From IMG/VR virus record IMGVR_UViG_3300045136_000054, positions 28,873-92,872 of that record: a stretch of 64,000 nt of DNA, one strand, 5' to 3'. Shown here piece by piece: positions 1-64,000 of this stretch (positions within the stretch are counted from its first letter, which is position 1; each line of letters starts with the position of its first letter). The translations under genes and the position numbers were made by a program. Below the pieces are notes generated by a model that was given only the letters and a program-made list of their open reading frames with translations, had not been told where the DNA came from and ran no database searches. This DNA is from a virus.

Positions 1-1292
1 TTAATGCATCAATAATTCCTAATATTTCTAAAATATTTACTATTACTAATAGAGAATTATTATTTAAAATAAAGGATGAATATAAAAATATTAACTATAA
101 TAAAATACCACTATCATTTATATTAGAGCCATTTGGTCGTGGCACAGCAGCAGCAATAGCTGCAGCAACGTTATATTTAATTAAAGAAAATGAAAATTCA
201 ATTTTAATTATTTTAAATTCTGATCATTTAATTCAAAATAAAATAAATCATATTGATGCAATCAAACGCGCAATTACATTAGCAGAATAAGATAATTTAG
301 TATTATTTGGAATTAAACCAGATAGTCCAAAAACTGAATATGGTTATATTGAAGTAAATGAAGAAAATAATAAAGTAATACGTTTTATAGAAAAACCAGA
401 TATTCTTACAGCAACATCTTTTATAAAAAACGATAATTTTTTATGGAATTCCGGAATGCTGTGTTTTAAAGCATCTATTATGTTTGAAGAGATGAATAAA
501 TATTGTCCTATAATATTAGAAACAGTAAATGAATGTTTGATAAATTCAAAAATTATTCAGGATGAAAATTTTACATTTTGCGAACTCGATAGTGAAAATT
601 TTAATAAAGTTCCAGAAAATTCTATTGATTACGCTATTTTGGAAAAAACACAAAAAGCAACTGTCATTAAATGCGATATTGGTTGGCAAGACGTAGGTTC
701 TTGGGCAGAATTTAGTAGTTTAGTTGACCGTGATGTAAATGGTAATCAAATTGTTGGAGAAGTTATATTAGATAATGTTGAAAACTGTTATTTTAACAGT
801 GAAAATAAACTAATAGCAGCTATTGGTATTGAAAATCTTATAGTTGTAGATACACAAGATGCATTATTAATTACATCTAAAAGTAAATCGCAAAACGTCA
901 AAAAAATTTATAATGAACTTAAATCAAGAGGACATGAAACTTATAAATTTCATAGAACTATACATAGACCGTGGGGTACATATTCTATTTTATTAGAAAA
1001 TAATAATTATAAAGTAAAACAACTTATTATTAAACCTGGTGAATCATTAAGTTTGCAAAAACATAATTATCGTAGTGAACATTGGGTTGTTGTACAGGGC
1101 ACTGCTAAAATAATTAAAGGTGATAAAGAATTTTTTTTAAATAAAAATGAATCTATATTTGTTCCTATAGGTGAAATTCATTGTCTTAGTAACTCAGGTT
1201 CGTCTGATCTTATTATAATTGAAATTCAAATGGGTGAATATCTTGGTGAAGATGATATTATTCGTTTTAAAGACATTTATTACAGAAAATAA
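1..1292 (+). pseudogene. manC: ManC/CpsB-type mannose-1-phosphate guanylyltransferase, interrupted, 5' end outside window
   Basis: Bifunctional GDP-mannose pyrophosphorylase / phosphomannose isomerase family, which makes GDP-mannose for surface glycans. The frame starting at base 3 reads the nucleotidyltransferase core (EPFGRGTAAAIAAA, NSDHL, EYGYIEV, FIEKPD, LWNSGM). It ends with a C-terminal cupin isomerase domain (HRPWGTYSIL, KPGESLSLQKH, HWVVVQGTAKI). An in-frame TAA at 288-290 splits it, with no frame change on either side, so a single-base nonsense change is enough to explain it. Restart at the ATG at 456 would give a 278-residue fragment lacking the sugar-nucleotide core. Read as a decaying gene. 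A suppressed stop or a sequencing error is possible. Confidence 0.8.
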
Positions 1293-1307
1293 TATATATA
1301 AAAATAC

Positions 1308-1529
1308 GTGAAATACATATTATTACTTTATTCTATCATTATGACTATTTTTGTTTATCTTCTCAATGAAGAAAGACAAGAATTAATTGCTAATAATAAT
1401 GAATTGTCACGCTTAATAGTTGAATATGATGAAAGATATAATGATTTAATAAATGCTAATAAGAAAATTAGAAAATTAGAAATTCAATTAGATAAATATA
1501 AAAACATGTGTAATAATTCAAGAGAATAA
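1308..1529 (+). CDS. Small membrane-anchored coiled-coil protein
   Basis: 73 residues from a GTG start (ATG at 1341 is an alternative). One hydrophobic N-terminal helix (about residues 3-19) is followed by a charged heptad-like segment rich in E, N, K and L. This shape matches inner-membrane spanins of the Rz type, but nothing specific confirms that. The ribosome-binding site is weak. It follows the broken manC by 15 bases. Confidence 0.5.
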   Translation: MKYILLLYSIIMTIFVYLLNEERQELIANNNELSRLIVEYDERYNDLINANKKIRKLEIQLDKYKNMCNNSRE

Positions 1530-1610
1530 AACAAATAAAAGCAAATAAAAACAAAGTTAAAATTTTATGAAGAATATATAGAGGATTTAAATTTAGATTG
1601 GGTATTAAAA

Positions 1611-2426
1611 ATGATTAATTTTTTAATGTGTTGGAATAATTCATATCAGGTGAATTATGATATTAATCCATGGATGCATAATCAACAACATAATGTTGAT
1701 ACAGAAAAAGCATATAATGAATTTATCACTCTTCGTTCTAAATTAGAAAATTCTGGCGCAGAAATATATTATTTTAACATATATGATAATGTTATACCAG
1801 ATATTGTTTTTACCGCAAATTATGGTATAGTTAAAAATAAAAAATGTTTATTATCTAATTTCTTCTTTGAAGAACGAACTAGAGAAATTCCACATATAAA
1901 GAAGATGATAAATGACGTTGGATATTCAATTTATGAAATTCCAGAAAACATAAAATTTGAAGGTGCTGGAGATTGTTTACTAGATCCGTTTAGACCTATA
2001 GCATGGTTAGGTTTTGGTTTTCGTTCATCTATTAATGCAAAAAAATATGTAGAAGAATTTTATGGTGATGAAATAACAGTTAGACAATTAAGATTAATTA
2101 AAGATAATTTTTATCATTTAGATACATGTTTTTGCCCACTACAATCTGGTCATGTGGTATATTATGATAAAGCTTTTGATGATTATTCTAATTATATTAT
2201 TGATTTAATTTTTGGAGATAAAGCAATTTGCGTTAATGATGAAGACGCTTATAATTTCGTATGTAACGCTGTTGAAGTGAATAATAATATTATAGTTAAT
2301 TCAGGTTGTTCTAAATATTTTAAACAAAAAATGTCAGATATAGGTTATAATATAGTAGAAACTTCATTGTCTGAATTTATGAAGGCTGGTGGAAGTGCTA
2401 AATGTTTAACACTACGTTTAGATTAA
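1611..2426 (+). CDS. DDAH / arginine-deiminase superfamily amidinohydrolase
   Basis: 271 residues, the usual size for dimethylarginine dimethylaminohydrolase-type enzymes, which cleave guanidino groups such as methylated arginine to citrulline. The superfamily motifs appear in order: PDIVFTANYG, FEGAGDCL, HLDTCF and a C-terminal GGSAKC that places the catalytic Cys at residue 265. Catalytic Glu/Asp, His and Cys candidates are all present, so it looks active. The substrate cannot be told from sequence; arginine or agmatine derivatives are alternatives. It sits between manC remains and hypothetical genes, so context gives no pathway. It would be an unusual metabolic gene in a phage. Confidence 0.75.
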   Translation: MINFLMCWNNSYQVNYDINPWMHNQQHNVDTEKAYNEFITLRSKLENSGAEIYYFNIYDNVIPDIVFTANYGIVKNKKCLLSNFFFEERTREIPHIKKMINDVGYSIYEIPENIKFEGAGDCLLDPFRPIAWLGFGFRSSINAKKYVEEFYGDEITVRQLRLIKDNFYHLDTCFCPLQSGHVVYYDKAFDDYSNYIIDLIFGDKAICVNDEDAYNFVCNAVEVNNNIIVNSGCSKYFKQKMSDIGYNIVETSLSEFMKAGGSAKCLTLRLD

Positions 2427-2438
2427 ATAATAAATTTT

Positions 2439-2867
2439 ATGAATAATAATATTTTTGAAGAATTTGACATAAACCCATTTGATGAAGAAAATAAAATTGT
2501 TTGTAAAATTATTGAAAGAATAAAGGATAATCCTAAAGAATTTAAAAAAGTTTCAAATAGAGCCATCGAACTTGGTGTTGTTGAAAAATTATCAGAAAAA
2601 GGATATATTCAAGCAATACAAAATGTTGCCTATAAAATTTTTGTATTAAGTTTAACAATGAATTTAATTAATATTCCAATTGAAACTGATTCAAGAGAAT
2701 ATTATAATTATGATAAAATTGGTGATGAAATAAAACAATTAGATGAAATTATTAATATTATTTCTTTCGCAAGTGGACGACATTGGGATTATGTTAGCAA
2801 TGACATAGATTTGTGGATTTATTATTATAATGAAAAATTTTATCAAAATATCAAAAATTTATTATAA
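2439..2867 (+). CDS. Hypothetical protein, 142 aa, acidic
   Basis: No family recognised. Acidic, helical-looking protein rich in I, N, E and Y, without signal peptide or clear membrane helix. It starts 12 bases after the amidinohydrolase gene and is probably co-transcribed with it. Confidence 0.7.
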   Translation: MNNNIFEEFDINPFDEENKIVCKIIERIKDNPKEFKKVSNRAIELGVVEKLSEKGYIQAIQNVAYKIFVLSLTMNLINIPIETDSREYYNYDKIGDEIKQLDEIINIISFASGRHWDYVSNDIDLWIYYYNEKFYQNIKNLL

Positions 2868-2924
2868 ATAATAGTAAAATTTTAGAAATTAATATAAGTT
2901 ACTTAATAAAAAAGGAAATAATAT

Positions 2925-3611
2925 ATGTCTAGAATATGGAATTTTCCAGAATATCAATTATCTTCATATGAAGATCAAATATGGGCAACGCATAAAAGTT
3001 ATCCAAAAATAGATTTAATGGATATTGTTAATTACGCAAAAGTAACACCACAACGTGCTATTAAAGTAAAAACTAATTTAGGTTATGCAATTATAAATGT
3101 GTCACCCGATAAATGGCAAATTTTACCAAAAGGCTTAACAAAATCATATGTTAAAGATGGTAATGTTCGTAAGATGGTATGGATGATAAAAGGAAAATCA
3201 CCATCTGGAAAAAATGCAGAATGGTTTTACGACGAAGATTTATCAAAATCAGAAGATATGCAAAAATATGCTAAAGAAATTAAAGATGCACAAACTAAAT
3301 TTTATGATGATTATTTTAAAAAAATAGCAATAGATTTAGAAAAACGTTTACCACCTGCAGCTAAAAAAGCAATTAAAGATAATTTAGCACAATTAATACA
3401 TGATAAAAAAACAAAAGAATTAAGACAATGGTTTATTGATAATAAGTTTGAAAATGTTCCAGATGAAAATGATTTTGAGAAAATGGTTAATTTGTCGGGA
3501 TTTATTAAATCTTCTAAACCAGATAGTTGGGGACACTCAACAGGTACTGCAGTAAATATTGATTGGGTAAACAAAAAATTTACTACATATGAATGGTCAT
3601 CAGACGATTAA
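2925..3611 (+). CDS. Hypothetical protein, 228 aa
   Basis: No family recognised. It has a good ribosome-binding site (AAAGGAAAT) 9 bases before ATG. The protein is Lys- and Trp-rich, with a central Lys/Glu-rich probable coiled coil (about residues 105-165) and a C-terminal segment rich in aromatic residues. No membrane segment. Followed by a 37-codon ORF. Confidence 0.75.
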   Translation: MSRIWNFPEYQLSSYEDQIWATHKSYPKIDLMDIVNYAKVTPQRAIKVKTNLGYAIINVSPDKWQILPKGLTKSYVKDGNVRKMVWMIKGKSPSGKNAEWFYDEDLSKSEDMQKYAKEIKDAQTKFYDDYFKKIAIDLEKRLPPAAKKAIKDNLAQLIHDKKTKELRQWFIDNKFENVPDENDFEKMVNLSGFIKSSKPDSWGHSTGTAVNIDWVNKKFTTYEWSSDD

Positions 3612-3631
3612 TTTTTAAAGAGGATTTAATT

Positions 3632-3745
3632 ATGTTATTAAAAGAATTTGTTAATGATGTAGAAAATAATATTAAAAAAGTTATAATGAACATGTCTAGT
3701 TCTCAACTAGAAAAAGCGTTAGAAGAAATGGTTTTAAACCAGTAG
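3632..3745 (+). CDS. Small protein, 37 aa, with MLLKEF-type N-terminus
   Basis: Begins ATG at 3632 behind AGAGGA and ends TAG at 3743. The start MLLKEFVNDVEN resembles, weakly, the MKxxELxxE N-termini of the putative head-targeted proteins at 13.6-26 kb. Function unknown. Confidence 0.5.
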   Translation: MLLKEFVNDVENNIKKVIMNMSSSQLEKALEEMVLNQ

Positions 3746-3758
3746 CAGAATTTTAATA

Positions 3759-3787
3759 TTTACATTTTGATTTTTTTGTATTATAAT
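3759..3787 (+). promoter_or_regulatory. Promoter for tmRNA
   Basis: TTTACA (3759-3764), 17-base spacer, TATAAT (3782-3787). Lies about 50 bases before the tmRNA acceptor piece. Confidence 0.75.
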
Positions 3788-3835
3788 AATATAAATATAA
3801 CAAATAAAGAACACAAATTGGCGTTTGTGTAAATG

Positions 3836-4117
3836 TAGTAAAACAGCGTAAACCTTTTATAAGGGAAAGTTATTGCGGACGCGGGTTCGATTCCCGCCCA
3901 CTCCACCAATAGATTAAAATTTTAATATGGGGTGGTATATGGTTTCGACGTGGTAACGATTAGTACTAATAAAAGGCGCTCGGCAATGTCTAAAGCCGTT
4001 ATTGAGAAGACAAAACTAAAATAAATGCAGCAAATGATGAATATTTTGGAGAGATGCGCCTAGCAGCGTAATCACCACGAGGTTTCGCAAGCTGTCCTTG
4101 TCATCAAATCAGCTTGC
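3836..4117 (+). ncRNA. ssrA: Circularly permuted (two-piece) tmRNA
   Basis: tmRNA rescues ribosomes stalled on truncated mRNA and tags the peptide for proteolysis, working with SmpB. The 3' (acceptor) part comes first: a T-arm GCGGG-TTCGATT-CCCGC followed by CCACTCC-A-CCA ending at 3908. A 20-base AT-rich spacer separates it from the coding piece, which starts GGGGTGG at 3929 and continues with the diagnostic TTTCGACG loop. GGGGTGG pairs with CCACTCC as a 7-bp acceptor stem. CCTTTTAT in the acceptor piece pairs with ATAAAAGG in the coding piece as the P2 helix. The tag frame (4030-4068, stop TAA 4069) reads ANDEYFGEMRLAA, ending in the LAA degradation signal. The 5' end of the acceptor piece and 3' end of the coding piece are estimates. 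Permuted genes are known in alpha- and some beta-proteobacteria and cyanobacteria. Confidence 0.93.
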
Positions 4118-4127
4118 ATTTTATTTT
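4087..4127 (+). terminator. Terminator-like hairpin at 3' end of tmRNA
   Basis: GCAAGCTG and CAGCTTGC form an 8-bp stem (4087-4117) followed by ATTTTATTTT. It may double as a tmRNA structural element. Confidence 0.6.
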
Positions 4128-4172
4128 AACTATCTTTATTAAAAAAATTAATAATATTAAATAAATATTTTA

Positions 4173-4201
4173 TATACTTTTCTTTATTTTTGTGTTATAA
4201 T
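4173..4201 (+). promoter_or_regulatory. Promoter upstream of 4230 gene
   Basis: TATACT (4173-4178), 17-base spacer, TATAAT (4196-4201). The -10 is perfect and the -35 is weak. Confidence 0.5.
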
Positions 4202-4229
4202 GTCAATATTAACCCATATACCATAGGCG

Positions 4230-4445
4230 ATGATGAATATCGAAACGTTTAAGGCTGTTAAACATGCTTATAATACTGCTAAGGATGAACTTTTGAAAAG
4301 TGACTATACTTGGCAGGATCTTGTTCACGCTGGTCTTAAAGTTGAAGCTGTTTTGAAACATTACAAAACCTTTAACGTTTCTTTGACCGAATCTAAAAAG
4401 ATTATTGACGAATATTGTAGCTTGATGGAAAAACATGTTAATTAA
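4230..4445 (+). CDS. Hypothetical protein, 71 aa
   Basis: Small helical protein without recognisable family. It follows a promoter closely. Its 3' end overlaps the start of the phosphoesterase gene by 11 bases, which suggests translational coupling. No strong ribosome-binding site is visible. Confidence 0.6.
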   Translation: MMNIETFKAVKHAYNTAKDELLKSDYTWQDLVHAGLKVEAVLKHYKTFNVSLTESKKIIDEYCSLMEKHVN

Positions 4446-5241
4446 ACCATTATCAGATATTCATTTAGAATTTGGTGATTTTATTATTCCAAATTCTCAA
4501 GAAGACAAAAATACAATTCTAGTTTTGGCTGGAGATACTGGTATTGTTCATAAAGATAATCATCTTCATGAAAGATTTTTACCATTTATTTCGCGCTGTG
4601 CAAATCAATTTAAACACGTTGTTATGATTTTTGGTAACCATGAACATTATTATGGTGCATTTCAATTAACAGAAGAAAAATTTAGAAATGCATGGAATCA
4701 TTATAACATTTATAACGTTTCTATTTTAGAAAAATCATCAATTGTTATTGATAATGTTGCTTTCATTGGTGCAACATTATGGACTGATTGTGATAAAAAG
4801 AATCCATCTGCCCATATTTTATGGCAACAAACAATGACAGATGCACGTGTTATTAGAAATGGTAATTTTGCTTTTGAGCGTAAATTTTTAGCTGAAGATA
4901 CATGGAATGATCATGAATTAGCCAAAAATTTTATTTGGTCTGAAGTTGATAAATTTAAAAAAGATGGAAAGAAAACCGTCGTTGTTGTCCATCATGGTGT
5001 GTCAAATAAATCAATTCATCCAATATACAAGGAAAATAAACTTAATATGTTCTTTTCTTCTGAAATGACAGAAGAAATTCTTAAACATGAGCCAGATATT
5101 ATCATTCACGGTCATACACATATGTCATGTGAATATACTATTGGTAATACTCATGTTGTTTGTAACCCACGTGGATATGAAGGATATGAAACAGATCCAA
5201 TAACACGAGGATTTGATATTAATAAATTGATTAATATTTAA
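4435..5241 (+). CDS. Calcineurin-like metallophosphoesterase
   Basis: 268 residues with the full metal-binding motif set of the family: SDIH (7-10), GDTG (33-36), GNHE (67-70), VVHH and HGHTH (225-229). It should be an active two-metal phosphoesterase acting on a nucleotide or nucleic-acid phosphoester in the cytoplasm, with substrate unknown. It overlaps the upstream 71-residue ORF. A second, unrelated-looking member lies at 53.8 kb. Confidence 0.88.
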   Translation: MLIKPLSDIHLEFGDFIIPNSQEDKNTILVLAGDTGIVHKDNHLHERFLPFISRCANQFKHVVMIFGNHEHYYGAFQLTEEKFRNAWNHYNIYNVSILEKSSIVIDNVAFIGATLWTDCDKKNPSAHILWQQTMTDARVIRNGNFAFERKFLAEDTWNDHELAKNFIWSEVDKFKKDGKKTVVVVHHGVSNKSIHPIYKENKLNMFFSSEMTEEILKHEPDIIIHGHTHMSCEYTIGNTHVVCNPRGYEGYETDPITRGFDINKLINI

Positions 5242-5318
5242 TATAAAATAACTTTATAATTATAAAGATCAAATGTATATAAATATAATTTATTGATTTA
5301 TATACATATTTTTATATA

Positions 5319-5347
5319 TTTACTTTTTACTAAAAATGTGATATTAT
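5319..5347 (+). promoter_or_regulatory. Promoter for 5386 gene
   Basis: TTTACT (5319-5324), 17-base spacer, TATTAT (5342-5347), about 40 bases before the ATG. Confidence 0.65.
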
Positions 5348-5385
5348 ATATTCATATAAATCAATGATGAAAGGAGATATTAATT

Positions 5386-5583
5386 ATGCGAGACCTGGTC
5401 GATGATTGTCCAGAAGGAGAATATTATTGTGGAGAAGATCGCCCTAAAGCAGAAGCAATTGGACCTAACGTGTTTGTAGGCAATAATTTGATTATGCGTT
5501 TTGATCCACAATCTGATGATTACGCATTTACTCATGCTCGTGAATATGCAGAAATGTGGAATAAGATGAATGGATTGATTTAA
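5386..5583 (+). CDS. Hypothetical protein, 65 aa
   Basis: Strong ribosome-binding site (AAAGGAGAT) and own promoter. Acidic protein with a Cys pair near the N-terminus (residues 8 and 15). No family recognised. High expression early in infection is plausible from the promoter and RBS. Confidence 0.75.
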   Translation: MRDLVDDCPEGEYYCGEDRPKAEAIGPNVFVGNNLIMRFDPQSDDYAFTHAREYAEMWNKMNGLI

Positions 5584-5630
5584 TAAATAAATTTAAGTGA
5601 ATTATTTTAACACGTAAAGGAGTATATAAA

Positions 5631-6170
5631 ATGAAAATTTTCACATTTATCACATTGATGATTTTGTTTGTTTCCACAACACTAGCACAAACATATACCC
5701 GTAGAATTTCAGGTGATGTTATTCAGACAACACCAAGTTTTGTAAGACAGGTCAATCAATGTTGGGTTGAAAATGTTCCAATTCAACAACCACAATATGG
5801 CTATAACCAATATCAACAAGAACATTCATATACCGGTGCAATTACTGGAGGTGTTATTGGTGCACTAGTTGGTAGCAGATTTGGTAAAGGTTCCGGAAAA
5901 GCTGCTGCAACTGGTGCGGGCGCGATCGCCGGATCAGTAATTGGTGATACTATTAGTAGCAATAATCATCCTCAATATCAGTATGTACCTCCATCAATGC
6001 AATATACACAACGTCAAGTTTGTTCTCAACGAATGGTTCAAATGTATAATGTATATGTTCGTGATTCGACTGGGCAAACAGAGGTGATTGCTAGTTCAAC
6101 TATTCCATTTGCACCTGGTCAACGTGTAATTGTTGTATTTTATCCTAATGGTGAAGTTGTAATTGAATAA
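5631..6170 (+). CDS. Secreted glycine-zipper (2TM-type) envelope protein
   Basis: 179 residues. A signal peptide (about 1-19, ending TTLAQ) is followed by a region rich in Gln and Tyr. A glycine-zipper segment follows (about 66-105, repeated GxxxG and A/G pattern such as GGVIGALVG), as in the 17-kDa antigen/SlyB-like family. Two paired Cys (about 43 and 130) could form a periplasmic disulfide. The likely site is the periplasm or outer membrane. Phage-encoded versions could alter the envelope, as in lysis or superinfection control; this is inferred. Good RBS (AAAGGAG). Confidence 0.75.
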   Translation: MKIFTFITLMILFVSTTLAQTYTRRISGDVIQTTPSFVRQVNQCWVENVPIQQPQYGYNQYQQEHSYTGAITGGVIGALVGSRFGKGSGKAAATGAGAIAGSVIGDTISSNNHPQYQYVPPSMQYTQRQVCSQRMVQMYNVYVRDSTGQTEVIASSTIPFAPGQRVIVVFYPNGEVVIE

Positions 6171-6172
6171 AA

Positions 6173-6286
6173 ATGTTAGAAAATGTTGATGTAATTACAA
6201 TTTTGATTATTGGTTTTATGGTTGCACCAACAATTTCTTTATTAATTAATGATCTTTTTAAGGAAAAAAATGATGACAGCAATTAA
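6173..6286 (+). CDS. Small single-helix membrane protein, 37 aa
   Basis: Starts 2 bases after the stop of the envelope protein gene. One hydrophobic helix (about residues 7-25) is followed by a charged tail. The stop codon lies inside the terminator hairpin. Function unknown. Confidence 0.5.
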   Translation: MLENVDVITILIIGFMVAPTISLLINDLFKEKNDDSN

Positions 6287-6301
6287 AAAACTTAATTGCT
6301 G
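6277..6301 (+). terminator. Terminator-like hairpin
   Basis: CAGCAATTAA and TTAATTGCTG form a perfect 10-bp stem with a 5-base loop. The following U-tract is poor. Confidence 0.5.
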
Positions 6302-6327
6302 TTATAGCAAAAGTGTTTAATAATATT

Positions 6328-6404
6328 CTGCCCATAGCTCAGTCCGGAAGAGCAATAGCCTTCTAAGCTATTGGTCGGGGGTTCGAATCCCTCTGGGCAG
6401 GCCA
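6328..6404 (+). tRNA. tRNA-Arg(TCT)
   Basis: Acceptor CTGCCCA/TGGGCAG, discriminator G, encoded CCA. Anticodon loop CTTCTAA reads AGA, a frequent Arg codon in this AT-rich genome. T-loop TTCGAAT is canonical. Confidence 0.9.
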
Positions 6405-6428
6405 ATAATTGAAACGGAATATAAAATT

Positions 6429-6647
6429 ATGATAAACGAATACGAATATGAATACGAAGATGAAATCTATACAATAGAAGATTTCCATAATTTAATTATG
6501 TGTGGAGCCATTACAGATGATGATGGTTATGGAGAATTTATTAAAAATGATAAAAAGTTTGGAAAAGTTTTACCATCAAACTGGAAAGAATGTTTACAAA
6601 AATGTAAATCTGAAAATATCTTTCATATAGTTTGGTATAATAGATAA
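6429..6647 (+). CDS. Hypothetical acidic protein, 72 aa
   Basis: Starts with repeated Glu-Tyr dipeptides (about residues 4-10) and is strongly acidic. No family recognised. An acidic small early protein could be a nucleic-acid mimic, but nothing shows this. It follows tRNA-Arg by 25 bases. Confidence 0.65.
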   Translation: MINEYEYEYEDEIYTIEDFHNLIMCGAITDDDGYGEFIKNDKKFGKVLPSNWKECLQKCKSENIFHIVWYNR

Positions 6648-6661
6648 ATTGGAGAATTAAA

Positions 6662-6973
6662 ATGTCATCTATTGATCTCAGTAAGAAATACGAAAAGCGT
6701 TGGCAAGCAGTTAAAAAATTTGTCGAAACTAAAATTAATCCTATTCTTATAGATGAACAATATGTTGCTGCTTTGGATGGCGAAATAATTAATGTTCATC
6801 AGCAATTAGAGATTGATAATGAAGCAAAAGAAATTATAATGAGAGATCGTAATTGTTCACATGTAATTTATAATTGCAATCCTAAATATGATGAAGGTGC
6901 ACATACTCCAATAAGAGAATCGATTAAAGAACTTAAACAAAGAATTCAAATTTTTAAAAAGGTAAAATATTAA
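6662..6973 (+). CDS. Hypothetical protein, 103 aa
   Basis: No family recognised. Mixed charge and helical, with RBS GGAG 8 bases before ATG. Probably in one transcript with the 6429 gene. Confidence 0.65.
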   Translation: MSSIDLSKKYEKRWQAVKKFVETKINPILIDEQYVAALDGEIINVHQQLEIDNEAKEIIMRDRNCSHVIYNCNPKYDEGAHTPIRESIKELKQRIQIFKKVKY

Positions 6974-7059
6974 TTATAGATGATTTAGAATAAATTGGAT
7001 AAACGGTGAACACCATTACAACTATTAGCTATTCAAATTCTTTAAACTGACACAGTAAT

Positions 7060-7245
7060 ATGAATACTTGCAAAACTTGTAATCATAAGAAAAATCCAGA
7101 TGGTGGACATTGCTATATGTTGTTTAAGAACGAGCTATCTGAAAGATGTATGCAACATACTGGATTTCATTCTTTAAAACGACAATTTTCTGATAAGGCA
7201 TTAACTAAAATATTATTTGATATTTATGATATAATAAAACATTAA
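7060..7245 (+). CDS. Small Cys-rich protein, possible zinc knuckle
   Basis: 61 residues with Cys and His positions (CKTCNH, GGHCYM, ERCMQH) compatible with one zinc site. The RBS is poor. No family assigned. Confidence 0.55.
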   Translation: MNTCKTCNHKKNPDGGHCYMLFKNELSERCMQHTGFHSLKRQFSDKALTKILFDIYDIIKH

Positions 7246-7262
7246 TAATAGGTAATTATAAA

Positions 7263-7451
7263 ATGAGATTTTTATATTTTTATGTATCGTGTATTTTTTG
7301 TTTCATTCTAGGCTTTATATTTAACACAAATTGGTGCCAATTGATGGGGTGCAACGAACTTTATAAAGCAGATTGGTATACAATTGGGGTTATAATATTG
7401 ATAATGATTCTATTTCCAATTAATGCATATTTAAATATTACTAAACGATAA
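7263..7451 (+). CDS. Two-helix membrane protein, 62 aa
   Basis: Two hydrophobic segments (about 3-22 and 39-58) separated by a short loop with two Cys. Small two-helix phage proteins include holins, antiholins and superinfection-exclusion proteins. No evidence chooses among these. Confidence 0.6.
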   Translation: MRFLYFYVSCIFCFILGFIFNTNWCQLMGCNELYKADWYTIGVIILIMILFPINAYLNITKR

Positions 7452-7490
7452 ATAAATGGGTCTTTAGCTCAGCGGTGAGAGCGGCGGACT

Positions 7491-8196
7491 CCTATATAAT
7501 TATAAATAGCATATAAAAGGAGGGTAGATATTATGCTATTATGTAATTTTTGTTATAAAGAATGTAAGAATTCTAATTCACTAAAAAATCATGAGAGACG
7601 TTGTAAAAATAATCCTAATAGACAAGTACCAAGACCAAGTGATAAATGGTATGAAAGTATGCATTCTAGAAAAGGACATGGTTCTAATCAATTCACAAAA
7701 GCTAAAGAAACTGGAATTCCTGTTTTCATTAGTGATGAATCAAGAGCAAAGATGGGTAAAAGTGGAAAAAATAGAATATGGACAAAAGCTCTTAGAGAAC
7801 AACATTCTAGGGCAATGAAGTTGGCTGTTAAAAATAATCCAGAATCATACACATCTTCTAATAGAGGAAGAGCAAAACAAATAACAAAATATGGTTTAAA
7901 ATTTATTGGAAAATGGGAACTTGAGTTTTATGAATATTGCTTAAATAAATCTATAATTATAGAAAGGTGTTTTAATTCATTTGAATATGAATGGAATGGA
8001 ATTAGACAGTACTATCCAGATTTTTATTTACCACAATTGGATGTATTTATTGAGGTTAAAGGATACGAAACAGACAGAGATAGAGCAAAATGGCAACAAT
8101 TTCCAAGAAAATTAATAGTTATTAAGAAAAAAGAAATCGCCGAAATACGAAATGGAACATATGCGGGTTTGCAATTTAATGATAAAATACCGAACT
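7491..8196 (+). mobile_element. Homing-endonuclease insertion in tRNA-Met
   Basis: Inserted between U33 and C34 of the tRNA, with a 3-base ACT ambiguity at the junctions. No group I P7/P3 signature was seen. A CTCCT...AGGAG hairpin precedes the ORF and includes its ribosome-binding site. Confidence 0.65.
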
Positions 8197-8201
8197 CATA
8201 A
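7533..8201 (+). CDS. Homing endonuclease: zinc finger, NUMOD-like region, PD-(D/E)XK nuclease
   Basis: 222 residues. An N-terminal Cys2-His-Cys finger (CNFCYKEC...HERRC) is followed by a basic NUMOD3-like segment (about residues 70-95). The C-terminal nuclease domain carries YYPDFYLPQLDVFIEVKGY, the D-x(n)-E-x-K core of PD-(D/E)XK enzymes. It should cut an uninterrupted tRNA-Met gene in related phages so that repair copies the insert across. RBS GGAGGG lies just upstream. Its TAA stop (8199-8201) is supplied by the tRNA anticodon loop, so gene and target are fused at the base level. Confidence 0.8.
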   Translation: MLLCNFCYKECKNSNSLKNHERRCKNNPNRQVPRPSDKWYESMHSRKGHGSNQFTKAKETGIPVFISDESRAKMGKSGKNRIWTKALREQHSRAMKLAVKNNPESYTSSNRGRAKQITKYGLKFIGKWELEFYEYCLNKSIIIERCFNSFEYEWNGIRQYYPDFYLPQLDVFIEVKGYETDRDRAKWQQFPRKLIVIKKKEIAEIRNGTYAGLQFNDKIPNS

Positions 8202-8331
8202 TTCGAAATATGTCGGTTCAAATCCGAGAGGGCCCACCAAACACAAAGGAAGATATAATGGGAAATAATCTACATTGGAGATAATTTGAAGGTGAATATG
8301 GAATGTGTGAAGTTTACGAATGGAGGAAATA

Positions 8332-8499
8332 ATGAATAATATGGTACGAGTATTAATGAAACGTGAAGATATGACAGAGCAGGAAGTCATTCAGTGGATC
8401 AAAGATGCAACAAAAGATATGTCTGATCCAGAAGAGCTTCTTTATGAAGAATTTGGTTTAGAACCAGATTATATTTTTGATTTGTTGGAGTTTGTATAA
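8332..8499 (+). CDS. Hypothetical acidic protein, 55 aa
   Basis: Starts ATG at 8332 behind GGAGGAAAT. Two short helices are likely (MTEQEVIQWIKDA; EELLYEEFGLE). No family named. It is followed after 2 bases by the next gene. Confidence 0.65.
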   Translation: MNNMVRVLMKREDMTEQEVIQWIKDATKDMSDPEELLYEEFGLEPDYIFDLLEFV

Positions 8500-8501
8500 T
8501 T

Positions 8502-8744
8502 ATGAAACATATACCTATTAATAGAGAATTAGTTAAAGAATCATGGAAAGGATCTTCAGATCCAAATGATTTATCTGGTATTGCTACGTTTGTAGTAAAT
8601 AGTCAAGAATTTAGTTTTAAGTTAGAAAACTTTAATGATTTTCAGAAAATAGGAACTATATTAGATATTGTTTCAGATATGATTAGTTATAGAATTAAAT
8701 CACGTATTTTAAATAAAATTGAAAAAGTTATTAAAGAAAATTAA
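8502..8744 (+). CDS. Hypothetical protein, 80 aa
   Basis: No family recognised. The first half looks like beta strands and the second like an amphipathic helix ending in a Lys/Glu-rich stretch. Part of the 8332-10508 gene string. Confidence 0.65.
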   Translation: MKHIPINRELVKESWKGSSDPNDLSGIATFVVNSQEFSFKLENFNDFQKIGTILDIVSDMISYRIKSRILNKIEKVIKEN

Positions 8745-8765
8745 AATTATTGAAGGAGATATATT

Positions 8766-9038
8766 ATGAGTGGTGGTGTATTTGATTATGCATATATGTA
8801 TGTGTCTAGATTTGCTGATGAGTTGGAATTGAAAATAGAAAATAGAAAAACAGCAAATGAATGGGGTGAAACGTATTATGATTATTCAGATGAAGTTATC
8901 AATAAACTGAATGAAATTTTAAAAGATGCAAGACGTATTTCTTCTCTAATGAAAGAAGTGGAGTGGCTTTATTCTGGTGACACAGGTGAAGACACATTTT
9001 TAGAAAGAGTTAATAGGATTGAGAAAAATGGATTTTAG
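8766..9038 (+). CDS. Conserved small phage protein, 90 aa (MSGGxFDYAY type)
   Basis: The N-terminus MSGGVFDYAYMYVSRFADEL matches a small protein type that recurs in phages and has no known function. Predominantly helical and acidic. Good RBS (GAAGGAGAT). Overlaps the next gene by 20 bases. Confidence 0.7.
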   Translation: MSGGVFDYAYMYVSRFADELELKIENRKTANEWGETYYDYSDEVINKLNEILKDARRISSLMKEVEWLYSGDTGEDTFLERVNRIEKNGF

Positions 9039-9351
9039 AACTGAATCGCAATATATTCAAGAATTAGAAGAATTATGGCAATTATTGAATTTGTATAAAC
9101 AACATGCATTACGATATGCTTGGTTGAGAAATCGATTACAAGTACGACATGAGAAAATGCCATTATCTGGAAAAAAACGTGTTCGTTTAGTTATACGTAA
9201 AGGTTATGAATTTATTGATGGAGATGACCCATCTGAATCAAAATTTATAGATCAAAAACTTTTTGATGAATCTGAACGTGTAGCAGTCGATGCTGTTATT
9301 GATTCTGCTATTAAAGCTTCTATTGATAAAGTAATGATAAAATCAAAATAA
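9019..9351 (+). CDS. Hypothetical protein, 110 aa
   Basis: No family recognised. A basic middle (RHEKMPLSGKKRVRLVIRKG) is flanked by helical segments. Overlaps the preceding gene by 20 bases and precedes the radical SAM gene by 2 bases, so translational coupling is likely. Confidence 0.65.
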   Translation: MRKMDFRTESQYIQELEELWQLLNLYKQHALRYAWLRNRLQVRHEKMPLSGKKRVRLVIRKGYEFIDGDDPSESKFIDQKLFDESERVAVDAVIDSAIKASIDKVMIKSK

Positions 9352-9353
9352 AA

Positions 9354-10508
9354 ATGAAAACTGCTAAAATTTTTGAGAATGATACCATTAAGAGTCTTAT
9401 CTCTGACGATTATAACTTTAGATTTAATAAAGTGTCAGGTTATTTTGCACGTTGGGGTAAAACGTTTGATGATGATCCAAAATGGTCTCCATTTGGTCCG
9501 GAAATCCTAGATCTAGAAGTATCCACGGTCTGCTCTGGTACAGATCAAGGTCCATGTAAACATTGTTATAAATCAAATACCCCAAAGGGTGAGTACATGT
9601 CTTTTGAAACATTTAAATCTATTTTAGATAAAATGCCAAAGACATTGACGCAAATTGCATTTGGTATTGGTGATATGGATAGTTGTCCTGATCTTGTTAA
9701 GATGTTTGAATATTGTAGAGAAAATGGAATTATTCCAAATATTACTATTAATGGTTATGGTTTGACAGATGAATGGGTTTCTATCCTTGCTAAATATTGT
9801 GGTGGAATTGCTGTTAGTTTATATCATGATAAGGATGTTTGTTATAACGCAATTGCTAAACTGAATGAAGCAGGTATTGTTCAATGTAATATTCACCAAG
9901 TTGTTGCTGAAGAAACATTAGAAAAATGTCATCACCTAATTGAAGATGCTGCTAATGATGAACGACTTAAAAATCATCTAAAAGCAGTAATGTTCCTAAC
10001 TCTTAAACCAAAAGGTAAACGTAATGGAATGAACATTGTTAAAGACGTTGCAAAATATAAAGGTTTAATTGATCATGCATTAGATATGGGAGTACAGATT
10101 GGTTTCGATTCATGTTCTGCTCCAATTTTTCTACAAGCAATGAAGTATGATAAGAATTTTGATAAGTATGTCCAAATGGTTGAGTCATGTGAAAGTGGAT
10201 TGTTCTCAAGCTATATTAACGTAGATGGAGTGTATTGGCATTGTTCATTTACTGAAGATCAACCAGGTTGGGAAGGTATTAACGTACTTGAAGCAGAAGA
10301 TTTTGTCAAAGATGTTTGGATGGCAAATGAGACACGTAAATTTAGGGATAAATTAATCAAACAAGACAATTCACATATTTGCAACGATTGTCGTTTGTGT
10401 CCAGTTTATGATTTGTATAATTCTGATATCGGTAATGCATCTAATACAACATATCATCAAATTAGAGAAATTAAAGCCGAACAAAGAATTGAATTTAGAG
10501 CTAAATGA
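9354..10508 (+). CDS. Radical SAM protein with unusual CX7CX2C cluster motif
   Basis: 384 residues. Near residue 60 the sequence CSGTDQGPCKHC gives a CX7CX2C spacing instead of the classical CX3CX2C. Downstream are a GD region (GIGDMDSCPDL), a TIM-barrel-like strand pattern and a C-terminal Cys group (CNDCRLC, about 345-352) that could bind a second Fe-S cluster as in SPASM-type proteins. Likely uses S-adenosylmethionine to start radical chemistry on an unknown substrate. It is last in a tightly packed set of small genes, which suggests a peptide or nucleotide modification role, but this is only inferred. Confidence 0.75.
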   Translation: MKTAKIFENDTIKSLISDDYNFRFNKVSGYFARWGKTFDDDPKWSPFGPEILDLEVSTVCSGTDQGPCKHCYKSNTPKGEYMSFETFKSILDKMPKTLTQIAFGIGDMDSCPDLVKMFEYCRENGIIPNITINGYGLTDEWVSILAKYCGGIAVSLYHDKDVCYNAIAKLNEAGIVQCNIHQVVAEETLEKCHHLIEDAANDERLKNHLKAVMFLTLKPKGKRNGMNIVKDVAKYKGLIDHALDMGVQIGFDSCSAPIFLQAMKYDKNFDKYVQMVESCESGLFSSYINVDGVYWHCSFTEDQPGWEGINVLEAEDFVKDVWMANETRKFRDKLIKQDNSHICNDCRLCPVYDLYNSDIGNASNTTYHQIREIKAEQRIEFRAK

Positions 10509-10537
10509 CACGGAGCCACAAACAGAGAGGATACACA

Positions 10538-10594
10538 ATGAAAGTATACGAACGAATCTTCCTGAAAGATTGGCATATTGAAGAAGAAAAATGA
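10538..10594 (+). CDS. Possible 18-aa microprotein
   Basis: ATG at 10538 preceded by GAGAGGAT at good spacing; reads MKVYERIFLKDWHIEEEK. Very short, so only the RBS and position support it. An equally short ORF with a similar VYE segment lies at about 8304. Confidence 0.3.
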   Translation: MKVYERIFLKDWHIEEEK

Positions 10595-10661
10595 TAACAA
10601 GCATGAAAAATATACTTAATATATGATATTGTACTAGAATATTAATAAGGAGAAATTAAAA

Positions 10662-11132
10662 ATGAAAATCAGAGCAGGATTTGTGAGCAATAGTTCATCA
10701 TCAAGTTTTATTGTTATCAATTCTGATAAAATAGACAATTTTAATCCAAAAATTTTTAAATGGGATGGAGATCATATTGTCGTCGATGATGACTTTGGTG
10801 AAACAGAATTTGGTTGGCAAGAGAAAATATATAATGATGTTGGAAGTAAAGTAATATTTTCATATTTACAAGCATTGTATTCAGGAGAACTTAGTGATCA
10901 AAGAGTACAGATGTTAGAAAATGTACTTAAAGAATATACAGGTGCTAAAGGTATTATTTGGAAAATTAGTATTCATGATGATGAACAATCAGGCCTTATA
11001 TATAGTTATATAGATCATCAATCAAATGCAACTGAAGATATGAATACAGAAATGTTTGATAGTAATGAACATCTAAAATCATTTTTATTTAATGATAAGT
11101 CATTTATACATAATGACAATGATAATCATTAA
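10662..11132 (+). CDS. SSSSSF-motif protein A, 156 aa
   Basis: Begins MKIRAGFVSNSSSSSFIV, nearly identical to the start of the next gene, while the rest of the two proteins differs. The first 18 residues look like a conserved address or processing signal followed by an unrelated acidic cargo. Good RBS (AAGGAG). Function unknown. The motif recurs in bacterial and phage proteins of unknown role. Confidence 0.8.
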   Translation: MKIRAGFVSNSSSSSFIVINSDKIDNFNPKIFKWDGDHIVVDDDFGETEFGWQEKIYNDVGSKVIFSYLQALYSGELSDQRVQMLENVLKEYTGAKGIIWKISIHDDEQSGLIYSYIDHQSNATEDMNTEMFDSNEHLKSFLFNDKSFIHNDNDNH

Positions 11133-11182
11133 TCTAATGATAGAATATTTAACAAACATTGTTAAAATAGGAGAGATGTCTA

Positions 11183-11740
11183 ATGAAGATTAGAATGGGT
11201 TTTGTTAGTAATAGTTCTAGTTCTAGTTTTATAGTTGCTGTTCCTAAAAACATGGAATTAAATGTAGAAAATGTTATTTTTATGTTGTGGCCAGATGTTA
11301 AGGATCATAATAATTTAAAATTTAATTATTATTCTGAAAATAGCGTAAATGCTATTGATGTAGCTATAAGAGTTTTAGATGATTTAAAGTTGGCCGAAAA
11401 AGATAAAAATAACGAAAAAATGATTAAAGAATCTTTAAATGGATTGTATTATAAAAATAACATTCTTTTTAAAGATGTTGGCTCACCTCCAACAATTACA
11501 GATGATTTATACAAATTGCCAGTTGAGGAATTTAAAAATATTTTAGATAAATTTGAAAAGGATAGAGATGAATTTAATAGTAAAATTTATGATATATTTT
11601 TAAAACATAATTCAGATTGTGATATTTACGTTTTAAATTATAGTGATAATAATGGTGAATTTGAAACTATTATGGAACACGGCGGAATATTTGATGATAT
11701 GATAAAACGTGGGAATGCATTAATGATAAATAATCACTAA
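11183..11740 (+). CDS. SSSSSF-motif protein B, 185 aa
   Basis: Starts MKIRMGFVSNSSSSSFIV, matching the preceding paralogue over the first 18 residues only. The remainder is acidic and helical with no recognised family. The codons for the Ser run differ from those in the paralogue, so selection acts on the peptide and not on DNA. RBS GGAGA. Confidence 0.8.
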   Translation: MKIRMGFVSNSSSSSFIVAVPKNMELNVENVIFMLWPDVKDHNNLKFNYYSENSVNAIDVAIRVLDDLKLAEKDKNNEKMIKESLNGLYYKNNILFKDVGSPPTITDDLYKLPVEEFKNILDKFEKDRDEFNSKIYDIFLKHNSDCDIYVLNYSDNNGEFETIMEHGGIFDDMIKRGNALMINNH

Positions 11741-11857
11741 GGAGAAAATATCTGAATAATCATGTTGATATAAAAATGTTTATTAATGAACTAAAAGTAT
11801 GATATAACATTAATATTATTAATGAATAAATAAAATTAAAAAATGAGGTAGCATAAT

Positions 11858-12322
11858 TTGAAAACTAAAATATTATTTAAAGATTATGAAGAATTAAAAA
11901 ATTATGTAGGTAAAGAAATAGGAAAAAGTGAACAATTTCTAATAACACAGAAATTTGTAAACGATTTTGCATTTGCTGTATATGATACTCAATGGATACA
12001 TATTGATCCAGAAAGATGTGAAAAAGAATCTCCATTTGGATCAAAACCAGTTATGCATGGATTATTAGGAATTGCTTTATTAACACATCTTTATAAAGAA
12101 ACGCTTGAATTACCACCATTTTCTGCACAAATAAATTGTGCAATTGAAGATGCTAAATTTTTAAAACCCGTATTTGTTGGTGATGTTGTTTATGGAACGT
12201 TTAAATTGCAAAAATTGGGAATAAGAAAAACTTTTTCACAATTAACATGGTTAAATAGTTTATACAATCAGAAAAATGAATTATGTTTATATGCTGTTAT
12301 GTTAAATAGACGTTATCATTAA
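11858..12322 (+). CDS. MaoC-like hot-dog dehydratase/hydratase
   Basis: 154 residues from TTG (RBS GAGGTAG 10 bases upstream). It carries the MaoC/(R)-specific enoyl-CoA hydratase pattern: [16 protein letters not shown]...[11 protein letters not shown], with the Asp and His of the hydratase motif, and a second conserved region [11 protein letters not shown]. Family members hydrate enoyl-CoA or enoyl-ACP thioesters. It could pair functionally with the ketosynthase at 32.6 kb in acyl-chain synthesis, although the genes are 20 kb apart. Followed by cca after 2 bases. Confidence 0.75.
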
Positions 12323-12324
12323 AA

Positions 12325-13401
12325 ATGAAAATTTATTCTGTTGGTGGAGCCGTTAGAGATAAACTTCTAGGTTTTGATTCCAAAGATCGCGATTGGGTTA
12401 TTGTTGGTGCTACTGAACAAGATATTTTAACTCTTGAATCCCAAGGTTATACTCGTGTTGATACTGACTTTCCAGTTTATCTTCACCCTGAAACTAAAGA
12501 AGAATATGCTCTAGCTAGGCGAGAGCGAAAAAATGGGATAGGTTATAATGGATTTTCTTGGTCAACTGAAAATGTGTCACTTGAAGAAGACCTATCTAGG
12601 CGTGATCTTACGATCAATGCTATGGCTATCTGTCCTAATACCGGTGAGATTATTGACCCATTTGGTGGTCAAAAAGATCTAAAAGATGGTATTCTTAGAC
12701 ATGTATCAGCAGCATTTGCTGAAGATCCTTTACGTGTACTTAGAGTTGCACGATTTGCTGCTCGTTATGGATTCAGTGTAGATCCTGATACTATGTCTCT
12801 AATGTCACGTATGGTGACAATGGGTGAACTTGATCATCTAACACCTGAAAGAGTTTGGAAAGAATTAGAAAAACTACTTCTTGAAAATGATATGATTTGG
12901 GGACTTGAAATTCTTGACCAATGTGGTGCTCTTAATCGACTTTTTGGATTTGAATTATTAGACACTGATAAAAAATTACTAGATAAAGCGATGTTAACAG
13001 ATGCACCTATTGAATCACTTTGTACTGTTCTTTTTAGAAACTGTGATATCAATAAACTAGAAACGATTATAAAATTTCCATCTTCTGTTAAAGAAACAAT
13101 AGAACTTTATCAAAAATATCATGATTTTATTATTGTTTTTGATAGACTTTTATCAAAAGAAAAAATTGATATTCTTAAAAATATAGGTGCTTTAAGGCAA
13201 TCATTAACTTTTAAATATTTAATGATTGCCTGCGCTATAACATCTTCTTTTAGAGATGCTATGATAGATATTGAACAATCGATTATACTTTTAAAAAATA
13301 TCAATTATGAAAAGCTTCTTAAGAATGTTCCAAATTCAGAAAAAGCTAAAGTTGTATTTAATAAACAGTTAACTATATTGGAAAATAAATATGTTATTTG
13401 A
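12325..13401 (+). CDS. cca: CCA-adding tRNA nucleotidyltransferase (class II)
   Basis: 358 residues. Catalyses addition or repair of the 3'-terminal CCA of tRNA. The head domain shows GGAVRD (7-12), the metal-binding Asp pair in DSKDRDW, a RRERK segment and [10 protein letters not shown]. The neck has [17 protein letters not shown]. Length is a little short compared with bacterial enzymes, and a C-terminal HD domain is not obvious. It fits the large tRNA gene set here, because a few tRNAs (21558, 31535) lack an encoded CCA. The overlap with the next ORF suggests an operon. Confidence 0.93.
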
Positions 13402-13573
13402 AATTTTTCATCAAAAACCAACAGAAACATTAATAAATTTTCTTGAGCTTAATCTTTTAGATTTAGTTGATGATTTAATAAATAAAGGTATTATTAACAA
13501 TAATAATATTGATTATGTATATGATAAAATTTATCAAATTTTAAATGATTTTGATGAAAATATGTATATTTAA
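13391..13573 (+). CDS. Hypothetical protein, 60 aa
   Basis: Small acidic helical protein overlapping the 3' end of cca by 11 bases. No family recognised. Confidence 0.55.
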
Positions 13574-13637
13574 TAATATTTTTTACATTTTTAATAAATA
13601 AAATTAAATATTTTATTAATACGTAGGGTAAAACAAA

Positions 13638-13910
13638 ATGAAAAAAACATTTAAACAGTTTATTAATGAATCTTATTTAACTAAGCTATTTACAAAAGCT
13701 GAAGCTAAAGAGATTTTTGATTATCTAACAAATGGGACTGAACCAAGTGAATCTGCTGAAGAAAAATTATATCTTTATTTAGAAGATGAAATGCCATATT
13801 CAGTCAAAAAGGCTAGAGATAGTACACCAGAAGAATTTTATACTAAATATTTTAGTAAAATGTCAGAAAAAGAAATTAGAGATTGGATTAATGAACGTAC
13901 AGAAAAATAA
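13638..13910 (+). CDS. Putative head-targeted protein, 90 aa (MKKTFKQFINES start)
   Basis: The N-terminus MKKTFKQFINE|S resembles the capsid-targeting peptide of T4 internal proteins, which ends in (L/I)xE where the prohead protease cuts. The remainder is an acidic helical domain of no known family. RBS is modest (GTAGGG). Confidence 0.65.
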   Translation: MKKTFKQFINESYLTKLFTKAEAKEIFDYLTNGTEPSESAEEKLYLYLEDEMPYSVKKARDSTPEEFYTKYFSKMSEKEIRDWINERTEK

Positions 13911-13923
13911 AGGAGATTAAATA

Positions 13924-14430
13924 ATGAAACTTAAAGAACTTTTAAAAGAAGTATATAATATTGATGAATTGTCAAGTCATGCATCAAAATCTAAAAAAAC
14001 TATTCAAAAAGTACGTGAAGTAACATCGAAAAAAGAAAATGTTATTGTTGATGATAAAGAATATAAAGTTGTACGTTCTTTACAACATTCAGAATTAAAA
14101 AAGGGAATGATTGTTTTAGCAACATATAATGCGTATAATCAAGGTGCTGAAGTTTATGAAATTTTAGGTTTAACAGATGATGATGAAAAATATGGTGAAG
14201 GTGGTATAAAATTTGATTCTGTTAGAGAATTATTAAAAAATAAAAATGCAAAATCGTTAAAAGAGTTAGAAGATATTCAATCAAAAAATAAATATGGTTA
14301 TCATTCCTATTTATATGTTCGTGATTTAAACGATAAAGAAGAGGGTCCATGGTTTTATCTTTATAATGGATTTTGGTCACGCGGAAGTGGTGCAGAAAAA
14401 TTATCATTCTGGTTATTAGAAGAGGTTTAA
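13924..14430 (+). CDS. Putative head-targeted protein, 168 aa (MKLKELLKE start)
   Basis: Same N-terminal pattern, MKLKELLKE|V, then a Lys/Ser-rich linker and a C-terminal mixed domain with many Tyr and Trp (about 90-168). No family recognised. RBS AAAGGAGAT. Follows the previous family member by 13 bases. Confidence 0.7.
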   Translation: MKLKELLKEVYNIDELSSHASKSKKTIQKVREVTSKKENVIVDDKEYKVVRSLQHSELKKGMIVLATYNAYNQGAEVYEILGLTDDDEKYGEGGIKFDSVRELLKNKNAKSLKELEDIQSKNKYGYHSYLYVRDLNDKEEGPWFYLYNGFWSRGSGAEKLSFWLLEEV

Positions 14431-14446
14431 TAAAGAAATATAAATT

Positions 14447-14567
14447 ATGAAAATATCAGAATTATTATTTTGATAGACGTTCAATAGTAAATGGTTTAAC
14501 AAAAAATGAAGCTATTTATTATCAAAAACGCGAATGGGAAAGATTAGCTAAAAATAAACGAACATGA
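14447..14567 (+). pseudogene. Frameshifted small head-targeted-type gene
   Basis: ATG at 14447 gives only MKISELLF before a stop. Removing one T from the TTTT run at 14468-14471 opens a 39-residue reading MKISELLFDRRSIVNGLTKN... to the TGA at 14565. Looks like a one-base insertion in a homopolymer, either real decay or a read error. Confidence 0.5.
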
Positions 14568-14611
14568 AATTATTATAAATATTTTTAATATTTAAATATA
14601 GGAAATAACTG

Positions 14612-14640
14612 TTTACTTTTTAGAAAAATCTATATATAAT
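14612..14640 (+). promoter_or_regulatory. Strong promoter before tRNA cluster 1
   Basis: TTTACT (14612-14617), 17-base spacer, TATAAT (14635-14640). Drives the leader ORF at 14678 and, by read-through, the tRNAs from 14840. Confidence 0.8.
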
Positions 14641-14677
14641 ACCAATATAGTAAATTTTTAATAGGAGCAAGCAATAA

Positions 14678-14767
14678 ATGTTTAACATTACTTCAATCTC
14701 AATCATGACTATTCGGGTTACCGGAACAGGTCGTGTTGATCGCGATGAACGCGGGGAGGATATTTAA
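14678..14767 (+). CDS. Leader ORF, 29 aa, before tRNA cluster 1
   Basis: ATG behind AGGAGC, encoding a basic/acidic peptide beginning MFNITSISIMTIRV. It sits between a strong promoter and a strong terminator, like the short ORFs at 17863 and 23807. Its TIRV stretch weakly resembles VTIRT in the 23807 ORF. Probably a leader peptide controlling read-through, or a tiny effector. Confidence 0.5.
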   Translation: MFNITSISIMTIRVTGTGRVDRDERGEDI

Positions 14768-14771
14768 TGTG

Positions 14772-14813
14772 AGCTCTAAGTTAAGATTTTTTATCTAAAC
14801 TTAGGGCTTTTTT
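14772..14813 (+). terminator. Strong intrinsic terminator
   Basis: GCTCTAAGTTAAGAT pairs with ATCTAAACTTAGGGC, followed by TTTTTT. Lies between the leader ORF and tRNA-Gly. Confidence 0.85.
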
Positions 14814-14839
14814 AAAAGAAGCCCTAAATTGTTTTATAT

Positions 14840-14914
14840 GCGTGGTAAGTGTCATTGGTTACACGTCTGGCTTCCAACCAGAAATAAGGAGTTCGATTCT
14901 CCTACCCCGCACCA
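14840..14914 (+). tRNA. tRNA-Gly(TCC)
   Basis: Acceptor GCGTGGT/ACCCCGC has a T-C mismatch at the fourth pair, also present in the tRNA-Gly at 15110. Anticodon loop CTTCCAA, canonical T-loop TTCGATT, encoded ACCA. Confidence 0.85.
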
Positions 14915-14947
14915 AATGTGTTAAGTTCTTTTACAATTTAGAGAAAT

Positions 14948-15018
14948 ATCCCATGAGGCAGCTAGTGACGCCATTGGGCCTCAAAAGGGACCGGGGGCAG
15001 AACTGGTACGGGATACCA
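14948..15018 (+). ncRNA. tRNA-like element, anticodon not assignable
   Basis: Acceptor-like ATCCCAT pairs imperfectly with ACGGGAT before ACCA. A T-arm-like hairpin ACCGG/CTGGT carries the loop GGGCAGAA, the same odd loop as in tRNA-Met at 38550. An alternative strong stem TGAGGC/GCCTCA conflicts with a cloverleaf, and no proper anticodon arm is visible. Either a degenerate tRNA or another RNA processed like one. Confidence 0.45.
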
Positions 15019-15025
15019 AAAATAT

Positions 15026-15100
15026 GGACCGTGAGCAGCTGGCGCAGGCGACCAGACCTTCAATCTGGGAAGAGGAGTTCGAATCTCCTACGGTCTACCA
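15026..15100 (+). tRNA. tRNA-Glu(TTC)
   Basis: Acceptor GGACCGT/ACGGTCT, anticodon arm CCAGA-CCTTCAA-TCTGG, T-loop TTCGAAT, encoded ACCA. Confidence 0.9.
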
Positions 15101-15109
15101 ATATGTTAT

Positions 15110-15186
15110 GCGTGTATAGTGTTTAATGGTTAGCACGAAACGTTGCCAACGTTTAAGTCCCAGTTCGAATCTGGGTACCCGCACCA
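15110..15186 (+). tRNA. tRNA-Gly(GCC)
   Basis: Acceptor GCGTGTA/TACCCGC with the same fourth-pair T-C mismatch as tRNA-Gly at 14840. Anticodon arm AAACG-TTGCCAA-CGTTT. Encoded ACCA. Confidence 0.87.
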
Positions 15187-15198
15187 AATTTTTTATTA

Positions 15199-15273
15199 GG
15201 TCTATTCGTATATGGGTTATTATGGTGGCTTGTCACGCCATTGAACCGGGTTCGAGTCCCGGATAGACCGCCA
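15199..15273 (+). tRNA. tRNA-Asp(GTC), canonical copy
   Basis: Acceptor GGTCTAT/ATAGACC, G discriminator, CCA. Anticodon loop TTGTCAC. T-arm CCGGG-TTCGAGT-CCCGG is canonical. Confidence 0.88.
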
Positions 15274-15278
15274 TCTGA

Positions 15279-15354
15279 ACCACCATAGTGTTAATAATGA
15301 GCATAATAGACTGTCAATCTATAAGGATGGGAGCATGACCCTTTGGTGGTGCCA
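15279..15354 (+). tRNA. tRNA-Asp(GTC), variant T-loop copy
   Basis: Acceptor ACCACCA/TGGTGGT, G discriminator, CCA. Anticodon arm ATAGA-CTGTCAA-TCTAT. The T-loop is AGCATGA: A54 and T58 replace T54 and A58, and G55 replaces T55. Its body is otherwise unlike the Asp tRNA 6 bases upstream. Confidence 0.75.
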
Positions 15355-15355
15355 T

Positions 15356-15435
15356 CTCGATGTATACCCTCTGGCTACGAACCAGTTGAAAGGTTAATTG
15401 GAAACATGCAGGTTCGAATCCTGTCATCGAGGCCA
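15356..15435 (+). ncRNA. D-arm-less tRNA-like element, anticodon-loop-like CTACGAA
   Basis: Acceptor CTCGATG/CATCGAG with encoded GCCA and a normal T-arm GCAGG-TTCGAAT-CCTGT. Only 8-9 bases separate the acceptor strand from the anticodon-like hairpin CTGG-CTACGAA-CCAG, so no D-arm fits. A 24-base region follows the hairpin. ACC before and GGT after the hairpin can pair. The next element has CTC/GAG at the same places, which is a covariation. If it is a tRNA, it would be Arg(ACG). Confidence 0.6.
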
Positions 15436-15438
15436 ATT

Positions 15439-15517
15439 CCGGAAGTATCTCCTCAGTCTTCGAAACTGTAGAAAGAGTAATGGAATCATGTAGGTTCAAA
15501 TCCTATCTTCCGGACCA
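15439..15517 (+). ncRNA. D-arm-less tRNA-like element, anticodon-loop-like CTTCGAA
   Basis: Acceptor CCGGAAG/CTTCCGG with encoded ACCA, T-arm TAGG-TTCAAAT-CCTA. Same architecture as the element just upstream: TAT, a 3-base strand, hairpin CAGT-CTTCGAA-ACTG, then GAAA, the complementary 3-base strand, TAAT and GGAA. If it is a tRNA, it would be Arg(TCG). Confidence 0.6.
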
Positions 15518-15613
15518 TCTTTATTTCAATTTTATTTAATTTTGTTTAAAAAAATTAAAAATATATTATAAATATATTAATTAATTATTATGTAAAATAT
15601 AAGGAATTCCATT

Positions 15614-16030
15614 ATGAAGGTAAGTGAACTTTTAAATTTAAATGAACAATTAACAATACAATATACAATAATGCCAGATAGTTCTTTTAAAAAGATTGGT
15701 TATAAAGGAAAATTTAATTCTAAATATGAAGCAAATGTAGCATTACAAAAAGAAAAGAAAAAATATGGTAAGTCACCAATTGATCTTAAAATTGTTCATA
15801 TTAGACCTGGAATGAAAATATTCGAAAAACTTAATCATTGGATAAGCAAATATTCAAAAGGTATAGATAAATTTATTTTATGGCAAGATGGACCTTATTA
15901 TTATACCTTAAGACGTTCATTTCAATCTCCAAAAAGTGGTAAATTTGAAACAATTAAAACATTCAACGATATGAGTTTAGATGAAGTTGAGAATTGGTTA
16001 AGTAGTTCTGGGTATAAAAAAGAAAAATAA
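15614..16030 (+). CDS. Putative head-targeted protein, 138 aa (MKVSELLNLNE start)
   Basis: N-terminus MKVSELLNLNE|Q fits the shared targeting pattern. The rest is basic (many Lys) with a Tyr/Trp-rich segment WQDGPYYYTLRRSFQ. No family recognised. Confidence 0.68.
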   Translation: MKVSELLNLNEQLTIQYTIMPDSSFKKIGYKGKFNSKYEANVALQKEKKKYGKSPIDLKIVHIRPGMKIFEKLNHWISKYSKGIDKFILWQDGPYYYTLRRSFQSPKSGKFETIKTFNDMSLDEVENWLSSSGYKKEK

Positions 16031-16049
16031 ACATTGGAGGGTAATAAAA

Positions 16050-16541
16050 ATGAAAGTATCTGAAATATTTGAATCTAAAAGTTATTATTTACCAAGTTAT
16101 AAAAAAGAATTAGGAATTGTACGTGGTGCTGTTACTGACTGGTTAAATAGACTTGGTATCGAACAGGGCGATTTATCATTTTTTAATGAAGCTCTTGATA
16201 AATTAAAGAAAACGCAAACTTGGAAAGATGCATTAGAGTTAGGATTAGAATTTAATTCAACTGATAGGGAATTGCAAAATGGTACTTTATCATTTAAACA
16301 GAATATTAAATATTCTAATGGTAAAGATACTAATGATAACTATGTTTATAAAATTTATGGAAATGGTCAAATTAGACAACAGTCAAACCCAAATTATTTT
16401 ACTGGTAAAATAGTACCATATAGACTTAAATCACCAAAACCAAAAATTGTTGCAGGAAATCCATTAAAAACAATGGTGTCATTGTGGGAAAATGCTCTTA
16501 AAGAAGTAATTAATAAATTTGAAAAAAAATTAAATAAGTAA
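16050..16541 (+). CDS. Putative head-targeted protein, 163 aa (MKVSEIFES start)
   Basis: N-terminus MKVSEIFE|S followed by a Lys-rich protein of unknown fold. Good RBS (GGAGGG). The next gene starts 1 base after its stop. Confidence 0.7.
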   Translation: MKVSEIFESKSYYLPSYKKELGIVRGAVTDWLNRLGIEQGDLSFFNEALDKLKKTQTWKDALELGLEFNSTDRELQNGTLSFKQNIKYSNGKDTNDNYVYKIYGNGQIRQQSNPNYFTGKIVPYRLKSPKPKIVAGNPLKTMVSLWENALKEVINKFEKKLNK

Positions 16542-16542
16542 C

Positions 16543-16956
16543 ATGTTTAAAAAAACATTTAAACAATTTATTTTAGAGAAAAAAAATATTAAATCGGTTT
16601 GGGTAATTCTTTACACTAAAGATAAAATTATATTAGGTAAAAGATCTCCATCTGTTAATAATCCAAATCAATGGAATTTTTTTGGTGGTAGTGTTGATGA
16701 TGGTGAATCACCTATTGATGCTGCTATTAGAGAATTAAAAGAAGAAACAGGTTATGTAATATCACCATCAAATCTTAAAGAAATAGCTATTATTGATAAT
16801 TCTATATATTATGCTGCAAAGATAAATGATCCACAAAATGTTAAAACATCAAAAGAAACTAGTAAAGTTAAAAGTTTTAAATTAATAGATTTACCAAATA
16901 ATTTACATTCTAAAACTGAAAACTTTTTTGATAGATTAGATAAGATTTTAGAATAA
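16543..16956 (+). CDS. NUDIX hydrolase with head-targeting-like N-terminus
   Basis: 137 residues. The start MFKKTFKQFILE|K matches the FKQFI targeting form seen at 13638. A Nudix domain follows with the full box GX5EX7REUXEEXGU (GGSVDDGESPIDAAIRELKE then ETGY). Nudix enzymes cleave nucleoside diphosphates linked to another group. If packaged in the head it would enter the host with the DNA and could act on NAD-type signals, alarmones or capped RNA. This role is inferred. Confidence 0.82.
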   Translation: MFKKTFKQFILEKKNIKSVWVILYTKDKIILGKRSPSVNNPNQWNFFGGSVDDGESPIDAAIRELKEETGYVISPSNLKEIAIIDNSIYYAAKINDPQNVKTSKETSKVKSFKLIDLPNNLHSKTENFFDRLDKILE

Positions 16957-16997
16957 TGAAATTACTCGAATTATTTGAACAAAAATTATTAATCTAA
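16956..16997 (+). CDS. Isolated targeting-peptide ORF, 13 aa
   Basis: ATG overlaps the stop of the NUDIX gene (TAATGA) and encodes MKLLELFEQKLLI, essentially only the shared N-terminal motif. Probably a remnant of a lost cargo gene. Confidence 0.35.
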   Translation: MKLLELFEQKLLI

Positions 16998-17009
16998 TTT
17001 TATCTGGAA

Positions 17010-17649
17010 ATGAAATTACAAGAACTATTTTTAAAAGAAGAAGAACATAAAGTATTAACCAATAAACAAGAAATAAAGGATTGGTTAAAAAAGATGAACA
17101 TTAAAAATTATATAATTCATGATAATGGTATAGTTGATGTTAATGGAGATGTTAATATTTCTAATAGAAATTTAACACATATACCAGTCCAATTTGGTGA
17201 AGTAGATGGTAATTTTTATTGTCAACGTAATAAATTAACATCATTAAAAGGTGCTCCAAGAGAAGTAGGTGGTAGTTTTGATTGTTATGGTAATAAATTA
17301 ACATCATTACAAGGTGGACCAAGAGAAGTTGGTGGTAGTTTTGATTGTCATAATAATCAATTAAAATCATTACAAGGTGGACCAAGAGAAATTGGTGGTT
17401 ATTTTGATTGTCATAATAATCAATTAAAATCATTACAAGGTGGACCAAGAGAAATTGGTGGTTATAAAATTATTACAAGGTGGACCAAAAAAAGTTGGTG
17501 GTAATTTTGATTGTTCAGATAATCAATTAACATCATTACAAGGTGCACCAAGAGAAGTAGGTGGTAGTTTTTATTGTAAAAATATCAAATTTAAATCAGA
17601 ATCAGATCATTCATTTATTAATATTGGTGGAGAATTTATTTGGAAATAA
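17010..17649 (+). pseudogene. Leucine-rich-repeat-like head-targeted gene, frameshifted inside the repeats
   Basis: N-terminus MKLQELFLKE|E, then about 20-residue repeats of form LTSLxGAPREVGGSFDCxxN. After the fourth unit, 23 bases present in neighbouring repeats are missing (near 17465). This shifts the frame and ends the first ORF at 17504. The repeats continue in another frame from about 17468 to 17649. DNA-level repeats probably caused the deletion by slippage. Such repeats form solenoid-like protein-binding surfaces. Confidence 0.7.
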
Positions 17650-17703
17650 CATTAATTAAAGAGAAATTATTAATTATTTTTGAATAGGCGATTTAAAAAA
17701 TAG

Positions 17704-17731
17704 TTTACTTTTTTGAAAAACATGATATTAT
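17704..17731 (+). promoter_or_regulatory. Promoter, first of a duplicated pair
   Basis: TTTACT (17704-17709), 16-base spacer, TATTAT (17726-17731). The surrounding 45 bases recur almost identically about 82 bases downstream. Confidence 0.65.
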
Positions 17732-17785
17732 TATAAATATGATGTAAATACAGCTTAATTTTTTAAAAAATTTAGGAAAAAATAG

Positions 17786-17814
17786 TTTACTTTTTTGAAA
17801 AAACGTGATATTAT
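17786..17814 (+). promoter_or_regulatory. Promoter, second of a duplicated pair
   Basis: TTTACT (17786-17791), 17-base spacer, TATTAT (17809-17814). Drives the leader ORF at 17863, arfA and tRNA cluster 2. Confidence 0.7.
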
Positions 17815-17862
17815 TATAAATATAACATAGATACAATTTAATTAAAAGGAATTTTAAAGTAA

Positions 17863-17958
17863 ATGAAACAAGCAACTTATTGGTTACCATCATTATGTAC
17901 AATGCTTCTAGTGAGCTTTAGTTCATATGCGCCTATGCGACTAAAGGAGCTCGGTTAA
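17863..17958 (+). CDS. Leader ORF, 31 aa, signal-peptide-like
   Basis: Begins MKQATYWLPSLCTMLLVSFS and looks like a signal peptide ending SYA. Located between promoter pair and terminator, as with the leader ORFs at 14678 and 23807. RBS AAAAGGA. Confidence 0.5.
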   Translation: MKQATYWLPSLCTMLLVSFSSYAPMRLKELG

Positions 17959-17985
17959 AAGAGATAAATATCTCATGAAATTTAA

Positions 17986-18020
17986 AAACCGGGCTCCATA
18001 AAAAGGAGCCCGGTTTGATT
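17986..18020 (+). terminator. Strong intrinsic terminator before arfA
   Basis: AAACCGGGCTCC pairs with GGAGCCCGGTTT (7-base loop), followed by GATTTT. GGAGCTCGG at 17946 could pair with the same strand as an antiterminator. Confidence 0.85.
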
Positions 18021-18037
18021 TTAAGGAGATATTAAAA

Positions 18038-18154
18038 ATGAAGAAAAGTATAGTATCAAAAGATTTAAGAACACCAAAATATAAAATGCGTGTTTTTAAA
18101 TCTAAAAAAGGAAAAGGTTCTTTTAAAAGAACTAAAAGAGTAGTTATAGATTAA
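18038..18154 (+). CDS. arfA: ArfA-like alternative ribosome-rescue factor
   Basis: 38 residues. The segment RTPKYKMRVFKSKKGKGSFK matches the conserved ArfA core (…R-V-x-K-x-KKGKGS-Y/F-x-R…). This core occupies the mRNA channel of non-stop ribosomes and recruits release factor 2. RBS AAGGAGAT. The TAA stop (18152-18154) directly abuts the first base of tRNA-Met (18155), so RNase P cleavage would leave the mRNA ending exactly at its stop codon. A perfect palindrome GTTCTTTTAAAAGAAC lies inside the gene (18117-18132). In E. coli, arfA is likewise controlled by 3' truncation of its mRNA. Confidence 0.82.
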   Translation: MKKSIVSKDLRTPKYKMRVFKSKKGKGSFKRTKRVVID

Positions 18155-18229
18155 CGTCACTTGGCAGAGAAGTTATGCACTTCGCTCATAACGAAGACTA
18201 GATAGGGGCAGTACCTATAGTGACGACCA
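18155..18229 (+). tRNA. tRNA-Met(CAT) with GGCAGTA T-loop
   Basis: Acceptor CGTCACT/AGTGACG, A discriminator, CCA. Anticodon arm CTTCG-CTCATAA-CGAAG is perfect. T-arm ATAGG-GGCAGTA-CCTAT has a 7-base loop without TTC. D-stem is only 3 bp. Could be elongator Met or Ile read through lysidine. Confidence 0.75.
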
Positions 18230-18238
18230 ATAAGTAAT

Positions 18239-18355
18239 ACGTGCATATATACGCAACGAGGGTGTTGTTCAGCACGTTAAAAAAGAACTAAACGGGCGGC
18301 GGCGAGGATGAAACCGAAAGGGAGTAAAATTCGTCAGTGTTGAGACAGTCAACAC
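18239..18355 (+). ncRNA. Structured RNA between tRNA-Met and tRNA-Trp
   Basis: ACGTGC (18239-18244) pairs with GCACGT (18272-18277). A 7-bp hairpin GTGTTGA/TCAACAC closes at 18337-18355. The G-rich middle (GGGCGGCGGCGAGG) is unusual for this genome. No protein-coding frame is evident and no family recognised. Confidence 0.4.
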
Positions 18356-18363
18356 ATAAAAAC

Positions 18364-18437
18364 GGGTTGCTAGTTCAGTGGTAGAATGGATGTCTCCAAA
18401 ACATCAGATCAGGGTTCGATTCCTTGGCAGCCCGCCA
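18364..18437 (+). tRNA. tRNA-Trp(CCA)
   Basis: Acceptor GGGTTGC/GCAGCCC, anticodon arm GATGT-CTCCAAA-ACATC, T-loop TTCGATT, encoded GCCA. Confidence 0.92.
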
Positions 18438-18447
18438 AAAACATAAT

Positions 18448-18527
18448 GGGCTTCGGGAATGCTTGGGGTGTTCGCCGCACTTGCAATGCGGATATTCAGC
18501 AGGGTTCAAATCCCTGGAGGTCCACCA
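18448..18527 (+). tRNA. tRNA-Ala(TGC), first copy
   Basis: Acceptor GGGCTTC/GAGGTCC, anticodon arm CCGCA-CTTGCAA-TGCGG, T-arm CAGGG-TTCAAAT-CCCTG, encoded ACCA. Slightly long D-loop and variable region (80 bases in all). Another Ala(TGC) lies at 36414. Confidence 0.85.
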
Positions 18528-18540
18528 ATTATTAAATAAT

Positions 18541-18640
18541 CTCGCCTAGTTGACGAACTAGGGAATGATTACACTAATCTGTGGCCACTGGTAGACAATA
18601 ATAATGTAATAATAGTGCTGTGCAATTGATACGAGGTAGT
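18541..18640 (+). ncRNA. Structured intergenic RNA in tRNA cluster 2
   Basis: Contains a perfect hairpin CCTAGTT-GACG-AACTAGG, outer CTCG/CGAG pairing and a GATTA/TAATC stem. No coding frame or family seen. May be a degraded tRNA or an sRNA. Confidence 0.3.
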
Positions 18641-18648
18641 TGAAATAT

Positions 18649-18727
18649 GCAAGGTGAGCTAGTCTGGTGATTTCAGCGACTGCCTGAAGAGCAGTAAAAC
18701 CAGGTTCGATTCCTGGACCTTGCACCA
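18649..18727 (+). tRNA. tRNA-Phe(GAA)
   Basis: Acceptor GCAAGGT/ACCTTGC, anticodon arm ACTGC-CTGAAGA-GCAGT, T-loop TTCGATT, encoded ACCA. Confidence 0.9.
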
Positions 18728-18875
18728 GAGTATTAGGGAACAAATTGGTGTGTCCGCCTGCTTGATCGACCAAAGCGTTAACGTAATCTCAATTTACAAG
18801 TATGGACAACTTGTATAATCAAATTGAGAGGACATATCTATGAAGTCCTTAAACCCATGTGTCGATTAATACTCT
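18727..18875 (+). ncRNA. Large multi-helix RNA, about 149 bases
   Basis: AGAGTATTA (18727-18735) pairs with TAATACTCT (18867-18875), a perfect 9-bp closing stem. Inside are ATCGAC/GTCGAT, CTCAATTT/AAATTGAG and a nested ACAAGT/ACTTGT, plus GGAC/GTCC. The first base is the terminal A of tRNA-Phe, so the element is either processed with that tRNA or exists before CCA formation. No family recognised. Confidence 0.55.
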
Positions 18876-18882
18876 TTTAAAT

Positions 18883-18957
18883 GCCTCGTTAGCTCAATAG
18901 TAGAGCATTCGCCTTACAAGCGAAGGGTAGAAGGAGCGTAACCTTCACGAGGCACCA
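18883..18957 (+). tRNA. tRNA-Val(TAC) with A54/T58 T-loop
   Basis: Acceptor GCCTCGT/ACGAGGC, D-stem GCTC/GAGC, anticodon arm TTCGC-CTTACAA-GCGAA, T-arm GAAGG-AGCGTAA-CCTTC, encoded ACCA. All stems are perfect, so the T-loop change is not decay. Confidence 0.87.
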
Positions 18958-18968
18958 AATGATTATAT

Positions 18969-19052
18969 GGGGTATTAGAGTGTTAAGGAGACACTGGAGT
19001 CTGTAAAACTTATGCTTCGGCCAGCTAGGATCGTTACCTAGATACCCCACCA
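18969..19052 (+). tRNA. tRNA-Tyr(GTA) with A54/T58 T-loop
   Basis: Acceptor GGGGTAT/ATACCCC, anticodon loop CTGTAAA, long variable arm as expected for bacterial Tyr, T-arm CTAGG-ATCGTTA-CCTAG, encoded ACCA. The anticodon stem is weak. Confidence 0.8.
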
Positions 19053-19072
19053 AAATATTATATGTAAAAAAT

Positions 19073-19147
19073 AACCAAGTAGCTCAGAGGAAGAGCGTTT
19101 GCATGACATGCAAAAGGTCGAGATTTCGAAATTCTTCTTGGTTACCA
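19073..19147 (+). tRNA. tRNA-Val(GAC)
   Basis: Acceptor AACCAAG/CTTGGTT, D-stem GCTC/GAGC, anticodon arm TTTGC-ATGACAT-GCAAA, T-loop TTCGAAA, encoded ACCA. The T-stem has a T-T mismatch. Confidence 0.85.
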
Positions 19148-19153
19148 GTTAAT

Positions 19154-19241
19154 GCAGCAGCGGGGGAGTTTAGAGAGCCTCACCGGACTGTAAATTCGGC
19201 GCCTTAGTGCTGAGTAGGTGCAAATCCTACCTGCTGCACCA
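19154..19241 (+). tRNA. tRNA-Tyr(GTA), second copy
   Basis: Acceptor GCAGCAG/CTGCTGC, anticodon arm CCGGA-CTGTAAA-TTCGG, long variable arm, T-loop TGCAAAT (normal T54 and A58 but G55), encoded ACCA. Confidence 0.87.
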
Positions 19242-19311
19242 AAATATGTTATAATTCTATAAATACTTATAAATATTAACATATTAATTGTTCTAGTAAT
19301 GGAGATATAGA

Positions 19312-19989
19312 ATGAAAGTATCTGAATTATTTGAAGCTTCAAAACCAGGTAGAGCATGGAATAATAAATTATCAAAAATTGATAAATTAATGGCATGGAT
19401 GTATGATAAAAATATTTTATCAAAAACAGATAAAGAAAGAAAAGATAGAGTTTTTTATCAGTACTACAAATATTATAATGATGGAGTGATACCTGGATAT
19501 TTAAAAAATAAAGGATTTAGCAAATATTCAAATAAAAACGAATTAGAAACAGAATTAGAAAAACATCTTGAAGATTTTATTAAAGAAATGCTTTCTAAAT
19601 ATCTTCCAAAAGTAGATAGAAAAGATTTTAGAATTGACAATACTATTGATATATTAAATCGTATTTTAGAATCAGCTGAAAATCATGATCCTCATGGATT
19701 AATAACTTATTGGTATAAGAAATATAAAAAATACGATGAAGGATTTTTAAATCAAATAGATGAAATACGAAAAAAATATGACATTGTTAAATCAAAATTA
19801 GATTCTGAAAGTCCAGATACATCAAATATGGTTTTATCATATCGTGTAGATAAAATGAAAAAAGATAAAACAATAACACCAGAATCTAAAAAACTTGTTA
19901 ATGATTTATATATGTCAATGGATTCTTTAGGTGTCTATGTTAAGAATCTAATTAGATCATTAGAAGATATTAAAAATAATTTAGTTTAA
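19312..19989 (+). CDS. Putative head-targeted protein, 225 aa (MKVSELFEA start)
   Basis: N-terminus MKVSELFE|A gives a clean cleavage-like site. The rest is Lys- and Tyr-rich, mostly helical, with likely coiled coils at about 75-95 and 150-170. No enzymatic motif recognised. RBS GGAGAT. It interrupts the tRNA clusters. Confidence 0.72.
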   Translation: MKVSELFEASKPGRAWNNKLSKIDKLMAWMYDKNILSKTDKERKDRVFYQYYKYYNDGVIPGYLKNKGFSKYSNKNELETELEKHLEDFIKEMLSKYLPKVDRKDFRIDNTIDILNRILESAENHDPHGLITYWYKKYKKYDEGFLNQIDEIRKKYDIVKSKLDSESPDTSNMVLSYRVDKMKKDKTITPESKKLVNDLYMSMDSLGVYVKNLIRSLEDIKNNLV

Positions 19990-20011
19990 AATTAAAATTT
20001 TTAAATTTTTT

Positions 20012-20089
20012 CGGTGTGTAGGCTAGCTCGGTTAAGTCGCCTGCTTTGGGAGCAGGAAACCGCAGGTTCGAATCCTGCCACACCGACCA
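20012..20089 (+). tRNA. tRNA-Pro(TGG)
   Basis: Acceptor CGGTGTG/CACACCG, anticodon arm CCTGC-TTTGGGA-GCAGG, T-arm GCAGG-TTCGAAT-CCTGC, encoded ACCA. Confidence 0.93.
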
Positions 20090-20116
20090 TTAAAAAAGAT
20101 ATTATATTAAAATTTT

Positions 20117-20204
20117 GGAAGTTTGCCAGAGAGGCCTATTGGGACTGTTTGCTAAACAGATCGACCGAAAGGTCACAGAGGTTCGAATCCTCTAACTTCC
20201 GCCA
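20117..20204 (+). tRNA. tRNA-Ser(GCT)
   Basis: Acceptor GGAAGTT/AACTTCC, anticodon loop TTGCTAA, variable-arm hairpin GACCGAAAGGTC, T-loop TTCGAAT, encoded GCCA. Confidence 0.9.
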
Positions 20205-20221
20205 TTATGTAAAAGAAGTTG

Positions 20222-20315
20222 CCTAGCCGAAATGCTAGGTGGAGTGTGCAAGCACGTAGTAAATCTTGCCTTTGGCGCCGGACCATTGCTCCTACTCGGA
20301 TGAGTATCCGGCAAG
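20222..20315 (+). ncRNA. Structured RNA between two tRNA-Ser genes
   Basis: Hairpin CCTAGC/GCTAGG (20222-20239) is followed by an extended stem: GCCGGA (20277-20282) with TCCGGC (20307-20312), enclosing TACTC-GGAT-GAGTA. An alternative CTTGCC/GGCAAG pairing overlaps the second strand, so the region could switch between two folds. GC-rich for this genome. No family recognised. Confidence 0.45.
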
Positions 20316-20323
20316 AACAAAAT

Positions 20324-20419
20324 GGAGATGTGACTGAGTCTGGCTTAAGGTACTTGTCTTGAAAACAATGGGTCCTCCAAAAAAAGGACACGTAGGTTCG
20401 AATCCTACCATCTCCGCCA
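20324..20419 (+). tRNA. tRNA-Ser(TGA)
   Basis: Acceptor GGAGATG/CATCTCC, anticodon loop CTTGAAA, long variable hairpin GTCCT...AGGAC, T-loop TTCGAAT, encoded GCCA. Confidence 0.92.
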
Positions 20420-20482
20420 AAAAAATTTAACATTATATTCTGGGCCATAAGAAGATAGAGTAAGAATTAATAATAAAAATAT

Positions 20483-20570
20483 GGAAGGTTCCTCTAGCGG
20501 CTATGAGAACTGCCTCGAAAGCAGTAGACCAGCAATGGTCTCGTGGGTTCGAGTCCCACACCTTCCGCCA
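20483..20570 (+). tRNA. tRNA-Ser(CGA)
   Basis: Acceptor GGAAGGT/ACCTTCC, anticodon arm ACTGC-CTCGAAA-GCAGT, Ser variable arm, encoded GCCA. Near-identical to the tRNA-Ser at 21558. Confidence 0.92.
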
Positions 20571-20572
20571 TT

Positions 20573-20648
20573 GCTCCTGTAGTATATTGGTGTAATACAC
20601 ATCTTTGGTAAAGATGAAAAGAAAGTTCGATTCTTTCCTGGAGCACCA
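20573..20648 (+). tRNA. tRNA-Thr(GGT)
   Basis: Acceptor GCTCCTG/CTGGAGC, anticodon arm CATCT-TTGGTAA-AGATG, T-arm GAAAG-TTCGATT-CTTTC, encoded ACCA. Two bases after tRNA-Ser. Confidence 0.92.
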
Positions 20649-20653
20649 AAATT

Positions 20654-20727
20654 GACGAGGTGGTATAGTGGTTGTGCCTGGGTCTGCAAAACCCAAGAGG
20701 TGGGTTCGATTCCCGCCCTCGTTTCCA
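20654..20727 (+). tRNA. tRNA-Cys(GCA)
   Basis: Acceptor GACGAGG/CCTCGTT, T discriminator typical of Cys, anticodon arm TGGGT-CTGCAAA-ACCCA, encoded CCA. Confidence 0.9.
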
Positions 20728-20737
20728 AACAAAAATT

Positions 20738-20820
20738 GCCCTCATGGCTTAGTTAAATTGGCACAGACGACTGGCTCAAACCCAGAGCTTTTACAGGTTC
20801 GAATCCTGTTGAGGGCACCA
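20738..20820 (+). tRNA. tRNA-Leu(CAA)
   Basis: Acceptor GCCCTCA/TGAGGGC, anticodon arm ACTGG-CTCAAAC-CCAGA, short variable arm, T-loop TTCGAAT, encoded ACCA. Confidence 0.9.
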
Positions 20821-20825
20821 TTAAT

Positions 20826-20910
20826 GCGTAGGTGGTGGAACTGGAATACACTCTGGTCTTAGAAGCCAGCGCCGAAAGGATTGAGGGTTCGACTCCCTCC
20901 CTACGCACCA
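20826..20910 (+). tRNA. tRNA-Leu(TAG)
   Basis: Acceptor GCGTAGG/CCTACGC, anticodon arm CTGGT-CTTAGAA-GCCAG, variable arm, T-loop TTCGACT, encoded ACCA. Confidence 0.92.
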
Positions 20911-21010
20911 AAATATTTCCTAAATATATGTAACTTTTCTCTCCTAGGAGTATTAATTATATAGATACAGATAATTCCGTTTGTATCTAATTAATATAAG
21001 GAGATCTAAT

Positions 21011-21235
21011 ATGAAAAATTCACTTCTAGTTTCAGCTTTAGTCATCACATTTGGTATTTCTTCAGTTTTAGCAGCTGATGCACCTAAGACTGCTCCTGCT
21101 GTTCCTGCTGCTTCTACAGCTGTCGCACCTACACCAGCAAAAGCTGAGCCAGTAAAGAAAGCTGTTAAAAAATCTGCTAGTAAAAAAACTAACACTAAAA
21201 GTAAAGCAAAAGTCGAAGCTAAGCCAGCTAAATAA
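21011..21235 (+). CDS. Secreted Ala/Pro/Lys-rich protein, 74 aa
   Basis: Start chosen at ATG 21011, 5 bases after AAGGAGAT; an upstream in-frame ATG lacks an RBS. A typical signal peptide (LLVSALVITFGISSVLAA) is followed by an Ala/Pro-rich segment and a Lys-rich tail, a low-complexity cationic periplasmic peptide. Amino-acid bias gives it higher GC than its neighbours. It may bind envelope polyanions or act in lysis; both are guesses. Confidence 0.7.
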   Translation: MKNSLLVSALVITFGISSVLAADAPKTAPAVPAASTAVAPTPAKAEPVKKAVKKSASKKTNTKSKAKVEAKPAK

Positions 21236-21257
21236 TAGAATTATTTTTTTATTAACT

Positions 21258-21428
21258 GGTACAAACAATCAAGAATTAAATGATATAGATATAGATTTTG
21301 ATGTTTTGTTACAATCTAAATCTATACGATTAGTTAAACATAGAGAAGAATTAGATGATATTATTAAGATAAGATTGTTTTTAGCTAGAATAAATGCGTT
21401 AAAACTATACGATAAAAAGTATGGTTGA
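21258..21428 (+). pseudogene. Open frame without start codon
   Basis: A 56-codon frame reading GTNNQELNDIDIDFDVLL... ends at the TGA at 21426. It has a plausible protein-like composition but no ATG, GTG or TTG with an RBS. Probably the tail of a truncated gene. Confidence 0.3.
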
Positions 21429-21431
21429 GAT

Positions 21432-21465
21432 AAAAAGCGAACTTGTAGTTCGCTTTTTATTTTTT
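21432..21465 (+). terminator. Strong intrinsic terminator
   Basis: AAAAAGCGAAC-TTGTA-GTTCGCTTTTT followed by more T. Closes the 21011 transcript. Confidence 0.88.
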
Positions 21466-21557
21466 AAATTTAGTATATAAATAATGCTATAGAATGATAT
21501 ATAATATTAATACTGGGTTGGTTTGAGAGGTTAGACATCTCCTTTATTTTGTAAAAT

Positions 21558-21642
21558 GGAAGGTTCCTCTAGCGGCTATGAGAACTGCCTGGAAAGCAGT
21601 GGACCAGCAATGGTCTCGTGGGTTCGAGTCCCACACCTTCCG
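21558..21642 (+). tRNA. tRNA-Ser(GGA)
   Basis: Differs from tRNA-Ser(CGA) at 20483 by only two bases in the body: C to G in the anticodon and A to G beside it. The 3' end reads CCC in place of CCA, so the CCA-adding enzyme is needed. A recent duplication with anticodon change. Confidence 0.88.
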
Positions 21643-21688
21643 CCCCCGAAAGTAAAATTATGTGAATTATTTAGGAGAAGGAATTAAA

Positions 21689-21949
21689 ATGTCAGAACAA
21701 ATACAAAATCAAAATCAACTACCAACAAAAACAATTAGAAAAAATATTATTGTTGTTACACTTTTATATTGTTGGTCACTTATAACATGGTTAATAATAA
21801 ATGGAGAACCAACAAATTCATTACATACATCTGCATTAACATGGGCTTTTAGTATTTCATTAACTGTTACTATGGCATATGTATTTGGTGTAATAATTGA
21901 TAATTTTAATATTTTAAAATCAGGAAAAAATATTCAATTACATGAATAA
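21689..21949 (+). CDS. Two-helix membrane protein, 86 aa
   Basis: Start chosen at ATG 21689 behind AGGAGAAGG. Two hydrophobic helices (about 21-38 and 50-72) and polar ends, a class-II-holin-like shape. No lysis cassette lies beside it, so the function stays open. Confidence 0.65.
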   Translation: MSEQIQNQNQLPTKTIRKNIIVVTLLYCWSLITWLIINGEPTNSLHTSALTWAFSISLTVTMAYVFGVIIDNFNILKSGKNIQLHE

Positions 21950-22018
21950 AACGATAATTATATAATTTTAATTATTCAAAGTATATATTTATTACCTATT
22001 ATAATAGGAGACAAAATT

Positions 22019-22906
22019 ATGAGAGTTTCATATTGGAGTTGTTCTAAATTTTCTAATTGGTTAAAAAAATTGGGAGGTATTGATCCTAAACCTTTAGCAG
22101 CAGACGCAAAAGGTTGGAAAGAATATCATAAAAAAGCTAAAGAAAAAAATAAATTTTTATATTGGTTATCTGAAGATGGTTTAGATTTACTTCAAGATAT
22201 AGTCTATTGGCCAAAAGATAAATTAGATAATTTTGCATATTGGTTTAACTTACGTTTTATTTCACCATCTCATATAATTAATACTCGTTTATCAAAAGGT
22301 TCATGGCATGAAACAGAAGAAAAAATGTTACATGGAATGTTTGAACTTTTAGTAGATTTTGTTGAAATTGAAAAAGCTAGTTTAAATATGTGGTGTGATA
22401 ATTCTAAAAAACCATGGTATGTCAAATATTTACCATATTTTATACATAAATTTATTCCTATTAGAAGTCAACAATTAGGCGTCGATTATCTTTTATGGGA
22501 AACAAAATTATTAAAAGATGATAATTGGTTTGGTTATACTTGGTTGGAAGAAAAAGAAGGAAAAGATGTAGTAGATGAAAAAAGAAAAAATAATCCTGAA
22601 TATATGAAACCAACACATCAGGCTGAAGCTGCATTAGAAATTCTTGATCTTTATGTTTGGTGGAAATTTATTCGACCAATGAGAAAAGATCCAATGGATG
22701 AATCTGGATATACTGAGTATTATAATTCAAAATACAAAAATGGAAAAAATAGTATCATTGATATGATAGAAGATAATGATGAAAAAATAGATGAAGAATG
22801 GAAAAAATGTCAAGATAAAATGATTGAAATAGAAGAATCTTATATTAAAGAAGATGATGAAATGTTAGAACGTTTAATTAAAATACGTCGATATTTATGG
22901 ACATAA
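22019..22906 (+). CDS. Hypothetical protein, 295 aa, Trp-rich
   Basis: Rich in Trp, Tyr, Lys and Glu. No signal peptide and no clear membrane helix. An acidic C-terminal coiled-coil region runs from about residue 245 to 285. RBS AGGAGA. No family recognised. Confidence 0.75.
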   Translation: MRVSYWSCSKFSNWLKKLGGIDPKPLAADAKGWKEYHKKAKEKNKFLYWLSEDGLDLLQDIVYWPKDKLDNFAYWFNLRFISPSHIINTRLSKGSWHETEEKMLHGMFELLVDFVEIEKASLNMWCDNSKKPWYVKYLPYFIHKFIPIRSQQLGVDYLLWETKLLKDDNWFGYTWLEEKEGKDVVDEKRKNNPEYMKPTHQAEAALEILDLYVWWKFIRPMRKDPMDESGYTEYYNSKYKNGKNSIIDMIEDNDEKIDEEWKKCQDKMIEIEESYIKEDDEMLERLIKIRRYLWT

Positions 22907-22979
22907 ATTATTTTTAAATTTTAATAGTTTATGTCTATTTCTTTTTGATAATTTATATTGTCTATTTTTTATATAAATT

Positions 22980-23324
22980 ATGAAAGCTTACTTGATTATT
23001 GAATGTAAAACTAAAGATAATAATTTACACACAATTAATTTTTCATTTGATTTTTCAGATGATAATGAAAGGGGAGAATTTGTTGTAATTGCATTAAGAT
23101 TAATGAAAGGTGGATATGTTTCTTTAATAGAAACTTCTAAACAAATAGCAAAATTTTCAGAAGGTAAAATTATTATTAATCCTATTCATATTAATACGGT
23201 AGAGACATATTGTCTTTTTGATAATGAAAAATATACTCTTTCTAAAATGTTAAAAATTGCTGGGGAATGTGATATGCGAAAATTTAACAAAATAGATTGG
23301 GTTAAAATTAGAAAAAGTATATAA
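22980..23324 (+). CDS. Hypothetical protein, 114 aa
   Basis: Alternating beta-like first half with helix in the middle. No family recognised and no clear RBS. A CTAGGA/TCCTAG hairpin at about 23335-23359 may end the transcript. Confidence 0.6.
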   Translation: MKAYLIIECKTKDNNLHTINFSFDFSDDNERGEFVVIALRLMKGGYVSLIETSKQIAKFSEGKIIINPIHINTVETYCLFDNEKYTLSKMLKIAGECDMRKFNKIDWVKIRKSI

Positions 23325-23436
23325 TCCAGAGACACTAGGATGATCTCAGAGACTCCTAGAATATTATTCTTATATAGTAATTTTAAATATATAAAATCTA
23401 TTTATTAATTAATAAAAATATTTATCAAAATAACTG

Positions 23437-23465
23437 TTTACTTTTTGTTTGATATTAGATATAAT
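23437..23465 (+). promoter_or_regulatory. Promoter for structured RNA and tRNA cluster 3
   Basis: TTTACT (23437-23442), 17-base spacer, perfect TATAAT (23460-23465), 20 bases before the RNA element. Confidence 0.82.
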
Positions 23466-23484
23466 ATCTACATATTTTAAATAA

Positions 23485-23606
23485 AAACTCTGTCGCTAAG
23501 GGCCGACAAAAAATTGAGTATCTCCCAGTACTCAATTCAACAAATCGGCCGCTGTGGGAGCAGAAATCGGAGCGACTATAACTTTACAGCTTCGGGGGCA
23601 GAGTTT
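23485..23606 (+). ncRNA. Nested-helix RNA with loop pseudoknot
   Basis: The outer stem AAACTCTG/CAGAGTTT encloses GTCGCT/AGCGAC, which encloses GGCCGA/TCGGCC, which encloses a hairpin ATTGAGTA-TCTCCCAG-TACTCAAT. Six bases of that loop, CTCCCA (23522-23527), are complementary to TGGGAG (23555-23560), which lies outside the hairpin. That forms a pseudoknot. It begins about where the promoter would start transcription. No known ribozyme, riboswitch or sRNA class was recognised. Confidence 0.72.
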
Positions 23607-23806
23607 AAAAATACAGTTCATACTCAATTGCAGTTTGACTTATGGTCGTGATGATAATGAATGACTAAAGGATAGGTGTGATAAAGACCTTGTTGTGGGA
23701 AAATCAATATTATAATCACTTTTAATAAAAACCTTATTTTAGGGTTTTTATTAAAAATTTTTGAAATATCAATAAATAGATTTATGTTTAAATGGAGTAA
23801 TATAAA

Positions 23807-23911
23807 ATGGCTTTTATGATTAATACAAATAGAAAACAGACAGTGCAGATTAAAACTGCACAGGTCACTATTCGCACTATTGATCATAAACAAAATAGGG
23901 AATGGCCCTAA
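23807..23911 (+). CDS. Leader ORF, 34 aa, before tRNA cluster 3
   Basis: ATG behind TGGAG, encoding MAFMINTNRKQTVQIKTAQV and a polar tail. Located between promoter plus structured RNA and a terminator, like the ORFs at 14678 and 17863. Confidence 0.5.
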   Translation: MAFMINTNRKQTVQIKTAQVTIRTIDHKQNREWP

Positions 23912-23944
23912 ATAATATTATTCTCTTAAACACAAAAAATATAT

Positions 23945-23982
23945 TTAGGGTCAAAACGAAAGTTTAGACCCTAAGTTGTTTT
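23945..23982 (+). terminator. Intrinsic terminator
   Basis: TTAGGGTC pairs with GACCCTAA (14-base loop), followed by GTTGTTTT. Confidence 0.75.
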
Positions 23983-24000
23983 ATAATACTGGTAAAAATG

Positions 24001-24078
24001 GTAACGAGAGCCAAAATCCACCAGATTAAAAATGGATTTAAATAGGCGGAAATCTGGAGAAGCTGCACGAGATGCAGA
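24001..24078 (+). ncRNA. Pseudoknot RNA before tRNA-Asn
   Basis: AATCCA (24015-24020) pairs with TGGATT (24033-24038). CCAGATT (24021-24027) pairs with AATCTGG (24051-24057). The strands interleave, an H-type pseudoknot. A hairpin CTGCA-CGAGA-TGCAG follows (24063-24077). No family recognised. With almost no first loop, not every pair can form at once. Confidence 0.5.
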
Positions 24079-24097
24079 TCAAAAGATTAAAAATAGA

Positions 24098-24187
24098 TGT
24101 CCAGTGACCGGAGTTGGTAACGGCCCCGCCTGTTAAGCGGAGAGAGTAGAGATACTTACGCAGGTTCGATCCCTGCCTGGACAGCCA
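24098..24187 (+). tRNA. tRNA-Asn(GTT) with extra-long variable arm
   Basis: Acceptor TGTCCAG/CTGGACA, anticodon arm CCGC-CTGTTAA-GCGG, T-arm GCAGG-TTCGATC-CCTGC, encoded GCCA. The variable region holds a hairpin (AGTA-GAGA-TACT), giving 90 bases, which resembles a Ser or Leu body carrying an Asn anticodon. A standard Asn tRNA lies at 31535. Confidence 0.75.
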
Positions 24188-24220
24188 ATCATAATGTTAC
24201 AATTGAAAATGGAAAGCATT

Positions 24221-24295
24221 CGGCCCATGATGAAATTGGTATCATAATTGACTTTTAATCAATCTTTCTCAGTTCGAATCTGGGTGGGCCGACCA
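24221..24295 (+). tRNA. tRNA-Lys(TTT)
   Basis: Acceptor CGGCCCA/TGGGCCG, anticodon arm ATTGA-CTTTTAA-TCAAT, T-loop TTCGAAT, encoded ACCA. Confidence 0.9.
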
Positions 24296-24310
24296 AAAAT
24301 ACAAAAAATG

Positions 24311-24343
24311 ATGGAGGACAGGGGCAGTACTCTGCAGCCCCAT
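24311..24343 (+). ncRNA. Short hairpin with GGGGCAGTAC motif
   Basis: GATGG/CCATC encloses GGGGC/GCCCC. It contains GGGGCAGTAC, the sequence found in the variant T-arm of tRNA-Met at 18155. Possibly a tRNA remnant (it ends ATCA) or a processing signal. Confidence 0.3.
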
Positions 24344-24353
24344 CAAAATTTAT

Positions 24354-24427
24354 TGTTCCTTAGCTCAAAAGTAGAGCGCACGACTGATAATCGTGAGACG
24401 AAGGAGCGTTACCTTCAGGAACAACCA
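24354..24427 (+). tRNA. tRNA-Ile(GAT) with A54/T58 T-loop
   Basis: Acceptor TGTTCCT/AGGAACA, D-stem GCTC/GAGC, anticodon arm CACGA-CTGATAA-TCGTG, T-arm GAAGG-AGCGTTA-CCTTC, encoded ACCA. All stems are intact. Confidence 0.88.
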
Positions 24428-24496
24428 AAGACACTAACAACAATTAAAAATTTTAAACTTTTATCATCTTTGAAAAGAAAAATGTGTTTTGACAAT

Positions 24497-24571
24497 TGGG
24501 GTCTGGTGTAATTGGCAGCACCTCACTCTTTGACAGTGATAGTCTCAGTTCGAATCTGGGGGCCCTAGCCA
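24497..24571 (+). tRNA. tRNA-Gln(TTG)
   Basis: Acceptor TGGGGTC/GGCCCTA, anticodon arm TCACT-CTTTGAC-AGTGA, T-loop TTCGAAT, encoded GCCA. Confidence 0.87.
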
Positions 24572-24632
24572 AGTTATTAAAATCTGATATAAAAAGTAAA
24601 TTTTTAACTCTAGAGAAAACTAGAGTTTCTAT

Positions 24633-24722
24633 GGTGTATGAAGAGCAAAGTGGTCGCGCCCTGTGTCTGTGAAACACAGTTCCTAAAGGATATAGCCGGT
24701 TCGAGTCCGGCCATACACCCCA
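24633..24722 (+). tRNA. tRNA-His(GTG) with extended variable region
   Basis: G at -1 opposite C73, the His identity pair. Acceptor GTGTATG/CATACAC, anticodon arm TGTGT-CTGTGAA-ACACA, T-loop TTCGAGT, encoded CCA. The variable region holds a TCCT-AA-AGGA hairpin not normal for His (90 bases in all). Confidence 0.83.
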
Positions 24723-24786
24723 AAAAATTTTAAATAATATGTATTAAATAATTTGTATATTATTATAATTATATATTATTAAACAT

Positions 24787-24884
24787 GTATTCCAACCAAC
24801 CAAATACTACTTACGATACCGAATGAACGAAATCTTGTTCCTAATGAGATTCTAATATCAAGGTTTGATTCTTGTTGTTGATAC
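24787..24884 (+). ncRNA. Possible degenerate tRNA
   Basis: A T-arm-like CAAGG-TTTGATT-CTTG and GTAT/ATAC ends, but no clear anticodon arm and no CCA. The 255-base stretch 24723-24978 holds nothing else recognisable. Confidence 0.22.
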
Positions 24885-24978
24885 TAATTAAAATAGTAAT
24901 TAAATTTTAATGTATAAAAAAATTAATTAATTTAATAAATAATTAAGAGTATTTTTATAAATTTATGGAGAAATTATC

Positions 24979-25236
24979 ATGAAATTAATAAAAGAATTAT
25001 TATCTGAGAAAATGTGGTCTGGTGATGTAGAAACAAAAAAGCATCCTCCCGAAAATTTATTTGCTAATGGTTCAGCTGAAGATATAGCATCTTGGTTAAA
25101 AAGTTCACACAAAGACTTAAAATCTGCCATGAGTGCATTGAATTTCTATATTAATAGAGCTGGTAAAAATTTAAGTACAGAAAGAAGATCAATATTAGAA
25201 AAAACAAAAGATATTTTGAGAAAAAAATTTGAATAA
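24979..25236 (+). CDS. Putative head-targeted protein, 85 aa (MKLIKELLSE start)
   Basis: N-terminus MKLIKELLSE|K, then MWSGDVETKKHPPENLFANG and a helical C-terminus. No catalytic motif. RBS GGAGAA. Starts a two-gene unit: its stop overlaps the next start region with no gap. Confidence 0.7.
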   Translation: MKLIKELLSEKMWSGDVETKKHPPENLFANGSAEDIASWLKSSHKDLKSAMSALNFYINRAGKNLSTERRSILEKTKDILRKKFE

Positions 25237-26250
25237 ATGAAAATTATTAAATCTTTTTTATCTTTATTAGAAGGTGGTTGGGGCACAACACTCAATCAAA
25301 ATACAAAATTGACTCCACCATTAGTTCGTAAAGTATTACATTTAACTGAAAAATTTTTTGATAAATATAATAAGTATGCAAAAAAAGAAGGTTTCAATGA
25401 AATAGAATTTATTGGTCCTGTTGGTTCAGTATCATATTATGATAAAGATGATCCTGAAAAAGAATATGGTGATATTGATTGTTTAATTAGTATACCAAAA
25501 GATGAATCAAAATCAGATTATAAAAATGTAAAAATAAATTATGACAATATTTTAAATTTTGTTGAAAAATCAAATTTACCATATATTGTCCCAGTTCCAG
25601 AATCAAAAACAGCTGGACAATTTATCATGATTAAAGATGGTGATAATTATGTTCAAGTTGATTTAATCTTTACTTTTACACATACAAAAGATTGGGCAAA
25701 AGCTAGATATAAACCTGAACATGGTGTTAAAGGTGCATTATATGGAAATTTATTATCATCATTAGCAGAAATTCTTAATTTATCAATTCAGGGTTATGGA
25801 GTACAACAAAAAACAAAAGATGGAATAGTTGTTCCTTTCAGAACACAAAAAGCAGATTTAAAAACTATTAGTATTAATCCTAAAGAATTTTTAATAGATA
25901 TATTAATTAATATTGTTGGTAAAAATGCAAAAATTCATAATGATTTAAAAAAATATTCTGGTTTTAATCTTGAGAATGTTAAAATAGAAGATATTGCGAG
26001 AGGAATAAAAGGATTAGCAAAATCATTTACGTTAAATGATGCATATAATAAAGGTCAACTTAGAAATATTTCAGATGAAAATGATTTTTTAGAAAAAGTT
26101 GCATCAATATATAGAAAGAAAATGGATAAAGCAATAACAGCAACAAAATTTGATAAAGTTACATCAGAATACGGAAAAGAAAAAGCACAAAAGGTTAAAC
26201 AACAATTTGATGAAGTATCAAAAAAGATAATAGATTTTCTTAAATCATAA
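25237..26250 (+). CDS. Pol-beta-type nucleotidyltransferase with head-targeting-like N-terminus
   Basis: 337 residues. The start MKIIKSFLSLLE|G fits the targeting pattern. A nucleotidyltransferase core follows with FIGPVGSVSYY (G-S strand), EYGDIDCLI (metal-binding D-x-D) and VQVDLIF (third Asp). The C-terminal half is helical and Lys-rich. It could transfer NMP to RNA, protein or small molecule. If carried in the virion it would be an injected effector; this is inferred from the N-terminus only. Confidence 0.72.
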   Translation: MKIIKSFLSLLEGGWGTTLNQNTKLTPPLVRKVLHLTEKFFDKYNKYAKKEGFNEIEFIGPVGSVSYYDKDDPEKEYGDIDCLISIPKDESKSDYKNVKINYDNILNFVEKSNLPYIVPVPESKTAGQFIMIKDGDNYVQVDLIFTFTHTKDWAKARYKPEHGVKGALYGNLLSSLAEILNLSIQGYGVQQKTKDGIVVPFRTQKADLKTISINPKEFLIDILINIVGKNAKIHNDLKKYSGFNLENVKIEDIARGIKGLAKSFTLNDAYNKGQLRNISDENDFLEKVASIYRKKMDKAITATKFDKVTSEYGKEKAQKVKQQFDEVSKKIIDFLKS

Positions 26251-26339
26251 AAGGATATATTGTATTTAAATTCACATTTCAATCAACAACCATAAAATTC
26301 CTATAAAAATTATATAGAAGCGATGATCAAAGATCTTAT

Positions 26340-26432
26340 TTGTATAAATAAATATATGGTTAGGAAGTTCTTAGGCGGAACTCCAACCTCAGCTACAGGT
26401 GAACTGGGCTGTCCCATACAATTTTATTTATA
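26340..26432 (+). ncRNA. Structured region at left side of the TnpB element
   Basis: TATAAATAAA and TTTATTTATA form a perfect inverted repeat around a GC-richer core (about 26358-26422) containing AAGTTC/GAACT and other short stems. May be the element's left-end structure or a 5' regulatory RNA. Confidence 0.45.
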
Positions 26433-26441
26433 CAGAGCAAA

Positions 26442-27683
26442 ATGATTCTTATGGCATACAAGTATCGGTTATATCCAACCAAAGAACAAGAGCAGTTCTT
26501 GTTGCAGAACTTTGGTGCAGTTCGTTTTGTCTGGAATCAACTGGTAGCTAACTTCAATTCTTGGTCTAAAGATGGACCAAACCAAACGGTCACAGAAAAG
26601 ACCTTGAAAGATGATCCCAGATATCCTTGGTTGAACGAAGCCATCAGCTATGCACTTCAGCAAAAGCGAATGGACTTTGATGAAACCAAAAAGCAATTCT
26701 TCAACAAGAAACGAGCAGTTAAACTTGGGCGAATGAAGTTCAAACGTAAAGGTAAATCACGAGATTCATTCAAAATTCCCGCGGCATCATTGGGTGGAAT
26801 GAAGGCGTTTGATTTAAATGCTGGAACAATCAAGCTCACAAAAATGACACCAATGAAAATGGTTGTTGATCGAAAGTTCCGTGGAGCGCCCAAATCAGTA
26901 ACAGTTTCGAAAAACAAAGCAAACCAGTATTTTGTAAGCGTTCTGGTGGAAGAAGCAAAACCAGAACCTTTACCAAATACCTATCGTGCTGTAGGTATTG
27001 ATCTTGGGTTGAAAGATTTGGCTGTTCTCAGTGACGGTCACAAACTAGCAAATCCAAGGTGGTTTAGAGAAAGCCAATCTAAACTAAAAAGAGCACAACA
27101 GCATTTGAGTCGGAAGCAAAAAGGTAGCAATCGCCGCAAGCAGCAACAGTTGAAGGTCAATCGCATATATTTGAAAATTTCTAATCAGCGAGAACACCTA
27201 CAACATGAGTTTTCTAAATGGCTTGTCAAGAATTATGACTACATCTATCTTGAGGATCTAGCTATCCAAGGTATGATGCAGTCTAAGAACAAGACTCGAA
27301 ACAAGAACATTGCGGATGCGAGTTGGTCTTCATTGGTATCTAAAATTGAGTACAAAGCAAATTGGTATGGCAAGGAATTTGCCAAGGTTGATCGCTACTT
27401 TGCTTCTAGTCAAATTTGTTCTACTTGTGGTCATCATGATGGTAAAAAATCGCTTGATGCCCGTCGTTGGACATGTCCCGTCTGTGGTGTAGTGCATGAT
27501 CGAGACTTGAATGCTGCTAAGAACATCGAACAAGAAGCCTCTAGAGATCTTGTCAATTGGATTAAAAGAGGTGCAAGAGAATTAAACTCGGCCGAATCAG
27601 TCGAGAACAGACACAGAGAGGTCATAAGTCCAGTGGTCGGTACGACATTGGCTGCTTCGTTGAAGTGTCCAGTGGTTTTATAG
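26442..27683 (+). mobile_element. tnpB: IS200/IS605-family TnpB element without TnpA
   Basis: Encodes a 413-residue TnpB, an RNA-guided nuclease ancestral to Cas12. The N-terminal helix-turn-helix is YKYRLYPTKEQEQFL. The RuvC residues are present: Asp in GIDLGLKDLA (about 187), Glu in YLEDLAIQ (about 271) and Asp in HDRDLNAAKN (about 352). A four-Cys zinc finger (CSTCG...CPVCG, 326-345) is intact, so it looks active. No tnpA lies nearby. Its GC content is visibly higher than that of flanking genes, indicating transfer. A hairpin near its 3' end (27630-27651) is where the omega RNA would be expected. Confidence 0.9.
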
Positions 27684-27711
27684 AATTTTGTGAAATCACA
27701 TGATTATGAAT

Positions 27712-27939
27712 AATAGGAGAAAAGATGGATTTCAATACACTTAAACAAAAACTTCAAAAAAAATATTCAACAAAATTTCAAGATCAATTTTCAGAAGAAA
27801 TATGGCAAACAACATACAAAGATTAAATAGGAGAAAAGATGGATTTCAATACACTTAAACAAAAACTTCAAAAAAAATATTCAACAAAATTTCAAGATCA
27901 ATTTTCAGAAGAAATATGGCAAACAACATACAAAGATTA
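27712..27939 (+). repeat. Perfect 114-bp tandem duplication of the nrdJ start
   Basis: Copy 1 is 27712-27825 and copy 2 is 27826-27939, identical, including RBS and first codons of nrdJ. Copy 1 yields a 33-codon ORF (27725-27826) ending TAA at the junction. Copy 2 continues into the full gene. The duplication starts 28 bases after tnpB, which suggests a link to the insertion event or its repair. Confidence 0.92.
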
Positions 27940-29176
27940 TAATGATAAAACAATAGATGATACTCTTTTTAGAGTCGCAAAAACAATAGCATCAGCAGAA
28001 GAAACTGAAGAAAAGCGTATCGAGTGGACCGAAAAATTTTATGATATGCTTAGTGAATTTAAAGTTACTGCTGGTGGTAGAATTTATGCAAATGCTGGGA
28101 CAGAATGGAAAGGTACAACATTTATTAATTGCTTTGTTGCACCTAGAGCAAATAATGATATAGACTCATTAAGTAATATTATTAAAACATTAAATGATCA
28201 AGCACAAACACTCAAAAGTGAGGGTGGATGGGGAGAAAATTTTAGTTGGATAAGACCGCGTGGTGCTTTTATTTATGGGATTGGCGTTGAAACGCCAGGT
28301 GCTGTAAAATATATGGAATTATTTGATAAATCATCTGATATTATTACTTCTGGTTCAGGTAAAAAATCAACACATGTAAAAGCGAAAGGTAAAATTAGAA
28401 AGGGCGCGATGATGGCAGTATTAGATGTTTGGCACCCTGATATTATAGAATTTATTACAGCAAAACAATCATCAGGAAGATTGACAAAATTTAATATGTC
28501 AGTAAATTGTTCAGATGAATTTATGTCAAAGGTTATAAAAGCATTAGAATTACAAAAACAAATTGATTCATTATCAGATGATGATGAAAATAAACAAATT
28601 TTAATTAAAGAAAAAGAAGAAATTGATAAATGGAATTTACGTTTCCCAGACACAAGTCATCCAAAATATAAAAAAGAATGGAAAGGTGACATTAAGCAAT
28701 GGGAATCAGCTGGGTATCCAACAATAGTGTATCAAACAGTATCAGCAACTTGGCTATGGAATTTAATTATGGAATCAACATATAATCGCGCAGAGCCAGG
28801 TGTTTTATTTTTAGATCGTGCAAATTATTTTAATCCATTAAATTATGCTGAAACAATTTATTCGACAAATCCATGTTTAACTGGTGATACTTTAGTCACG
28901 ACAGATAAGGGTGAAATATCATTTTTTGAGTTGGCCAAAAGGTTTAAATCTGGTGAAAGCTTCAAAGTATTAACAATGAATATTGACACACAAAATACAG
29001 AATTTGAAGATATAACTTTTGTCGACAAAACACGTAATAATGCTAATGTTATCGAATTAGAATTAGAAGATTCTACAGTCATTAAATTAACACCAGATCA
29101 TAAAGTCTATACTGAAAATCGTGGGTATGTTAATGCATCTGACTTAACAACAGACGATATTTTAATAGGTATTTAA
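27839..29176 (+). CDS. nrdJ: Class II ribonucleotide reductase, N-terminal part fused to split-intein N fragment
   Basis: 445 residues. Residues 1-345 are the N-extein of an adenosylcobalamin-dependent reductase (INCFVAP, SEGGWGENFSW, FLDRANYFNPLN), ending IYSTNP. From residue 346 (base 28874) a 100-residue intein N fragment begins CLTGDTLV and includes block B TPDHKVYTENRGY. It ends at a stop, so ligation must occur in trans with the product starting at 29292. Splicing restores the conserved NPCGE motif. The sequence resembles the NrdJ-1 split intein as I remember it. Confidence 0.92.
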   Translation: MDFNTLKQKLQKKYSTKFQDQFSEEIWQTTYKDYNDKTIDDTLFRVAKTIASAEETEEKRIEWTEKFYDMLSEFKVTAGGRIYANAGTEWKGTTFINCFVAPRANNDIDSLSNIIKTLNDQAQTLKSEGGWGENFSWIRPRGAFIYGIGVETPGAVKYMELFDKSSDIITSGSGKKSTHVKAKGKIRKGAMMAVLDVWHPDIIEFITAKQSSGRLTKFNMSVNCSDEFMSKVIKALELQKQIDSLSDDDENKQILIKEKEEIDKWNLRFPDTSHPKYKKEWKGDIKQWESAGYPTIVYQTVSATWLWNLIMESTYNRAEPGVLFLDRANYFNPLNYAETIYSTNPCLTGDTLVTTDKGEISFFELAKRFKSGESFKVLTMNIDTQNTEFEDITFVDKTRNNANVIELELEDSTVIKLTPDHKVYTENRGYVNASDLTTDDILIGI

Positions 29177-29205
29177 AATGTCACATAGGTTTATAACTTC
29201 CATAG

Positions 29206-29322
29206 ATGTTAAAAAAAGAACAAGATATACCAATTATTATAATTGACAACATTAATGATTATTGTGAAAGTTACAAAAAGGAAAAAGCTATATGGAAACA
29301 AACAACAACCTCCGCAAATTAA
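29206..29322 (+). other. Gap between the two nrdJ halves, with a 38-codon ORF
   Basis: Bases 29177-29291 separate the halves. A small ORF from ATG 29206 overlaps the start of the C-half. It may be what is left of a homing-endonuclease gene, as seen more clearly in the second split intein at 47502. No clear similarity can be read. Confidence 0.3.
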
Positions 29323-31010
29323 AAATTAAATCTATAAAAATAACTGAAAATCAAGATGTTTTTGATTTAACTACTACCAAAAATCATAATTTTTTTGCAA
29401 ATGGAATTTTAGTTCATAATTGTGGTGAACAAATGTTGGCTCCAGGTGGTATTTGTTGTTTATCTTCATTAAATTTAACTCAATTTATTAATGAAGATTG
29501 TACAGATTTTGATTATAAAAAAATAGCAAAATATACAGGTTATCTTGTTCGTTTCTTAGATAATGTTAATACTTTATCTAATGCACCACTTCCTGAATAT
29601 GAATATTCAATGAAAAATAAGCGTCGCATTGGTATTGGTATTCTTGGTTGGGCATCATCATTATTTATGTTGAAAATAAAATTTGGTTCTGATAAATCAC
29701 ATGAATTGCGTGAAAAGGTTATGTCTACCATAGCTAGAAGTGCATATATGTCATCTATTGATTTAGCAGAAGAAAAAGGAATGTTTAAATTATGTGACCC
29801 ACAAAAACATTCTGAAAATCCATTTATTCAATCATTAGGTCTATCAAAATCATATATGGAAAAATTAAAAACTGTTGGAATTAGGAATAGTTCATTATTA
29901 TCGATACAACCAACAGGAAATACTTCTATATTAGCAAATGTTGTATCTAGTGGATTAGAACCAATATTTATGCCAGAATATATAAGAACGGTTATTGTTC
30001 CATCTATTCCAGAAGATATGATTGAAGAAACACCTAAATGGTACGATGGTGAGTGGCATGAAACAAAAATTTTTAAATTCACAAAAGAAGGTGATGAAGA
30101 AATTCTTAAAGGAAAACATAATGGTATAGTTTATAAAATCGATAAAAATAGAGGATTGACTAAAGAGGTTACGTGTTCTGATTATGGTGTTAGATATTTA
30201 AAAGAAAAAAATGAATGGAATCCAAAAGCACCATGGGCTGTTACTGCATTGAATGGATTGACTGTTGAAGATCATGTTAATGATTTAGTTGGATTTGCAA
30301 GATGGGTTGACAGTGCTATGTCAAAAACTGTCAATGTTCCACATGAATATCCATTTGATGATTTTAAAAATGTTTATTTAGATGTTTATAAATCTGGATA
30401 TGTTAAAGGTGTAACAACATACAGAACAGGTACAATGACAGCTGTACTATCTTCAAAAGAAACAGATAAAAATGGTTATGATGAGGAAATTATTTTAGAT
30501 GATGTAATTCTTCCAGAAACTGCAGAAGCATCAATGAAAACTTTACGTGCTGAAGGAAGAAAATGGTATCTAACTGTTGTTTGGAATGAAACACGCACTA
30601 GACCATTTGCATTATTTGTTCATACAAATCATCATGAAAAAAATGTTATAACATTAGATGCTATTGATAAATTGACAGAATTAGCAAAAAGAAAAAATAT
30701 TAAACAAGAGCATATAGATAAAGTGTTAGAAAAAATTAAATCAAATGATAATGCTTCTAAAATTGCTAGAATGATTTCTTTAAATCTTAGACATGGAGTA
30801 TTAATCAAAAATATTGTTGCAACACTTGATAGCATTAAAGATGTTTATGTTGGAAGTTTTATTTTCCAGATTAAAAAATTTCTAGCATCATTTATTAAAG
30901 ATGGTGAAATAGTTGAAGGTGCAAAATGTACAGAATGTGGAAGTGAAAAGGTTGTATATCAAGAAGGATGTCATAAATGTATGCAATGTGGTTCTAGTAA
31001 ATGTGGATAA
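29292..31010 (+). CDS. nrdJ: Split-intein C fragment fused to class II ribonucleotide reductase C-terminal part
   Basis: 572 residues. The first 43 are the intein C fragment ending HNFFANGILVHN (catalytic C-terminal Asn). The C-extein then starts with Cys (CGEQMLAPGG). It carries the rest of the reductase barrel and ends in a Cys-rich tail (CTECGSEKV...CMQCGSSKCG) typical of NrdJ re-reduction. Class II needs vitamin B12 and no NrdB, and no nrdB is seen here. Supplies deoxynucleotides for phage replication. Confidence 0.92.
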   Translation: METNNNLRKLKIKSIKITENQDVFDLTTTKNHNFFANGILVHNCGEQMLAPGGICCLSSLNLTQFINEDCTDFDYKKIAKYTGYLVRFLDNVNTLSNAPLPEYEYSMKNKRRIGIGILGWASSLFMLKIKFGSDKSHELREKVMSTIARSAYMSSIDLAEEKGMFKLCDPQKHSENPFIQSLGLSKSYMEKLKTVGIRNSSLLSIQPTGNTSILANVVSSGLEPIFMPEYIRTVIVPSIPEDMIEETPKWYDGEWHETKIFKFTKEGDEEILKGKHNGIVYKIDKNRGLTKEVTCSDYGVRYLKEKNEWNPKAPWAVTALNGLTVEDHVNDLVGFARWVDSAMSKTVNVPHEYPFDDFKNVYLDVYKSGYVKGVTTYRTGTMTAVLSSKETDKNGYDEEIILDDVILPETAEASMKTLRAEGRKWYLTVVWNETRTRPFALFVHTNHHEKNVITLDAIDKLTELAKRKNIKQEHIDKVLEKIKSNDNASKIARMISLNLRHGVLIKNIVATLDSIKDVYVGSFIFQIKKFLASFIKDGEIVEGAKCTECGSEKVVYQEGCHKCMQCGSSKCG

Positions 31011-31040
31011 AATATTATTGATTAATATTATAAAAAATAA

Positions 31041-31071
31041 TTAACACTTTTTATTGATTTTATGATATAAT
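31041..31071 (+). promoter_or_regulatory. Promoter before rIIB-like gene
   Basis: TATAAT at 31066-31071. The -35 is poor (TTAACA at 31041, spacing 19). Confidence 0.45.
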
Positions 31072-31163
31072 ATTTTCATTGTTTTTCCTATATTTAGAGG
31101 ATATAATTAGAGATGATAAAATTTTTTACAAAGGAAAAGAAATTCACGGTTCTTTAATAAAAA

Positions 31164-31379
31164 ATGTTATCAATATTAAAAATGGGTTTTGACGTATCGC
31201 GATACGTAAAATTTTTAGAGTTGCTAATACAAAATCCAAGTTCTTCATCTGTCAATGAATTATGGGATTTTATGGAAAATAATAATTTACCAATTTCAGA
31301 AGACGGACATCTTTTAGCATATAAAAAAGTTAGATTTGATTTCAAAGATATTTACACAAAATCTAAAGTGTTATCATAG
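31164..31379 (+). CDS. rIIB-like N-terminal domain protein, 71 aa
   Basis: The segment FLELLIQNPSSSSVNELWDF followed by LPISEDGHLLAYKKVRFDF matches the start region of T4 rIIB-type proteins (a QNPS...VNEL...EDG-x-LAYK pattern). rIIB is about 300 residues, so this is a free-standing short version or a truncated gene. Function in this form unknown. Confidence 0.65.
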   Translation: MLSILKMGFDVSRYVKFLELLIQNPSSSSVNELWDFMENNNLPISEDGHLLAYKKVRFDFKDIYTKSKVLS

Positions 31380-31388
31380 TAAAACGTA

Positions 31389-31417
31389 TTTACTTTTTAA
31401 TAAAACTATGATATAAT
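31389..31417 (+). promoter_or_regulatory. Promoter for tRNA-Thr, tRNA-Asn and RNase P RNA
   Basis: TTTACT (31389-31394), 17-base spacer, TATAAT (31412-31417). Confidence 0.82.
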
Positions 31418-31454
31418 ATTCTCTGTTAAGAATAAAGATTAATAAATATATAAT

Positions 31455-31530
31455 GCTGCCTTAGCTCAATTGGTAGAGCAACTGATTTGTAATCAGTAGG
31501 TTGTCAGTTCAAGTCCGACAGGCAGCACCA
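31455..31530 (+). tRNA. tRNA-Thr(TGT)
   Basis: Acceptor GCTGCCT/AGGCAGC, anticodon arm ACTGA-TTTGTAA-TCAGT, T-loop TTCAAGT, encoded ACCA. Confidence 0.93.
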
Positions 31531-31534
31531 AAGA

Positions 31535-31607
31535 TCCTCGGTAGCTCAGCTGGTAGAGCGACGGACTGTTAATCCGTGTGTCCCTGGTTCGAACCCAGGC
31601 CGAGGAG
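31535..31607 (+). tRNA. tRNA-Asn(GTT), standard form
   Basis: Acceptor TCCTCGG/CCGAGGA, D-stem GCTC/GAGC, anticodon arm ACGGA-CTGTTAA-TCCGT, T-arm CTGG-TTCGAAC-CCAG. CCA is not encoded (GCAA follows). GC-rich and close to bacterial consensus. Confidence 0.93.
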
Positions 31608-31614
31608 CAAATGA

Positions 31615-31835
31615 ATTGATTAACTAGAGTATAGCGGTGGGTTTTTAAAACCCGTTGAGGAAACTCAGGACACACTTGGAACTAATGGGAGACTAATAGT
31701 CGTTTGTACCATTAATAAATCGAAAGATTGAGTGTGCAACACAAATAGATCGAGGTAAGTTCCATCCTATGAGATCGGGTTGTGGCATAGATAAATTATA
31801 CTCCTAGACAGAATCCTGGTTATCGGTTAATCAAT
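31615..31835 (+). ncRNA. rnpB: RNase P RNA, compact form
   Basis: The catalytic RNA that removes 5' leaders from tRNA precursors, working with the (host) RnpA protein. P1 is ATTGATTAAC paired with GGTTAATCAAT at the two ends. Universal regions are present: GAGGAAACTC (31657-31666; P4 5' strand), GTGCAACA, GAGGTAAG, and near the 3' end AGACAGAATCC followed by GGTTATCGG, matching the E. coli 3' region closely. At about 221 bases it is much shorter than bacterial RNAs (about 380), so peripheral helices are lost. Directly downstream of two tRNAs that it may process. Confidence 0.92.
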
Positions 31836-31865
31836 AATAATATATAATTGGAGATCTATAATAAT

Positions 31866-32249
31866 ATGATATTTGAAAAAAAGGGTGAGTTTATTTGGGG
31901 TAATGAGGTAATACCAACTTCTGAATTTCCAGAAATTATTCCATCTGATGAAACACCTATTGAACCAGTGACATTATTTAAAAAACCACCTAATGATTTA
32001 GAAGAAGTATTTAATGCCGCTGATTTAATTAAGGATAAATATCCTCGTATTTTTGAAAAAATTGAACTTACGTGGGGTAGTATTGAATTAGATTCATATT
32101 TTAATAAATTAATTATTGATGATAGAGGAAATAGAAATGGATTTCCTAAGGATGTATTTAATGCATTATTGATATTAGCAAAAGCAAATAAAAAAGAATT
32201 ACCAAAACAAACAGATAAAGATTTATGGTCAACATTTAATTATAAATAA
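31866..32249 (+). CDS. Hypothetical acidic protein, 127 aa
   Basis: Start chosen at ATG 31866 with GGAG at 31850; a TTG at 31848 is an alternative. Pro/Glu-rich first half and helical second half. No family recognised. Confidence 0.65.
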   Translation: MIFEKKGEFIWGNEVIPTSEFPEIIPSDETPIEPVTLFKKPPNDLEEVFNAADLIKDKYPRIFEKIELTWGSIELDSYFNKLIIDDRGNRNGFPKDVFNALLILAKANKKELPKQTDKDLWSTFNYK

Positions 32250-32303
32250 TAAATATACAGTAGAAATATTTTATTACATTATTTTATTTAAAGGAGAAAT
32301 ACT

Positions 32304-32618
32304 ATGTTTAAAGTTACTAGAACAATCATAAGACAATCACCAACAGATCCAGGTTTAATAAATAGTGATACAATTTCAAATTTACATAATAATTTGATTT
32401 CTTTATTAAATCAATTACCACCAGATAAATTTATAGGTGTTGAAACTAATCACATTGATGATGTAACATCAACTATTACTTATATTTGGGCTGATGAGTC
32501 ATATAGAAATGAATTTTTAAGTCAAAATCAAACATTAATTAATGATTTACAAAATGCTATTGATACTTATACTGCACAACATAATATTACTACTTATGTA
32601 ACGACAGAAACTGTTTAA
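32304..32618 (+). CDS. Hypothetical protein, 104 aa
   Basis: Strong RBS AAAGGAGAA. Small alpha/beta-looking protein (MFKVTRTIIRQSP start) without known motif. Five bases before the ketosynthase gene and presumably co-translated. Confidence 0.7.
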   Translation: MFKVTRTIIRQSPTDPGLINSDTISNLHNNLISLLNQLPPDKFIGVETNHIDDVTSTITYIWADESYRNEFLSQNQTLINDLQNAIDTYTAQHNITTYVTTETV

Positions 32619-32623
32619 AAATA

Positions 32624-33820
32624 ATGAGATTTGTAATAACAGGTATTGGTATCCATGATTCATTAGGATCTGATCCCAGTGAATGTTTTAATAATATTAT
32701 TACAAATAATCAAAACTTAACATCCACGTCTAATATAGACTCATTAAAAAATAAAAACATAAAAACAAAATTCTGTTTTTTAGAAAAACAAATAGTTCCA
32801 GATTTAACAAAATATGGATATACTGAAAAAGAGTTAAGAAGATTAACTAATAATTCTAAAATTGCTTTAGGTGTTGTTGAACATGCTATTAAAGATGCAA
32901 ACATAAATATTCACGGTAAAGAAGTTCCAGTTGTTTTTAGTTCTTCTACAAGAAATATAGCATTAGATTATTTAGATTATATTAATAATACCTTTGGGCG
33001 ATTAAATCCTTTCATAGCATTAAATTATAGTTCAGATTTTATTTCAAATTGTATACAAACTAGATATAATTTAACAGGTCAGTCTTTAACATTATCTGCT
33101 GCATGTTCAACGGGTTTTTATAGTATAGATTATGCTTTGAAGATAATGAGTGAAAATAATCTTCAATGTACTATAGTTGGAACATCAAGTAATGGTTGTA
33201 ACTATTTAGATATTACATGGTTTGAAAATTTAGGTGCATTATCTAAAAAAGAAATATCTAGACCATTTGATAAAAATAGAGATGGTTTTATGATTGCTAA
33301 TGGACATGCATGTTTAATTATAGAAACATTAGAACATGCTGAAAAAAGAAATGCTAAAATTTATGCAGAAATTATTGGTTTAGGTTTTCAAAATGATGGA
33401 AATAATTTAACAGCACCAGATAAAGAAATGAAAAGTTCAAGAATTGCTTTAGAAAGATGTTTGAAAAATTTTAATGGACAAATAGATTATATAAATGCAC
33501 ATGCAACATCTACTCCAGTTGGTGATGATATAGAAGCTAGTTTAATGGAAAAATATTTTCCAGGTGTATCAATAAGTAGTAATAAAGGACATATAGGACA
33601 TTGTATTCATTCATCAAACATTGTTGAATTAATATATACTATTATGGCTATGAAACATTCATTAATCCCACATACGATGAACTTAAACGACCCATTAGAC
33701 GCTAACCTAGATTTCGTAATGCATAAACCTAAAGAAAAACAGATTAGATATGCTCTCAAAAATTCATTTGGATTCGGTGGTAGGAATGGATTTATATTAT
33801 TAAAAAATTGCATGTTATAA
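32624..33820 (+). CDS. Beta-ketoacyl synthase (KAS I/II type)
   Basis: 398 residues, full length for FabB/FabF. The catalytic Cys lies at residue 161 in SAACSTGF. The first catalytic His is in NAHATSTPVGD, and the Lys/His pair is in SSNKGHIGHC. The C-terminal NSFGFGGRNG loop is also typical. Condenses acyl-ACP with malonyl-ACP. Together with the MaoC-like protein (11858) it suggests phage-directed acyl-chain or polyketide-like synthesis, perhaps for envelope lipids or modification of a virion part. Confidence 0.92.
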   Translation: MRFVITGIGIHDSLGSDPSECFNNIITNNQNLTSTSNIDSLKNKNIKTKFCFLEKQIVPDLTKYGYTEKELRRLTNNSKIALGVVEHAIKDANINIHGKEVPVVFSSSTRNIALDYLDYINNTFGRLNPFIALNYSSDFISNCIQTRYNLTGQSLTLSAACSTGFYSIDYALKIMSENNLQCTIVGTSSNGCNYLDITWFENLGALSKKEISRPFDKNRDGFMIANGHACLIIETLEHAEKRNAKIYAEIIGLGFQNDGNNLTAPDKEMKSSRIALERCLKNFNGQIDYINAHATSTPVGDDIEASLMEKYFPGVSISSNKGHIGHCIHSSNIVELIYTIMAMKHSLIPHTMNLNDPLDANLDFVMHKPKEKQIRYALKNSFGFGGRNGFILLKNCML

Positions 33821-33860
33821 ATATATCATTATAATATAATGATATTAAAATTTTATAAAC

Positions 33861-34676
33861 ATGCCGTTTTTAACACCTGGTAAATGGGAACTAAATAAGT
33901 TTGTAAATTATCAAAAATCAATACCAAATACTATAATTCCATTATATGATTTGGATGTATATCATCATTTTCAACAACAACATTGGTTATTTAACAGACT
34001 TTATATTTGTGAATCATTAGGATATTTATGTGCTCCACATGGAATTGTTCCCCAAACATTTCCTGTTTTTAGTCGTCCTATTTACAATATTGATTGTGAT
34101 TATTTTGATTGTGATATATGGAAATCTATAGATGATGTAAAATTTAAACCTGGATATTTTTGGTTCTCTCATTTTAATGGAGATTATATTAGAACAGATA
34201 CACTAATTTTAAATAATGAAATTTTATGGTCAGCAAGTGTAAAAGCAACTTTAAATGAAGATGGTAGATTTATGATGTGGGAAACATTGCCAAACTTGTC
34301 TATAAAAAACTTTCCATCAATAATAAACTTTGTTGAGAGAAAGGTATATCGTTCATATTATGGTGCAATGTCATTTAATACAATTAATGGAAATATTATT
34401 GATGTTCAATCTAGAATAACTACACAATTTTTAGATTTTTATCCTAATAAAATTTATGATGCGTTGATAAAATTATATAGAGATATGAATGATAAACCGG
34501 CTAGATTATTAAAAATAGCATATAAAGGTTATTCTAAAAATTTTTGGTCAAAACATCCTAATCTTTTTCTTGATATTGGAGATATAATGTATAATACTAA
34601 AGACAGTATTAATAAAAATTATAAAATGAAATGGTATAGAGTTGGTTATACTAATGAAATTTTAAATATTTCCTAG
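33861..34676 (+). CDS. Hypothetical protein, 271 aa, beside ketosynthase
   Basis: Rich in aromatic residues, with several His and Cys (HHFQQQHW; CDYFDCDIW). No family recognised. Located 40 bases after the ketosynthase gene, so it may act in the same pathway. Confidence 0.65.
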   Translation: MPFLTPGKWELNKFVNYQKSIPNTIIPLYDLDVYHHFQQQHWLFNRLYICESLGYLCAPHGIVPQTFPVFSRPIYNIDCDYFDCDIWKSIDDVKFKPGYFWFSHFNGDYIRTDTLILNNEILWSASVKATLNEDGRFMMWETLPNLSIKNFPSIINFVERKVYRSYYGAMSFNTINGNIIDVQSRITTQFLDFYPNKIYDALIKLYRDMNDKPARLLKIAYKGYSKNFWSKHPNLFLDIGDIMYNTKDSINKNYKMKWYRVGYTNEILNIS

Positions 34677-34682
34677 GATTTA

Positions 34683-34711
34683 TTTACATTTTTTAATATT
34701 TGATATATAAT
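34683..34711 (+). promoter_or_regulatory. Promoter for lipoprotein gene
   Basis: TTTACA (34683-34688), 17-base spacer, TATAAT (34706-34711). Confidence 0.78.
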
Positions 34712-34743
34712 TTCAACATTAATTTAAAATTTAGATAAATAAA

Positions 34744-34923
34744 ATGTTTATTCGAAATATTTTTTTATTTTTATTATTTTCATTATTATTAAGTGGATGT
34801 GTACTAATAATTAATAATAAAGATACAAAAATAGAAAAAGATTATATTCAACAAGAAAAGAAATATTTTGAACGTTCTTTAGTTATGAAAGGACTGCATA
34901 ATGAAAAGAGTTTATATTCTTAA
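34744..34923 (+). CDS. Small lipoprotein, 59 aa
   Basis: N-terminal signal with lipobox LLLSGC (Cys 19), then a polar tail. Size and shape fit an outer-membrane spanin or an envelope-modifying phage lipoprotein. Overlaps the next gene by 23 bases. Confidence 0.65.
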   Translation: MFIRNIFLFLLFSLLLSGCVLIINNKDTKIEKDYIQQEKKYFERSLVMKGLHNEKSLYS

Positions 34924-35107
34924 AACACGTCCTGAAATTCAATTTGATGTCGAAAATCAAGGTCATAGATTAGCATTTGCCAATTTTTTGAGAAATAGAG
35001 CATGGGGTGATTCACCGCGATTTTATTTAGAAGAAGGATATTCTTGTATTCCAGAAATGATTAAAGATAAATTGTTACATTATTATATTAATAAAGAATT
35101 TAATTAA
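34901..35107 (+). CDS. Hypothetical protein, 68 aa
   Basis: Starts MKRVYILKTRPEIQFDVENQ and carries an aromatic/basic middle. No family recognised. Its start lies inside the lipoprotein gene behind GAAAGGA. Confidence 0.65.
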   Translation: MKRVYILKTRPEIQFDVENQGHRLAFANFLRNRAWGDSPRFYLEEGYSCIPEMIKDKLLHYYINKEFN

Positions 35108-35131
35108 TTGTTTTATTTTTAAAAAATAATT

Positions 35132-35440
35132 ATGATTACACAACGATATACAATTAAGGCAGAAGATCCAGACGGTATTAAACCAGCACAACTTGTATTT
35201 GAAAATGATGATAGTGATATTGTTACAGGTTTCATTAATGATATTAATGGTGATCAGATAGAAATTATTCTTTTTGAGATGACAGATTTAACACATATTA
35301 AAGATTTAATTATTTCATATAGTGATGAAATTGTAGATTGGATTCCTCTATTATTAACAGCAATAGAAAAAAATCCCGAAATGAAAGAATTTTGGGAAGA
35401 AGTATTAACGTTATATAGTAATCAACAAGTAATTCATTAG
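35132..35440 (+). CDS. Hypothetical acidic protein, 102 aa
   Basis: No family recognised. Strongly acidic with a helical C-terminal half. Confidence 0.65.
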   Translation: MITQRYTIKAEDPDGIKPAQLVFENDDSDIVTGFINDINGDQIEIILFEMTDLTHIKDLIISYSDEIVDWIPLLLTAIEKNPEMKEFWEEVLTLYSNQQVIH

Positions 35441-35525
35441 AAAGAAATTAATTATTATATTTAATAAAATATAAATACAAAGTTATAATTAATAGTTCTT
35501 TAAAATTTTTATAATATATACATAT

Positions 35526-35871
35526 GCCACCATGGCGGAATTGGTAGACGCAACGGAAAGGTAACGACCTAGTCCGCCTTTGATAGAAATATCAAAGTGA
35601 ACAATGGGTTAATTCGGGAGAGCCTGTTAAAAATGGCGATCGCGAGCCAAGCAAATGATACATCATTTGAAGGTGTAGAGACTACTGGAGAGGTAGAGTC
35701 TTATTTAAAATGATTCTGAGTCCTCTTAATAACCAGCTTAGAACGCCCATCACCTTAACAGAAATGAAAGGTGAAGAGATAGTCCGGGCCTAATGGAAAC
35801 GTTAGGAAAAAACCGCTTAAAATCCGTCGACTAATTAGGTCATCCCGGTTCGACTCCGGGTGGTGGCACCA
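35526..35871 (+). tRNA. tRNA-Leu(TAA) containing a group I intron
   Basis: Exons 35526-35557 and 35816-35871 join to an 88-base tRNA. It has acceptor GCCACCA/TGGTGGC, anticodon arm ACGGA-CTTAAAA-TCCGT, variable stem GAC/GTC, T-arm CCCGG-TTCGACT-CCGGG and ACCA. The 258-base intron separates the anticodon stem (position 31) from the loop. TAA reads TTA, the main Leu codon here. Confidence 0.9.
35558..35815 (+). mobile_element. Group I intron in tRNA-Leu, no ORF
   Basis: Core signatures are present: GTAGAGACTACT (P7 5' side) and GAAGAGATAGTCC (P7 3' side/J), a P2-like hairpin CTTTGAT/ATCAAAG and a terminal G at 35815. P1 forms from CGGA...AGGT with ACCT...TCCG. The 5' splice site by exon matching follows an A, not the usual U, so its exact place is uncertain. 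No homing gene inside. Confidence 0.85.
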
Positions 35872-35949
35872 AATAAATATAAACTAAAGAAATTATATGA
35901 TGAATAACAAATAAAAATTATTTGGAAATAATAAAAGGAGATAAATAAA

Positions 35950-36150
35950 ATGGCATATGGCCTTGTTATTAAAAAGGAATATTTTAATAGATTTCAAAAC
36001 CTTCTTAATTCTGAAGGAATTTATGATTGGGATATTTGGAATATTAACGATTATTTAACACATAATGATGATGTTGTTAAAATTGAATTTAATAATGATC
36101 AAGAATTTTATAAAGCTTTTGACGTTTGGAAAAAGGTGACATTAAATTAA
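35950..36150 (+). CDS. Hypothetical protein, 66 aa
   Basis: Strong RBS AAAGGAGAT. Small acidic protein starting MAYGLVIKKEYF. No family recognised. Overlaps the next ORF by 25 bases. Confidence 0.7.
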   Translation: MAYGLVIKKEYFNRFQNLLNSEGIYDWDIWNINDYLTHNDDVVKIEFNNDQEFYKAFDVWKKVTLN

Positions 36151-36311
36151 TGGAACATGCATTTAAAACTGGATTAGTAAAAGTTGAAATTAATAATAAA
36201 ATTATTTTTGCCTATGTTGAAAATTGGTTAGATGATAATTTTATTGAATGTAAAACTTTACTAAATGATAAATTTATAACTAGTTATAAAAATATAGTAA
36301 ATTGGATATAA
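36126..36311 (+). CDS. Hypothetical protein, 61 aa
   Basis: Predicted from ATG 36126 (alternative ATG 36150). Small beta-like protein with no known family. Confidence 0.5.
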   Translation: MEKGDIKLMEHAFKTGLVKVEINNKIIFAYVENWLDDNFIECKTLLNDKFITSYKNIVNWI

Positions 36312-36372
36312 TAATTATACTATATTTTTTTATAAATAATATCAAATAATTAAAAATTCTTAGCAACTTTAT

Positions 36373-36391
36373 GGATGTCGTTACGACATCC
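36373..36391 (+). terminator. Hairpin upstream of tRNA cluster 4
   Basis: GGATGTCG-TTA-CGACATCC, perfect 8-bp stem without U-tract. Possible terminator or processing site. Confidence 0.35.
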
Positions 36392-36413
36392 AAATGGAGT
36401 AATTAAGTATTAT

Positions 36414-36489
36414 GGGTGTGTAGCTCAGCTGGGAGAGCACCTGCTTTGCACGCAGGGGGTAGCGGGTTCGAGTCCTGTCACATCCACCA
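36414..36489 (+). tRNA. tRNA-Ala(TGC), second copy
   Basis: Acceptor GGGTGTG/CACATCC, anticodon arm CCTGC-TTTGCAC-GCAGG, T-arm GCGGG-TTCGAGT-CCTGT, encoded ACCA. Closer to bacterial consensus than the copy at 18448. Confidence 0.93.
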
Positions 36490-36501
36490 AAAATAAAATA
36501 T

Positions 36502-36577
36502 GCGGCTATAGCTCAGTTGGTAGAGCACTTGCTTGCCAAGCAAGATGTCGGGAGTTCGAATCTCCTTAGCCGCTCCA
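36502..36577 (+). tRNA. tRNA-Gly(GCC), second copy
   Basis: Acceptor GCGGCTA/TAGCCGC, anticodon arm CTTGC-TTGCCAA-GCAAG, T discriminator, encoded CCA. Fully paired, unlike the Gly copy at 15110. Confidence 0.93.
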
Positions 36578-36586
36578 ACTATATAT

Positions 36587-36659
36587 GCGGGAGTTCTCCT
36601 GGGAGAGGACTCAGCCTTCCAAGCTGATGAAGAGGGTTCGAATCCCTTCTCCCGCTCCA
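36587..36659 (+). tRNA. tRNA-Gly(TCC), second copy
   Basis: Acceptor GCGGGAG/CTCCCGC, anticodon loop CTTCCAA, T-loop TTCGAAT, T discriminator, encoded CCA. Confidence 0.92.
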
Positions 36660-36715
36660 AATAAAATGTATTTTCTATATATAATATAAATAAAATTTTA
36701 AATATTTAAATAAAA

Positions 36716-37339
36716 ATGATAGAATTAAAGTGTGGACCAATCAATGATGAACGAACTATAACATTAGAGATTCCAAATAATATAAAATCTATTGGAATTT
36801 TACACAGTGGTGGTACTGATAGTACAATATTACTTCATCTCTTAACAAAATATTTCCCAAATTATCCATTAACAGTATTTACAATAAACAAAGTTATTGG
36901 TGACAATATCATCAATAGCAATAGAGTATTAGATAAAATGGGATTAAATAATTTAAAACATGAAGCTATTGATATTGATAAATCAACACCCCATTATAAA
37001 ATAGTACCATTAACAATAGAAAAAATTATTAAATCTAATATAGTTGATTTTATTTTTTTAGCTGGTAATTCAATACCATTAGAAAATCTTGATACAAATT
37101 TTTCCGGACCTATTAGAATTAAAGGAAACATTTTGCCAAATAAAATATCTAGACCATTTATTGATATTTTTAAATATCATATTATTGATATATATTATAG
37201 AGAAAATGTAGAATATTTATTAGAATATACACATTCTTGTACAGAACAAACTGTTGGTTATTGTGATAAATGTTGGTTTTGTTCTGAAAGAAAATGGGCA
37301 TTTAAAAAATTAAATAAAATACCAATTATGGGGCAATAG
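36716..37339 (+). CDS. QueC-like PP-loop ATPase
   Basis: 207 residues. PP-loop HSGGTDSTILLH (about 31-42) activates a substrate with ATP. A C-terminal zinc motif (C-x7-C-x2-C-x2-C, CTEQTVGYCDKCWFC) is as in QueC, which makes 7-cyano-7-deazaguanine. Other 7-deazaguanine genes are not in the window, so it may be a divergent family member with another substrate. Phage versions usually serve DNA modification against restriction. Confidence 0.72.
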   Translation: MIELKCGPINDERTITLEIPNNIKSIGILHSGGTDSTILLHLLTKYFPNYPLTVFTINKVIGDNIINSNRVLDKMGLNNLKHEAIDIDKSTPHYKIVPLTIEKIIKSNIVDFIFLAGNSIPLENLDTNFSGPIRIKGNILPNKISRPFIDIFKYHIIDIYYRENVEYLLEYTHSCTEQTVGYCDKCWFCSERKWAFKKLNKIPIMGQ

Positions 37340-37348
37340 GAAATAATT

Positions 37349-38194
37349 ATGGAGTTTGATAAAAATAAAAATATTATTTTAGTTTGTTATCCTAGATCAG
37401 GATCAACTGTTACATATCAAATAATTAAACAAAATTTACCAAATTATATAAGTTTATTTGAATTTTTAAATTTAGGCACTGAAGTTATAGAAGATCAAAA
37501 AACACATATACCAATATGTATAAATCACCATGATGGTAAAATGTATAAACTTTTAAAAACATATGAAGATAAATATAAAGAATTTTTAAGAAGAGAAAAA
37601 TTGTTAAATAATTTACCTGGAAGACCTTTTATGTTAAAATTTTTCGGTGATTTTATTATGAGATGCCCAGATTTTGCAAAACGTTTATTAAAAAATGAAA
37701 ACAACCAATTTATTTTTTTGAATCGTAAAAATATATTTAAATCAGTTGCTTCATATCTTGTTGGATTTAAAACTAAAAAATGGTCGCTATCTTTAGAAGA
37801 AAATAATAATAATAAAAATAAAAATTTTATGTTTTTACCAGATGATAGAATTTTAGTTAATGGGTGTTTACAACGAATTGTTATTTTTGATATATTAAAA
37901 TTACATCTTCAAGATAGAACAATTTTAAATTTAAGTTATGAAGATAATATTGAACAATCAATAAATGATTTTGAAATTTTAGCAAGGGATATGTTCAATC
38001 CAAATGAAAATATTAAACACGCATTATTTCAAAAACAAAATTTTGACCATGAATCACTCATAATAAATAGTGATGAACTTAAACAATATATAAATGATTT
38101 TTTTGATTCTTTAGATAATGGTGTTCCAGCAAAAAGATTTTTACCGGAATGGTGGAACCCGAATGTTAATTTATCTACGTTTTTATTAGATTAA
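37349..38194 (+). CDS. Sulfotransferase-family protein
   Basis: 281 residues. The N-terminal PAPS-binding loop reads VCYPRSGSTVTYQ (about 12-24), and a second conserved element is FIFLNRKNIFKSVASY, matching the 3'-phosphate-binding RxxxxxxS region. Should move sulfate from PAPS to a sugar, lipid or peptide. An APS-kinase-like protein at 52.2 kb could help supply PAPS. Confidence 0.82.
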   Translation: MEFDKNKNIILVCYPRSGSTVTYQIIKQNLPNYISLFEFLNLGTEVIEDQKTHIPICINHHDGKMYKLLKTYEDKYKEFLRREKLLNNLPGRPFMLKFFGDFIMRCPDFAKRLLKNENNQFIFLNRKNIFKSVASYLVGFKTKKWSLSLEENNNNKNKNFMFLPDDRILVNGCLQRIVIFDILKLHLQDRTILNLSYEDNIEQSINDFEILARDMFNPNENIKHALFQKQNFDHESLIINSDELKQYINDFFDSLDNGVPAKRFLPEWWNPNVNLSTFLLD

Positions 38195-38212
38195 AAAATT
38201 AGGATATTTTTG

Positions 38213-38241
38213 TTTATTTTTGATAAAATTTAATATATAAT
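38213..38241 (+). promoter_or_regulatory. Promoter, first of a tandem pair
   Basis: TTTATT (38213-38218), 17-base spacer, TATAAT (38236-38241), preceded by TAGGATATTTTTG, which recurs before the next promoter. Confidence 0.7.
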
Positions 38242-38291
38242 TTTAAATAAAAATTCATATAACAAAATATTTAATTTTTAGGATATTTTTG

Positions 38292-38320
38292 TTTACTTTT
38301 ATTAAAATTTGATATATAAT
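38292..38320 (+). promoter_or_regulatory. Promoter for RNA element and tRNA-Ile/tRNA-Met
   Basis: TTTACT (38292-38297), 17-base spacer, TATAAT (38315-38320), with the same TAGGATATTTTTG upstream. Confidence 0.8.
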
Positions 38321-38335
38321 TAATAAATAATAAAA

Positions 38336-38439
38336 AGACACATACAGCAAATTTTTTATAATGGAGTGTCCGTTTGGACAATCTCGGCGATCGTAGATTA
38401 TAACGAGAGGAGTGGAACCGATCCTTCGGTTTTGTGTCT
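38336..38439 (+). ncRNA. Leader RNA 1 with AGACACA/TGTGTCT closing stem and ACAGCAA motif
   Basis: A closing stem AGACACA (38336-38342) with TGTGTCT (38433-38439), then ACAGCAA just inside. Internal hairpins are TGTCC-GTTT-GGACA, TCTCG/CGAGA and AACCGA-TCCT-TCGGTT. It starts about where transcription should begin. Two shorter relatives lie at 39110 and 39175. Confidence 0.55.
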
Positions 38440-38450
38440 TGTTAAAAGAT

Positions 38451-38545
38451 AGTCCTCAGCTCTGGTGAGCGGGCGAGTCTTATAAACTCGCGAGACCGGC
38501 TAGATTGGCTGGAACGGCACGGATCGTAACCGTGGGGGACTACCA
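38451..38545 (+). tRNA. tRNA-Ile(TAT), type II shape with A54/T58 T-loop
   Basis: Acceptor AGTCCTC/GGGGACT, D-stem GCTC/GAGC, anticodon arm CGAGT-CTTATAA-ACTCG reading ATA. A long variable hairpin CCGGC-TAGATTG-GCTGG is not normal for Ile. T-arm CACGG-ATCGTAA-CCGTG, encoded ACCA. Confidence 0.8.
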
Positions 38546-38549
38546 AAAT

Positions 38550-38623
38550 TGCGAGGAAGTGAACTAGTGTCACGCGTGGCTCATAACCACGAGAGCCGTG
38601 GGCAGAACCGGCGATCGCAACCA
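38550..38623 (+). tRNA. tRNA-Met(CAT)-like with GGGCAGAA T-loop
   Basis: D-arm GTGA/TCAC and anticodon arm CGTGG-CTCATAA-CCACG are perfect. The T-arm GCCG.../CGGC has loop sequence GGGCAGAA. The acceptor pairs well only over 5 bp (TGCGA/TCGCA), and ACCA is encoded. Functional Met tRNA or tRNA-like RNA. Confidence 0.65.
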
Positions 38624-38650
38624 TTTTCACTTTATAAATATTGAGAGATA

Positions 38651-38824
38651 ATGTTAATTAATCGACAAAACATTAAAGAGGATGAATTAGCTTTAAAAGA
38701 TGAATTTAATCGTCTTCGCAATATTAGTTTTCTCTTATTATCAAAAGAAAATAGAAATATCTTTTCACAATTACAAAATAGATTTTATAGAGAAAATTTT
38801 CTCAATAAATTAATTAAAATTTAA
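38651..38824 (+). CDS. Small basic helical protein, 57 aa
   Basis: ATG at 38651, stop 38822. Charged amphipathic helices rich in Asn, Lys, Arg and Leu. No family recognised. Confidence 0.5.
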   Translation: MLINRQNIKEDELALKDEFNRLRNISFLLLSKENRNIFSQLQNRFYRENFLNKLIKI

Positions 38825-38863
38825 AAATATTTTCATAAAATTTTAATAAGCAGGAGAAAATTA

Positions 38864-39049
38864 ATGTCAGAACCACGTAAAAAAATTACCGGGCCAAACT
38901 TTCGTCTTCCAGGTCATTACAAATGTTATTTTGATAATATTATTGACCCACATCGACGTGGTGAAATTAAGCGTCTAATTATTGGTATGGCAGTTGCTGA
39001 ACAGGAAAGTAAGAAAAAATCTATCAAAATTAAAGACGAAGAAGAATAA
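38864..39049 (+). CDS. Hypothetical protein, 61 aa
   Basis: RBS AGGAGA. Lys/Arg-rich with a Pro-containing start (MSEPRKKITGPNFRLPGHYK) and acidic C-terminus. No family recognised. Confidence 0.68.
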   Translation: MSEPRKKITGPNFRLPGHYKCYFDNIIDPHRRGEIKRLIIGMAVAEQESKKKSIKIKDEEE

Positions 39050-39070
39050 ACATTTAGGATATTTTAACCT

Positions 39071-39099
39071 TTTACTTTAAAAACTTCTTTATATATAAT
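39071..39099 (+). promoter_or_regulatory. Promoter for DUF2828 gene
   Basis: TTTACT (39071-39076), 17-base spacer, TATAAT (39094-39099), preceded by TAGGATATTTT as at 38.2 kb. Confidence 0.78.
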
Positions 39100-39109
39100 A
39101 TAAAAATAT

Positions 39110-39156
39110 AGACACTAACAGCAACTATTTGAGGATGATAACCTTAAAATGTGTCT
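39110..39156 (+). promoter_or_regulatory. Leader RNA element 2 (ACAGCAA family)
   Basis: AGACAC (39110-39115) pairs with GTGTCT (39151-39156) and encloses TAACAGCAACTATTT plus a small AGG/CCT hairpin. Begins 11 bases after the -10 box, so it is the first thing transcribed. Confidence 0.55.
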
Positions 39157-39174
39157 AGTTAATTCTTCTCAAAA

Positions 39175-39216
39175 AAGACATTAACAGCAAAATTTTTTAT
39201 TTAAACAATATGTCTT
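39175..39216 (+). promoter_or_regulatory. Leader RNA element 3 (ACAGCAA family), adjacent to RBS
   Basis: AAGACAT (39175-39181) pairs with ATGTCTT (39210-39216) and encloses TAACAGCAAAATTTTTT. The GGAGG ribosome-binding site starts at the very next base, so folding could control ribosome access. Confidence 0.58.
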
Positions 39217-39226
39217 GGAGGTCATT

Positions 39227-40687
39227 ATGACAGTCACAATCGCTCAAGCTTTAGAAAATCATTTCAATAAAACTGCATTCACAGAAAATGGTGCAATTTC
39301 AAATAAATCTACAAATTCACGAGTTTTAGATTTATTTAGCCAAGCTGGTGCACTTAGAACCGGAAGAGGTGCTGAAAATGCACACGATCTTTTCTTAGAT
39401 GCTTATAATGAAGATCCATTACTAACAGTCAAAACCTTATTTTATTTCCGCGATGTTCGTGGTGGACAAGGTGAGCGTGAAACATTTAGAGTGTTTTTAC
39501 GCGATCTAGCTAATATTGCTCCACACACAGTTCGTAGAAATCTTCATCTTATTCCAGAATATGGAAGATGGGATGACTTATATGCGTTAGTTGGTACTAG
39601 TGTTGAAAGTGACGCATTAAAATTGATGCGTGAACAATTTATCAAAGATTTAGAAAGTGATAAACCATCTATTTTAGCTAAATGGTTAAAATCAGAAAAC
39701 ACATCATCACCAAAATCGAGAGAACTTGCACGTAAAACTCGTGAAGCTTTTGGAATTTCACCAAAAACATATCGTCGTGGTCTTTCATTACTTCGTAAAA
39801 AAATTGATGTGTTAGAACGTACTTTATCATCTAATCAATGGGATAAAGTTGTTTATGAACATGTTCCATCACAAGCAAATCTTAAATATCGTAAAGCATT
39901 CATTAGACATGATAATGTTCGTTATATTGAATATTTAAATAAAGTCAATAATGGTGAAACAAAAATTAACGCATCGACTCAATTCCCATATGAAATTGTT
40001 CGTAATTGTTCAAATATCATGATTACTGAATCAGAGCGTAAAACTCTTGACACTATGTGGAACAATCAACCTGACTATATTGCTAAGGGCGAGAATAGTA
40101 TTTGTGTGTGTGACGTTTCAGGTTCAATGTCAGGTTTACCATTGCATGTTTCTATTTCTCTTGGTATTTATACAGCAGAACGAAACACTGGACCATTCCA
40201 TAATAAGTTTTTAACATTTTCATTGAATCCACAACTTCAGGAAGTTAAGGGTCGTGATATTTATGAAAAATACCAAAATTTATCTCGTGCAAAATGGGAT
40301 ATGAATACCGACATTAAGAAAGTATTTGATACTATTCTTAATGTTGCAATTAAAAACAACATTAAATCTGAAGATATGATTAAAAAGATTTATGTTATTT
40401 CAGATATGGAATTTGATGCTTGTGCTTATAATAATAGCGATACATTGTTTAATGTTATCAAAAAAGAATGGGATGAAAAAGGTTATGAAATGCCACTTCT
40501 AGTATTTTGGAACGTTGCATCAAGAAACAAACAATTTCCAATGTGTATGGATGATCGTGGATTCTTAAACGTTTCGGGTTGTAGCCCAAGCATTTTCAAA
40601 AATTTAATGTCTGGAAAAATATTAGATGCATATGAAATGATGTTAGAAGTTCTTAATAGTGATAGATATAAAGCTATTACTGTTTAA
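39227..40687 (+). CDS. DUF2828 / Ro60(TROVE)-like protein with vWA domain
   Basis: 486 residues from ATG 39227 (RBS GGAGG). A helical-repeat first part (FYFRDVRGGQGERETFRVFL, LIPEYGRWDDLYAL) is followed by a vWA-type domain with MIDAS motif DVSGSMSG (about residue 296). This is the layout of DUF2828 and of Ro60/Rsr proteins, which bind misfolded RNA and tRNA-like Y RNAs. It lies just after tRNA-like genes and behind repeated RNA leaders, suggesting an RNA-binding role. A terminator follows. Confidence 0.8.
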   Translation: MTVTIAQALENHFNKTAFTENGAISNKSTNSRVLDLFSQAGALRTGRGAENAHDLFLDAYNEDPLLTVKTLFYFRDVRGGQGERETFRVFLRDLANIAPHTVRRNLHLIPEYGRWDDLYALVGTSVESDALKLMREQFIKDLESDKPSILAKWLKSENTSSPKSRELARKTREAFGISPKTYRRGLSLLRKKIDVLERTLSSNQWDKVVYEHVPSQANLKYRKAFIRHDNVRYIEYLNKVNNGETKINASTQFPYEIVRNCSNIMITESERKTLDTMWNNQPDYIAKGENSICVCDVSGSMSGLPLHVSISLGIYTAERNTGPFHNKFLTFSLNPQLQEVKGRDIYEKYQNLSRAKWDMNTDIKKVFDTILNVAIKNNIKSEDMIKKIYVISDMEFDACAYNNSDTLFNVIKKEWDEKGYEMPLLVFWNVASRNKQFPMCMDDRGFLNVSGCSPSIFKNLMSGKILDAYEMMLEVLNSDRYKAITV

Positions 40688-40709
40688 GAAGATCTTATAT
40701 CAAAATATT

Positions 40710-40741
40710 GGGGTAACCTGGTTACCCCATTTCTATTTATT
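40710..40741 (+). terminator. Intrinsic terminator after DUF2828 gene
   Basis: GGGGTAAC-CTG-GTTACCCC followed by ATTTCTATTTATTTTT. Confidence 0.82.
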
Positions 40742-40764
40742 TTTAGTTATAAATATTGTATAAT
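40736..40764 (+). promoter_or_regulatory. Promoter for tRNA-Thr(CGT)
   Basis: TTTATT (40736-40741), 17-base spacer, TATAAT (40759-40764). It uses the T-tract of the terminator as its -35 region. Confidence 0.68.
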
Positions 40765-40780
40765 TTCACTTTAAAATTAT

Positions 40781-40855
40781 GCCCTTATAGTTAAATTAGC
40801 ATAATAGCGGATTCGTAACCCGCAGTTACTAGTGCAATTCTAGTTGGGGGCACCA
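40781..40855 (+). tRNA. tRNA-Thr(CGT)
   Basis: Acceptor GCCCTTA/TGGGGGC, anticodon arm GCGGA-TTCGTAA-CCCGC (one A-C mismatch), T-arm ACTAG-TGCAATT-CTAGT with G55, encoded ACCA. Confidence 0.83.
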
Positions 40856-40870
40856 TATAGGAGAATTGTT

Positions 40871-41278
40871 ATGACTTGGGTAAAATATAAAGGAATGATG
40901 ATTTATAATCCTAAACGCCCAGAAATTAAAAAGACACGACGAGAAGAAGAATGGTGGTTAATTTGTGAAGTTGATTATGGTCTAGCAGCATTTTATAGAT
41001 ATTTAGTATTTAAAAGATTTGGTTTAAGACTACAACCAACTGCATGGAAACCACATATTACAATTTTAGATGGTAGAAAAGCCGTTAAACCAGAATTTAG
41101 AAAATTTTGGAAAAAATATGATAGACAAAAGATAGATTTTGAATATTCTGTAAATGTTGAGCAACATTGGAAATTTTGGGTATTACCAGTTAGATCTAAA
41201 AAATTAGAAGAAATAAGAAAAGAATTAGGATTTATTGGTAACTATCCATTTCACATAACTTTTGGAAGGATGTTATAA
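40871..41278 (+). CDS. 2H phosphoesterase-like protein, 135 aa
   Basis: Start chosen at ATG 40871 (RBS TAGGAG). Two H-x-T motifs, KPHITILDG (about 67-75) and FHITFGR near the C-terminus, are the signature of the 2H superfamily, which opens 2'-5' or cyclic phosphodiester bonds. Candidate roles are RNA end repair together with the phage RNA ligase, or cleavage of a cyclic-nucleotide defence signal as done by Acb1-type anti-CBASS proteins. Sequence alone does not decide. Follows tRNA-Thr by 15 bases. Confidence 0.72.
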   Translation: MTWVKYKGMMIYNPKRPEIKKTRREEEWWLICEVDYGLAAFYRYLVFKRFGLRLQPTAWKPHITILDGRKAVKPEFRKFWKKYDRQKIDFEYSVNVEQHWKFWVLPVRSKKLEEIRKELGFIGNYPFHITFGRML

Positions 41279-41301
41279 ATAAAAATAGGATATTTTTTGT
41301 T

Positions 41302-41327
41302 AAAAAAAATAAAAAATATGTTATAAT
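41302..41327 (+). promoter_or_regulatory. Promoter upstream of 41368 gene
   Basis: Perfect TATAAT at 41322-41327 preceded by TAGGATATTTTTTG as at other promoters. The -35 is weak. Confidence 0.55.
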
Positions 41328-41367
41328 ATTTTTAATATAGAAAAGGTATATAAAAGAGGAAAAGTAA

Positions 41368-41565
41368 ATGAACGTTAATGAGTTATTTAATATAAAAAAT
41401 AACTTCACAAATTTAGGTGAATGGAAAAAAACTGTCATAGAAAAATATAATGGTATAATTAAAATTGACCCATATGATGAAAATGTTTATAATGCAACAA
41501 ATTCTCGTGGTCATATTATTGGATATTTTAATATATCCGAATCTTATGGAGAAATAGTTAAATGA
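41368..41565 (+). CDS. Hypothetical protein, 65 aa
   Basis: RBS AGAGGAAAAG. Starts MNVNELFNIKNN, loosely like the MKxxELF family. Remainder unrecognised. Its stop overlaps the next start (AAATGA). Confidence 0.65.
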   Translation: MNVNELFNIKNNFTNLGEWKKTVIEKYNGIIKIDPYDENVYNATNSRGHIIGYFNISESYGEIVK

Positions 41566-41720
41566 TAGCTAGTATTCTTATTTTTTTACTAATTTCATTT
41601 ATTGCAGTTTGTGTTTTTCTTTTATGTGATTTAATAAATTATGTAATCAATCGTGATTCTAATATAACATCAATTATATCGTCACTTATTGATGATGATA
41701 TAAAAAATAACCCACATTGA
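41562..41720 (+). CDS. Small membrane protein, 52 aa
   Basis: ATG overlaps the upstream TGA. One long hydrophobic N-terminal helix (about 3-27), then a polar tail. Translationally coupled. Function unknown. Confidence 0.55.
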   Translation: MIASILIFLLISFIAVCVFLLCDLINYVINRDSNITSIISSLIDDDIKNNPH

Positions 41721-41853
41721 TTAAAAAATAACAATTTTTAACACTAATGGTGCGCAAACATTAGTATTTTATATGTTGACTTTGACATAGTAAAAGTTGT
41801 TGTATAGTAAATTGCGTAAATTTGTTTATAATATAAACGAAAGGAGTAATTAT

Positions 41854-42039
41854 ATGGTAATTTTGAAAGAAGGTCGTAAGGTAACAATTCCAGCTGGCAC
41901 ACGTGTCACACGTCTTGGTAAAACTACAAAACGTGAACGAGATAGTCGTGTTACCATTCGTTCAGTAGAACAAACAAAAAACGGCAAAACAAAAATCTAC
42001 TGGAAATCACATGGTTATCTAGCATCAGCTGTACTTTAA
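41854..42039 (+). CDS. Small basic protein, 61 aa
   Basis: ATG 41854 behind AAAGGAG. Very rich in Lys, Arg and Thr with beta-like pattern, consistent with an SH3-like or nucleic-acid-binding fold. A TTGACA/TATAGT promoter-like pair lies at 41781-41807 (short spacer), and a strong terminator follows. An own transcription unit. Confidence 0.75.
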   Translation: MVILKEGRKVTIPAGTRVTRLGKTTKRERDSRVTIRSVEQTKNGKTKIYWKSHGYLASAVL

Positions 42040-42071
42040 TTATATTAATATATAATTTAATTATAAAATAT

Positions 42072-42110
42072 ATGGGTGTATTCTAAGAATACACCCATTA
42101 TATTATTTTT
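42072..42110 (+). terminator. Strong intrinsic terminator
   Basis: ATGGGTGTATTCT pairs with AGAATACACCCAT (perfect), then TATATTATTTTT. Confidence 0.85.
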
Positions 42111-42238
42111 GTGAAAGAATTTTAATAAATATTAATATATAAGAAAAATTTATTATTAATTACTAACATTTTACATAATAACATAAAAATATAATTTTAA
42201 TATATAATTTAGCTATGTATTAATAGGAAGAAAAACAA

Positions 42239-42712
42239 ATGGAAAAGATCATTACATTTTTGTTACTTATTATGATTTCTTCTATATGTTATTCTGCATC
42301 TGCTATTGTTGTTCAAGTTGAAGATAAAAAAATAGGAAGAATACATTCTGCCAAATCAGTAAATGATGCAGTTGAAAGTGCTTTAAATGAATGTAAAAAA
42401 ATAACAAATAAAGAGTGTATATTATTACTTAAAAGTGGTAGACCTGGTTGGGGAGCTATAGCGATTGGAGAAGATGGATTTTGGGTAGTATTGAGTGAAA
42501 ATAGCAGAGCTGATGCAATAATATCAGTCATGAAAGAATGTGATAATAGATTTGTTGGTTGTAAATTAATAGATGTATTTTTTGATTTTGTTGCCGCAGA
42601 CAAGTTTCCTGAAATTATTCCACCTCATGATTATGTTAAACCAGAAAATAACACAGAAGAAAAATCAAAAAATTCCCCTAAAAAATTAAAAGATACGGAA
42701 ATATTAATTTAA
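42239..42712 (+). CDS. Secreted DUF4189-like protein, 157 aa
   Basis: Signal peptide (about 1-19) followed by two units of the type DAVESALNEC...C and GWGAIAIGEDG, the DUF4189 pattern with paired Cys probably joined in the periplasm. A Lys/Glu-rich tail follows. Function of the family unknown. RBS AGGAAG. The 130-base region before it is AT-rich and without features. Confidence 0.65.
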   Translation: MEKIITFLLLIMISSICYSASAIVVQVEDKKIGRIHSAKSVNDAVESALNECKKITNKECILLLKSGRPGWGAIAIGEDGFWVVLSENSRADAIISVMKECDNRFVGCKLIDVFFDFVAADKFPEIIPPHDYVKPENNTEEKSKNSPKKLKDTEILI

Positions 42713-42717
42713 ATTTT

Positions 42718-43242
42718 ATGAAATTAAAAGAATTATATAAAGAAAATAGAAAGCCTATTATATATCTAGATTTAGATGGTGTTCTTGCTAATTTTAATGA
42801 GGCTGTTAAACAATATACTGGTAAATATCCAAGTGAACAAAATGACGATGAAATGTGGGAAATTATTCAAAAAGATCCACATTTTTATTCTAAGTTAAAA
42901 GAAATGGAATCTGCTGAATATTTATTTGGTGAAATTCAAGATATTGCTAAAAAATATGGCTATGATATAAAAATTTTAACAGCTATACCACGAAAAAGTA
43001 CTATGCCGTTTGCTGAAGACGATAAAAGAAAATGGGTAAAAGAACATTTTGGTAATATTGAAGTTGTTTTGGGTCCATATTCACATGATAAATGGAAACA
43101 TGCAAAATCTGGTGATATTTTAATAGATGATAGAAAATCAAATATAGATGATTGGGTAAAAAAAGGTAATTCAATAGGAATTCTTTATAAAAATCCCAAT
43201 GACACAATTGAAAAATTATTATCTATTGTAGGAGAAAAATAA
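42718..43242 (+). CDS. HAD-family 5'-nucleotidase with head-targeting-like N-terminus
   Basis: 174 residues. The start MKLKELYKE|N fits the targeting pattern. A HAD domain follows with catalytic DLDGVLANF (Asp nucleophile and acid), LTAIPRK (motif II Thr) and LIDDRKSNI (motif IV), as in 5'(3')-deoxyribonucleotidases of the NT5C type. Would dephosphorylate nucleotides. Confidence 0.8.
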   Translation: MKLKELYKENRKPIIYLDLDGVLANFNEAVKQYTGKYPSEQNDDEMWEIIQKDPHFYSKLKEMESAEYLFGEIQDIAKKYGYDIKILTAIPRKSTMPFAEDDKRKWVKEHFGNIEVVLGPYSHDKWKHAKSGDILIDDRKSNIDDWVKKGNSIGILYKNPNDTIEKLLSIVGEK

Positions 43243-43244
43243 AA

Positions 43245-43706
43245 ATGATTAAATTTTTTATAATTATGCTTTATGGATTTATTAAATTTAATGAAGTTCA
43301 GCCAAACATTAGTCAATGGAGAAAAATTATAGAATATTTAGATTCGATAATTGAAAAAGAATCAGATTTATTATCAGATTTAATTATTGACAATAATGCA
43401 TATGATGATTTAATTTTTGTTATTAATTCAGTTGATCAGGTACCAACAGCTGAGCAATGGAGAAATATTAAAAATTTAATAGAAAAAATTATAATTAGTT
43501 TTGAAAAATCTAAAAAAGATGATGTATATACGTATACAAATAATGTTTATATTAATACACCAGATTTTTTGGAAAATTATTTTATAGATCAAAACTATTT
43601 AGATGATGAATTTAATGAAAGTTCAAATTCTAATAATAACGAAGAAATTAAAATATTAGATAATTTTGTTAGTAAATCATATAAACAAACATCTTTTGAT
43701 TTTTAA
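43245..43706 (+). CDS. Hypothetical protein with internal duplication, 153 aa
   Basis: Two similar segments, QPNISQWRKIIEYLDSII (about 23-40) and QVPTAEQWRNIKNLIEKII (about 65-83), show an internal repeat. Acidic, Asn-rich C-terminus. Family not recognised. Two bases after the nucleotidase gene. Confidence 0.7.
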   Translation: MIKFFIIMLYGFIKFNEVQPNISQWRKIIEYLDSIIEKESDLLSDLIIDNNAYDDLIFVINSVDQVPTAEQWRNIKNLIEKIIISFEKSKKDDVYTYTNNVYINTPDFLENYFIDQNYLDDEFNESSNSNNNEEIKILDNFVSKSYKQTSFDF

Positions 43707-43708
43707 AA

Positions 43709-44023
43709 ATGTCAGACGAAAAAAATAATTTAAATTCTGATTTTTCTGAATTTAAGAATAAATTATTATCATTAATAAATCGTGCATTTGTTGAAAAACA
43801 TGCACCAGATTTAATTCTTAAAATGATAGAAGATAATAAAGTTTCTATTGATGATATTATAAAATCATATCAGTTTTACAATAAAATTTTCTATACTATA
43901 GATATAAATTTTATAGCTAATATAAAATATGGGTGTAAATTATTATGTGATATGTATGATGTTGGTGAATATACAAAATACACAGAATTTTTAGAACATC
44001 TAAAAATAAATCATAAAATTTAA
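43709..44023 (+). CDS. Hypothetical helical protein, 104 aa
   Basis: Predominantly helical and acidic. No family recognised. Starts 2 bases after the preceding stop. Confidence 0.65.
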   Translation: MSDEKNNLNSDFSEFKNKLLSLINRAFVEKHAPDLILKMIEDNKVSIDDIIKSYQFYNKIFYTIDINFIANIKYGCKLLCDMYDVGEYTKYTEFLEHLKINHKI

Positions 44024-44103
44024 TATAAATAATTATGAGATATAGTTCATTATGAATATATCTCTCATATTATTAACTTGCTTATTAATAAGGAGGAAAA
44101 ACT

Positions 44104-44568
44104 ATGGTTCTAAATGTTTTAAAAGATCAATTACCTCAAAAACATACTGATATATTTGGTCCACTCTTTCCAAGAACGATTGGGTTTGATGATGTTTTTT
44201 CTATAATGGATAAGTTGTTTGATGATAATTTTCATGTAAATGTTCCTTCATATCCACCATATAACTATATTAAATTGGGTGATAATAAATGGCAATTAGA
44301 ATTCGCTATTGCCGGATTTAAAAAAGATGAATTGTCTGTTGAGTTGGATAAAAATGTTTTAGTCGTTAGAGGTCAAAAAAATAAAGAACAAAAGGATGAA
44401 AATAAACAATATGTTTTTCGTGGATTTAGCCAAAGACAATTTAAAACATTGTTTACTGTTCATGATGGTGTAGATATTGAAGAATGCGAATTTAATGATG
44501 GTGTTTTAACTATTACTTTAGTTAAGCCAGAAAAAGAATCACACATTAAAAAAATAGCTATTAAATAA
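44104..44568 (+). CDS. Small heat-shock protein (Hsp20)
   Basis: 154 residues. An alpha-crystallin domain (about 52-150) contains ELSVELDKNVLVVRG, FRGFSQRQFKTLFTV and the C-terminal GVLTITLVKPE. ATP-independent chaperone that holds unfolded proteins; T4-like and cyanophages often carry one. RBS AGGAGG. Single-gene unit closed by a strong terminator. Confidence 0.92.
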   Translation: MVLNVLKDQLPQKHTDIFGPLFPRTIGFDDVFSIMDKLFDDNFHVNVPSYPPYNYIKLGDNKWQLEFAIAGFKKDELSVELDKNVLVVRGQKNKEQKDENKQYVFRGFSQRQFKTLFTVHDGVDIEECEFNDGVLTITLVKPEKESHIKKIAIK

Positions 44569-44599
44569 AATTAAAAAATAAATATAGTGTAATTTTTTT

Positions 44600-44638
44600 A
44601 ACCCTTAGAATTTAATAAATTCTAAGGGTTATTGTTTT
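44600..44638 (+). terminator. Strong intrinsic terminator after hsp20
   Basis: AACCCTTAGAATTTA pairs with AATTCTAAGGGTT, followed by ATTGTTTT. Confidence 0.85.
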
Positions 44639-44682
44639 AAATATAATAAATATATTTAAGATTAATATATAGGATTAGTAAA

Positions 44683-45072
44683 ATGAAAAAAATATTTTTT
44701 ATCATATCATTAGCATTTTTATCTGGTTGTTCACATATATCTATAAATTATGATCCAGTAGAATATGAACATGTTATTACACTTTCTGTTATAGCAGATG
44801 ATATTTCTAATTCATGTTCTGATAAAAATAATTTATTATACTCTTTAAATAGTTTATATTTGAATTTACGATTTTTAGAAAAATATTCGAAATATCAAAA
44901 TAATAATGAAGAATTATATAATATAATAATAAAGCTAAAAGATAGCGTTGATAAGTTTAAAAAAGATGTTGAATTGTCTAAATCATTTAATTTAGAATAT
45001 TGTAAATTACAAGGAGAATTTTTAACAGCTTCTATTGATAGAACAATACAGGCTATTGCAAAAAGGAGATAA
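44683..45072 (+). CDS. Lipoprotein, 129 aa
   Basis: Signal with lipobox FLSGC (Cys 16), then a helical domain with two further Cys. Likely anchored in the envelope. No family recognised. First of a four-gene run (44683-46356). Confidence 0.72.
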   Translation: MKKIFFIISLAFLSGCSHISINYDPVEYEHVITLSVIADDISNSCSDKNNLLYSLNSLYLNLRFLEKYSKYQNNNEELYNIIIKLKDSVDKFKKDVELSKSFNLEYCKLQGEFLTASIDRTIQAIAKRR

Positions 45073-45077
45073 TTTAA

Positions 45078-45320
45078 ATGACAGATATTTCAAAATTTTT
45101 ATCATCTGATGATAAGTTTGTTTCAAAAATAACAAAAATGGCTGTATCGGCAAAACAATACTATGATAATGGAAAATTAACAGAGGTTGAATATGAAAAT
45201 ATTTTAAAAAATATTGAAACAATGTATGAAATAGAAAAAGAAGCAAGTAGTATAGAAAGAAAGAAATTATTAGAAGAAGCAATTAATGTTATTAGAACTG
45301 TGATGTCATTTATTAAATGA
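45078..45320 (+). CDS. Hypothetical helical protein, 80 aa
   Basis: Lys/Glu-rich and helical, with RBS AAAGGAG. No family recognised. Overlaps the next gene by 4 bases (ATGA). Confidence 0.65.
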   Translation: MTDISKFLSSDDKFVSKITKMAVSAKQYYDNGKLTEVEYENILKNIETMYEIEKEASSIERKKLLEEAINVIRTVMSFIK

Positions 45321-45607
45321 AAGAAAAAGAATTCGCTATAATATTTGATGTAGATTATATGAGTGATGAGTTTCAAGCTGCTTCCATATTTTCTTCGATA
45401 TATTGTGAATTTAGATTACATCGATATATTTTAGAAAATAGATATTTTATTAAAAAAACAACTAAAGATGTTGTATATTCTGACATTAAAGATATTATTA
45501 AAAACCTTTGTCAAATTCATGGTAAAGAAAAAATAGACGTATTTATAAAAAATATTTCAATAATAGATAAAAAAATACTTAAAAATATAAAGAGTGAATT
45601 TTTATGA
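45317..45607 (+). CDS. Hypothetical protein, 96 aa
   Basis: Small alpha/beta-looking protein beginning MKEKEFAIIFDVDYM. Overlaps both neighbours by 4 bases, so it is translationally coupled. No family recognised. Confidence 0.65.
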   Translation: MKEKEFAIIFDVDYMSDEFQAASIFSSIYCEFRLHRYILENRYFIKKTTKDVVYSDIKDIIKNLCQIHGKEKIDVFIKNISIIDKKILKNIKSEFL

Positions 45608-46356
45608 TTCTTTTAGATAAAGAAATTACACAATATTATGTCAGACCAACCGTGCAATATATTGCAAAACACATGTTTGAAAAAAAAATATATTTGACAG
45701 ATTTATATAAAATAGGAAATCTAACATTATCGCGTCTAGATAAATCAAAAAATGAGAAAATTTATTTACTTTGGAACAAAAATGAAAAACGTGACGTAAT
45801 TAATTTTGAATATTATGGTGGTAAAAATAAACTTCGAATTTTAAAAATTAAAAGGCATTTTAAAGAATTAACAAAAAAAGAAAAACAACAATATGATAAA
45901 TTAAAAAATATAGAAAAAGAAAAGAAAAATATTCTAAAATGCCCAAGTTTTATTAAAGGTTATGTTATAATAGAAAAAAAGAAACGAAAGTTAGATATAT
46001 GGCAAGTTGTTATGTCATATATTCATAATGAATATAGAGGTAAAGGATTAGGTTCCAAACTTTATGATGCTATAATAAATCATGATAATCTTATTCTTAT
46101 ATCAGACCATAAACAAACAAAAGATGCTAAAAATTTGTGGACAAATTTTATTAAAAATAAAAAATATAATATTTGTGCAATTGATATTAATAATATTAAA
46201 AAGATTTCAGCAGTATATTGGAATGATGATACTGAGAATATAGAATCTTCATTACCAATTTGGCATATACGTATGCCTCGTAACTATAAAAAACAAGATA
46301 TTAGATTAATAGCAATCAATAAAAATATAGATAGTAAAAATATATTTACAATTTGA
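45604..46356 (+). CDS. GNAT-type acetyltransferase-like protein
   Basis: 250 residues. The acetyl-CoA binding motif SYIHNEYRGKGLGSKLYDAI (about 139-158) is clear. A Lys-rich N-terminal half (about 1-110) has no known match. Would acetylate an unknown amine. Last gene of the 44683-46356 run. Confidence 0.7.
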   Translation: MILLDKEITQYYVRPTVQYIAKHMFEKKIYLTDLYKIGNLTLSRLDKSKNEKIYLLWNKNEKRDVINFEYYGGKNKLRILKIKRHFKELTKKEKQQYDKLKNIEKEKKNILKCPSFIKGYVIIEKKKRKLDIWQVVMSYIHNEYRGKGLGSKLYDAIINHDNLILISDHKQTKDAKNLWTNFIKNKKYNICAIDINNIKKISAVYWNDDTENIESSLPIWHIRMPRNYKKQDIRLIAINKNIDSKNIFTI

Positions 46357-46373
46357 CAAAAATGATATATAAT
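46345..46373 (+). promoter_or_regulatory. Promoter inside the end of the GNAT gene
   Basis: TTTACA (46345-46350), 17-base spacer, TATAAT (46368-46373). Drives the 46395 gene and the RNA ligase. Confidence 0.75.
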
Positions 46374-46394
46374 ATTACACAATAGGAACTATAT

Positions 46395-46634
46395 ATGAAC
46401 ATTAAAATAAAAGATTGGTCTATTATTATTGCGGCACTTGTTATGTCAAGTGCAATGTTGTTACATGATCCAAATAGACCACAACCATTAGTTGCTTTAG
46501 GATATATTACTTTAGCTATAATGGTGATAGGTCATTATTTTAAATTTAAAAATGATGAAATTGAAGCTTCAAAAAAAGATAATAAAGAACAATCAAATGA
46601 AAAACAGCCACAAATATTGAATGAAAAGAAGTAA
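46395..46634 (+). CDS. Two-helix membrane protein, 79 aa
   Basis: Two hydrophobic segments (about 7-22 and 31-52) with a charged Lys/Glu/Gln-rich cytoplasmic tail. No family recognised. Confidence 0.65.
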   Translation: MNIKIKDWSIIIAALVMSSAMLLHDPNRPQPLVALGYITLAIMVIGHYFKFKNDEIEASKKDNKEQSNEKQPQILNEKK

Positions 46635-46682
46635 CTTCTAAAATTAAATATTGAACATATATATAATTAGGAGTAGTTATAT

Positions 46683-47501
46683 ATGAGTACTTTTTCTGTT
46701 AAAGTACGTAAAATAGAAATATTGCCACATCCAAATGCTGATGCTTTAGAATTAGCTAAAGTTGATGATTATCATTGTGTGGTAAAAAAAGGTCAATATA
46801 AAACTGGTGATCTTGTTGTATATATTCCAGAAGCTGCTATCGTTCCAGAATGGATTTTGAAAAAATATGGATTTTGGAATGAAAAAGAAAATAAAGGAAT
46901 GCTTGCTGGATCAAAAGGTGATAGAGTTAAAGCAATAAAGCTTAGGGGTGAGTTGTCACTTGGTATTGTTATTCCAGTGAGTGCATTGAATAATTCAGAT
47001 TTACATGTAGAAGGAGTTGATGTTGCTGAGGAATTGGGCATTGTTAAGTATGAACCGCCAATTCCTGTTCATATGGCAGGAGAAGTATTTAATGCAGGTA
47101 CGCGTTTGACAGTAAATTATGACATTGAAAATATTAAAGCGTGGCCAGATGTTTTTGAAGATGGTGAAGATGTTGTAGTTACAGAAAAAATTCATGGCTG
47201 TGCTGATTATGATACAATAATTGATACATTAGAATTTGGTCCTATTAAAATTGGGCAGGTTTGCGATAAAAAGATATTTTGTCACGTAAAAGCTTTTGAT
47301 ATAACTACTAATGAAGTTGTTTATGAAAAAATTAATGGACATTCTATATTCCCAAATGATAAACAATGGTATGAAATTGAAACTGAAGATGGACAGATTA
47401 TTAAATTAACAGAAAATCATTTAGTTTGGTTACCTAAATTAAATTGTTATAGAGAAGTTAAATTCTTGACAGAAAATGATGAATTTTTATTATATTCTTA
47501 A
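46683..47501 (+). CDS. RNA ligase (Rnl5/DraRnl type), N-terminal part fused to split-intein N fragment
   Basis: 272 residues. Residues 1-172 are the N-terminal OB-like region of the DraRnl family (KVRKIEILPHPNADALELAK) through nucleotidyltransferase motif I EKIHG, with the AMP-accepting Lys. From Cys 173 (base 47199) a 100-residue intein N fragment follows, with block B TENHLVW. The split falls directly after motif I, so the ligase cannot work until trans-splicing with the product at 47660. RNA ligases repair cut tRNAs and nicked RNA. Confidence 0.9.
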   Translation: MSTFSVKVRKIEILPHPNADALELAKVDDYHCVVKKGQYKTGDLVVYIPEAAIVPEWILKKYGFWNEKENKGMLAGSKGDRVKAIKLRGELSLGIVIPVSALNNSDLHVEGVDVAEELGIVKYEPPIPVHMAGEVFNAGTRLTVNYDIENIKAWPDVFEDGEDVVVTEKIHGCADYDTIIDTLEFGPIKIGQVCDKKIFCHVKAFDITTNEVVYEKINGHSIFPNDKQWYEIETEDGQIIKLTENHLVWLPKLNCYREVKFLTENDEFLLYS

Positions 47502-47651
47502 AATGCGAAAGTTAAAGACATTTGGAATAGAGATAAAATAAAAATTAATTTAGCAGAACAACAAGGATATAATGTTTCAGTACTATGGGAAAATGACATA
47601 AGAAAGAATTTTGATAATGTTAAAAATAGAATTATTAATTTTTTATTATAG
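47502..47651 (+). pseudogene. Remnant of a Vsr-like (EDxHD-type) homing endonuclease between intein halves
   Basis: In frame with the N-half, directly after its stop, 49 codons read ...RDKIKINLAEQQGYNVSVLW and a basic tail to TAG. This is the typical C-terminal region of Vsr/EDxHD nucleases. The catalytic N-terminal part is gone. Fits the known fractured-gene arrangement in which such a nuclease lies between split-intein halves. Confidence 0.65.
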
Positions 47652-47659
47652 GAAATAAA

Positions 47660-48367
47660 ATGAAAACGGTTAAAATTAAATCTATCAAAAAAATTGAAAA
47701 TACTTCAATGCGTTATGATATAGAAGTTAATAATGTTAATAATTTTTTTGCTAATAATATATTAGTCCATAATTCGTTTTGTGGTATTACTTTTGTTCCT
47801 GAAAAAGATGGAACTGATGATATGATTGATGGCCGTATCCTTGTATATAGCAAAGGTCTCGGAAGTAAAGGTTTGTGTTTTAAAAATAATGAAAAAAACA
47901 AGGATAATATTTATATTAGAACGTTGAGAAGTATGGGAATAATTGATATTGTATTAAACACGTTTAAAAACGTGGAACTTGAAGAACCTATTCATATATT
48001 GGGTGAAATATATGGTCCGGGAGTCCAAGATTTGACATATGGAGAAAAAATTTCATTTAGAATTTTTGATATTGCTAGGGGATATAGACAAAATATTAAA
48101 TTTACTGATTTTGAAACATTAACAGAAATGAAAGATAAATTAAAATTAGAAATGGTTCCAATATTATTTGTTGGCCCATATTCAAAAGATACTGTTATGA
48201 AATATACTGTTGGAAAAGAAACAGTATCCGGAAAAGCTAAACATATTCGTGAAGGTGTTGTTGTTAAACCTAAAAATGAAAGAAATCACCCGCAATTAGG
48301 AAGAGTTATTCTTAAGAGTGTTAGTGAAGATTATTTAACACGTAAAGGTGGAACTGAATTCAATTAA
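47660..48367 (+). CDS. Split-intein C fragment fused to RNA ligase C-terminal part
   Basis: 235 residues. The first 38 form the intein C fragment ending NNFFANNILVHN. Ser 39 starts the C-extein SFCGITF, restoring KIHGS. Motifs III-V of the ligase follow (ILGEIYGPGVQDLTYG, GVVVKPKN, VILKSVSEDYL). RBS AGGAAAT. Confidence 0.9.
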   Translation: MKTVKIKSIKKIENTSMRYDIEVNNVNNFFANNILVHNSFCGITFVPEKDGTDDMIDGRILVYSKGLGSKGLCFKNNEKNKDNIYIRTLRSMGIIDIVLNTFKNVELEEPIHILGEIYGPGVQDLTYGEKISFRIFDIARGYRQNIKFTDFETLTEMKDKLKLEMVPILFVGPYSKDTVMKYTVGKETVSGKAKHIREGVVVKPKNERNHPQLGRVILKSVSEDYLTRKGGTEFN

Positions 48368-48387
48368 AATCAGATGTTTAAAAATTA

Positions 48388-48681
48388 ATGAATAAATGTC
48401 CATTATGTCATCGTGAGTTGGGTGAAATAAATATTGATCAACACCATTTGATCCCAAAAACATTTAAGGGTAAAGATGCTGAAAAAATCCATAAAATATG
48501 TCACCAAAAAATTCATTCAACATTTACAGAACGCGAATTGTTAAATTATTATCATACATGGGAAAGATTAAGAGAACACCCGGAAATAGAAAAATTTATT
48601 AAGTGGGTTTCCAAACGTAGTATAGATTTTTTTGATATTTCAAAAGACACAAATGAAAGAAGTAAAAAAAGGAAAAGATAA
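48388..48681 (+). CDS. HNH nuclease-like protein, 97 aa
   Basis: Two Cys pairs and an HNH core: CPLCHREL, DQHHLIPKTFKG, KICHQKIHSTF. A basic C-terminus. Small free-standing HNH proteins in phages act in DNA packaging or as homing nucleases. Lies 20 bases after the ligase. Confidence 0.75.
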   Translation: MNKCPLCHRELGEINIDQHHLIPKTFKGKDAEKIHKICHQKIHSTFTERELLNYYHTWERLREHPEIEKFIKWVSKRSIDFFDISKDTNERSKKRKR

Positions 48682-48707
48682 TTTTTATAACACATGGAGA
48701 AAAATAT

Positions 48708-49043
48708 ATGAATAATATTATAGCATTAAAGCTTGTAAATGGAGAAGAAATCATTGGTCGCATTGATGACAATAATTTACGCTATTTATCATCTATGTTA
48801 AACAATATTAAAGATGATGAAAAATATTTTATAAAAATCGAAAAAGTAAGACGTATTGAAATTGGTGGAGATGGTAGTGGTAGAATTGGTTTGACGTTGG
48901 TTCCATTTATGTTTACGAATATGGATGGAACAATTTCTATTCAAATTAGCACAATATGTAGTGTAAATACTGATATTTCGAAACAACTTCAAGATGCATT
49001 TCTTGAACATACAAGTGGATTATCATTATCAACACATATGTAA
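48708..49043 (+). CDS. Hypothetical beta-rich protein, 111 aa (possible Sm-like fold)
   Basis: Starts MNNIIALKLVNGEEIIGRID, the first strands of an Sm/LSm-like barrel as judged by eye. Similar short proteins recur in T4-like and cyanophages. RNA binding would fit its place beside the RNA ligase, but this is a guess. Terminator follows. Confidence 0.65.
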   Translation: MNNIIALKLVNGEEIIGRIDDNNLRYLSSMLNNIKDDEKYFIKIEKVRRIEIGGDGSGRIGLTLVPFMFTNMDGTISIQISTICSVNTDISKQLQDAFLEHTSGLSLSTHM

Positions 49044-49071
49044 ATTTAATATTTTATATATATTTGTTATG

Positions 49072-49108
49072 ATGGGATAACTTTTAAAAAGTTATCCCAT
49101 TATTTTAT
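49072..49108 (+). terminator. Strong intrinsic terminator
   Basis: ATGGGATAACTTTT pairs with AAAGTTATCCCAT, followed by TATTTTAT. Confidence 0.82.
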
Positions 49109-49141
49109 ATAAATATATATTAATAACAACATAATATTAAC

Positions 49142-51283
49142 ATGTCAGAAGAAATATGCACATCTTCAAAAATAGTTGAAGATGAAATACTAAAATTATA
49201 TATAAAAAATCAAGAATTATTAGACATTTCTTGTGATTGGTATTGGGAACAAGATGAAAATCTTGTTTTTACTTATCTATCTGATAAATTTTTTCTTATT
49301 ACTGGTTTTGATAAAGAGGATTTTTTAGGCAAAAAAATATGTGAAATAGAATCTTTTGGATTTGAAGATATAAATGTGTTAAATGAATATAAAGATAAAA
49401 TAAATAAAAGATTACCGTTTCACGGATTTATATATTCTTTTAAAGACAAATATAATAGAACATATTGGTTTGAATTAAATGGTGTTCCAATTATAGATGA
49501 TTTAGGTATTTTTAATGGATACCGTGGAACAGGCAAAAACATAACAAATTATAAACTTTTATCGGAAAAAGTATTTAAACAAGAAAAACAAATTAATTAT
49601 GCATTGGCAGCACTTAAATATAGTTCTCATGGAATAATGATATGTGATGACGATATTAAAATAACATTTGTAAATCAGATGTTTAGTAATATAACAGGAT
49701 ATTCAATAGATGAAGTTTTAGGTAAAAAACCTAATATATTATCATCAGGAATTCATAATCCAGATTTTTATAAAAATATGTGGAATTCAATTTTAAATAC
49801 TGGTACGTGGAAAGGTGAAATATGGAATAAGAAAAAGACTGGTGAAATATACCCAGAACATCTTATAATATCAACAGTCAAAGATGATAATAATGAAATA
49901 ATTGGTTATATTGGTGAATTTTCAGATATAACAGAATTAAAAATAAAAGAAGAAAAAATAAATTTTTTAGCACATCATGATGTTTTGACAGGACTAGGAA
50001 ATAGGGAATTATTAAATGTAAAAATAAATGATCTATTTGCTGAAGCTAGATCTAATAATAAAAAAATAGCATTATTTTATTTAGATCTAGATAGATTTAA
50101 ATTAATCAATGATACATATGGTCATTCAACTGGAGATATTTTATTAAAAAATGTAGCTAAAATATTAAAATCAACAGTAAGAGAAAATGATCTTATTATT
50201 AGATTAGGTGGTGATGAGTTTGTTATAGTAATACATAATATATGTGATATTAAATATGTAGAGCGTATAGCAATTAAAATTCTAAATAGTTTAGAAAATC
50301 CTATAGAATTAAATGGTGGAACTAAAAAAATTAATATATCAGCATCTATAGGAATAAGCGTTTATCCAGATGATTCAACAAATATAAATGAATTATTAGA
50401 ATGTGCAGATGCAGCAATGTATTATGCTAAAGAATCTGGTAGAAATAATTTTCAATTTTATAAAGAAGAAATAGATGCTAGAGTTGAATATAGAGTTAAG
50501 ATAGAAAATGGTATTAGACGTGCTCTAGGGTATGATGAACTTCATTTATTTTATCAACCTATTATTTCAATAAGTACTAATAAAATTGTTGGTGTAGAGG
50601 CCTTATTAAGATGGGAAGATAGAAGAAATAATGCTATTATAACACCGAATTTATTTATTCATATTGTTGAAGATGCTGGAATGATTCATAAATTAACAAA
50701 TTTTGTTATAGATAGATGTATAAGAGATATAAAATTAATTCAAGATAAAGTAGATATATCTAATTTATATTTTTCTATGAATTTTTCTGCAAAGGATTTA
50801 AATGAAGAAACTGTTACAAAATTAAAAAATAAAATAATAAAAGAAAACATTGACCCAACAAAACTATGTATAGAAATAACAGAATCAATGCTTATCAATA
50901 ATATTGATTCAGCATCTAATAATATTGAAAAAATTAAAAATAGTGGAATAAAAATAGCTTTAGATGATTTTGGAACAGGTTATTCAAGTTTACACTATCT
51001 AGCAAAATTTAAAATAGATATTTTGAAAATAGATAAATCTTTTGTTGATAATATATTAATAAGTGATAAGTCACAAAATATTATAACTATGGTAAAAGAT
51101 TTAGCTGGTCGTATGAATATTTCTGTTACTGCTGAAGGAGTAGAAACATATGAACAGTTAGATAAACTTAAAGAAATAGGATGTCACAATTATCAGGGTT
51201 ACCTTGTATCTAGACCTATTCGTTTGGAAGAACTTGTTGAATTCATTAAAGACAATTATAATAAAACCAAACATATTTTATAA
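49142..51283 (+). CDS. PAS-PAS-GGDEF-EAL cyclic-di-GMP protein
   Basis: 713 residues without signal peptide. Two PAS domains (about 25-135 and 150-275) come before a GGDEF domain with intact RLGGDEF (about 356), then an EAL domain with VGVEALLRW (about 485), ITESML, DDFGTGYSS and TAEGVET motifs. Both the cyclase and phosphodiesterase active sites look intact. It could set host c-di-GMP level and thus motility, biofilm or surface structures. A very unusual gene for a phage. Monocistronic between terminators. Confidence 0.95.
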   Translation: MSEEICTSSKIVEDEILKLYIKNQELLDISCDWYWEQDENLVFTYLSDKFFLITGFDKEDFLGKKICEIESFGFEDINVLNEYKDKINKRLPFHGFIYSFKDKYNRTYWFELNGVPIIDDLGIFNGYRGTGKNITNYKLLSEKVFKQEKQINYALAALKYSSHGIMICDDDIKITFVNQMFSNITGYSIDEVLGKKPNILSSGIHNPDFYKNMWNSILNTGTWKGEIWNKKKTGEIYPEHLIISTVKDDNNEIIGYIGEFSDITELKIKEEKINFLAHHDVLTGLGNRELLNVKINDLFAEARSNNKKIALFYLDLDRFKLINDTYGHSTGDILLKNVAKILKSTVRENDLIIRLGGDEFVIVIHNICDIKYVERIAIKILNSLENPIELNGGTKKINISASIGISVYPDDSTNINELLECADAAMYYAKESGRNNFQFYKEEIDARVEYRVKIENGIRRALGYDELHLFYQPIISISTNKIVGVEALLRWEDRRNNAIITPNLFIHIVEDAGMIHKLTNFVIDRCIRDIKLIQDKVDISNLYFSMNFSAKDLNEETVTKLKNKIIKENIDPTKLCIEITESMLINNIDSASNNIEKIKNSGIKIALDDFGTGYSSLHYLAKFKIDILKIDKSFVDNILISDKSQNIITMVKDLAGRMNISVTAEGVETYEQLDKLKEIGCHNYQGYLVSRPIRLEELVEFIKDNYNKTKHIL

Positions 51284-51330
51284 ATATAAATATAAATATA
51301 TAAACAATTTTAAAATCAGAAAGGATTAAA

Positions 51331-51885
51331 ATGTTTTCATTATTGAATGAATTAGAAGAAATAAAAGAAATAAGAACATTAACTGAATCTATTAAATTAT
51401 GTGAAGATATTGGTAAATTCTTACAACCAATTATTGTAAAAATTAATGATGCTGTTGAAAATGATAAAAATCCTTTTAGTGGCCAAAATCCATTAAATAA
51501 AGAGGAATTAGCATCAATAATTACGGGATTAAATTCTTTATCTGATAGTGACGAAAGAGCAGCTCATGATGTTTTAGGTGATGATAGTAAATTTTATATT
51601 TTTTTAAGCGCATTAGGTGAAAAAGGAAATCCAAATACTGATAAAGCTGAAAAACATCTTAAAAATTTCTTTAAAAATCATGCATCATATAAGACATTAT
51701 ATACTAATAATTTAAAAAAATTAGAACTTCTTGAAAAACCATCAAAAGATGAAAACGTTAAAAAGGAAAAACAAAAAATTGTCGATGAATTAAAGAAAAT
51801 TTCTTATAATTTGCAAATGCAGATGAATAAGCTTAAAACAACATTAGCAGCAAAAAAAGCAGAAACTGCACAAAAAACTGCTTAA
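51331..51885 (+). CDS. Putative head-targeted helical protein, 184 aa
   Basis: N-terminus MFSLLNELEE|I is a looser version of the targeting motif. The rest is helical, with a Lys-rich coiled-coil C-terminus (about 120-184). RBS AAAGGAT. No family recognised. Confidence 0.62.
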   Translation: MFSLLNELEEIKEIRTLTESIKLCEDIGKFLQPIIVKINDAVENDKNPFSGQNPLNKEELASIITGLNSLSDSDERAAHDVLGDDSKFYIFLSALGEKGNPNTDKAEKHLKNFFKNHASYKTLYTNNLKKLELLEKPSKDENVKKEKQKIVDELKKISYNLQMQMNKLKTTLAAKKAETAQKTA

Positions 51886-51904
51886 TTTATATTTAAAATA
51901 ACTG

Positions 51905-51933
51905 TTTACAAATTATAGAATTTATGTTATAAT
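51905..51933 (+). promoter_or_regulatory. Promoter for 51973 gene
   Basis: TTTACA (51905-51910), 17-base spacer, TATAAT (51928-51933). Confidence 0.8.
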
Positions 51934-51972
51934 ATTCATAATTATGGATTATTGAGTTGTTACAGATATGTT

Positions 51973-52239
51973 ATGAATACAGATAAAAAACAAATCATCA
52001 ATGACAATTTAGATATTCATCCAACATTGGATGATTTTGAAGAACTTGAACGACTTGGTAATTCTCCATTAGAATTATTTTGGTTAAATATTAAAACTGA
52101 TTGGTATTTTTTCACACAAACAGGAATTGCGGCAAAAATCAAGATGATGTTTAACCAATTTTTATATTTAATTGGTTTAAAAAAGGAATGGGTTACTGAA
52201 AAAGATTATCCAGAAATTAAGTGGGATATTACCAAATAA
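51973..52239 (+). CDS. Hypothetical protein, 88 aa
   Basis: Start chosen at ATG 51973; upstream in-frame starts are non-ATG. Acidic first half, then an aromatic segment. Converges with the minus-strand kinase gene, overlapping it by 11 bases. Confidence 0.65.
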   Translation: MNTDKKQIINDNLDIHPTLDDFEELERLGNSPLELFWLNIKTDWYFFTQTGIAAKIKMMFNQFLYLIGLKKEWVTEKDYPEIKWDITK

Positions 52240-52657
52240 TACGTGATAAAATTTTGCTAATGCAATCTTCTTCATTAAAATAAACTGTTAAATCTGCATC
52301 TGACCAATTACTAACTGGTGTAATCCAATCATTTCTTTTTTCATTTTCTATTTTTTTCTGATTATTATTATTTATGACTAAAATTTTAAAATCGTTTTTT
52401 GTTAACAGTTCGTCTCGTATATCTTTAAAAGGTGCTTGAAGTGCAACAATTGGTGTAATTCCTAAATTTTCATATAATCGACCGAGTTGAAGACACAACC
52501 TCATATTTTTTCGTCTTCCATCATCATCATATCCAAAATTATAAATTGATGACCTAATAACATCCGAATCAATTACACAGGAATATTGAATATGTTTCAC
52601 TAATTCATTTGCTAAAGTGGTTTTACCAGAACCGCATTCACCCATTAATAAAATCAT
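52229..52657 (-). CDS. APS-kinase-like P-loop kinase, 142 aa
   Basis: Walker A GECGSGKTTLANEL (6-19), then DSDVIR and DDDGRRKNMRLCLQL and the APF...RDELL segment. Their order and spacing match adenylylsulfate kinase (CysC), although it is shorter than the usual 180-200 residues. Could phosphorylate APS to PAPS for the sulfotransferase at 37.3 kb. A polynucleotide- or other small-molecule kinase is an alternative. Paired with a tail-fibre-like gene on the minus strand. Confidence 0.72.
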   Translation of the reverse strand: MILLMGECGSGKTTLANELVKHIQYSCVIDSDVIRSSIYNFGYDDDGRRKNMRLCLQLGRLYENLGITPIVALQAPFKDIRDELLTKNDFKILVINNNNQKKIENEKRNDWITPVSNWSDADLTVYFNEEDCISKILSRIIW

Positions 52658-52659
52658 TT

Positions 52660-53055
52660 TTATATCTTTTTAATAATTGCATATCCTGAACATGCAATTG
52701 AAAACGTTAATGTAATAGTATTATTATCAGTAAAACTGAAATCATTAGGTATAATTGGCTTATACACATTTTCACCTATATCTACATAGATATTAAATAA
52801 AATATCTATAGTATTGAGGTTATGCTCTATTGTCCATGTTGTACTTGCCGAAGATTGAATGTGTTTATATGATGTTCCTGCACCAGTTGTAGATAATTCA
52901 ACCCATGTTGTTCCATTATGGACATAAAGTTTATTTTCATCTGTTCTATAAAATAATTCTGCAGCATTTGGATTAGATGGAAATGATGTTCCATTTGCAA
53001 CTGTTAAATTTAAAATACTTGAACCTTCTGCTATTTCACCGCCATAAATTTTCAT
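52660..53055 (-). CDS. Tail-fibre / virion-structural-like protein, 131 aa
   Basis: Contains the fibre-type segment NAAELFYRTDENKLYVHNGT followed by TWVEL, typical of phage adhesin subunits, then an Ig-like beta-rich C-terminus. Minus strand, with RBS AGGAAAA on that strand. The kinase follows after 2 bases. Confidence 0.78.
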   Translation of the reverse strand: MKIYGGEIAEGSSILNLTVANGTSFPSNPNAAELFYRTDENKLYVHNGTTWVELSTTGAGTSYKHIQSSASTTWTIEHNLNTIDILFNIYVDIGENVYKPIIPNDFSFTDNNTITLTFSIACSGYAIIKKI

Positions 53056-53104
53056 TTTAAGATTTTTCCTATATAATTATGAAAAATATATTATTGTTTA
53101 TTTA

Positions 53105-53133
53105 TTTATTTTTCATTAAAAATATGATATAAT
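53105..53133 (+). promoter_or_regulatory. Promoter for 53210 gene
   Basis: TTTATT (53105-53110), 17-base spacer, TATAAT (53128-53133). Confidence 0.7.
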
Positions 53134-53209
53134 ATAGTATATTCAAATAAAACTATTTAGGATAAGTAATAAATATATAAATTAATATTTAGAAAATAGG
53201 AAAAAATAA

Positions 53210-53788
53210 ATGAGCACACCATTAATTTTATCTTTGGATTCTAATGGAACCCCAAATAAATGGGTTACATGGCAAGATGCTGTAACATATGAAGCAAAGA
53301 ATCTTGTTGCCTGGAAAATGGGTGAAATTACATTTACTTTTTATGGTGGTAAAAGTAGAATTACTGGCAAAATATCTACTATTACAACATCAAGCATTAT
53401 TGCTGTGAAAGGTACACGTGCTAAATCTGAAAAATGGTTATCTAAAACACCTGTTCTTTCAAATAAAACATTATTTAGACGTGACCAAAACATTTGTGCA
53501 TACTGTGGAAATATGTTTCCGACAGAAAAATTAACACGCGATCATATTATTCCAAAATCATTAGGTGGTAAAGATATTTGGACTAACGTTGTTACCGCAT
53601 GTAAACCATGCAATCACAGAAAAGGGTCAAAAACTCTTGAACAAACAAATTTGGAATTATTATATGTTCCATACGTTCCAAATAGAGCAGAACATTTGAT
53701 TCTAGCAAATAGAAAAATATTAGCAGATCAAATGGAATTTTTAAAACAATTTTTACCAAAACATTCAAGGATGTTAGCGAATAAATGA
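53210..53788 (+). CDS. HNH endonuclease, 192 aa
   Basis: C-terminal HNH core with zinc ligands: CAYCGNMF, RDHIIPKSLGGKDIWTNVV, ACKPCNHRKGSKT. A beta-rich N-terminal half (about 1-80) precedes it. Resembles the bacterial HNH family found beside diverse systems and also phage homing nucleases. Terminator hairpin follows. Confidence 0.85.
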   Translation: MSTPLILSLDSNGTPNKWVTWQDAVTYEAKNLVAWKMGEITFTFYGGKSRITGKISTITTSSIIAVKGTRAKSEKWLSKTPVLSNKTLFRRDQNICAYCGNMFPTEKLTRDHIIPKSLGGKDIWTNVVTACKPCNHRKGSKTLEQTNLELLYVPYVPNRAEHLILANRKILADQMEFLKQFLPKHSRMLANK

Positions 53789-53800
53789 GAGGTATTTAGA

Positions 53801-53840
53801 TCTGAGGTTTTAATTAAATCTCAGACCATTTTCATTTAAA
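53801..53840 (+). terminator. Terminator-like hairpin
   Basis: TCTGAG pairs with CTCAGA (13-base loop), then CCATTTTCATTT. Confidence 0.5.
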
Positions 53841-53841
53841 A

Positions 53842-54411
53842 ATGACGAACATATTTTTTACTTCAGATACACATTTCTCACATTTTAATATTATTAAATA
53901 TTGTAATAGACCATTTACATCTACACAAGAAATGGATCAAATTCTTATTGATAATTGGAATTCTATTGTTACAAAACGAGATACTATTTATCATTTAGGT
54001 GACGTTGGATTTACTCAAGAAGATAAATTGTATAACATTCTTAAAAAATTAAATGGAAAAATTCATTTAATTTTAGGCAATCATGATAAAATTATTCGTA
54101 AATCAAATCTTCTAAAAAGTCGATTTGAAAGTATAAGTGATATAAAAAATGTTTATGTCAATATTAAAAAATCTAATGATATTCAACAAATTGTTTTATG
54201 TCATTACGCTATGAGAGTTTGGGATAAGTCACATTTTGGTTCATATCATTTATATGGTCATAGTCATGGAACATTACAAGACGATCAAAATTCATTATCA
54301 TTAGATGTAGGTGTAGATAATTGGAATTATTATCCGGTATCATTTGAACAAATACATGAAAAAATGAACACAAAGAATTTTAAACCTTTACAAAATGTTC
54401 AGAATAAATAA
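53842..54411 (+). CDS. Calcineurin-like phosphoesterase, 189 aa
   Basis: Short metallophosphoesterase with SDTHFSHFNII (8-18), HLGDVG (about 50-55), LGNHDK, LCHY and YGHSHG, the full metal set. This type, with HFSHxNII, is common in phages and bacteria. Substrate unknown. Confidence 0.85.
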   Translation: MTNIFFTSDTHFSHFNIIKYCNRPFTSTQEMDQILIDNWNSIVTKRDTIYHLGDVGFTQEDKLYNILKKLNGKIHLILGNHDKIIRKSNLLKSRFESISDIKNVYVNIKKSNDIQQIVLCHYAMRVWDKSHFGSYHLYGHSHGTLQDDQNSLSLDVGVDNWNYYPVSFEQIHEKMNTKNFKPLQNVQNK

Positions 54412-54476
54412 AATATTATATCAAAAATATAATTATAAAAATTAATATATATATGTTTAATGTGGAAAAATGATTT

Positions 54477-54731
54477 ATGAAATATAGAGATGATAATTTT
54501 GAAGAAAGTGTTAAACATTTATATATAAAAATAATAGGAATATTTTTAACATTTATTAATTTAATTATTGGAACATTTATAATAATTGTTGAACATTATG
54601 CACATGCTGAAAATATAAAACAATTAAAACAACAACAAGCTTTGTATATCTATTATATTAAGGATGAAAATGAAAAAGGTTTATTAGAAACGTTTAAACG
54701 TAATATAAATATAATAAACTATTTGAATTAG
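54477..54731 (+). CDS. Single-helix membrane protein, 84 aa
   Basis: A hydrophobic helix (about 17-38) flanked by charged ends. No family recognised. Bases 54732-54931 after it hold only a possible 19-codon ORF at 54804. Confidence 0.6.
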   Translation: MKYRDDNFEESVKHLYIKIIGIFLTFINLIIGTFIIIVEHYAHAENIKQLKQQQALYIYYIKDENEKGLLETFKRNINIINYLN

Positions 54732-54931
54732 AATTTAAAGAAAATAAAATTAATGCAAATAATGCATTAATAAAATGATACAGAATAGAATCTAAAGAAA
54801 TAAATGAAAAAATTATCCAAAATTGATCGTCTAAATAAATTTAAAGCATTACAAATACAATAATTTTTATATCGAAATGCATTTTCTTATAATATATACG
54901 AGATAATATTCTTTCTATAAAAGGAGTTACT

Positions 54932-55414
54932 ATGTCTATGTTTTTAGGATTAATTTTAGATATTTTATTTTTAATAGTTTGGCTTTTATTAGCACTTGAT
55001 TTTTCATCGTCAGGATACGGGATAGTTTATTCTATTGTTGTATCTTTTATAATCTCATTTTCTTCATTTTTCTTCCTTGGTATTTTTTTAGCAATATTAT
55101 TTAATCGTTTAAAAATAAATATCATAAAAAATAATGAACACATAAAACACGAACATCAAGTTAATGATAAATTACTTATTTTTGTGTTTGATGATAAAGA
55201 TATCAGTTCCAAATCTGAAGAAATAGCATGTATATTCAAGAATACAAAATTTCCAAAATGGATTAAAATTAAAGATTTAAAATTATTTTTTAAAGATGTT
55301 ATTCATACTAATGAAAATGGAATTTATAATATAAATGAATTACCAAAACAAAGTCCTATTATTATATTAAATCCAGGAGCAATATATGAACCTGAAGATG
55401 TTCAACAAAATTAA
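54932..55414 (+). CDS. Membrane protein with cytoplasmic domain, 160 aa
   Basis: Two hydrophobic segments (about 3-22 and 28-52) are followed by a soluble domain of about 100 residues. RBS AAAGGAG. Overlaps the bactofilin gene by 29 bases, so the pair may act together, the membrane partner anchoring the polymer. Confidence 0.68.
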   Translation: MSMFLGLILDILFLIVWLLLALDFSSSGYGIVYSIVVSFIISFSSFFFLGIFLAILFNRLKINIIKNNEHIKHEHQVNDKLLIFVFDDKDISSKSEEIACIFKNTKFPKWIKIKDLKLFFKDVIHTNENGIYNINELPKQSPIIILNPGAIYEPEDVQQN

Positions 55415-55823
55415 ACCAAAAAATACGCAATTTAATTCCATTATTGATGGAATTATTATTGATGGTGATATCACCGCTGAAGCTGGTAAAAGTGTTTTTA
55501 TTAACAGTCAAGTATTTGGATCAATACGATGTGAAAAAGGAAATAATTCTACAATATATATAGGCAAAGATGGAATAATATCCAAAAAAACAAATGATTT
55601 ACAAGAAAGTGTAGATACTAATATATACGAAAATAATGTAACAGAAGTATCTGCTGATCATATTATTGTTGAAGGTAAAATAGAAGCCATGAAAGTTCAT
55701 GCATATCAATCATTATTAATAAAAAATAGTGGTGAAATATTAGCACATACTATTAATTATAAAACACTTACTGTTGAAACAAATGGAAAAATAATAGGAT
55801 ATTTATATAATGATAGAGAATAA
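55386..55823 (+). CDS. Bactofilin-like polymer-forming protein
   Basis: 145 residues. Repeated short beta strands with the DUF583/bactofilin periodicity: SIIDGIIIDGDITAEAGKSVF, HIIVEGKIEAMKVHAYQSL, NSGEILAHTI. Bactofilins form a beta-helix that polymerises into filaments, often at membranes. A phage copy could organise infection structures or disturb host morphology. This is inferred. Overlaps both neighbours. Confidence 0.75.
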   Translation: MNLKMFNKIKPKNTQFNSIIDGIIIDGDITAEAGKSVFINSQVFGSIRCEKGNNSTIYIGKDGIISKKTNDLQESVDTNIYENNVTEVSADHIIVEGKIEAMKVHAYQSLLIKNSGEILAHTINYKTLTVETNGKIIGYLYNDRE

Positions 55824-56337
55824 CGTAGCAATAATTGCCGCTGTTTCTGACAATGGTGTTATCGGTAAAAATAATAAAATTCCCTGGCACCAAAAGACAG
55901 ATATACGAAATTTTAAATACATGACAACTGGCAATATTGTTGTTATGGGATCAAAAACATTTGAATCACTTAATGAAAAACCATTATCAAATAGAATTAA
56001 TTTTGTATTAACATCTAATATAATCAAATACAATAAACAATATAATGAATCAATATTATTTTTGAAATCATATGATGATGCATTATTTTATGGGTTCGAT
56101 ATTATAAAAAATAAACCAAACATTAAAATTTTTATAATTGGCGGTCAAAAGGTTTATGAACAAGCTATTAACCATTCATTTACTAATGAAATGTTTATAA
56201 CAAAAGTTCATTGTAATATTGAGGGTGATTCATATTTTCCAAAAATTGATGAATCATGGACTTTAATGTCAGTTACTAATTTTCCACAAGATGAAAATAA
56301 TGAATATTCATATAGTTTTTTATATTATAAAAGATAA
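55810..56337 (+). CDS. Dihydrofolate reductase
   Basis: 175 residues. Family motifs: AIIAAVSDNGVIGKNNKIPW (with Trp of the substrate pocket), VVMGSKTFESL and FIIGGQKVYEQA. Reduces dihydrofolate for thymidylate synthesis and is common in T4-like phages. Fits nrdJ in nucleotide supply. Overlaps the bactofilin gene by 14 bases. Confidence 0.92.
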   Translation: MIENNVAIIAAVSDNGVIGKNNKIPWHQKTDIRNFKYMTTGNIVVMGSKTFESLNEKPLSNRINFVLTSNIIKYNKQYNESILFLKSYDDALFYGFDIIKNKPNIKIFIIGGQKVYEQAINHSFTNEMFITKVHCNIEGDSYFPKIDESWTLMSVTNFPQDENNEYSYSFLYYKR

Positions 56338-56380
56338 ACAATTAAATAAATAGAATTAATATAATCGTGAAAGGAATAAT

Positions 56381-58345
56381 ATGAGTTTGTTTGATTCATT
56401 AACAAAAATATCAAAACAACGATTTGATAATATGTTTTCTAATAATATATTATCATTAGAAGAATATTTAAATTTATGTAAATCAGATCCATCTGTATAT
56501 TCATCTCCAGCAGAACGTTTATTAAAAGCAATAGGCGAACCAAAAATAATAGATACATCTGAAGATCCAAGATTAGGAAGAATTTTTTTAAATCGTAAAA
56601 TCCGTATTTATCCTGCATTTTCAGACTTTTATGGAATGGAAGAAACCATAGAAAATTTAGTATCGTTCTTAAAACATTATGCTCAAGGATTGGAAGAAAG
56701 TAAACAAATTCTTTATTTCTTAGGACCTGTTGGTGGAGGTAAATCATCACTTGTTGATAGAATTGAAGAATTAATGGAAACACAACCAGTATATGTTTTA
56801 CGTGCAGAAGATGAACTATCGCCTGTGTTTGATGATCCTTTAAGTTTATTTAATAATCAAGAAGCTAAAAAATTTCTAGAAAATGAATATAATATTCCAT
56901 CTAGAGTAATTATTACTCGTCCATCTCCATGGGTAAATGAAAAGTTAAAAGAATTCGGTGGTGATATATCAAAATTCACAGTAGAAAAAATTTATCCAAG
57001 CAAAGATCATCAAATTTGTATTTCTAAAATTGAACCAGGAGATCCAAATAATCAAGATATTTCAGCATTAGTTGGAAAAATTGATATTAGAAAATTAGAA
57101 GATTATCCATCTAATCATCCATACGCATATAGTTATTCTGGTGGTTTATGTCGTGGTAATCGTGGAGTTGTCAATTTTGCTGAAATGTTTAAAGCTGATA
57201 TTAAAACGTTGAATCCACTTTTAGAAGCAACTCAATCTCATTCTTATAATGGAACAGAGGCAATTTCTGGACTTCCTTTCCAAGGTATCATTTTTGCGCA
57301 TTCAAATGAATCAGAATGGCAAAAATTTAGAAATGATAAAACAAATGAAGCATTTTTAGATAGAGTCTTTATAATTAAAGTACCATATTGTTTACGTGTT
57401 ACTGAAGAAGTAAAAATTTATGAAAAATTACTTCATAATTCTGCATTAGAAAAAGCACCATGTGCACCAGATACATTACAAATTTTAGCAAGATTTTCTG
57501 TTCTTACTAGACTTGTTGAACCAGAAAATTCTTCTATTTGGTCAAAAATGAGAGTTTATGATGGTGAAAATATTAAGGACACTGATCCAAAAGCAAAACC
57601 TTTACAAGAATACAAAGATGATGCAAAAGAAAAAGTAGGTGTAAATGAAGGTATGACTGGTATGTCAACAAGATTTGCTTTTAAGGTTTTATCTAAAACA
57701 TTTGATATGGATCCAGAAGAAACTGCAGCAAACCCTGTTCATTTATTTTATGTGTTAGAAAATTCTATTGAACAAGAACATTTGCCAAAAGATATACAAA
57801 ATACTTATATAGATTTTATAAAAAGTTTATTGATACCAAAATATGTAGAATATTTAGAAAAAGAATTACGTGTTGCATTTTTAGAATCATATTCTGATTA
57901 TGGTCAAAACATATTTGAAAAATATGTTATGTATGCAGATGCATGGATATCAGATACTGATTTTAGACACCCAGAAACACATGAAATGTATGATCGCAAA
58001 GCATTAGACGATGAATTAAACAAAATTGAAAAACCGGCACAAATTTCAAATCCAAAAGATTTTAGACATGAAATTGTCAATTTTGTGTTAAGACATAAAG
58101 CAAATAATAAAGGTGAATTCCCAAGATGGAATAGTTTTGAAAAAATAAAAACTGTAATTGAGCAAAAGATGTTTTCGGCAACTGAAGATATTATGCCAGT
58201 TATTAGTTTTGGTCCAAAAAGTTCATCTGAAGACCAAAAGAAACATGATGATTTTGTTAAACGTATGATGACACGTGGATATACAAAAAGACAAATAAAA
58301 TTACTTGTTGAATGGTATCAACGTATTAAAAAGAGTACTTCATAG
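56381..58345 (+). CDS. prkA: PrkA-type AAA+ serine protein kinase (YeaG)
   Basis: 654 residues, full length. The N-terminal AAA part has DFYGMEETIENLVSFLKHYA and the P-loop LGPVGGGKSSLVDRIE (about 114-129), then ARFSVLTRLVEP and a C-terminal kinase-like region. In bacteria yeaG-yeaH-ycgB form a conserved operon for nitrogen starvation and stationary-phase adaptation. All three occur here in the same order, 7 and 35 bases apart. RBS GAAAGGA. Confidence 0.93.
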   Translation: MSLFDSLTKISKQRFDNMFSNNILSLEEYLNLCKSDPSVYSSPAERLLKAIGEPKIIDTSEDPRLGRIFLNRKIRIYPAFSDFYGMEETIENLVSFLKHYAQGLEESKQILYFLGPVGGGKSSLVDRIEELMETQPVYVLRAEDELSPVFDDPLSLFNNQEAKKFLENEYNIPSRVIITRPSPWVNEKLKEFGGDISKFTVEKIYPSKDHQICISKIEPGDPNNQDISALVGKIDIRKLEDYPSNHPYAYSYSGGLCRGNRGVVNFAEMFKADIKTLNPLLEATQSHSYNGTEAISGLPFQGIIFAHSNESEWQKFRNDKTNEAFLDRVFIIKVPYCLRVTEEVKIYEKLLHNSALEKAPCAPDTLQILARFSVLTRLVEPENSSIWSKMRVYDGENIKDTDPKAKPLQEYKDDAKEKVGVNEGMTGMSTRFAFKVLSKTFDMDPEETAANPVHLFYVLENSIEQEHLPKDIQNTYIDFIKSLLIPKYVEYLEKELRVAFLESYSDYGQNIFEKYVMYADAWISDTDFRHPETHEMYDRKALDDELNKIEKPAQISNPKDFRHEIVNFVLRHKANNKGEFPRWNSFEKIKTVIEQKMFSATEDIMPVISFGPKSSSEDQKKHDDFVKRMMTRGYTKRQIKLLVEWYQRIKKSTS

Positions 58346-58352
58346 GAAATAA

Positions 58353-59660
58353 ATGTCAACATTTACAATTATTGATAGACGAAATGTTGCTAAAAAAAGA
58401 TCTTCTGGAAATAAACAGAGATTTTTAAGAAGAATTAAGTCATTTATTAATAAAAAAACAATTGATATAATTGGCAAAAAAGTTGGTGATTTAGATAGTA
58501 ATAATAATGTAATTATATCTCAAAATACGATAGAAGAACCAAGATTTATATATGATAAATCAATTTTTCATGGACCTGTTATATTAAGTGGTAATTATAA
58601 ATATATCCGTGGCGATGAATTTGATATTTTAAAAGATAGAAAAGAAAATGGAATAGGTAATGGTCCTTCTGCTGGACAGGGTAATAGTGAAGATGATTTT
58701 ATTGTTAATGTTTCACGTGATGAATTTTTAAATTATTTTTTTGAAGATTTAGAGTTACCAAATATAGAAGATAAACAACAAACACAGATAGTTGAAATAA
58801 TTCCAACACATGCTGGATTTACTAATGTTGGTCCACCTAATAGGTTATCTATTATTAGATCAATAACACAATCTAAATTAAGAAGAATTGCATTGAAAAG
58901 TAAATGGAAAAAATTGCTTAAAAAAGCACAAGATGAAATTGATGATATAAAAACTAAAGATAATTTAGATGAAAATGATCTCAAAAAAATATCAGAATTA
59001 GAAAAGAAAATCACGGGATATACGAAGAAGATTAAATCTATCCCTTTCTTAGATACAATAGATCTTCGTTTTCGTGTTAATGATTATAAACCAAAGAAAA
59101 AATCAAAGGCTGTAATATTTTTTATCATGGACAATTCCGGTTCTATGGGTGAAAGAGAAAAAACAATTTCTAGAAAATTCTTTACTCTATTTTATGTATT
59201 TGTGCATAGAAAATATGAAAACCCAGACATTGTTTATATATGTCATACTGATACTGCACATGAAGTTGATGAACATACATTTTTTACAACACGTGAAAGT
59301 GGAGGAACTATCGTATCATCTGCACTTAAATTAGTAGATGATATTATATCAAAACGATATAACCCAGCAGAAACAAATATTTATATTTGTCAAACATCTG
59401 ACGGAGACAATATACATGAAGATAATGCTGAATGTATCCATATAATCAAAAATAAATTATTACCAAAAATACAACATTTTTCATATCTAGAAATTAGAAA
59501 TAATAGATACATTTCTATAATAGCAGGAAATCATCCTCTTTGGGATGCATATAAAAATTTATTACATACAACAAAAAATTTTAATGCAGAATATATTGAT
59601 GATGAATCTCAAATTTATGAAGTATTTAGAAAATTCTTTAAAAAAAAAATAAATAATTAA
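58353..59660 (+). CDS. yeaH: YeaH/YhbH family protein (DUF444)
   Basis: 435 residues. N-terminal basic region (IDRRNVAKKRSSGNKQRFLR) typical of YeaH. A vWA-like domain has MIDAS-type DNSGSMGEREK (about 259-269), then CHTDTAHEVDEHTFF and ESGGTIVSSAL. Partner of PrkA in the bacterial operon, with molecular role unknown. Starts 7 bases after prkA. Confidence 0.93.
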   Translation: MSTFTIIDRRNVAKKRSSGNKQRFLRRIKSFINKKTIDIIGKKVGDLDSNNNVIISQNTIEEPRFIYDKSIFHGPVILSGNYKYIRGDEFDILKDRKENGIGNGPSAGQGNSEDDFIVNVSRDEFLNYFFEDLELPNIEDKQQTQIVEIIPTHAGFTNVGPPNRLSIIRSITQSKLRRIALKSKWKKLLKKAQDEIDDIKTKDNLDENDLKKISELEKKITGYTKKIKSIPFLDTIDLRFRVNDYKPKKKSKAVIFFIMDNSGSMGEREKTISRKFFTLFYVFVHRKYENPDIVYICHTDTAHEVDEHTFFTTRESGGTIVSSALKLVDDIISKRYNPAETNIYICQTSDGDNIHEDNAECIHIIKNKLLPKIQHFSYLEIRNNRYISIIAGNHPLWDAYKNLLHTTKNFNAEYIDDESQIYEVFRKFFKKKINN

Positions 59661-59695
59661 ATATATATAATTAAATTACATACAATTTTATAAAA

Positions 59696-61168
59696 ATGCC
59701 AAAAAAATTATTATTTAAATCTGGTGAAGATTGGAATATTTCATTAATCAAAAAAATTTATGATGAATGCGAAAAAATAGCAACAAAAGAAATGGAGTTG
59801 ACATATTACCCAAATCAACTAGAAATTGTTTCTGCTGAAATGATGCTAGATGCATATTCATCTATAGGTTTGCCCGTCAATTATAATCATTGGTCATTTG
59901 GTAAAGATTTTGTTAAAAACTGGAATCAATATAAAAAGGGAAATATGGGGCTTGCATATGAGATGGTTATAAATTCTAACCCATGTATTAATTATTTAAT
60001 GGAAGAAAATGATGCAACTATGCAAATGTTGGTTATAGCTCATGCAGCATTTGGACATAATTTTGTTTTTAAAAATAATTATATGTTTAAAACTTTTACT
60101 AATGCTGAATATATTATAGATTATATGGAATTTGCTAAAAAATATATAGCATCATGTGAAGAAAAATATGGAATTTCTGAAGTTGAAAAATTATTAGATG
60201 CATGTCATTCATTACGTGATCATGGTGTTGATGCATACGTGAGACGTTCTAAAAAGAGATTAAATGAAGAAGAACGTCTAATGCAAGAAAAAATAAAATA
60301 TGATAAAGAAATTCAATATTATGACGATGTAATAAATAAAACTATTCATGGTATTGAAAAAAATGATTCAAAAACTTCAAAAATTGATCCTAAAGAAATT
60401 GAACCACAAGAAAATATTCTATATTATATAGAAAAAAATGCACCAAATTTAAAACCATGGGAACGAGAAATAATTCGTATTGTTAGAAAAATATCACAAT
60501 ATTTTTACCCTCAAGGCAGCACAAAAACTTTAAATGAAGGATTTGCTTCATTTACACATTATTATATTGTCAATAGACTTTATGAAAAAGGTTTAATCGA
60601 TGATGGTACAATGCAAAGTTTTTTAATTTCACACACTAATGTTATATATCAACCAGAATATTGGAAACCTTGGTATTCTGGATTAAATCCATATGCATTA
60701 GGTTTTGCTATATTTAGAGATTTAAAAAGAATATGTGAATCACCAACAGAAGAAGATAAAAAATGGTTCCCAAATATAATAGGACAAAGATGGCAAGATG
60801 TTGTTAAAGATGCAGCATCTAATTATAAAGATGATTCATTTATTCAACAGTGGTTATCACCAAAAGTTATAAGAGATTTTAAATTATTTGAAATTGAATA
60901 TGATGAAAAAGGCGATGCATTTTTTGTAGAAGAAATTCATGATGAAATTGGTTATGAAAGAATAAGAAATCATTTATCTGAGTCATATAATAGAATTAAT
61001 TATGTACCAAACATTCAAATTGTTGGTCATGATAAAATCGGTGATAGAACATTATATTTAAAATATTTTCCATTTAGAGGCAGACCACTTAATGAAGATT
61101 ATACAGGAAAAACATTAAATTATCTTAAACAATTATGGGGATATGAGGTTAAATTAGATCGTGGATAA
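59696..61168 (+). CDS. SpoVR family protein (YcgB)
   Basis: 490 residues. SpoVR signatures: YPNQLEIVSAEMMLDAYSS, HWSFGKDF, NPCINYLMEEND, AHAAFGHNFVFKNN, LNEGFASFTHYYI and LNPYALGFAIFRD. Conserved His and Glu residues suggest a metal site, but no activity is established. Third gene of the prkA-yeaH-spoVR operon. The next gene overlaps its end by 8 bases. Confidence 0.93.
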   Translation: MPKKLLFKSGEDWNISLIKKIYDECEKIATKEMELTYYPNQLEIVSAEMMLDAYSSIGLPVNYNHWSFGKDFVKNWNQYKKGNMGLAYEMVINSNPCINYLMEENDATMQMLVIAHAAFGHNFVFKNNYMFKTFTNAEYIIDYMEFAKKYIASCEEKYGISEVEKLLDACHSLRDHGVDAYVRRSKKRLNEEERLMQEKIKYDKEIQYYDDVINKTIHGIEKNDSKTSKIDPKEIEPQENILYYIEKNAPNLKPWEREIIRIVRKISQYFYPQGSTKTLNEGFASFTHYYIVNRLYEKGLIDDGTMQSFLISHTNVIYQPEYWKPWYSGLNPYALGFAIFRDLKRICESPTEEDKKWFPNIIGQRWQDVVKDAASNYKDDSFIQQWLSPKVIRDFKLFEIEYDEKGDAFFVEEIHDEIGYERIRNHLSESYNRINYVPNIQIVGHDKIGDRTLYLKYFPFRGRPLNEDYTGKTLNYLKQLWGYEVKLDRG

Positions 61169-61571
61169 AAAATTTTATTGTCATTATGATGAAATAACAT
61201 TTGAAATATTACAGATTGGGCCCAATAAAATATGTGATTTAAACCGTGAAAACATTAAAAGTTTCGAAATACCTTTTGACCCTATAGCTAAAAGTATACT
61301 TTTAGGTGAAACGTCTATTAATGAATGGAAAATAATAATTGATGATAATAATAGGTTAATATTGTCAAATAAAAAAGATGCACATATAATTAGAATAAAT
61401 ACATTAGATCTTATAGAAATAAAAAATATTGGTAAAACTAATAAATTAATAACACTTTTTATAACAAAGAAAAAAGATCCAACAATATTATTTGATATAA
61501 TAAAAACTAAAAAATGGGCAATAACTGAAGAATTTTCAGTTTATACAAATAAACAATATTTAATCAATTAA
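61161..61571 (+). CDS. Hypothetical protein, 136 aa
   Basis: Beta-rich protein with no known family. Overlaps spoVR by 8 bases and converges with the minus-strand fibre gene (4-base overlap). Similar small proteins often lie near phage structural genes. Confidence 0.65.
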   Translation: MDKKFYCHYDEITFEILQIGPNKICDLNRENIKSFEIPFDPIAKSILLGETSINEWKIIIDDNNRLILSNKKDAHIIRINTLDLIEIKNIGKTNKLITLFITKKKDPTILFDIIKTKKWAITEEFSVYTNKQYLIN

Positions 61572-62548
61572 AATACAGTCCACGGTACATTCTGAGTAAC
61601 TGTTGGTGTCACAATTCCACTTAATGGAGATGTAGCTTTTAAGAATCCAAATGTTGCTGTTGTACCAACATTAACAATGTCAGATGGACCTGTATGTTGA
61701 TCTTGTAAATTTATTTGTACCAAAACTCTATAACCTTTTCCTCCATTTGGTCCAGGTGAATCAAGACCATATGTATATATATAGACATCATTTGAAGAAT
61801 ATGCTCCTGTTCCTATATTAGTTCCATTAAAAACCATCACATATGTATTTAATATTTGTTGATAATAACCAGAATTTTGTGGTATACCAATTGTTCCACT
61901 TCTTGTTGTTGTATTTGCTTTTATTGCTACTGTTCCTATATTTGAAAATACTGTACCCCAATTTATAGATTGAGAATTAGATTGTGTTGTTTGACTTAGT
62001 GTAACACGTATTTCACCACCAGAATTAAAAAAATATCTAGCTTGATCTTCTGTTACAAAATTATAAATTGCACTACAATATATATTTGTTGACCATGTTG
62101 TTGAACGCGTAATTGTTAATGCATTTGCTGTTAATGTCATCGATGCACCATTATTTGTATTGAATCTATTAGCATCAATATTAGCTAACATGTCTTGATA
62201 ATCATATGCATTTAAAGATGGTGCATCTTGTTCATGTGCTACTAAAGAATTACCTGTTGATGGTGCTGGTGGTAAAAGTGTTGTAGCTGTTCCTTGATGT
62301 AACGCACATATATTAATCATACTTCTTAAATTTGCCCAATCACTTGCTAATACTTTAGTTCCAGATGATTTGGCTGATATTGATATACCAGTTTGTCCAT
62401 ATCCCCTATCTCCATAACCAACACCAAATAAAGCAGAAGCTTTATTTGTTGCTGCTGCAGATGATGCAAATGCTACAGTTGGATCTTGACCACCTGTAAA
62501 ATTATCATAATCTGATGGTAATACTTTTGAACCTCTTGCGTAAGTCAT
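61568..62548 (-). CDS. Virion fibre/structural protein, 326 aa
   Basis: Rich in Ser, Thr, Gly, Ala and Asn, with beta-structure pattern and little Lys/Glu, as in tail fibres and whiskers. Starts MTYARGSKVLPSDYDNFTGG, and a related motif SSGTKVLASDWANLRSMINI recurs, so it has an internal repeat. GC content is higher than in plus-strand genes. RBS AAGGAGAT on the minus strand. Confidence 0.8.
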   Translation of the reverse strand: MTYARGSKVLPSDYDNFTGGQDPTVAFASSAAATNKASALFGVGYGDRGYGQTGISISAKSSGTKVLASDWANLRSMINICALHQGTATTLLPPAPSTGNSLVAHEQDAPSLNAYDYQDMLANIDANRFNTNNGASMTLTANALTITRSTTWSTNIYCSAIYNFVTEDQARYFFNSGGEIRVTLSQTTQSNSQSINWGTVFSNIGTVAIKANTTTRSGTIGIPQNSGYYQQILNTYVMVFNGTNIGTGAYSSNDVYIYTYGLDSPGPNGGKGYRVLVQINLQDQHTGPSDIVNVGTTATFGFLKATSPLSGIVTPTVTQNVPWTVF

Positions 62549-62570
62549 ATTATTATCTCCTTATATACAA

Positions 62571-64000
62571 TTACGCATAAACAGCGGTTAAAGTATACCA
62601 TTGTGTACTTGATGTTGCCACAAATTGTAATTTTGCTCCTGCTCCTAATGGAAATGCAGCATTAGTAGATAATGAATCAATTACTCCACCAGTGTCAGGA
62701 TATACTTTTAATGTTGCTGATGCATGTGCATTTATTATAGTTATGACCATTCCAGCAACAGCAGTTGGTAGTTTAACACCATCAGCTGATCCACCAGTTA
62801 TAGAAGTCACAACATTAACCTGCGTTGTTAATGCTGTAGCAGTACCTTGTGTTGAACCAGCAGCTGATATACCTGTTGTAACAGATACTCTAGTAATACC
62901 TGTAAATGTTGGATTATTAAGTGGGTTAACCCATGTTCCATCTCCTCTCCAATACGTTGAAGAAGATGCATTTGTTCCAGAATTTAAATTTACAACTGGT
63001 AAATTACCAGTTACTTCACTTGCTAAATTAACTGATGAACCAACTGACCAAGTATTTGTTCCAGTTCTGCGTGCAATACCAGTTCCAGTTAATCCAGCTA
63101 TTGCTGTTAAGTCATCATCAAGTGGTTGTGCATCAGTTATTCCATAACCAGCTAATGTTGTTGGATTAGAACCTGCTGTTACACGACCATACACATCTAC
63201 TGTTACAGATTTATATGTACCAGATGAAACACCTGTTTTTGTTAATGATAATTGTGCATTAGTACTTGTTGATGGATTAGTACCATCTGTTGTTAACATT
63301 AATCCTGAACTAGGATATAAATCTAGACCAACTTCGTCTGTTGGAAGTTCTTTAATACCAGCACCTAAGTTAATATTAAGCACATTACCATCATATTCTA
63401 AACCAACACCAGCACTAATTGAACCTGGACCAGCAATTTCTGTCCAATCATGATTTGTTAATGTATATAAGTATGTATGTCCAAATTCATAACAACTTGG
63501 ATTATGTACTAAAACAGTTGTTCCATTTGTGACAGTACCACGAATTTCAGTAAAATCTGTTAATGCTGACCATAAATTATTTGGTGAACCATTACTAATT
63601 AATATTGTATCAGTTGAATTTGCACCAGTAATATGAATATGTCCGTCAACAATAGATGCTGTTGCGCCAGTTAAATCAGCATTAATTTCAGATATCAAAT
63701 TAGTAAATGTTTGTGCTGCTGAACCAGTCACAGTAATTGAATATGATGTAGTATTTACTTTAATTGTTGCATTATAAACTGTTCCATTATTTGCTAAACC
63801 AGTTGCTGAAGATCCAGTTTTGGTTGTACTAAACAATACTCCCTGAACGTTTGTATTATAAGGTTTAATCCAACTTGAAGCTAAATTAGCAGCACCACCA
63901 ACATATTCAACTAAATCTTTAGCTCTCATGTCTGCAGCATATGCACCTGAACCCATTGGGCCACGTTCAACAGCAACTAAAAATCTATCACCCGCTGTTA
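62571..64000 (-). CDS. Tail fibre protein, N-terminus beyond window
   Basis: Reads at least 476 residues on the minus strand and stays open through base 64000 (codons upstream of the ATG at 63956 read ...[12 protein letters not shown]), so the true start is outside. Typical fibre features: [43 protein letters not shown] and a C-terminal trimer-like beta domain. Determines host attachment. Confidence 0.88.

What the first reader, a model, noticed from the sequence alone, without database searches (positions are those of the whole stretch)
46683..48367. Second split intein, placed directly after the RNA ligase active-site motif, with a nuclease remnant in the gap
Insertion after EKIHG disables adenylation until splicing. 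The gap keeps 49 codons of a Vsr/EDxHD-like C-terminus. It shows the path from intein with endonuclease gene to a bare split gene. Two split inteins in 18 kb suggests a genome prone to this arrangement.
Basis: partly seen in the sequence, partly recalled or inferred. Interest (0 to 1): 0.74.

Follow-up and report, generated by a model that had tools for sequence, protein, structure and literature searches.

The report
Split intein inside phage RNA ligase
A virus from environmental DNA cuts its RNA-repair enzyme in two at the catalytic site with a self-removing protein element, keeps only the tail of the DNA-cutting gene that once spread it, and belongs to a large, apparently undescribed lineage of such elements that sit at the same catalytic motif in at least five different kinds of DNA and RNA ligase.

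Summary
Window 46683-47501 encodes the N-half of a DRB0094-type RNA ligase ending at motif I (EKIHG) plus a 100-aa N-intein. 47660-48367 encodes a 38-aa C-intein plus the C-half (Ser+1). The 158-bp gap holds 49 codons homologous to the C-terminus of EDxHD/Vsr-like homing nucleases (52.7 bits; best of 1000 shuffles 9.1), with the catalytic region gone. Relatives settle the reading: L167 and L037 have the same intein at the same site of orthologous ligases with the complete nuclease in the gap, and other loci show graded erosion, usually keeping only the nuclease's 3' end. The larger result lies beyond the finding: 66 of 67 distinct relatives sit in polynucleotide ligases, 59 directly after motif I (KxxG|S/T/C), in at least five ligase families, most split around an EDxHD nuclease. 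Inteins are ~55% identical between ligase families whose exteins share ~25%, so the element has jumped between families at the catalytic site. The split-intein-plus-EDxHD arrangement is known; this ligase lineage appears undescribed in the papers I could search. "A genome prone to splitting" is not supported: the 184-kb record holds two inteins, of different lineages. Splicing, ligase activity and homing are inferred.

The parts
46683..47198 (+). N-terminal half of a DRB0094-type RNA ligase (172 aa): OB-fold domain PF21189, ending in motif I EKIHG (47184-47198) with the presumed adenylated lysine
   Evidence: TIGR02306 1.1e-49; PF21189 8.6e-18; phrog_968 3.9e-33
47199..47501 (+). N-intein, 100 aa (Cys1 ... 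KLTENH ... FLLYS) and its TAA stop (47499-47501)
   Evidence: TIGR01445 3.3e-6, Hint PF01079 0.00024; alignments A1 and A6
47502..47651 (+). 49-codon remnant of the C-terminus of an EDxHD/Vsr-like homing nuclease, in frame with IntN after the stop; its own stop is TAG 47649-47651; no ATG/GTG/TTG start; the catalytic E, D and H region is absent
   Evidence: phrog_22677 1.6e-7; 3.9e-16 to the model of intact gap nucleases; shuffle test; alignment A7
47650..47659 (+). AGGA (47650-47653), a likely ribosome-binding site for the C-half that overlaps the stop codon of the remnant, and spacer
   Evidence: sequence; role inferred
47660..47773 (+). C-intein, 38 aa, ending ILVHN
   Evidence: TIGR01443 0.00058; PF14890 1.2e-5; alignment A2
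47774..48367 (+). C-terminal half of the RNA ligase, starting with Ser+1 (SFCGITF), with motifs III (GEIYG), IV (EGVVVKP) and V (KSVS), and stop
   Evidence: PF09414 5e-16; phrog_548 2.5e-16; TIGR02306 6.8e-31 for the C-half

Best explanation
The locus is a functional 'fractured' RNA ligase gene. Two polypeptides, ligase-N+IntN and IntC+ligase-C, are made separately. IntN and IntC associate, splice in trans through Cys1, the terminal Asn and Ser+1, and leave an intact ligase with an uninterrupted motif I (EKIHG-SFCG). The element belongs to a lineage of split inteins that homes into the nucleotidyltransferase motif-I codons of phage polynucleotide ligases with the help of an EDxHD nuclease encoded between the halves. 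In this virus a deletion has removed all of the nuclease except its last ~49 codons, so the intein is no longer mobile by itself and is kept because the ligase needs splicing. The 3' end of the nuclease gene survives because it abuts or overlaps the translation start of the C-half. Shown by sequence: parts, site, homologies, loss of the catalytic region, graded erosion in relatives, transfer between ligase families. Inferred: splicing, ligase activity, homing, and the reason for 3'-end retention.
For: Intein and ligase matches and intact catalytic residues. Remnant significance. Complete nuclease at the same site in orthologous ligases: L037 EKIHG|SFC and L167 EKLHG|SFC. Intein-free orthologues with an uninterrupted motif I (L002, L004 and others). 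The AlphaFold model of the L167 nuclease has I-Bth0305I (3R3P) and Vsr as best PDB matches, prob 1.00; Vsr and DUF559 Pfam hits in relatives. 59 of 67 relative clusters lie directly after KxxG; extein families. Intein 54-56% vs extein 23-25% identity between the window and Rnl1-type loci. dN/dS 0.31 (N-extein) and 0.26 (IntN) against L015, dS about 1.3. No other copy of the nuclease in the 184-kb record. IntC start overlaps or lies within 15 nt of the nuclease stop in 35 of 40 loci, by a crude start choice.
Against: No splicing, ligase or homing assay. dS is near saturation, so dN/dS is only indicative. No intein of this lineage has been tested to splice, as far as I could find. The identical second record may be the same sample. 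The remnant is longer than a ribosome-binding site needs, so its persistence may be mere recency.
Confidence: 0.85

Rival explanations
1. The ligase gene is a pseudogene broken by a dead element: the halves no longer splice.
For: The nuclease is destroyed, so decay of the locus is under way; no assay exists.
Against: 272 and 235 codons are open with all splicing residues and ligase motifs III, IV and V in place; dN/dS about 0.3; likely ribosome-binding sites precede both halves.
Confidence: 0.07
2. The 49-codon remnant is still a working part, for example a leader that couples translation of the C-half to the N-half, rather than a passenger of deletion.
For: Truncated loci (window, L035, L042, L082, L178, L183, L195) keep the 3' end; window and L178 keep nearly the same model positions (~252-309 and 253-309); the nuclease stop usually overlaps the C-half start.
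Against: L178 has a stop inside the remnant, the short tails differ in frame and length, and L172, L174 and L079 have short gaps without a detectable tail, so no particular sequence seems needed. The window remnant has no start codon of its own.
Confidence: 0.12
3. The gap sequence is chance similarity or a different short gene.
For: It is only 49 codons and AT-rich.
Against: 52.7 bits vs a maximum of 9.1 in 1000 shuffles; same place and orientation as the intact nuclease in relatives.
Confidence: 0.01

Closest known systems
'Fractured genes': natural split inteins with a free-standing EDxHD nuclease between the halves (Dassa et al. 2009, doi 10.1093/nar/gkp095; full text not held, content from memory)
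   Same: Gene split by IntN/IntC halves with a Vsr-like nuclease gene between them; phage hosts; trans-splicing
   Different: Those I recall are in gp41 helicase, NrdA/NrdJ, IMPDH and similar genes, not ligases; here the nuclease is reduced to its tail
Aeromonas phage Aes123 and Tenacibaculum phage PTm1 split DNA polymerases with a VSR endonuclease (JN377899, AP019524)
   Same: Annotated N-intein, VSR endonuclease and C-intein in a row; nuclease homologous to those of the ligase inteins
   Different: DNA polymerase host gene; intact nuclease; different intein sequence
NrdJ-1 split intein (PDB 8UBS)
   Same: Nearest solved intein to the family profile (3.6e-11); similar IntN length
   Different: Ribonucleotide reductase host; different lineage
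I-Bth0305I (3R3P) and E. coli Vsr
   Same: Best fold matches of the intact gap nuclease of L167
   Different: I-Bth0305I sits in a group I intron (from memory); the window holds only the catalytically empty tail
Intein in ATP-dependent DNA ligase I of one haloarchaeon (PMC4071816)
   Same: An intein in a ligase gene
   Different: Archaeal; whether it is split and where in the ligase it sits was not checked here

Membership tests
Natural split intein | IntN and IntC on two separate reading frames, each fused to an extein half | tested here: met
Natural split intein | Conserved blocks A, B (TxxH), F, G with Cys1, Asn and C/S/T+1 | tested here: met
Natural split intein | Trans-splicing activity | not testable with these tools
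   needs co-expression
Fractured gene with EDxHD nuclease (Dassa type) | Nuclease gene between the intein halves | tested here: inconclusive
   present in the window only as a C-terminal remnant; complete in L167, L037 and most relatives
EDxHD homing endonuclease (window remnant itself) | Catalytic E, D, H region | tested here: not met
   absent from the 49 codons; the alignment begins after the catalytic segment
EDxHD homing endonuclease (gap gene of relatives) | Vsr/I-Bth0305I fold and family match | tested here: met
   3R3P and 1CW0 best hits, prob 1.00, E 1.4e-3 and 1.5e-3; Vsr PF03852 in 4 of 15
DRB0094-type (Rnl5-like) RNA ligase | N-terminal OB domain plus nucleotidyltransferase motifs I-V across the two halves | tested here: met
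   TIGR02306 N-half 169 bits (cutoff 151), C-half 107 bits; PF21189 and PF09414
DRB0094-type (Rnl5-like) RNA ligase | Ligase activity | not testable with these tools
   needs assay of the spliced protein

The most novel reading that the evidence does not exclude
A single mobile split-intein lineage is specialised on the catalytic-lysine motif of covalent nucleotidyltransferases. With its EDxHD nuclease it has repeatedly jumped between non-orthologous DNA and RNA ligase families (DRB0094, T4 Rnl1-type, phrog_24030, ATP-dependent DNA ligase, NAD-dependent DNA ligase) at the codons for KxDG|S/T/C, so the homing system follows an active-site motif rather than a gene.
Probability: 0.6. Interest if true: 0.75.

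Novelty: new variant of a known kind. Interest (0 to 1): 0.62.

Why it matters
Inteins are usually tied to one site of one gene family. Here one lineage occupies the same catalytic motif in at least five ligase families, which makes it testable how a homing nuclease crosses between paralogous genes and whether the amino-acid motif, rather than a DNA string, sets the target range. The erosion series (complete nuclease, N-truncated, C-tail only, bare, and one cis mini-intein at equivalent sites) gives intermediates between mobile and domesticated split inteins. Ligases that should not work before splicing, and many new natural split inteins with Ser, Thr or Cys at +1, could also be useful tools.

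Tried and rejected
NrdJ gap (29177-29291) as a second remnant of the same nuclease: no signal (-0.4 bits, 733 of 1000 shuffles as good). Stops inside L068, L075 and L056 nucleases, first read as decay: all TAG (Q) in L068/L075 and TGA (W) in L056, so those are recoded genomes with open nucleases. Intact copy of the nuclease elsewhere in the 184-kb record: none. Isolated phages: no ligase intein of this lineage at E<=0.01; the hits whose context I read are helicase, terminase, topoisomerase, DnaX and ATPase inteins. Cellular genomes: one weak hit only (L166). Literature: no paper found that describes split inteins in phage ligases; Dassa 2009 is not held. Sequence search of the PDB with the L037 nuclease: nothing; the fold search was needed. 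DNA-level target conservation: only bases fixed by the KxxG amino acids are conserved, wobble positions are not. Promoter scan: no informative excess. Sampling caution: the alignment seeds were ligase inteins, so the share of ligase hosts among relatives is biased upward; the breadth across ligase families is not.

Full report
What was claimed and what is there. The sequence agrees to the codon. The N-half ORF 46683-47501 carries the OB-fold and motif I EKIHG of a DRB0094-type ligase, then a 100-aa N-intein and TAA. The C-half ORF 47660-48367 carries a 38-aa C-intein, Ser+1, and the rest of the ligase. Splicing residues (Cys1, TxxH, block F, ILVHN, Ser+1) and ligase motifs III-V are intact.

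The gap. Frame 47502-47648 is open for 49 codons directly after the IntN stop, without a start codon of its own. It hits phrog_22677 at positions 304-347 of 353 (1.6e-7). A 312-position model built from 28 intact gap nucleases of other viruses matches it at ~252-309 with 3.9e-16; 1000 dinucleotide shuffles of the gap reach at most 9.1 bits against 52.7. The alignment shows that the segment with the E, D and H of the active site is missing, while the downstream DIWxxD...GYxVxxLWExDI segment is kept. The nuclease is therefore dead, and no second copy exists in the 184-kb record of the same virus.

Relatives decide the reading. IntN and IntC searches of viral contigs brought 89 IntN loci in 67 clusters at 90% IntN identity. 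L037 (EKIHG|SFC) and L167 (EKLHG|SFC; intein 58%, extein 47% identical to the window) are orthologous ligases with the intein at the same bond and a complete nuclease in the gap. L015 has the same intein at the same bond, but its contig ends inside IntN.

Erosion series. Of 67 clusters, 48 have a near-full-length nuclease match (at least 250 of 312 model positions; stops were read through in this scan), four of them on the opposite strand (L064, L069, L078, L086). L085 is frameshifted, and L048 is frameshifted beside an intact near-copy. Eight are truncated (window, L035, L042, L045, L082, L178, L183, L195); L079, L172, L174 and L198 show no nuclease; L059 is a contiguous mini-intein; the rest are cut by contig ends, and L084 is a LAGLIDADG helicase intein outside the lineage. 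Seven of the eight truncated gaps keep the 3' end of the nuclease gene; L045 keeps a middle part. For L035, L082, L183 and L195 the tails are short and individually weaker (7.7 and 12.7 bits for L035 and L082, 0 of 1000 shuffles as high). The nuclease stop overlaps or lies within 15 nt of the IntC start in 35 of 40 loci by a crude choice of start codon, which would explain why deletions stop there. In the window the AGGA before the C-half overlaps the remnant's stop codon. This last step is inference.

The nuclease family. The L167 nuclease, modelled from an alignment of 15 sequences (pLDDT 86, pTM 0.47), has the I-Bth0305I catalytic domain and Vsr as best PDB matches (E 1.4e-3 and 1.5e-3, probability 1.00). 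Relatives hit Vsr, DUF559 and DUF7487 in Pfam. The same nuclease type lies between intein halves of split DNA polymerases in Aeromonas phage Aes123 and Tenacibaculum phage PTm1, so the arrangement itself is known.

The unexpected part. The host genes of this lineage are ligases: C-halves match PHROGs of DRB0094-type RNA ligase, T4 Rnl1-type RNA ligase, phrog_24030 RNA ligase, ATP-dependent DNA ligase and NAD-dependent DNA ligase. In 59 of 67 clusters Cys1 follows K-x-x-G directly; three lie two residues later, four at an upstream site of DRB0094 ligases, and one is the helicase outlier. The +1 residue is Ser, Cys or Thr in all 53 scored (25, 22, 6; the scoring pattern required one of these three), the residue that the motif itself offers. 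Window and Rnl1-type inteins are 54-56% identical (L040, L053, L044) while the exteins share 23-25%; the inteins of DRB0094 orthologues are hardly closer (50-58%) although the exteins share 44-52%. On the intein tree the ligase inteins form one side of a branch against five other split inteins (99/95) and the host-family labels need close to the fewest possible changes. So the element moved between ligase families a few times and then stayed with each. At the DNA level only the bases fixed by the amino-acid motif are conserved, so how the nuclease finds the site across families is open.

Limits. Seeds were ligase inteins, searches were pattern-based and capped, so the lineage's true host range may be wider. 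The outgroup set is small and the inner tree is poorly resolved. Splicing, ligase activity and homing are not shown. dN/dS of 0.26-0.31 against L015 is from near-saturated dS. The literature search covered open-licence papers only.

Verdict. Observation confirmed; interpretation right for the locus, wrong for 'genome prone'. As an item it is a new member of the fractured split inteins with a decayed nuclease. As a family it is a new variant: split inteins bound to the ligase active-site motif across gene families.

Noticed in passing
window 27839-29176 and 29292-31010: First split intein, in an NrdJ-type ribonucleotide reductase; 115-bp gap without trace of the EDxHD nuclease; it groups with other Nrd inteins.
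   Followed up: partly
L064, L069, L078, L086: In four ligase split inteins the gap nuclease is on the opposite strand to the ligase halves.
   Followed up: partly
L056, L068, L075: Recoded phages: TGA read as Trp in L056, TAG as Gln in L068 and L075, seen from conserved positions of the gap nuclease.
   Followed up: partly
L059 4695-6254: A contiguous mini-intein of the same lineage in an Rnl1-type ligase, at the same motif-I site.
   Followed up: partly
window 48388-48681: Small HNH protein next to the ligase, weakly like HlpB (57 bits, below the cutoff of 130).
   Followed up: no
window 49142-51283: PAS-GGDEF-EAL protein (713 aa), a cyclic-di-GMP type enzyme in a phage genome.
   Followed up: no
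window 3816-40855: A tmRNA and 32 tRNA genes predicted by ARAGORN, with a CCA-adding-type enzyme at 12325-13401 and a weak 2H phosphoesterase at 40844-41278; fits an RNA-repair setting for the ligase.
   Followed up: no
window 7533-8201: Protein that reads like a zinc-finger plus NUMOD-like plus restriction-fold nuclease (DFYLPQLDVFIEVKG); no Pfam hit.
   Followed up: no
window 26442-27683 and 32624-33820: IS605-type OrfB/TnpB protein upstream of the split NrdJ gene, and a beta-ketoacyl synthase gene.
   Followed up: no
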